Assembly (NCBI GenBank): GCA_002780065.1
Contig: PEWQ01000004.1
Span: 1 to 5,771 of the forward strand
Source: Candidatus Hydrogenedentes bacterium CG07_land_8_20_14_0_80_42_17
GTDB taxonomy: Bacteria > UBA8481
Reading direction: 5' to 3'
Length of the DNA: 5,771 bases
In this document: one piece after another, positions 1 to 5,771 of the stretch
Numbering within the stretch: the stretch's first letter is position 1
How the letters are laid out: every line of letters begins with the position of its first letter
Made by a program: the position numbers and the translations under genes
Notes under the pieces: generated by a model
The model's database searches: none
Told to the model about the DNA's origin: nothing
Seen by the model: the letters and a program-made list of their open reading frames with translations, nothing else

Positions 1-15
1 ACACAGGTTCGCCCC
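1..15. repeat. Right half of a REP-like palindrome inside the transposase gene
   Basis: The window opens with ACACAG followed by GTTCGCCCC (7-15). GTTCGCCC at 7-14 is identical to 274-281, the right arm of the complete hairpin near the gatA start. The matching left arm (GGGGCGAAC) would lie just outside the window, with ACACAG as the loop. Here the repeat is translated as part of the transposase (residues TGSPL), in the linker before the helix carrying the probable catalytic tyrosine. That this is half of a palindrome is inferred from the second copy, since the left arm is not visible. Confidence 0.55.
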
Positions 16-230
16 TACAGCGAATTATTCAATGGTTTAAAACGATGACAACAAATGATTATATCAAAAATGTAAAAAAAAATAATTGGATACCATTTGA
101 TAAAAAATTTTGGCAACGCAATTATTATGAACACATCATTCGAAACGAAAAGGATTTAAACAAAATAAGGGAATATTCTATCTGCAATCCTGCCAATTGG
201 AAAACCGATGAAAATTATTGTTCGTTGTGA
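3..230 (+). CDS. REP-associated tyrosine transposase (Y1/IS200-like), C-terminal part, cut by the window edge
   Basis: The reading frame is open from the left edge to the TGA at 228-230, so this is the last ~75 codons of a longer gene. The ATG at 45 is internal, not a start. The residues IIQWFKTMTTNDYI (codons from 24), FWQRNYYEHIIRNE and LNKIREYSICNPANW are characteristic of the C-terminal half of RAYT proteins, single-strand DNA HUH transposases associated with palindromic REP sequences. The paired tyrosines of the NYYEH segment lie where the family places its catalytic tyrosine; which of the two is used I cannot say. The HUH histidines would lie upstream, outside the window. The usual REYIIxNP segment reads REYSICNP here, a small departure. 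The coding sequence is noticeably more AT-rich than the genes downstream, which fits a transferred element. It ends 12 bp before gatA and in the same frame. Whether the full gene is intact cannot be judged. Confidence 0.85.
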   Translation, partial: TGSPLQRIIQWFKTMTTNDYIKNVKKNNWIPFDKKFWQRNYYEHIIRNEKDLNKIREYSICNPANWKTDENYCSL

Positions 231-235
231 GGAGG
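231..235 (+). promoter_or_regulatory. Shine-Dalgarno that fixes the TTG start of gatA
   Basis: GGAGG follows immediately after the transposase stop codon (TGA 228-230) and sits 7 nt before the TTG at 243. This is the only good ribosome binding site near the start of the gatA frame. The later in-frame TTG codons at 282 and 291 are preceded by the hairpin arm and have no purine-rich motif. No promoter is recognisable between the transposase and gatA, so transcription may come from upstream. Confidence 0.75.
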
Positions 236-242
236 CAAAATT

Positions 243-1685
243 TTGAATCCTTACAATAATGGCGAACACGTATGTTCGCCCTTGCGATTTTTGCTAAAAG
301 GAATTTCTGCCGGCGATTTTTCTTCGCAAGAAGTGATCGATCATTATAAATCTCGAATCGAAAAATTTAATCAAAAGCTCGGAGCATTTTTATTTCTGAA
401 TCCAAGCGATTCATTTGAAGATGGAAGCCTAAAGGGAATACCAATCGGCTTGAAGGATAATCTCGTCACAAAAGATATGCCGACGACATGCGCTTCGAAA
501 ATTCTCAAAGGATATATTCCTCCTTATGATGCTCATGTTGTAAGCCGACTACGCTCGAGCGGCGCATGGTTCCCGGGCAAACTCAACATGGACGAATTTG
601 CGATGGGGTCGTCGAACGAATATTCTGCGTTTTCGCCTGTTCGTAATCCATGGAATCTCGATTGTGTTCCCGGCGGTTCGAGCGGAGGATCTGCCGCCAG
701 CGTTGCCGCGGGACTTGTGCCTGCCGCTCTTGGTTCGGACACAGGCGGCTCGATTCGTCAGCCTGCTTCATTTTGCGGAGTAACAGGTCTGAAGCCTACT
801 TACGGCAGGGTATCGAGATACGGGCTTATTGCGTTTGCATCGTCTCTGGATCAAATCGGCACTTTTACTCGAACCGCTGAGGATGCGGCTCTGCTTCTTT
901 CAATAATATCCGGTCATGATCAAAAAGATTCCACATCGGCAAATGTCGACCTTCCGGATTTTTCGGCGCAACTGACGGGAAATATAAAAGGATTGAAGAT
1001 TGGATTGCCGAAGGAATATTTTTCTACAGGACTTTCTGATGAAGTTGAATCGGCTGTAAAAAAAGCTGTGACGGATTTGGAAAAAGAAGGAGCTGTAGTT
1101 GAAGAGGTATCGCTTCCTCATTCGAAATATGCAGTTGCGGTTTATTATCTTGTCGCAACTGCGGAAGCCTCTTCCAATCTGGCGCGCTTTGATGGTATGA
1201 GATACGGACTGCGCGTTGAAGACGGAGCTCTCATTCCGACTTATGAGAAGACTCGCGGAACAGGCTTCGGTGCTGAAGTAAAACGAAGGATAATGCTCGG
1301 CACCTATGCGCTCTCCGCAGGCTATTACGATGCCTTTTACAAAAAAGCTCTGCAGGTGAGAACTCTTATTCAGCGAGATTTTATCTCCGCTTTCGAGAAG
1401 TTTGACATTATAGCGGCGCCGACTACTCCGACAACGGCTTTCAAACTAGGAGAAAATTTAAGTGATCCTCTGACAATGTATTTACAGGATATTTATACGA
1501 TATCTGCAAATCTCGCCGGCCTTCCGGCAATTTCTATTCCATGCGGATTCTCGAAAGAAAATCTGCCGATCGGTCTTCAGATGATCGGTAAACCGTTTGC
1601 AGAGTCCGAAATTCTCAAAGCAGCTGATGCTTATCAGAGAATAACTGACTGGCATTTGCGGCGACCGCGGGAGTTTGACGAATGA
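243..1685 (+). CDS. gatA: Asp-tRNA(Asn)/Glu-tRNA(Gln) amidotransferase subunit A (amidase subunit)
   Basis: GatA hydrolyses glutamine and passes the ammonia to GatB, which converts mischarged Asp-tRNA(Asn) or Glu-tRNA(Gln) to the amide form in the cytoplasm. The amidase-signature Ser-cisSer-Lys triad is complete: K71 in [10 protein letters not shown]146 in [10 protein letters not shown] (144-152) and S170 in [12 protein letters not shown]. Their spacing equals that of the S. aureus enzyme (K79/S154/S178, from memory). Other family segments are [49 protein letters not shown] (408-413) and [13 protein letters not shown]. At 480 aa the length is normal. The start is a TTG chosen for the GGAGG 7 nt upstream. 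Residues 1-13 have no family counterpart and partly encode the REP-like hairpin; homology begins near residue 14. The stretch between the first helix and the catalytic lysine (about 52-64) is around 14 residues shorter than in S. aureus GatA. The stop overlaps the gatB start as ATGA, so the two are probably translationally coupled. No gatC is visible upstream. Confidence 0.96.
261..280. repeat. REP-like perfect hairpin inside the 5' end of gatA
   Basis: GGCGAACA (261-268) and TGTTCGCC (273-280) are perfect inverted repeats of 8 bp around a CGTA loop. The sequence continues as CTTGCGA. The right arm shares GTTCGCCC with the repeat at 7-14 inside the adjacent transposase. RAYT transposases are known to be associated with short palindromes of this kind, often flanking their gene. 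The hairpin is read in frame as residues GEHVCSP of GatA and lies about 18 nt downstream of the start codon. Confidence 0.75.
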
Positions 1686-3121
1686 GCAGGAATAGTTACG
1701 AGCCGGTCATCGGGCTCGAGGTGCATGTTCATCTGAAGACGAAGACAAAGATCTTCTGCTCATGCCCGAATCGATTCGGAGACGAACCGAACACAAACGT
1801 ATGCCCGGTCTGCCTTGCTCTGCCCGGATCTTTGCCGGTATTGAATAGACATGCTTTGGAATTAGCAACGCTCGCAGCTCTGGCTTTGAGCGGAAATATT
1901 TCTTCACGAATGAAGTTCGATCGCAAAAATTATTTCTATCCTGATCTTCCGAAGAATTATCAGATTTCACAATTCGATATGCCGCTCTCGATTGGCGGCG
2001 GAGTGAAACTTTCTAACGGAAGAACGATAGCTCTTACTCGAATACACATGGAAGAAGACGCTGGAAAACTTTTGCATACTGCGGAGAATCTGGACGAGTC
2101 TGAATATACGCGCGTCGATTTGAACCGCGCCGGCGCTCCGCTGATAGAAATAGTTTCCGAACCTGAAATAAAAACTCCTGATGATGCGCACGAATACCTT
2201 ACGAATCTTAAACAGATATTGGAATATTGCGGAGTGTCCGATTGCAACATGGAGGAGGGAAGTCTCCGCTGTGACGCGAACATTTCTATTCGTCCTATTG
2301 GCGAAACTAAACTCGGAGTGAAGGTCGAAGTCAAGAACATGAATTCATTCAAGGCTGTGCGGGACGCTTTACGTCATGAGATAGACCGTCAGATCGAGGC
2401 AGTGAATGCCGGGAAGAAGATAGTTCAAGAGACGAGGCTGTGGGATGCAGGACTAGGTACGACTCGAAGCATGAGAGGAAAGGAAGAGTCTCACGATTAC
2501 AGATATTTTCCTGATCCTGATCTTGTCGTATTCACTCTTGAAAAAGATTTCATCGAATCGATTCGAAAAAAACTTCCTGAGATGCCGAAAGAGAGGTCGA
2601 AGCGGTTCGAATTAGATTATGGTTTAACTCAGAGAGATGCGGGCATTTTGACTCAACATAGAGATCTCGCAGATTATTTCGATGAGGCTGTAAAATTATA
2701 TTCGGTTGGAGCAAAGGCTATTGCGAATTGGATGCTAACGGAATTATTGAGAGTGATTCCTGAAGGAGAATCTTATTCGTCAAAGATTAAACCGAAAGAT
2801 TTTGTCGAGCTGATTAAACTTATTGATGAAGGAACTATTTCAGGAAAGATAGCGAAGGAGATTTTTTCAGTTATGGCTTCGACAGGAAAGGCTCCGCGCG
2901 ATATAGTTGCTTCGCAAGGTTTAACTCAGATTAGCGATGAGTCATCAATTGAGAAGATCTGCAGAGAAGTGATGACAGAGAATCCAAATCCGGTTGAGCA
3001 GTTCAGGGCTGGTAAAAAAAATTCAATAGGATTTCTTGTTGGAGCTGTTATGAAGAAGACGAGCGGAAAAGCAAATCCGCAATTGGTTAATAAAATTTTC
3101 GGGAGGCTTTTGAATGAGTGA
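1682..3121 (+). CDS. gatB: Asp-tRNA(Asn)/Glu-tRNA(Gln) amidotransferase subunit B
   Basis: GatB binds the mischarged tRNA, activates the Asp or Glu side chain with ATP, and uses ammonia channelled from GatA. The cradle domain opens with [18 protein letters not shown]. Four cysteines, C26 and C28 (CSCP) and C41 and C44 (CPVC), form the zinc site found in many GatB proteins but lost in some, such as that of S. aureus. Catalytic-core motifs follow: [27 protein letters not shown] (122-129, the metal/ATP region), [31 protein letters not shown] and DYRYFPDPD (272-280). The helical and YqeY-like tail, which contacts the tRNA, runs from about residue 300 to the end, with [20 protein letters not shown] near the C-terminus. 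At 479 aa it is full length. Its ATG overlaps the gatA stop, with GGGAG at 1669-1673 as ribosome binding site 8 nt upstream. Sequence alone does not decide between Asn and Gln specificity; the glnS gene downstream favours Asn. Confidence 0.97.
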
Positions 3122-3539
3122 TTCTGTAAAGAACTCAGGCCCTTCATATTTCATGTCGGCTATCGGCGGACTTTTTCTTGGAGTGCTCGGAGCCGCAATA
3201 ATGATTATTTTTCCTGAGCAGAAATGGATAGCAGGTATTGTTCCTTTGTTCTGCATATTTGCGTCCGTGCTTGGAACTTATATTGCGGCGGAGCCTTACG
3301 ATGAATTGCGTGAAAGATACGATAAACTGACGTCAGATGGACTCAACGCTGTGACTCCTCAAGAAAATTTTGCGCTCGGTGAAATTAAAAAAAGTATCGA
3401 AGAAGAGGGAGCCAGATTAGTTAAGAAAGCGGCAGAGCTTGGGGAAGACGGCGTAGAATTGGCGAAAGCCGGAGACGAATTCAGGATGATAATCAAAAAA
3501 ATTGAAGATTTGAATGAATCGAAACAAAAAGAAATGTAA
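3114..3539 (+). CDS. Small two-helix membrane protein of unknown function with a charged helical tail
   Basis: I do not recognise this 141-aa protein. Two hydrophobic segments are clear: about residues 11-33 (FMSAIGGLFLGVLGAAIMII) and 38-59 (WIAGIVPLFCIFASVLGTYI), separated by a tight PEQK turn, so it probably forms an inner-membrane hairpin. From residue 60 on the protein is strongly charged and predicted helical, with a possible coiled coil around 86-141 (many E/K, hydrophobic residues at heptad-like spacing). Both ends are probably cytoplasmic, which is inference from topology. There is no signal peptide and no catalytic motif. The gene is real by context: the ATG lies 7 nt after GGGAGG (3101-3106) and overlaps the end of gatB by 8 bp, so it is likely co-translated with gatAB. 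Nothing in the sequence links it mechanistically to tRNA amidation. No intrinsic terminator is visible after it, before the flgM promoter. Confidence 0.85.
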   Translation: MSDSVKNSGPSYFMSAIGGLFLGVLGAAIMIIFPEQKWIAGIVPLFCIFASVLGTYIAAEPYDELRERYDKLTSDGLNAVTPQENFALGEIKKSIEEEGARLVKKAAELGEDGVELAKAGDEFRMIIKKIEDLNESKQKEM

Positions 3540-3568
3540 AATTTGTTGTATCTAACTCGAAAAAACGC

Positions 3569-3595
3569 TAAAGTTATTATTGAAGAAGCCGATAA
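3569..3595 (+). promoter_or_regulatory. Sigma-28 (FliA/SigD) flagellar promoter of flgM
   Basis: TAAAGTTA (3569-3576), 11 nt, then GCCGATAA (3588-3595). This matches the flagellar sigma-28 consensus TAAAGTTT-N11-GCCGATAA at 15 of 16 positions with the exact spacing. It lies 36 nt before the flgM ATG, in a 92-bp intergenic gap, with transcription expected to start around 3602. Sigma-28 control of its own anti-sigma factor is a known negative feedback loop, so position and function agree. Confidence 0.92.
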
Positions 3596-3631
3596 TAGGT
3601 AATAGGAACTACTAAAAGGAGGTACCGGGTC

Positions 3632-3925
3632 ATGGTTATCGACAAGATTGGAACATTATCAAATATACAGTCTGCATATTCGAACCAGATCCGTAAGGAG
3701 TCAGGCACGGATGCCGCAGATAAGAAATCAGATAGAGTTGAGATTTCTGATGCTCGCCGTCTTTCCGCTTTACGCGAGGCTGTAACAAAGGCAGTAAAAG
3801 ATTCTGAAGATGTCAGATATGAAAAAGTTGCTGCTGCTCGCCAAAAGATTGAAGATGGGTCTCTAATAAATGACAGAGTCATTGAAGAGATTGCAACCCG
3901 TATCGTTGACTCTATGGGTTTGTAA
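3632..3925 (+). CDS. flgM: Anti-sigma-28 factor FlgM
   Basis: FlgM binds and inhibits the flagellar sigma factor (FliA/SigD) until the hook-basal body is finished, when FlgM is exported and late flagellar genes are released. The 97-aa length is normal for the family. The conserved part is the C-terminal two thirds: SDRVEISDARRLSAL (33-47), then DVRYEKVAAARQKIEDGSL (60-78), the typical V-x-x-x-R-x-x-I-x-D-G-x signature, and the final helix INDRVIEEIATRIVDSM. The N-terminal ~30 residues are polar and low in structure, as expected for the exported, disordered part. The start is supported by a very strong AAGGAGGT (3616-3623) 8 nt before the ATG. The gene is monocistronic, between its sigma-28 promoter and a terminator. 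No flgN, hook-associated or other flagellar gene lies nearby, so here it stands apart from the usual flagellar cluster. Confidence 0.93.
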   Translation: MVIDKIGTLSNIQSAYSNQIRKESGTDAADKKSDRVEISDARRLSALREAVTKAVKDSEDVRYEKVAAARQKIEDGSLINDRVIEEIATRIVDSMGL

Positions 3926-3954
3926 GAAAAGAAAATTCCTTAGTAATTAGACGG

Positions 3955-3993
3955 GACGGATCTGCGGTGATGCTCTCTGCAGGTCCGTCTTTT
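3955..3993 (+). terminator. Rho-independent terminator after flgM
   Basis: GACGGATCTGC (3955-3965) pairs with GCAGGTCCGTC (3979-3989) as an 11-bp stem with one T-G wobble and a 13-nt loop, followed directly by TTTT and the T-rich TTTTGTTATTT. It starts 29 bp after the flgM stop and separates flgM from glnS. A slightly shifted pairing (AGACGG 3949-3954 with CCGTCT) is also possible. Confidence 0.9.
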
Positions 3994-4018
3994 GTTATTT
4001 AACTCCAAGAATTGTTTG

Positions 4019-4027
4019 TGATATACT
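4019..4027 (+). promoter_or_regulatory. Probable extended -10 promoter of glnS
   Basis: TGA plus TATACT (4019-4027) matches an extended -10 element, TGn-TATAAT, at all but one base. No good -35 is seen at 16-18 bp (the best is the weak TTTAAC at 3998-4003), as is common for extended -10 promoters. It lies just downstream of the flgM terminator, where a new promoter is needed. The expected start, around 4034, would leave a leader of only about 14 nt, still containing the ribosome binding site. Confidence 0.6.
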
Positions 4028-4042
4028 CCTCACTCTAGGAGT
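4025..4042 (+). promoter_or_regulatory. Inverted repeat covering the glnS ribosome binding site
   Basis: ACTCCT (4025-4030) and AGGAGT (4037-4042) are perfect 6-bp inverted repeats around a 6-nt loop. The right arm is the glnS Shine-Dalgarno (AGGAG, 4037-4041), 6 nt before the ATG. The left arm overlaps the putative -10 element, so it would be present only in transcripts entering from upstream. It could equally be an operator-like DNA palindrome or chance. Confidence 0.4.
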
Positions 4043-4047
4043 AAGAA

Positions 4048-5766
4048 ATGAATTCAGACGAATTGATTTTAAAGAACGAACCAAAGCGGAACTTCATACA
4101 CGAAATAATAGATCGTGATAAAGAAGCCGGAGCCTCAGCGGTTGTAACTCGGTTTCCTCCGGAGCCGAATGGCTATCTCCATATTGGACATGCAAAGTCT
4201 ATATGCTTAAACTTTGGGCTTGCGAAGGAATATTCAGGGAGATGTCATCTCCGATTCGACGATACAAATCCAAGCAAAGAGAATACGAAATATATCGAGT
4301 CAATAAAAGAGGATATAAAGTGGTTGGGATTTGATTGGAGCGAGCACTTGTATTTTGCTTCCAATTATTTCGACAAGCTTTACGAATGGGCGAAGGCTCT
4401 GATTAGAGCAGGGAAGGCGTACGTTTGCGATTTGCCGCCTGAAGAGGTAAGCAAGACCCGAGGAACTCTGACTGAACCTGGAACTGAAAGCCCATACAGA
4501 AATCGTTCGATTGATGAGAATCTAGATTTATTCGAGCGGATGAAGAGCGGCGAATTTCCCGACGGTTCAAAAACTTTGCGGGCAAAGATAGACATGAAAT
4601 CTTCGTTCATGGTTCTTCGCGACCCGGTAATGTACAGGATTTTACGGGTCACGCATCATCGCACCGGAGATAAATGGTGCATATATCCGACCTATGATTG
4701 GACTCATGGTCAGAGCGACTGGAATGAGGGAATTACTCATTCTATCTGCACATTGGAATTCGAAAATAATCGGGCGCTATACGATTGGTTTTTGAGAACT
4801 CTCGAATCATTAGGAGTTGAAACAGGGTCGAAGCGCCTTCCTAAACAGATAGAGTTTGCGCGATTGAATTTGACTCATACTGTGATGAGCAAGCGATGGC
4901 TGTTAGAGCTAGTTGAGCGCGGAGTTGTCGACGGCTGGGACGATCCAAGAATGCCTACACTTGCAGGTTTGAGAAGGCGAGGCTTTACTCCGGAATCGAT
5001 ACGAGATTTTTGCGAACGTATCGGAGTTGCAAAGACTAACAGTATTGTCGAGCTTGCTCTTTTGGAGCATTGCGCAAGGCAGGATTTAAACAGGCGAGCA
5101 GAGAGGCGTATGGCTGTTTTAAAGCCATTGAAGATTACTCTTACAAATTATCCTGAAGATAAAATTGACAAGTTTGAGGTGAAGAACAATCCTGATGATG
5201 AGTCAGCTGGCACGCGAAATTTAATTTTCAGCAGAGAGATATTTATTGAAGAAGACGATTTCAGAGAAAATCCGCCGAAACATTTTTTTAGATTGATGCC
5301 GGGTGGAGAGGTCAGATTGAAGGATGCGTACATAATAAAATGCAATGAGGCAGTGAAAGATTCTTCAGGAAAAATTGTTGAGCTACTTTGCACTGTTGAT
5401 CCTGACTCACGCGGAGGTCAGTCTGCCTCAGGAAAAAAAGTGAAGAGCACTTTGCATTGGGTCTCAGCAAAGTATTCTGAATCCGCAGAAGCGAGGCTAT
5501 ACAATCCGTTGTTTTTGACTCCGAATCCGTACGATTTTCCGAAAGGTCAAGATCTGCTTTTTAATTTAAATTCAGATTCGATGGAGATTTTGAAGGACTG
5601 CAGAATCGAGAAAGAACTGGCGTCGGCAAAGCCTGGAGAAAGTTATCAATTCATGAGGTTGGGATATTTTTGCGTCGATTCAAGAAATTGTGTTCCAGGG
5701 CATTTAGTTTTCAATCAAACGGTAACTTTGAAGGATGATCTAGCTAGAGTGGAAAAAAAGAAGTAG
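4048..5766 (+). CDS. glnS: Glutaminyl-tRNA synthetase
   Basis: GlnRS is a cytoplasmic class I aminoacyl-tRNA synthetase that joins glutamine to tRNA(Gln) with ATP. The catalytic Rossmann fold shows [16 protein letters not shown] with HIGH at 45-48, [11 protein letters not shown] (68-78) and the KMSKS-type loop VMSKR at 279-283. VMSKR followed by [17 protein letters not shown] is the GlnRS form rather than that of Glu[12 protein letters not shown] and [16 protein letters not shown] match the acceptor-binding region and GlnRS active site. The two-beta-barrel anticodon-binding domain runs from about residue 355 to the end ([58 protein letters not shown]). At 572 aa it is close to E. coli GlnRS (about 554), and no YqeY/GatB-like appendix as in Deinococcus is present. 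The gene is complete, ending in TAG. AGGAG 6 nt before the ATG supports the start. It is preceded by its own promoter and is not in an operon within the window. Confidence 0.97.
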
Positions 5767-5771
5767 GGGCA

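Follow-up and report, generated by a model that had tools for sequence, protein, structure and literature searches.

The window, the whole 5,771-nt stretch of DNA analysed here, opens contig C17 of a metagenome-assembled genome (2.39 Mb, 207 contigs, 87% complete) of a Candidatus Hydrogenedentes bacterium. The plus strand carries gatA (243..1685), which starts at a TTG codon and encodes subunit A of the Asp/Glu-tRNA amidotransferase (TIGR00132, 616.6 bits against a cut-off of 481.1; Amidase, PF01425), followed, with a 4-nt overlap, by gatB (1682..3121; PF02934 and PF02637). The order gatC, gatA, gatB, a 141-aa ORF and flgM is the same in G001, the sole other genome of the phylum compared. The 141-aa ORF, at 3114-3539 between gatB and flgM, has no Pfam match and keeps its position in G001. 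A gene for glutaminyl-tRNA synthetase (GlnRS) lies in the same stretch at 4048-5766, and no AsnRS in this 87% complete genome scored above the family cut-off; GatCAB may therefore serve Asn-tRNA here, and for the same reason gatA is probably needed in the host. Immediately upstream of gatA, at 3..230 of the same strand, is the C-terminal half of a REP-associated tyrosine transposase (RAYT/TnpAREP), and a REP palindrome lies within the first codons of gatA itself.

The RAYT gene is split by a contig break. Its C-terminal half matches profile positions 71-132 of NCBIfam NF047646 (E 4.6e-9) and scores 36.3 bits by itself against the curated cut-off of 80, in a gene divided between two contigs and with a model that has no linker. 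The N-terminal half matches the complementary positions 7-63 and lies at the end of contig C143, where the order read directly from the sequence is gatC (PF02686), the RAYT N-terminal half, whose GTG overlaps the gatC stop (TTGTGA), and tandem REPs. The reading frame is continuous from C143 to C17 provided that the join lacks exactly one base. Furthermore, the contig break truncates a REP copy within the RAYT coding sequence; its right part, ACACAGGTTCGCCCCTAC, forms the first 18 bases of the window (1..18, + strand), and it is of the same CACACAGG variant as the two complete tandem copies that end C143; the repeat that the initial annotation had noticed inside the transposase is thus real. 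A chimeric contig formed in repeats, which would place a RAYT end before gatA by misassembly, would be in keeping with two contigs that each end in repeats and with an assembly in 207 pieces. Such an artefact is very unlikely, since the join reunites gatC and gatA, which are neighbours in G001, the CACACAGG variant is found in this genome only at the end of C143 and the start of C17, and the two RAYT halves are complementary. We infer, with near certainty, that the gene order across C143 and C17 is gatC-RAYT-gatA-gatB.

The motifs PNHVH and FWQ are present in the joined protein, and the tyrosine motif reads YSICNP, compared with NH[IFV]H, WQ and YIxNNP in TnpAREP subclass 2.4 (RAYT group 4; PMC6006769), with which it shares the NHVH and WQ motifs. 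Within the linker are a REP of a second type, GTAGGTGCAGACCTATGTGTCTGCCC, and an in-frame tandem unit of 63 bp that contains GGGCGAACACACAGGTTCGCCCCTAC and encodes GEHTGSPLRKSGECNQGEWNQ (L155:4330-4499, equivalent to C143:9329-9498). Of about 20 related RAYT loci, most also have REPs in frame in the linker. They were considered as a new feature and set aside as such, REPs inside RAYTs of subclass 2.4 having already been described (Quentin et al. 2018, PMC6006769). What differs from that description is that the internal REP here is a 63-bp tandem array and that the ORF lies in a gat operon, where its start overlaps the gatC stop and its end adjoins the gatA Shine-Dalgarno sequence. Other RAYTs of the same genome (L161:769-1407 and L162) have different in-frame linker repeats, HRPVQ and HESPL, and RAYTs of other phyla (L183-L207) have one or two GTAG/CTAC-tagged palindromes in frame in the same linker, with arms that differ between genes.

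The REP in gatA occupies 261..281 (+ strand) and reads in frame as codons 7-13, G-E-H-V-C-S-P. Its palindrome at 261-280, GGCGAACACGTATGTTCGCC, has exact 8-bp arms around a CGTA loop, in agreement with the initial annotation, and begins 18 nt into the coding sequence rather than, as had been stated, about 18 nt into the message. The surrounding segment (255-290) folds at -12.0 kcal/mol, the stem length lies within the 5-13 bp range of GTAG-type REPs, and the palindrome pattern, with up to three mismatches allowed, would be expected by chance 0.01 times in the window. That the palindrome might be unique had been named as a ground for rejecting its mobile origin; it is not unique. The core pattern GGCGAACA-N(0-10)-GTTCGCC occurs at 13 places in the genome and its reversed control at none, and a looser pattern, with the consensus GTAGGGGCGAACCTATGTGTTCGCCC, recovers about 30 copies, many of them tandem, spread over about 17 loci, a count that takes in weaker one-mismatch places, partly at background, of which the control gives some too. 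Three family members lie on C143, which precedes C17, and copies are found upstream of gatC, within the RAYT gene and 30 nt past its end in gatA. The copy at C143:8693 (CACGTAGG) differs from the gatA copy by one base; the two flank the RAYT gene in direct orientation, with gatC between them. At 282..285 (+ strand), where the tag CTAC (the reverse complement of GTAG) is expected, the gatA copy reads TTGC, compared with GGCGAACACACAGGTTCGCCCCTACGC in the RAYT copies, so that its foot reads GCAA where most other family copies have GTAG; the change from CTA to TTG is synonymous (Leu). On this evidence the gatA repeat does belong to a family of GTAG-type REPs, and because its tag is degenerate the exact limits of the inserted segment are uncertain.

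A search of 290 genomes recovered the full form of the repeat with the CTAC tag in 18, counting this one; the others all belong to other phyla. It is absent from G001, and no similar DNA was found in the phages searched. A comparison with relatives that lack the transposase had been proposed as a check, and in G001, the one such relative compared, the gatA start has no palindrome. Elsewhere in the genome, a further copy (C118:4120, L138) lies near the 3' end of an ORF, at about codon 405 of 420; the product we take to resemble aminodeoxychorismate/anthranilate synthase component I.

How the repeat sits in the protein was assessed against 80 GatA sequences with a credible start, drawn from genome contigs; these are distant GatAs, fit for start-length statistics and not for use as close relatives. 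The distance from start to conserved core is 20 residues in 48 of the 80, and several of the longer values are alignment artefacts. The window GatA has 26 residues with the repeat and 19 once the seven REP codons are taken away; the insertion is thus seven codons long, yet the excess over the family mode is six. In a MAFFT alignment a six-residue insertion falls inside the REP-encoded stretch, and the initial MNPY is aligned with MNIY, MALY and MDLY of other GatAs, residue 4 being Y or F in 34/80. The initial annotation had held that about 13 codons lack a family counterpart. The TIGR00132 alignment does begin only at residue 24, and residues 1-4 (MNPY) are family-like all the same. By this comparison the extra residues seem to come from the REP, and the preceding codons resemble native ones. 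The main caveat comes from G001, in which GatA reaches the core after 26 residues too, with no REP present, so that the extra length could be ancestral; the extra residues of G001 align at a different place.

Di Nocera et al. (2013, PMC3733652) report GTAG REPs inside many ORFs, more often at N- than at C-termini, and caution that many N-terminal REPs are extragenic, initiation lying downstream, and that some may be untranslated. By analogy, the REP here could lie in an untranslated leader as an mRNA hairpin only, with GatA made from a TTG at 282 or 291. Neither codon has a Shine-Dalgarno sequence, whereas AGGAGG stands at a 7-nt spacing from 243, and the start-to-core distance would fall to 13 or 10 compared with the mode of 20. 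Initiation downstream of the repeat is accordingly very unlikely, and the REP is best taken as coding from the TTG at 243.

The layout of the junction is as first described: the RAYT stop TGA at 228-230 and the gatA TTG at 243 are in the same frame, separated by four codons, and the Shine-Dalgarno sequence AGGAGG occupies 230..235 (+ strand). What finds no support is the claim drawn from it, that the right end of the RAYT element gave gatA its start signals. The sequence TTGTGA at 225..230 (+ strand), which ends the RAYT gene, is identical to the hexamer with which gatC ends on C143 and is probably a target duplication or a junction homology of the insertion; gatC ends in ATATTGTGA, and RAYT in TTCGTTGTGA followed by GGAGGCAAAATT-TTG. 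Removal of the RAYT gene rejoins gatC-TGA|GGAGGCAAAATT-TTG, with a GGAGG Shine-Dalgarno sequence and 15 nt from stop to start, which is the most frequent spacing among the 51 gatC-gatA pairs of the loci examined. Overlaps of stop and Shine-Dalgarno sequence of the TAAGGAGG/TGAGGAGG type are frequent among these junctions (for example TAAGGAGGGAACCGAATG), and the G001 junction, TTGAGGAACCGAATG, has the same overlap (TGAGGA...ATG). From this ordinary spacing and these common overlaps it therefore seems that the RAYT gene entered at the gatC stop and that the Shine-Dalgarno sequence and TTG, judged native to the gatC-gatA junction, were left in place. An inverted 11-nt match, ATTATTGTAAG, between the gatC leader and gatA codons 3-6 was considered as a pair of element ends and rejected, 16-mer near matches being at background level.

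A second hairpin, H1, missed by the initial annotation, spans the junction (224..257, + strand) and encloses the RAYT stop, the Shine-Dalgarno sequence and the gatA TTG. It is separate from the REP hairpin and stronger (-15.4 kcal/mol, z -5.8), with 19-nt arms that are 84% complementary, and none of 200 shuffled sequences was equally stable. A hairpin, TCGGTT-GAGG-AACCGA (-7.4), also covers the equivalent junction in G001. H1 is thus compatible with an old arrangement in which the Shine-Dalgarno sequence is masked and translation coupled, two genomes being weak evidence.

The strongest competitor to independent insertions is a single RAYT element whose right end (about 224-285, comprising H1 and the REP) hit gatA, deleted its old start and now provides the Shine-Dalgarno sequence, the TTG and a 13-codon extension. 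The spread of REP copies from upstream of gatC through RAYT into gatA, with the C143 copy one base off that in gatA, would suit such an element, as would the position of H1 exactly at the RAYT end and the fact that a canonical length of 20 would put the original start close to position 261. The arm of H1, however, pairs slightly better with the end of gatC (11 bp, -16.4) than with the end of RAYT (10 bp, -15.4), TGAGGAGG-N7-TTG at distance 15 is an ordinary gatC-gatA junction, and MNPY resembles native GatA starts. In addition, a 68-nt segment spanning the end of RAYT and the start of gatA occurs once only in the genome; no mobile right end carrying the Shine-Dalgarno sequence and TTG is thus seen, and that candidate was rejected. 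We regard the single-element explanation as unlikely.

Instead, we favor two separate insertions of one REP/RAYT system into the gat operon, with native gatA start signals, and give this reading a probability of about 0.75. A RAYT ORF, probably of TnpAREP subclass 2.4 (RAYT group 4), would have inserted at the gatC stop codon, such that its GTG and the gatC TGA share bases (GTGA) and its TGA stop directly adjoins the native gatA Shine-Dalgarno sequence. In the other event a single REP hairpin would have entered gatA behind roughly codon 6 without shifting the frame, adding about seven residues (GEHVCSP) to a short N-terminal strand that precedes helix 1 and presumably tolerates changes in length. 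What is observed is the family membership of the REP, its in-frame coding, the gene order on each contig and the junction comparison; we infer how the contigs join, in what order and by what mechanism the two events took place, and that they were nearly neutral.

Enclosure of the Shine-Dalgarno sequence and TTG within H1 suggests that gatA translation is coupled to the upstream stop, formerly that of gatC and now that of RAYT. The REP hairpin had been proposed to affect initiation. In predicted folds it leaves the pairing of the Shine-Dalgarno sequence and start unchanged (unpaired 0.33 and 0.10 whether or not the repeat is included), because H1 dominates, and an effect of the REP on initiation is therefore without support here. 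A more elaborate possibility, which we consider doubtful, is that RAYT acts as a translational relay, its GTG being coupled to the gatC stop and its own stop within H1 opening the gatA Shine-Dalgarno sequence, with the REP isolating H1. If so, GatA production, and hence the supply of amidated tRNA, would depend on translating a transposase gene.

The insertions are ordinary in kind and of an already described type; what is unusual is where they lie, the RAYT exactly at a stop codon inside an operon and the REP within the start of the following gene. Like the intragenic GTAG REPs described in PMC3733652, the gatA repeat is a palindrome lying wholly within a conserved ORF, in frame and near the N-terminus, and translation-related genes are among the targets reported there, as gatA is here. 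It differs in that gatA is not among the targets named in the text and in its tag, decayed to TTGC (GCAA). Rickettsia palindromic elements, as cited in the same paper, are also short in-frame palindromes in protein genes and seemingly tolerated. They carry CGTC tags and have no known transposase, whereas the repeat here is of the GTAG kind and lies beside a RAYT.

Thus the suspicion of a REP beside a RAYT inside the gatA coding start was well founded, and the view that gatA owes its start signals to the element is corrected. The locus represents a case in which a REP is tolerated in the coding start of a single-copy, probably needed gene. The placement of the RAYT exactly at a stop codon, with operon coupling kept, bears on how REP/RAYT systems may spread without killing their host.
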